A stretch of 11,296 bases of DNA from Acidithiobacillus sulfuriphilus. GTDB taxonomy: Bacteria > Pseudomonadota > Gammaproteobacteria > Acidithiobacillales > Acidithiobacillaceae. The stretch is from contig NZ_RIZI01000112.1 of assembly GCF_003721225.1 (NCBI RefSeq), positions 1-11,296 on the forward strand. The letters run 5' to 3'. The position numbers and the translations under genes are program-made. Shown here piece after piece: positions 1-11,296 of the stretch. The notes under the pieces were generated by a model, which had not been told where the DNA came from, did not search any database, and saw only the letters and a list, made by a program, of their open reading frames with translations. How positions within the stretch are numbered: position 1 is the first letter of the stretch; every line of letters begins with the position of its first letter.

Positions 1-535
1 TGTATGCGCACCCGCATGGTGATTACCCAGGCATGGAGGCGCCGGCCATAATGCACGGGACCGATGAACTCGTCGGGGTGCAAAGGCATGGGGGGGGGGT
101 AAAGGCCTCGGGCCTGACCATGGGCCGTGAGGACTGGGTCACTGTTGACCAGAGCAGGTCTGTCTCCGTCGCATCCTGGATGTTGATGGACAGGAGTTGG
201 GGATGGGCGGCGGCAAAGGTGCGTAAGGCCGAGCGGGTGGCCGGACTCAGGTCCAGAACCCCAGCGGTGCTGGGGAAAAACTGGTTTTTGAGGAAGCGGA
301 GATCGGCGAAACGCTGTTCCATGGCCTGGCTGATGTCGGTGCCCAGTCGCTGCGCCGTCATGCCGGCGGTCTCACGAAAGTGCCGGTGAATATCCTCGCG
401 GTTTTGTATGGCGAGCTGTTGCCACAATAGGATGAATACGACTCCCAGGAGCGCAAATGCCCCCCCTACTGCCCAGAGGAAATAGCGATCTCTCCGGCCA
501 TGGGGGACGCCGAGATACCTCATGAGCACCGGCAT
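1..535 (-). CDS. Membrane-anchored sensor protein, N-terminal part, frame broken at a C10 run; continues beyond the left edge
   Basis: Likely a membrane sensor whose output domain lies outside the window. From the ATG at 535 there is a short basic N-terminus, one membrane helix (about residues 18-38, starting RYFLWAVGG) and a helical, presumably periplasmic region containing FLKNQFFPSTAGVLDLSP and INIQDATETDLLWS, reminiscent of the extracytoplasmic domains of diguanylate cyclases or receptors. The frame runs through Thr-Pro-Pro-Pro at a run of ten C and then reaches a stop at 23-25. Shifting frame at the run (11 or 8 C) gives PLHPDEFIGPVHYGRRLHAW and stays open to the window edge; this reads like a natural continuation and contains ITMRVR. 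The gene is therefore frameshifted, phase-variable or misread. The start is uncertain: ATG at 592 (overlapping the EAL gene by 23 bases) and ATG at 523 are alternatives, none with a strong ribosome binding site. Whether it ends in GGDEF, GGDEF-EAL or a receptor domain cannot be seen. Confidence 0.65.
90..99 (-). repeat. C10 homopolymer (G10 on the plus strand) inside a coding region
   Basis: Ten consecutive G on the plus strand, followed by T at 100 and preceded by CAT. On the coding strand it is A-C10-ATG inside the sensor gene. With ten C the frame meets a stop about 20 codons later. One added or two removed C restore a plausible frame that stays open to the window edge. It is the longest homopolymer in the window. 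Confidence 0.9.
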
Positions 536-569
536 TGCCCTTGCCCGCAGACGGTCAGCGCGGCGTCCA

Positions 570-1316
570 TCAGGCCCTCGTCCCGGCATCATCCAGGCAA
601 CGTTTGCTGGGCGGGGGCAAACGCCGGGTTTCGGGGATTGCGCAGAGGAAACCCTGAAAGAGCTCTACGCCCAGTTCCCGGAACGCCTGCCATTCTTCGA
701 GGCTTTCCACGCCCTCCGCCACAAAGCGGATGGCATAGCTCTGACAGATGCGGGCGACGGTTTCACCGACGAGGCGTGGACTGCGCGAGTCGGGGGTTTT
801 CAGGATCTGATGGACGTCGAGTTTGACCATATCGGGCTGAAGGAGGTCGAGAAGGTCGAGATCGGCACTGCCTTCGGCAAGGTCCGTCAGGTCCATGGCC
901 ACCTGGACACCCGCTCGCTGATAGGCCCGGAAGATTCGCTGCAGGTGCAGGAGATCCATCCGTTGGCCCGTATCCACCACCTCGAAGATCAGCCGCTCGG
1001 GAGGAAAGGCACAGTCTTGGGCGATGCGCATGGTGTAGGCAATGTCTGCTTCGGGATGAAAGATGGTTTCGGGCAGGAAGTTGATGCACAGATGATTTTC
1101 CAGGCCCAACTGTTGCGCCTCCAGCATGGCTTGGGCGCGGCAGGCGCGATCGAAGGCGGGACGGTTGGCCGGGGTGAGGAGGTCGAGTATGACCTGTGCG
1201 GGTTCGCCCTCGGGCCCGCGTACCAGGGCCTCGTAGGCAAAAACCGTCCGTGTCTGGGCATTCACGATGGGCTGGAAGGCCATGATGAAGGGGACGGAAA
1301 ATTCGCTGCTGGTCAA
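570..1316 (-). CDS. EAL-domain protein (c-di-GMP phosphodiesterase family), probably impaired catalytically
   Basis: A stand-alone EAL domain of 248 residues without membrane helix or GGDEF, most like the EAL part of BLUF-EAL proteins (YcgF/BlrP1). Visible motifs: FQPIV (14-18), YEALVRG (28-34, containing Glu29), INFLPETIF (78-86, Asn79), IFEVVD (110-115, Glu112), MVKLD (163-167, Lys165) and AEGVES (200-205, Glu201). Loop 6, normally DDFG, reads MDLTD (141-145): the first Asp is kept, the second, a metal ligand in active enzymes, is Leu. The C-terminal QGYLF-type motif reads QGFLCAIP. It may thus bind c-di-GMP or act as a scaffold without hydrolysing it, or have low activity. The start is TTG at 1316, chosen because AAGGAG lies six bases upstream; no ATG occurs before residue 12, inside the domain. 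It lies 90 bases after the small membrane protein gene and just before the membrane sensor gene, which suggests a shared c-di-GMP role. Confidence 0.9.
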   Translation of the reverse strand: MTSSEFSVPFIMAFQPIVNAQTRTVFAYEALVRGPEGEPAQVILDLLTPANRPAFDRACRAQAMLEAQQLGLENHLCINFLPETIFHPEADIAYTMRIAQDCAFPPERLIFEVVDTGQRMDLLHLQRIFRAYQRAGVQVAMDLTDLAEGSADLDLLDLLQPDMVKLDVHQILKTPDSRSPRLVGETVARICQSYAIRFVAEGVESLEEWQAFRELGVELFQGFLCAIPETRRLPPPSKRCLDDAGTRA

Positions 1317-1322
1317 ATTGCA

Positions 1323-1328
1323 CTCCTT
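1323..1328 (-). promoter_or_regulatory. Ribosome binding site AAGGAG for the TTG-started EAL gene
   Basis: Coding-strand AAGGAG, then TGCAAT, then TTG at 1316. This good site with six-base spacing decides the unusual TTG start. A GTG overlapping the same site (1323-1321) is in another frame and gives no recognisable protein. Confidence 0.7.
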
Positions 1329-1406
1329 GGGGCGCCGCGCGCGATTATGCCATATACGGTACTAGAGAACAGTTCAACAAGGCCAGTATCCCCTTAATCA
1401 ATGGAT

Positions 1407-1652
1407 TCAGTATTTGGGTGAAAAAAATTGCAAACCGCCGATGATCAGGGTAACGAGGCTTTGGGCGAGGACGAGGAGGACGAGGAAGCGCAAGGTGACC
1501 ATGCTGGCCCAAATCCAGAGGGGGTAGCTGGCCAGCAGGGTGGCGGCATCCGGGCAGAGGGGGATCAGCGGCCCCTGGGCGGCGAGGATGGCCAAGGACC
1601 AGGTAATGGCCCAGGGCTTGATGCCTCCCGTTTTTCCCCCTCGCCGGCTCAT
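1407..1652 (-). CDS. Small hypothetical membrane protein with two predicted helices
   Basis: An 81-residue protein I do not recognise. It has a basic N-terminus (MSRRGGKTGG), a hydrophobic segment at about 14-33 (AITWSLAILAAQGPLIPLC, ending in the only Cys, 33) and a long one at about 47-72 (rich in Leu, Val and Ile), then a short FFSPKY tail. By the positive-inside rule the N-terminus is probably cytoplasmic, giving a hairpin. Its ATG lies six bases after the stop of the preceding soluble receptor and has no clear Shine-Dalgarno, so translation is probably by re-initiation. This close coupling is the main argument that it is a real gene. It could tether or accompany the soluble receptor encoded upstream, but nothing in the sequence proves that; a spurious open frame is the alternative. 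Confidence 0.55.
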   Translation of the reverse strand: MSRRGGKTGGIKPWAITWSLAILAAQGPLIPLCPDAATLLASYPLWIWASMVTLRFLVLLVLAQSLVTLIIGGLQFFSPKY

Positions 1653-1658
1653 GGCAGT

Positions 1659-2678
1659 CTACGCGATCCGTGGCGGCAGCGCTGCGCGCGGCTCTACTGT
1701 GGCGATGGAATCCTTGCGACTGGCAGCACCCCCTTCCCGGTGCAGGGGCGCCAAAAGTTGGAGGATATCCGTAAAGATCCGGGCGAAGTCGTCGAGGCTG
1801 TGCTGGAGCTGCTCCACCCCGGCACCCAACTCGTTGGCGGCAGCGATTTCGGCGTCGCCGCCGGTGACGATCTCCTCCATGTTCCGGCGGGTGGTCTGGG
1901 CCGACTGGTTGGCCATTCCCAGGACCTCCGCCACGGTTTCGAGGGAATCCCCGCCCCGGCGCAGATGGACGAGGCTATCGGCCACCCCGGCCTCGACGCT
2001 GGTGGCGCCGCTATTGATGGTAGTAGCGGCGGTCTGGATCTCGGTAGCGGCGGTAGCGGAGCTTTGGGCGAGTTTTTTGACTTCATCGGCCACCACGGCA
2101 AAGCCGCGGCCGTGCTCGCCGGCCCGCGCGGCCTCAATGGCGGCATTGAGGGCGAGGAGATTGGTTTGTTTGGCAATCTCCCGCACCTTGGCGGTAAGGT
2201 CGGTGATGGTGCGGGTACTCTGCAGGAAGATGCGGACGGTTTCCCCCATGTGGGTGACGGCCTGCTCCACCAAGTCCATCTCGCCGATCAGTTCGGACAG
2301 CCGCTCATTGCCGAGCTGCACCTCGCGCACGGTCTCTTCGGCCAGGGTCCGGTTTTCGGCGAGGCGCTGGGCGGAATCGTGCATGCTGTCCACTACGGTT
2401 TTGGCAACCAGGGAGAGAGCTGCCGCTTCGCTCTGCGTATGCTGGAGTTCCTGCGCAAAATCCACGCCCATGAGCTGGGTATCGACGGCACCCTGCAGGC
2501 CGGCAAACGGATGATCGACGCTCTCCAGGGCGTGCCGTTGGAATTTGTGCAGACGCTCCAGGACGGGCGCGGCGAGGGCGGCCAGTTGGCCATCCCCTTC
2601 CAGACGGGAGAGCACCGGCGCATCACCATCGAGGAAAGCGGTGAGGTAGAGGATCAGGTTTTCTGCATTCTGGGACAT
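1659..2678 (-). CDS. Soluble methyl-accepting chemotaxis protein (no membrane segment)
   Basis: Chemoreceptor of 339 residues. The conserved cytoplasmic tip is intact at about 167-203: [20 protein letters not shown], then [15 protein letters not shown], the site that contacts CheA and CheW/CheV. Helical arms flank it (about 90-166 and 203-315). No hydrophobic stretch is long enough to span the membrane, so the protein should be cytoplasmic. The first 85 residues form a helical region without a recognisable sensor fold (no PAS, GAF or globin motif seen), so the signal is unknown. The C-terminus (ALPPRIA) lacks the NWxTF-like pentapeptide that tethers CheR/CheB in some receptors. The ATG at 2678 has AGGAG seven to eight bases upstream and lies 11 bases after the cheV stop. 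A small membrane protein follows six bases downstream. Confidence 0.92.
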
Positions 2679-2689
2679 GCCGATGTCTC

Positions 2690-3643
2690 CTAGGTAGTGG
2701 CGATGGCCTTGGCCACGGCTCGGGCCAGGTCGTCGGGCAGGAACTTGGCCACATAGCCATCGGCGCCGACGCTATTGGCATGGGATTCGTTGGCGGATCC
2801 CGAGAGGGAGGAATGGATGACGACGGGAATGGCCTTGAGGATCTCGTTTTCCTTGATCTTGCGGGTCAAGGTGAAGCCATCCATTTCCGGCATTTCCAGA
2901 TCGGTGAGGACCATGGCCACCTTCTGGCGGATGGGAATGCCCGCCGTCCGCGCCTCCTGGGCCAGCGCCTGCAGGCGCTCCCAGGCTTCCTTGCCGCTCT
3001 TGGTGCCGATGAAAGGCAAGCCGAGCCTCGTCAGGGCCTTCTCGATCTGGCTGCGGGCCACGCCGGAGTCGTCGGCATAGAGGATCACCGATCCTTGGGG
3101 AATGCTGACGTGATGCTCCTGGGTGATTTCATCACCGGCCTTGAAACGGGAGGGCAGGACCTGGCGGAGGATCTGCTCCACGTCCAGGACCAGGGCGAGG
3201 CGGGATTTTTCCTCGTCTTCATCGAGGCGGGCAAGGCTGGTGACCATGCCGCCCACGGCCGCCCCTTCGGCGGACATCACTTGGCCCCACTCCAGGCGCA
3301 TGATCTCTTCGACTTCTTCCACGGCAAAACCCTGGATGGACCGCTCATACTCGGTGACGAGAAGGATGTTGCGACCTGTCGGCTTGCATCCCACCACGGC
3401 GGGCAGGTCGATGACGGGGATGATCTGGCCGCGGATGTTGGCCACCCCCAGCACATGCTGGGGGGCGCCGGGCATGGGGGTGATGGGCGGCATCACCAGG
3501 GCCTCACGCACCTTGAAGACGTTGATACCGAAAAGCTCGCGGCTGCTGGAGCGAGTATCCACTCCCAAACGGAAAATCAGGAGTTCAAACTTGTTGGTGC
3601 CGGCAAGCTTGGAGCGTTCATCCACTTCCTGCAAGGTGCTCAT
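2690..3643 (-). CDS. cheV: CheV: CheW-like coupling domain fused to a receiver domain
   Basis: Adaptor linking receptors to CheA, with a phosphorylatable receiver that tunes the coupling. The 317 residues divide into a CheW-like domain (about 18-165; [38 protein letters not shown] are typical) and a receiver domain (about 185-315). Receiver active-site residues are visible: acidic pair Asp191-Asp192, phospho-acceptor Asp248 in [12 protein letters not shown], Ser278 in place of the usual Thr/Ser, and Lys300. In the receiver, the Tyr of GYVAK (297) aligns with the switch aromatic of CheY. The start ATG overlaps the stop of the upstream PAS receptor by four bases (ATGA), indicating translational coupling. 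No separate cheW lies in the window, so CheV may be the main coupling protein for the receptors encoded here, unless cheW is elsewhere. Confidence 0.96.
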
Positions 3644-4590
3644 GATACCATCTCCAGACGAGAAACCAGTTTTTTGATAGCCGAGGTGACTTTGCTGATA
3701 TCGGTGAAGCTGTGGTTGGCCGTACTGACCAATTCCTGGGCCTGCTCGATGAGATGATTGTTTTCCCCGGATTTTTGGGCAATATCGCCCATGGCGACGC
3801 TAATGCCCTGGGTATTTTCCTGAATCTCCCGGGTGGCGTCCTGTACCCTTTTGGCCAGGTTACGCACCTCGTCGGCCACGACTGCGAAGCCCCGTCCATG
3901 CTCTCCGGCGCGGGCCGCCTCAATGGCCGCATTGAGGGCCAGGAGATTGGTTTGCGCGGCGATTTCCCGGATCGTATTGACGATGTTGTTGATTTCGATG
4001 GTTTGCGTGCCCAACTTCTCCAGCGACTTTCTGAACTGGGTGTTGATGTCCAATACATGGGCAGTTTGGCGCGCCACGTTCTGGATGGCCTGGCCACCCT
4101 CCCTGGTTTTTTCTTCCAGTTCCACGCTTACCGCGGACAGGGATTTTTCGTATTCCTTTTGCGCGGTAATATCCTGGGCATTTTTGACGATCCTTTCGAC
4201 TGATCCATCCACGCCTCTGATGGGTGTGTATTCGGCTTCCAGCCAGATGCTCTTGCCGTCTTTGCGGGTTCTCTGAAAAATGCCTTTTTGCTCGTTTCCC
4301 GCGCGCAGTTGTTCCCAGAACCTGGCATAGTCCGGACTCGCGGCGTAAACAGGGTCGCAGAGGATACGATGATGCTGGCCGCGTAATTCGTCGATGGTAT
4401 AGCCGGTCGCTGTGAGGAAATTTCCATTGGCTGCCGTAATGATCCCATCGGGGGTGAACTCGACGATGGCCATGGTATGATTGATGGCCTCCCACAAGGT
4501 GCAAAGATCCGCATATTTCTTCCGGATGACTTCGGGATCGTCGGAAACGGCGCAATTTTCCAGATCTTCGGGGTATGCTGGTGTCGCCAT
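3640..4590 (-). CDS. Cytoplasmic PAS-domain chemoreceptor (BdlA/AerC-like)
   Basis: 316-residue receptor with one N-terminal PAS domain (about 30-145) and an MCP signalling domain. The PAS shows [48 protein letters not shown] and [17 protein letters not shown], followed by the typical exit motif DIT (140-142). This is the pattern of PAS domains in BdlA, AerC and Aer-like receptors, several of which bind FAD or haem; cofactor binding here is inferred only. The MCP tip is complete at about 207-243 ([20 protein letters not shown]...). No membrane segment is present. The C-terminus (RLEMVS) has no CheR-tethering pentapeptide. The start is ATG 4590, 16 bases after the ODP-like gene's stop, with GGAG 11 bases upstream, somewhat long spacing. 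The stop overlaps the cheV start by four bases. Its placement beside a putative diiron oxygen sensor suggests redox or oxygen taxis. Confidence 0.94.
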
Positions 4591-4606
4591 GACAGTTCTT
4601 TCTCCT

Positions 4607-5371
4607 TTACGCATGCATTGCAGACAGGGCCGTACCCACCGGCAAGGCGTCGAACCAGTGCAAAAAGCGCTGGACGTTTTCCCCGGCGTAGATGGCGCCG
4701 TGCTGGGGGCAGAGAAAGTCGATGTCGAGTTGCCTGACGCGGCTGATCCAGTCCTTCTTGGCCTCATTGGAAGGCATCCAGCGTTGATGGAAGAACTTCG
4801 CGTGCTGGATATGTTCATCGAAGGCCTTGCTGGATTCTGGATCACGGCGGTCCACCCAGGCGCTGTGGCCCGGCGGCAGCAGTGCCGCCCCCACGTCGCC
4901 GGAGAAGAAAACCTTGGCTTCCGGGTCATAGACATGGAAGTTGGCCGAGGAGTGCAGGTAATGGGCGGGGATGAATTCCAGCTTGCGCCCGCCGATGACG
5001 AGTTCTCTTCCTTCGTCGGGGATGCTGACAAAATGGGCGTCCAGGGCGCCGTAATGGCGGATGAAGCCTTCCCAGAGCTTGGGGATATGCCAGTGGATCT
5101 TGCCGTTGCAGGCATTCCATAAGGGCAGGCTGGAGGCGATGTCCGGATCCTGGTGGGAGACGAAGGCGGCCTGGAGAGAAGAAGGCTGGACCACCTCCAC
5201 CATGGCCGCAAAGATCTGGGGGAAGATCTCGAAGCCGCCGGGGTCCAGCAGGATGCTCTGCCCGTTGGACTCCATGACATAGACGTTGGAGTCGATGACC
5301 CGGTGTTCATCCTGGTCATGGAGGATCCACCAACGGTGATCGCCTGATTCAAAAACCGGTGCCGCTTTCAT
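4607..5371 (-). CDS. Metallo-beta-lactamase-fold diiron protein, ODP/flavodiiron-like, in a chemotaxis operon
   Basis: 254 residues with the metallo-beta-lactamase fold of flavodiiron proteins but no flavodoxin domain. Likely metal ligands, by analogy to the His-x-Glu-x-Asp...His...Asp...His set of that family: His73, Asp75, Asp77 in [15 protein letters not shown]; His140 (or His137) in [15 protein letters not shown]; Asp159 in FFSGDVG; His224 in CPQHGAIY. Note Asp for Glu at the second position, and Ile78 where many lactamase-fold hydrolases have His. A closely related kind, ODP of Treponema denticola, is known to bind two irons and oxygen and to act with CheA in chemotaxis, so an Fe/O2 sensing role is plausible here (inference). 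Hydrolase activity looks unlikely. The ATG at 5371 is chosen for GGAGGA about nine bases upstream; it overlaps the end of the preceding gene by 23 bases. An upstream in-frame ATG at 5434 lacks such a site. Confidence 0.87.
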
Positions 5372-5969
5372 GCAAAAGTTCCTCCAATTGGTTGCGGTAG
5401 CTGCGGATGGCATCGCGCACGATGCCCACGGCATTGCCCATGTCCCGGGAAACGCGCATCAGCGGAGCCCCCGTATCTTCGGACAGGGCGGCCTCGATGC
5501 GGCCATTGGTGACAACATATTCCTGTTCGGCAATCCCCTCCTGAATCCGGTTTACGGCCTGGATGAGGATGTACAAGATGTTCAGCGCCTCGGCCTCCTC
5601 GGCAGCGATGGTCTGTGCCCAGGTTTCCTCGGTGCAGCCGAGGGTAGGGCAGATTTTTCCGGCCCCATCCATGGTTTCGCGCATGCGCCGGAAGAGATCG
5701 GCATAGCTGCGGTGTTGCAGGATGCGCATGTGGGCCTGGATGAGCGGCGCTATGGATTTCTGCATATGGGAAGCCGCTTCCTTGAGGTCGGCGGCACCCT
5801 CGCGGAAGGCGCGGGCGACTACGCCGTAGCCCGCCAGGGCGTTGCCGTGGCGCTTGACCAGCACCATGGCATTGAGGGCGCGGCGATCAATATCCCGCAG
5901 CGCGCCTTCAATGCTGTGTCGCGTTTGGTAAGAGGCCTCGACGATGGCCATGATGCGCTGGATATCCAT
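5349..5969 (-). CDS. Small helical protein resembling a degenerate chemoreceptor signalling tip
   Basis: 206 residues, mostly predicted helical, with no membrane segment. I do not know a named family. Residues 31-70 can be laid over a receptor tip: [20 protein letters not shown] followed by [20 protein letters not shown] parallels [20 protein letters not shown] and VADEVRKLA of true receptors. Arg40 sits at the receptor-tip Arg (Tsr Arg388); Asn43 replaces the tip Glu (Tsr Glu391). Only about 30 residues precede the tip, so a full receptor hairpin is impossible. The rest (70-206) contains CPTLGC (two Cys at 107 and 112) and a long helical end. The start codon is joined to the cheA stop as TGATG, and the end overlaps the ODP-like gene. 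The coupling to cheA suggests a partner of CheA or of the ODP-like protein. The similarity could also be a coincidence of helical sequence. Confidence 0.8.
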
Positions 5970-8047
5970 CAGGCGACTCCTTCCATGTCGGCAATGGCCG
6001 CGGCGGTGAGGGCACTGGGATCGAGGATGAGGACGACGCTGCCCTTGCCGGAGATGGTCGCACCCTGGTACCAGTTCTCATCGGCCAGGAAGTCGATGGG
6101 CTTGACCACCGAGTCTTCATTGCCGAGGACCTCCGAAACGATAAAGAGGCCGCGATCGGTGAGCACGCCCTCGATGCTTTCGGAGCGTAGCGCCAAGGGT
6201 TTATGGTGGAGCAGGGCGCCGAGATCCACCACCGGGGTCACCTGAGCGCCGTCAATCCGGTAGACGGTACGCCCGTTGAGGCGGTGCATACGGGTCTCGC
6301 TGACGTCAATGAGGCTCTCGATGGCCGATACCGGCATGGCGTAGACATCCCGTCGCAAGCGCAGGTAGAGGACCGGCAGCACGGCCAGGGTGAGGGGGAA
6401 TTCCATGGCGATGCTGGTGCTCTGGCCCAGGCGGGTCTGGAGATCCAGGCGGCCGCGCAGCTTGCGGGCGGTCTCCTTGACCACGTCCATGCCGACGCCG
6501 CGGCCCGAGAGGTCCGTGGCCTGGTCCTTGGTGGAGAAGCCGGGCCGGAAGATGAGTTCCAGGGCCTCCTGCTCCGAGAGGCGGGCGGCCTGCTCGGCGC
6601 TGATGACGCCCTTGTCGATGGCCTTTTGGGTGACGAACTGGCGATCAATGCCCTTGCCGTCGTCGGAGACCTCGATGCGGACCTTGTCGCCCAGATGGAT
6701 GGCGGCGACGCGCAGGGTGGCGGTACGCGCCTTGCCGGCGGCGGCCCGTTCCTCGGGCCCTTCGATGCCGTGGTCCAGGCTGTTGCGCACCAGATGGGTC
6801 ATGGGGCCGGAGAGGGCATCGACGACGGTCTTGTCGATCTCCACGTCCTCGCCCACGATCTCCAGCTTGACCTCTTTGCCCAGTTGCCGGGAGACATCGC
6901 GCACCACTCGGGGCAATTGCTGGAAGAGGCGCTTGCAAGGCTGCATGCGCAGGCGCATGACGGTGTTCTGGATATCGTTGACGGTGAGGTCCATTTCCCG
7001 GGCGATGCGGGCCATGTCCTCGTTTTCCTCCCCGAGACTGCTCACGGCCGAGGCGAGGCGATTGCGCAGGAGCACGAGCTCTCCCACCTGATTCATGACC
7101 GCATCCAGACGCACGGCATCGACGCGCAGGGTGGTCTCGGCGGCCTCGGGGGCGGTGGCAGCGCCGGTCTTGGGGGGGGTAGCCACGACTGCTGATGTCG
7201 ACCCAGGATCCGCCTTGACGCCAGGGAGCGCTTGCGCATGACCACCCCCTTTGCTGATGGCGCCCATGACTGTGCTAGGTGGCGTATCATGGCGTAACGC
7301 CGGTGCCGGGACGATCCCCGGGGCTTGGTCGCCATACAGGTCATCCAGCACCTTTTCGAATTCGTCTTCGGTGATCTCGTCGCTGGCAGCGCAGGCCGCT
7401 TCGGCACTATCCATAAGGCCGGGGGCTTTGTTGCCGTAGAGGGCATCGAGGGTGGCTTCGAATTCTTCCGCGGTGATCTCGTCCGTCTTTCCGGTGGAAT
7501 GCTCCGTGGCGCCTTCGGGCAAGCGCTCCACATAAACGCCGGTGCGGCCATCACCGGTACTTTGTTGGCGGGCCAGGAGGGTGGCGTCCATGTCGGTACA
7601 AAGGATGGGAGTGCGGTCCACCCCCGGCTCGATGCCCTGTGCGGCAGGAGGGTTCCCGGCCGCCGGCGGGCGTCCGGCGGCCAAATTCTGAATGACCTGT
7701 CCCAGGTCCGCGGGCCCCGCTCCCGGGTTGTCTCCCTGGGCCAATTCCCGGAGCATGCCGTCGATGACGTCCAGCCCCTTGAGGATGGTGTCGATCATGA
7801 TGGGGCTCACCGGCAGACTGTGGGAGCGCAGTTTGTCGAGGAGGTCTTCCAGGTGATGGGTCCAGTCGACGAGGTGGTCGGCGTCGAGGAAGCCCGCTCC
7901 GCCCTTGAGGGTGTGAAAGGCGCGAAAAACCGAAGCGAGGACCTCGTCGTTACCCGGGTCCGCCTCCAGGCGCAGGGTATCTTCCTGGGCTTTTTCCAGC
8001 AGTTCCCGCGCCTCGGGCAGATAGTCCTGCAGAATCTCCATGTCCAT
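5969..8047 (-). CDS. cheA: Chemotaxis histidine kinase CheA
   Basis: 692-residue sensor kinase that takes receptor signals and phosphorylates CheY. Domains in order: P1 Hpt (1-about 125) with phosphorylation site His45 in FHTLKGGAGF; a long low-complexity linker (about 125-305) in place of a recognisable P2 domain; P3 dimerisation (about 305-370, RLDAVMNQVGELVLLRNRL); P4 kinase with N box LVRNSLDHGIEGPEER (419-434), G1 DDGKGID (462-468), F box FRPGFST (500-506) and G2 GRGVGMDVV (515-523); and a C-terminal CheW-like P5 (about 550-692). All catalytic boxes look intact. The linker holds two tandem copies of an acidic-aromatic motif (191-210 and 225-244) and a C8 run. ATG 8047 lies two bases after the cheZ stop, with GGGG upstream; a second ATG two codons later is an alternative. 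The stop joins the next gene as TGATG. Confidence 0.98.
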   Translation of the reverse strand: MDMEILQDYLPEARELLEKAQEDTLRLEADPGNDEVLASVFRAFHTLKGGAGFLDADHLVDWTHHLEDLLDKLRSHSLPVSPIMIDTILKGLDVIDGMLRELAQGDNPGAGPADLGQVIQNLAAGRPPAAGNPPAAQGIEPGVDRTPILCTDMDATLLARQQSTGDGRTGVYVERLPEGATEHSTGKTDEITAEEFEATLDALYGNKAPGLMDSAEAACAASDEITEDEFEKVLDDLYGDQAPGIVPAPALRHDTPPSTVMGAISKGGGHAQALPGVKADPGSTSAVVATPPKTGAATAPEAAETTLRVDAVRLDAVMNQVGELVLLRNRLASAVSSLGEENEDMARIAREMDLTVNDIQNTVMRLRMQPCKRLFQQLPRVVRDVSRQLGKEVKLEIVGEDVEIDKTVVDALSGPMTHLVRNSLDHGIEGPEERAAAGKARTATLRVAAIHLGDKVRIEVSDDGKGIDRQFVTQKAIDKGVISAEQAARLSEQEALELIFRPGFSTKDQATDLSGRGVGMDVVKETARKLRGRLDLQTRLGQSTSIAMEFPLTLAVLPVLYLRLRRDVYAMPVSAIESLIDVSETRMHRLNGRTVYRIDGAQVTPVVDLGALLHHKPLALRSESIEGVLTDRGLFIVSEVLGNEDSVVKPIDFLADENWYQGATISGKGSVVLILDPSALTAAAIADMEGVA
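7172..7179 (-). repeat. C8 run in the cheA linker
   Basis: Eight G on the plus strand, read in cheA as A-C8-AAG, encoding Thr-Pro-Pro-Lys near residue 290, just before the dimerisation domain. The frame is intact here. A slip of one base would cut off P3 to P5. Confidence 0.85.
7316..7483 (-). repeat. Tandem motif duplication in CheA linker (two copies of about 20 residues)
   Basis: Copy 1 is TAEEFEATLDALYGNKAPG (residues 192-210), copy 2 is TEDEFEKVLDDLYGDQAPG (226-244); both are preceded by DEI. They are separated by 14 residues. Similarity holds at protein and DNA level (shared plus-strand GGTGATCTCGTC before each). They lie where a CheY/CheB-binding P2 domain would be expected. Confidence 0.85.
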
Positions 8048-8049
8048 GG

Positions 8050-8538
8050 CTATATCCCCAGTTCGGCCAGCAGGGCGTCCACATCGTCCTGATTGATGCG
8101 CTCGTCGGCCGTGCAGGGCGCTGCGGCGCAGGCGGCTTCGGCACCTTCCAGGCCCAGTTCATCCAAGGTGAGGCGGATGCGGTTTTCCACGGCATGGAGC
8201 AGGGCAATGGCCTTTTTCAGCCGCTGACCGGCCAGATCCTGCCCCTGCTGGCTGGCGAGGATGGTGCCCAAGGCACTGTCGATGTGATCCAGGGGCCCGT
8301 CGATGAAGGTGCCGTTGGCGCGGCGGATCTCCTGCACCGCCTCCTGGGCCCGTTCGACGGCGGCGATGGTGGCCATGGCCTGTTCCTCGGTCAGGCGCAG
8401 GGCCTCTTCCAGGGGGGATTGGGCATCGGGGAGATCGGACTGGGCGCTGGCAATGCGCTTCAAGCCCTCGCGGAGCAGGAGCTCGGCCTCGCCGAGCAGG
8501 CGCGCGGGGTCGGACGGTTTTTTGACGGTGTCGGTCAT
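8050..8538 (-). CDS. cheZ: CheY-phosphate phosphatase CheZ (short form)
   Basis: 162 residues, clearly shorter than the roughly 210 of enteric CheZ. It dephosphorylates CheY-P. The catalytic helix is present as [18 protein letters not shown] (93-110): Asp101 and Gln105 correspond to Asp143 and Gln147 of E. coli CheZ, the salt-bridge and water-orienting residues. The C-terminal CheY-binding peptide is present as [13 protein letters not shown] (150-162), close to the enteric QDQVDDLLDSLGF, joined to the catalytic bundle by a linker containing two Cys (137, 142). The missing length is in the N-terminal helical bundle. The ATG at 8538 overlaps the cheY stop by four bases (ATGA). The pairing cheY-cheZ-cheA matches the arrangement in pseudomonads. 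Confidence 0.96.
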
Positions 8539-8954
8539 TGTTTGGCCCCCGCGGCGGCTTGCAAGCGTTTGAAGATGGCGTCGAGCTTTTCGCGCAGGGT
8601 CTCGGCGGTGAAGGGCTTGACGATGTAGCCGTTGACCCCGGCCTGGGCCGCTTCGAGGATGTTTTCGCGCTTGGCCTCGGCGGTGACCATGAGGATGGGG
8701 ATGTGCTTGAGCTGGGGATCGGCGCGAATGGCCCGGAGGAGGTCGATGCCCTGCATGTTGGGCATGTTCCAGTCGGTAACGACGAAATCGAAGGAACGGT
8801 TACGCAACTTTTGCAGCGCCTGCACTCCGTCCTCGGCCTCGTCGAAGTTGGTGAAGCCGATCTCCCGCAGGAGGTTGCGCACGATCCTGCGCATGGTGGA
8901 AAAATCGTCCACCACCAGGATATGGATGTTTTTATCAACCTGATCAATACCCAT
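8535..8954 (-). CDS. cheY: Chemotaxis response regulator CheY
   Basis: Single receiver domain, 139 residues from the ATG at 8954; it carries the signal from CheA to the flagellar switch. Active site complete: Asp16-Asp17, phospho-acceptor Asp61 in [14 protein letters not shown], Thr91, switch Tyr110 and Lys113 in NGYIVKPF. All are offset by four from E. coli CheY, and the WNMPNM signature is typical of true CheY rather than other receivers. The start at 8954 is preferred over ATG 8972 because AAAAGGG lies seven bases before it, whereas 8972 has no good site and lies in the leader after a hairpin. It is the first gene of the long che run and lies about 165 bases downstream of a sigma-28-type promoter. 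Its stop overlaps the cheZ start. Confidence 0.97.
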
Positions 8955-8978
8955 GAATGTACCCTTTTCCATCTGCCT

Positions 8979-8995
8979 GGGCCCGGCGCGGGCCC
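8979..8995 (-). promoter_or_regulatory. GC hairpin in the cheY leader
   Basis: GGGCCC, loop GGCGC, GGGCCC: six perfect pairs with a five-base loop, ending 24 bases before the cheY start. It lies in the predicted leader RNA just before the ribosome binding site, so it may influence translation or be a processing site. No function is proven. Confidence 0.45.
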
Positions 8996-9125
8996 GTATC
9001 GGCGCGGGATTTTATCGAAGAAAGCGGTGTCCTGTCCTACTCCGCCGGAATGCCACATGGCGGGCGTATCAAGCAAATCCCATACCGGGCTGGAAGGTCC
9101 CTTGGGCGTTTGCCTCGTTACCTTC

Positions 9126-9152
9126 TTTACGGCACATTCGGGGAAAACTTTA
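9126..9152 (-). promoter_or_regulatory. Sigma-28 (FliA) class promoter for the cheY-cheZ-cheA run
   Basis: Minus strand: TAAAGTTT (9152-9145), an 11-base spacer, then GCCGTAAA (9133-9126). The enteric sigma-28 consensus is TAAAGTTT, 11 bases, GCCGATAA: the -35 is exact, the spacing exact and the -10 matches 6 of 8. Transcription would start near 9118, leaving a leader of about 165 bases before cheY. It makes the che run a late (class III) flagellar unit. Confidence 0.75.
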
Positions 9153-9196
9153 GGGAGCGGCCGCCATGAACCGGGCGGGCCGGTCGATGAAATGGC

Positions 9197-9222
9197 AGGG
9201 GCGGACGCAGCGGCCCGCCCCT
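9197..9222. terminator. Stem-loop after the SPOR gene, without T run
   Basis: AGGGGCGG and CCGCCCCT pair perfectly over eight bases with a ten-base loop. It lies between the SPOR gene and the sigma-28 promoter. It could slow or end transcription from the motB-SPOR unit, but no T run follows on the minus strand, so it is not a canonical intrinsic terminator. Confidence 0.4.
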
Positions 9223-9235
9223 AGGGGATGATGGA

Positions 9236-9255
9236 GAGGGGGGCTATGCCCCCTC
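9236..9255. terminator. Stem-loop directly after the SPOR stop codon, without T run in that direction
   Basis: GAGGGGG pairs with CCCCCTC (seven base pairs) around the loop GCTATG, beginning seven bases after the SPOR stop on the minus strand. It has no T run on the minus side; on the plus side a TTTT follows after a few bases. It is a possible weak terminator or 3'-end stabilising structure. Confidence 0.4.
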
Positions 9256-9262
9256 GTCGCTT

Positions 9263-10033
9263 TTACTGCGTCCCCGGCCAGTGCTGGGGATAGCCCTGAT
9301 GGCCGGTGAGTTGGGCGATGCGGGCGGTGACGTTGCTGGCGGCAAAGCGGCTGGGCAGAGGGCCCACCAGCACCCGATGGAGGCGGTTTTGCGGCAAGGT
9401 GGCCACACAGGCGCTAAAGCCTTGCTTCTGCAGTTTGGCCACGAGGGGCTGAGTGGCCGAAACCCGGCCGAAGGCCCCCAGTTGCACATACCAGCCTGCG
9501 GTTTTGCAGGCATTGGCCGGTGGCGCGGGCTGCGCCGTGGCCTTGGCGGCGGCCTGGGGATGCGTTGCATTGGCTACTGCTTTGCGCGGTTCTTGGGCGG
9601 GAGCGGCGGCCTTTTTCCCGGTGACCGGTTTCTGGGCAAGGGGGACCGTCGCGGCGTTTGGCGTGCCTGAGTGCGCTGCGGCTACCGGTATAACCGGACG
9701 CACGGGTACCGCGGGTGCGGCAGCATGGGAGGGGGTGGCGGCAGTCGGTGGTGCTGCCGAGGCGGCGATGGAAGTGGTGCTGCCCATGGCCGGCGGGAGC
9801 GCCGGGGTACTCGTCGCCGGAGCGGTGCCGGGGCTCGCCAGGGGAGCGGTGGAGAGGCTGAGGTAAACGGTTTTTTTGCCGTCGGCGGGAGTGGAAAGGG
9901 GGGCCTTGGAGCGGCTGGCGAGAAAAATGCCGAGGCTGACCAGCAGGATGAGCAGCAGTGCGCCGAGGATGATCCGGTTGAGGCGGGTTTGCTGTTGCTG
10001 GAGGCGTTCCAGGTCGTCTTGGGGCTTGCTCAT
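9263..10033 (-). CDS. Membrane-anchored SPOR-domain protein
   Basis: 256 residues: short cytoplasmic, Gln-rich N-terminus, one membrane helix (about 20-39, IILGALLLILLVSLGIFLA), a long Ala/Pro/Thr-rich linker (about 45-178) and a C-terminal SPOR domain (about 180-250; GWYVQLGAFGRVSATQPLVA, KQGFSACVATL, HRVLVGPLPS). SPOR domains bind denuded peptidoglycan glycans in the periplasm; the layout resembles DedD/FtsN-type proteins but the linker is simple and unrelated. Two Cys in or near the domain (176, 209) could form a disulphide. ATG 10033 is chosen because GAAGGA lies about six bases upstream; earlier in-frame ATGs (10087) overlap motB and lack such a site. It lies 31 bases after motB, also a peptidoglycan-binding protein, so a role in anchoring or siting the motor in the wall is plausible but unproven. 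Confidence 0.88.
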   Translation of the reverse strand: MSKPQDDLERLQQQQTRLNRIILGALLLILLVSLGIFLASRSKAPLSTPADGKKTVYLSLSTAPLASPGTAPATSTPALPPAMGSTTSIAASAAPPTAATPSHAAAPAVPVRPVIPVAAAHSGTPNAATVPLAQKPVTGKKAAAPAQEPRKAVANATHPQAAAKATAQPAPPANACKTAGWYVQLGAFGRVSATQPLVAKLQKQGFSACVATLPQNRLHRVLVGPLPSRFAASNVTARIAQLTGHQGYPQHWPGTQ

Positions 10034-10064
10034 TGCTGATCCTTCACGAATAAAGGTCCAAGGG

Positions 10065-10907
10065 TTAACCGCGGTCACCAATGGCACCGGCCATGATGGG
10101 TGAATCGCCGGCTTTTTTGGGGAACTGGGGGGCGACGATGACGATGCTGACGCGCCGGTTCATGGCGAGCCCCTCGGGAGTATCGTTGGGCGCGATGGGA
10201 TGATATTTGCCATAGCCTGCGGCGACCAGGTTATCGGGGTTGACCCCTTGCTGGATGAAGAGTTCGACCACCGATACCGCACGAATGGCGGAGAGGGCCC
10301 AGTTGGATTGGAACTGCGGGCTATGGATGGGCAGGTCGTTGGTGAAGCCGTTGACCTGGATCTGATAGGGCAGCCGGCGTAAGACCTGGGCGACGCTGGT
10401 GAGGGTGGTGACCGCCGGTGGGGTCAAATCCGCCTGTCCCGAGGGGAAGAGGATCTTGGCATTGATGTCCAGCACCACGCCGAGACCGGTCCGGTGTACG
10501 GCCACGCTACCCTGTTGGATCAAGGGCCGTAGAAGCGATTTGATCTCTTTTTCGACGCGATCCATGGCGGCATCGCGGGCGAGGGGGGGCTGGACGTTGG
10601 CGGCAACCTTTCCGTGGGGGACTTGGGGGACGGGGGCGATGTCCACGACTTTGGGTAAGGGCGGGAGTTTGAGGGGCATTGGTGCGCCCGTGGGCGCCTG
10701 ACCCGCACGGATGGGCACGGGGGACCAGGGCTGGCCGCTGAAGGCGGCGACCAGGGTGGAGGACAGCACCCTGTATTTGCCTTCGTTGACGGAGGAGATG
10801 GCATACATCACCACAAAGAAGGAAAACAGCAGGGTGATGAAGTCGGCGTAGGAAACCAGCCAGCGTTCATGATTTTCCCATTCTTCCTCTCTTTTGCGAC
10901 GGGCCAT
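10065..10907 (-). CDS. motD: Flagellar motor stator protein MotB (MotD type)
   Basis: 280-residue stator subunit. One membrane helix (about 18-38) carries the proton-binding Asp22 in WLVSYADFITLLFSFFVVMY. It is followed by NEGKYRVLS, a proline-rich linker (about 57-110) and an OmpA-like peptidoglycan-binding domain (about 135-260: FPSGQADLTPPA, QVNGFTND, SNWALSAIRAVSVVELF, GYGKYHPIAPNDTPEGLAMN, RRVSIVIV). The ENHERWLVSYADFITLLF start and the placement beside che genes match MotD of pseudomonads more than enteric MotB. The ATG at 10907 is chosen because AGGAGG ends ten bases upstream; ATG 10916 would leave only one base of spacing. The MotA/MotC channel partner is not adjacent: the next gene upstream is divergent. 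The SPOR gene follows 31 bases downstream, probably in the same transcript. Confidence 0.95.
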   Translation of the reverse strand: MARRKREEEWENHERWLVSYADFITLLFSFFVVMYAISSVNEGKYRVLSSTLVAAFSGQPWSPVPIRAGQAPTGAPMPLKLPPLPKVVDIAPVPQVPHGKVAANVQPPLARDAAMDRVEKEIKSLLRPLIQQGSVAVHRTGLGVVLDINAKILFPSGQADLTPPAVTTLTSVAQVLRRLPYQIQVNGFTNDLPIHSPQFQSNWALSAIRAVSVVELFIQQGVNPDNLVAAGYGKYHPIAPNDTPEGLAMNRRVSIVIVAPQFPKKAGDSPIMAGAIGDRG

Positions 10908-11084
10908 TATTGCCATGCCTCCTGGTTTTTGGCGGACGGCTCGATGGCCCATCGTGATGGGGCACCGCCGCTTCCTTTTTATAACTTAGTCGGGAAAAGG
11001 AAAAAAAACCAGAGTGCTGGCGGATGATTCCGGATCGGGCATGAGTTCTGCATACGACTCCCTGCACATGGGGAGGATAAGATC
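10908..11084. other. Divergent intergenic region between motB/motD and the plus-strand gene
   Basis: 177 bases separating two divergent genes. It contains the AGGAGG of motB (10918-10923), an A8 run and AT-rich patch (about 10974-11008), a sigma-54-like site and the GGAGG of the plus-strand gene (11072-11076). I see no clear promoter for motB: TATAAA occurs on the minus strand in the AT-rich patch but has no good -35 partner. Confidence 0.6.
11037..11052 (+). promoter_or_regulatory. Possible sigma-54 promoter for the plus-strand gene
   Basis: GGGCATGAGTTCTGCA compares with the sigma-54 consensus TGGCAYRNNNNTTGCW: GG and GC have the required 10-base separation, with two mismatches (first T to G, and TTGC to CTGC). 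A start near 11063 would leave a leader of about 22 bases, including the ribosome binding site. Sigma-54 commonly drives flagellar genes. Confidence 0.4.
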
Positions 11085-11296
11085 ATGATCATGCCTGCGC
11101 GGACAAAGAACCTGCCGGGGAACCTGCCGCAGATGGCTCTGGGCGAGCGCCTGACCCTGGGTGTGCTGGCGATTGGCGTTTTGGGTGCCGCGGCCGTTCT
11201 GGCACTGCCTTCGGGCTGGCCGCGATGGTTGCTCGGCGCGCTGACCCTGGCGCTGGTGCTGGCGGTTGGCGGCTATGGCTGGTGGACCATCGCGGC
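11085..11296 (+). CDS. N-terminus of a membrane protein with two predicted helices; continues beyond the right edge
   Basis: The only plus-strand gene seen; 70 codons are visible. ATG 11085 follows GGAGG with eight bases of spacing. The visible part has a short basic, Pro-rich N-terminus (MIMPARTKNLPGNLPQ), a hydrophobic helix at about 23-41 (LTLGVLAIGVLGAAAVLAL), a short GWPRW turn and a second helix at about 48-67 ending in GYGWWT. Two close helices with almost no periplasmic loop occur in Aer-like or PilJ-like receptors and in sensor kinases. In this setting a chemoreceptor is a fair guess, but nothing visible proves it. Confidence 0.7.
   Translation, partial: MIMPARTKNLPGNLPQMALGERLTLGVLAIGVLGAAAVLALPSGWPRWLLGALTLALVLAVGGYGWWTIA

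Follow-up and report, generated by a model that had tools for sequence, protein, structure and literature searches.

Gene content of the locus

The window, i.e. the whole stretch of DNA that was analysed (11,296 nucleotides), is a complete contig (C16) of the 2.81-Mb genome of Acidithiobacillus sulfuriphilus. On its minus strand the genes are arranged in the order motD, a SPOR-like gene, cheY, cheZ, cheA, orf206, ODP, PAS-MCP, cheV, a sensorless soluble MCP, a small ORF, an EAL gene and an unassigned ORF. The flagellar motor gene motD (10065..10952; NCBIfam PRK09038 over cut-off) is followed by the SPOR-like gene, whose matches to DedD/FtsN are weak, then by cheY (8535..8972; a single receiver domain, Pfam PF00072), cheZ (8050..8538; PF04344) and cheA (5969..8047), which encodes a 692-aa protein with Hpt, H-kinase_dim, HATPase_c and CheW domains and whose sole further match in the genome is a 50-residue stretch. 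After cheA come orf206 (5349..5969), encoding a putative degenerate receptor-tip protein of 206 aa (identified by profile homology to MCPs and as the ODP neighbor), and the ODP gene (4607..5371; identified by Pfam, phmmer and an AF2 model).

Downstream of the ODP gene lie a soluble PAS-MCP (3640..4590; PAS and MCPsignal domains, with the scanned piece covering 3640-4560 and the ATG at 4590 checked), cheV (2690..3643; a CheW domain and a receiver) and a soluble MCP of 339 aa with no recognised sensor domain (1659..2678; MCPsignal alone was found). The preliminary description had the ODP gene packed between cheA-linked and receptor genes, and this arrangement is what we found: cheA and orf206 upstream, and PAS-MCP, cheV and the sensorless MCP downstream, all on the minus strand. 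An EAL-domain protein is encoded on the same strand downstream of the receptor genes (570-1316), and could possibly tie c-di-GMP turnover to the che operon.

Family, fold and predicted metal site of the ODP

The ODP gene (P0001) is an intact ORF that occupies exactly 4607-5371 on the minus strand (the strand had not been given before) and encodes 254 aa. Its product matches Pfam PF19583 (ODP) with 227 bits against a cut-off of 27.2 (E 2.5e-67), a level at which a chance match is negligible; the cut-off by itself is lax, because 9 of 14 control genomes pass it. There is a superfamily match to PF00753 (Lactamase_B) as well. According to phmmer, the solved ODPs are the best PDB sequences (198 and 162 bits, as compared to 40 for flavodiiron proteins), with 30–37% identity over the full length. 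As had been proposed, the structure was predicted and overlaid on solved ODPs: using Foldseek, the AF2 model (pLDDT 88) gave TM-scores of 0.88–0.90 to the T. maritima ODP (6qrq, 6qwo; for 6qwo, TM 0.90 and rmsd 2.0) and of 0.83–0.85 to the T. denticola ODP (6qnm, 6r9n), all by query length. An ODP recorded under Acidithiobacillus sp. has 96% identity to it, and the NCBI names of orthologues are divided between 'oxygen-binding di-iron domain-containing protein' and 'MBL fold metallo-hydrolase'.

The four motifs listed in the preliminary description (HQDPD, LHSS, SGD and PQHG) are all present, as H73-Q-D75-P-D77 (5141..5155, minus strand, as for the other sites), L-H140-S-S (H140 at 4952..4954), S-G-D159 (D159 at 4895..4897) and P-Q-H224-G (H224 at 4700..4702). 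The predicted metal-ligand positions H73, D75, D77, H140, D159 and H224, assigned by alignment, are invariant among 18 aligned ODPs, and Q74 is replaced by Glu in one of them; D159 is the predicted bridging ligand, a role that we take from flavodiiron proteins. The earlier label of a 'flavodiiron-type' ligand set holds for most ligands and fails at the second position, where the window protein has Asp as in the solved ODPs (HxDxD) and the aligned flavodiiron protein has Glu (flavodiiron proteins carry the motif HxExD). The metallo-beta-lactamase domain and most ligands are thus in common with flavodiiron proteins (TM0755, the core of E. coli flavorubredoxin), but the C-terminal flavodoxin/FMN domain of these proteins is not: as claimed before, Pfam finds only ODP and Lactamase_B in the ODP gene, and no flavodoxin domain in it or in the scanned neighbor genes.

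Two enzymatic readings of the protein can be weighed on these data. That it is a zinc hydrolase of the metallo-beta-lactamase fold, to which the PF00753 match would point, is hardly credible: zinc hydrolases of this fold carry the motif HxHxDH, the window protein has HQDPDI, and its ODP matches are far higher than those to any hydrolase. It is only slightly less improbable, and still very unlikely, that the ODP removes O2, NO or peroxide as an enzyme guarding the array rather than acting as a sensor; the fold is indeed that of flavodiiron O2/NO reductases, but HxDxD replaces HxExD, a flavodoxin domain was found neither in the ODP gene nor in the scanned neighbors, and the constant partner (see below) is receptor-like. 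The matches to PF19583 and to solved ODPs, the predicted fold and the invariant ligand positions together place the sensor in a known family, and therefore the 254-aa protein is, by sequence and model, a member of the ODP family and not merely ODP-like. The preliminary 'diiron ODP-like sensor' in a che operon was in this respect an understatement.

Relation of orf206 to the chemoreceptor tip

The preliminary description called the upstream neighbor of the ODP gene no more than cheA-linked and missed that orf206 is a separate gene, which overlaps the start of the ODP gene by 23 nt. No Pfam family is found in orf206 over its cut-off. The first hint came from sub-threshold matches to the MCP tip and to TM14, and the match to the MCP signalling domain PF00015 reaches 15.4 bits, below the cut-off of 34.6; among 29 members of the orf206 family, 18 match PF00015 at E 0.01 or better (member 1 scores 31.2 bits, also below the cut-off).

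The comparison to MCPs is weak for orf206 and its close relatives and strong by the wider family only. Alone, orf206 gives E 0.07 in PDB, and a 27-row alignment of close relatives gives an hhalign E of 8.5e-4, with 1 of 200 heptad-block shuffles scoring as high. The profile of the wider family matches MCP with E 2.8e-12 (a score of 84, as compared to a maximum of 42 among 150 heptad-block shuffles), and in a PDB profile search TM14 is its best match (E 3.1e-13). These profile comparisons indicate that the orf206 family is related by homology to the MCP signalling tip.

One orf206 chain probably contains two tip-like repeats. Repeat 1 (residues 27-60; 5790..5891, minus strand) keeps the equivalents of N381, R388 and G390 (Tsr numbering) in 48, 41 and 42 of 48 relatives, respectively. 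Receptor features have nevertheless been lost, none of the 48 having Glu at the position that corresponds to E385. Repeat 2 (residues 152-178; 5436..5516, minus strand) is less certain; it is placed by the match of the C half of the family to MCP (E 2.9e-8, a score reached by 1 of 200 block shuffles) and by a helix break at 163-167 in the model, and an E385-like glutamate is kept in 43 of the 48 relatives. According to DSSP, the helix of the model runs through repeat 1 with no obvious hairpin. Foldseek returned no PDB match for the model at E 0.001 or better, and VIA-align returned bundles of common arrangement only; we therefore make no fold claim for orf206. A candidate CPxxGC metal motif was rejected because the cysteines are not conserved, and a PHROGs search gave nothing useful.

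TM14, a sensorless cytoplasmic receptor of 213 aa (3g6b, 3g67), is similar in length to orf206, and its strong match covers the first part of the partner family (profile positions 11-144). What sets the orf206 family apart from TM14 is the loss of receptor residues and, apparently, a second tip-like repeat. Single-chain receptors, natural and engineered, as described in parts of a published study (PMC4692393), have two receptor signalling units per chain, as in our reading of orf206, but in them complete receptors or complete soluble signalling domains are linked (Tsr~Tsr, Rhodospirillum centenum), whereas orf206 has only 206 aa and is far more diverged.

Pairing of ODP and orf206 across genomes

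In 16 named loci of the window type (L005-L020, comprising Acidithiobacillus, three contigs named only Proteobacteria and two acidobacterial MAG contigs), orf206 lies directly before the ODP gene in every case, and cheA precedes orf206 in 15 (contig L007 begins too late to include it). Thirteen other named loci, which include Shewanella, Oleispira, Pseudoalteromonas, Methylomicrobium, Rhodospirillales and Sneathiellales, show an ORF of 200–297 aa directly before the ODP gene in 12 cases, L028 beginning too close to the gene. The wider set consists of the fetched distinct loci in which the match starts in the first 30 residues, and 68 of these have an ODP identity of 41% or more (the frame-broken L032 included). 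An upstream ORF of 150 aa or more is found in 66 of the 68; its end falls anywhere from 23 nt past to 121 nt short of the extrapolated ODP start, which is overlapped in 42 of the 66 cases; the two exceptions are L078, with a frame that lacks a common start codon, and L028, cut by the contig end. L031, with an ODP identity of 40.7%, has an upstream ORF too. Among seven ODPs of lower identity, six have no such upstream ORF, and L062 has one of 428 aa. We aligned 48 of the 66 partner ORFs; the remaining 18 are copies from Acidithiobacillaceae, covered by the survey of 29 family genomes.

We then used a partner profile (A3, from 29 partners) on 369 genomes drawn evenly from the larger class, with about 8 candidates scored per genome. 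There are 32 partner matches with 111–233 bits, and the next match has 60 bits; from there down the frames mostly have about 400 aa or more and are apparently ordinary receptors. Each of the 32 partner matches above the gap is immediately followed by an ODP of at least 200 bits. Conversely, among the 33 ODP matches that reach this score, 32 are directly preceded by the partner (the exception, in G120, has 201 bits). None of the ODP matches under 200 bits in these genomes has a strong partner, including those in G043, G284, G047 and G061:C14 (41–43% identity), and no strong partner match was found with the ODP fragments in G111 (62% identity over half the length) and G344. As the profile was built from ODP neighbors, many of them from the sampled genomes, the weight of this result rests on no strong partner having been found away from an ODP. 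The 30 genomes of the class sample that carry the pair all have at least two further matches to the partner profile, apparently ordinary receptors, as compared to 219 of the 339 other genomes with any such match (one-sided p 4e-6, relatedness ignored).

In two places (G018:C1:1098605-1099350 and L032:10001-10733) the ODP frame appears split and the partner frame open. The two acidobacterial MAG contigs (L010 and L017) have the order cheA-orf206-ODP-MCP-cheV, very like that of Acidithiobacillus, with ODP identities of 76–78%; this likeness may be due to horizontal transfer between acidophiles or to misbinning. No earlier description of these partner genes was met in the literature searched, a body of partial texts to which the founding ODP article by Muok et al. 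(PNAS, 2019) did not belong.

Chemotaxis context of the pair

Clear che genes were found within 1.5 kb in 36 of 69 loci, of which 30 have cheA or cheV and 6 have cheW or cheB together with cheR. The other 33 show none or weak matches only (34–40 bits, in most cases probably the partner itself; some of the contigs are short), and many pairs are therefore not embedded in che operons. Six loci (L068, L072, L074, L078, L089 and L095) have a different che context, with the order cheW or cheB, partner, ODP, cheR. In L022 (Methylomicrobium; 6343-9271), a second ODP gene, followed by an ORF of 718 aa, lies just upstream of the partner–ODP pair; the 718-aa ORF weakly matches the EAL protein of the window (24%), and this second ODP is possibly coupled to c-di-GMP signalling.

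In the home family, ODP-1, orf206 and the window-type cheA are found in the same 23 of 29 genomes (ODP-1 was scored at 75% identity or more, some copies being in fragments). Six genomes lack the window-type cheA (G004, G008, G020, G023, G024, which is 61% complete, and G028), and five of these six retain ODP-2. Since ODP-1, orf206 and cheA are linked, their shared distribution is that of a single operon gained or lost, with the retained ODP-2 as the contrast. ODP-2 (G000:C169, L003:2098-3275) is about 36–38% identical and overlaps a roadblock/LC7-like ORF; the two occur together in all six family genomes inspected, which are that of the window and five of the six without the window-type cheA. 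ODP-2 beside its roadblock protein does not follow the pattern of ODP-1, orf206 and cheA.

These distributions bear on whether the pair belongs to flagellar taxis at all. It may instead be an O2-responsive module of, e.g., a different CheA-like pathway, which only some lineages have brought into the che operon; the 33 of 69 loci with no clear che gene nearby, the pairing of ODP-2 with a roadblock protein and the published ODP fusions and ODPs that share operons with other signalling genes (PMC7319448, in part) would all fit. We nevertheless consider this improbable: the home-family genomes without the pair are exactly those without the window-type cheA, and every genome of the class sample in which the pair was seen has other receptor-like matches too.

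The ordinary receptors of the operon offer a further route. As proposed for T. denticola, the ODP could signal mainly via ordinary receptors, here the 339-aa sensorless MCP or the PAS-MCP; orf206 would then be only an accessory or stabiliser. In T. denticola, genetic coupling links the ODP to an MCP homologue that lacks a sensing module, and loss of the ODP alters CheA ordering (PMC7666581, in part); a review likewise has the ODP interacting with its cognate receptors (PMC6978683, in part). Of the 16 named operons of the window type, 11 have a match to the sensorless soluble MCP (L016 and L019 end before its position, and L006, L010 and L017 show none). But the constant neighbor is orf206 and not an ordinary MCP (in 32 of the 33 ODP matches of 200 bits or more), and orf206 stands beside the ODP gene even in loci with no clear che gene within 1.5 kb. 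Nor is there a PAS-MCP-like match between the ODP gene and cheV in L006, L009, L011 and L013, because of which the PAS-MCP was rejected as a conserved partner. Signalling mainly through the ordinary receptors is thus unlikely, though it is the strongest of the alternatives weighed here.

Comparison with published systems

ODPs have been described in operons with MCP genes in two orders, in operons with other signalling genes and in fusions (TREND paper, PMC7319448, in part). The legend for a che cluster of At. ferrivorans CF27 lists MCPs, CheV, a 'flavoprotein', CheA, CheZ, CheY and MotB, with the 'flavoprotein' between CheV and CheA (PMC5468388), and judging from the legend this is evidently an operon of the window kind. 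From the A. caldus gene tags given in parts of another paper, 1445 is cheW and 1448 is cheA (PMC6543871), leaving room for two genes, which we infer to be ODP and orf206; a gene deletion in A. caldus is reported there as well. Neither CheO of Campylobacter nor the Corallococcus cluster, in the portions of the sources consulted, concerns an ODP gene, and both were set aside.

The preliminary description saw in the window a second architecture of O2/Fe(II) taxis. The operon type does differ from that described for T. denticola, with cheZ, cheV and motD present, but several ODP operon types and the CF27 cluster are already in print. The window ODP is like the T. denticola and T. maritima ODPs in fold, ligand set and the lack of a flavin domain, and the T. 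denticola ODP is likewise coupled to a receptor-like protein. For the T. denticola ODP, a peroxo absorbance that depends on O2 has been reported. The partners differ: that of T. denticola is an MCP homologue without sensing modules, whereas that of the window is divergent, below the Pfam MCP cut-off, and apparently has two tip-like repeats.

On its own, the ODP adds one more member to an established family, in a setting of a kind already described. What appears to be new is the near-constant, unannotated partner of probable receptor origin.

Proposed mechanism and significance

Our best explanation, which we favor with somewhat more confidence than doubt, is that the ODP, with its predicted di-iron site, works with orf206, a receptor-tip derivative that probably has two tip-like repeats, to shift CheA activity and flagellar switching. 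Because the near-constant partner is receptor-derived by its profile, the likely signalling route, as read from the genes, changes to one from ODP via orf206 to the CheA/CheV layer. To the computed family, fold, ligand conservation, gene pairing, co-occurrence with cheA and homology of orf206 to the MCP tip, the mechanism adds a putative metal identity, O2 binding, ODP–orf206 contact, array entry and sign of effect. The ODP, a stand-alone protein of the metallo-beta-lactamase fold, would bind O2 at its predicted di-iron site and respond to Fe(II), and its metal/O2 state would alter how it engages orf206. The latter, helical and presumably derived from a receptor tip, would sit at or near the CheA/CheV layer of the array beside the ordinary soluble MCPs of the operon, where it would shift CheA autophosphorylation; CheY-P, removed by CheZ, would then set flagellar switching along O2/redox gradients.

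More tentatively, and as an idea that we find plausible though not yet probable, the orf206 family may represent a kind of array component that has gone unrecognised. Two degenerate complementary tips in a single chain would make up a natural minimal receptor, whose purpose is to plug the ODP, as oxygen sensor, into the array; such receptors would span Gammaproteobacteria and (with two MAG loci each) Alphaproteobacteria and Acidobacteriota.

The preliminary description held that such a sensor would make sense in an iron- or sulfur-oxidising acidophile; iron oxidation as a specific cause is not supported. An ODP orthologue is named from A. caldus and a partner from A. thiooxidans, both known as sulfur-only oxidisers, and the pair occurs in many other genomes of the class. 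An iron-oxidiser-specific sensor was rejected because the genes are found in these sulfur-only Acidithiobacillus and in genera such as Shewanella.

The ODP–orf206 pair is a testable one for how a soluble O2/Fe sensor without a receptor domain reaches CheA, and is relevant to bioleaching acidophiles and to other Gammaproteobacteria such as Shewanella. For the 'hypothetical protein' beside cheA in Acidithiobacillus it gives a likely origin, and to array biology orf206 offers a natural minimal, perhaps single-chain, receptor tip.
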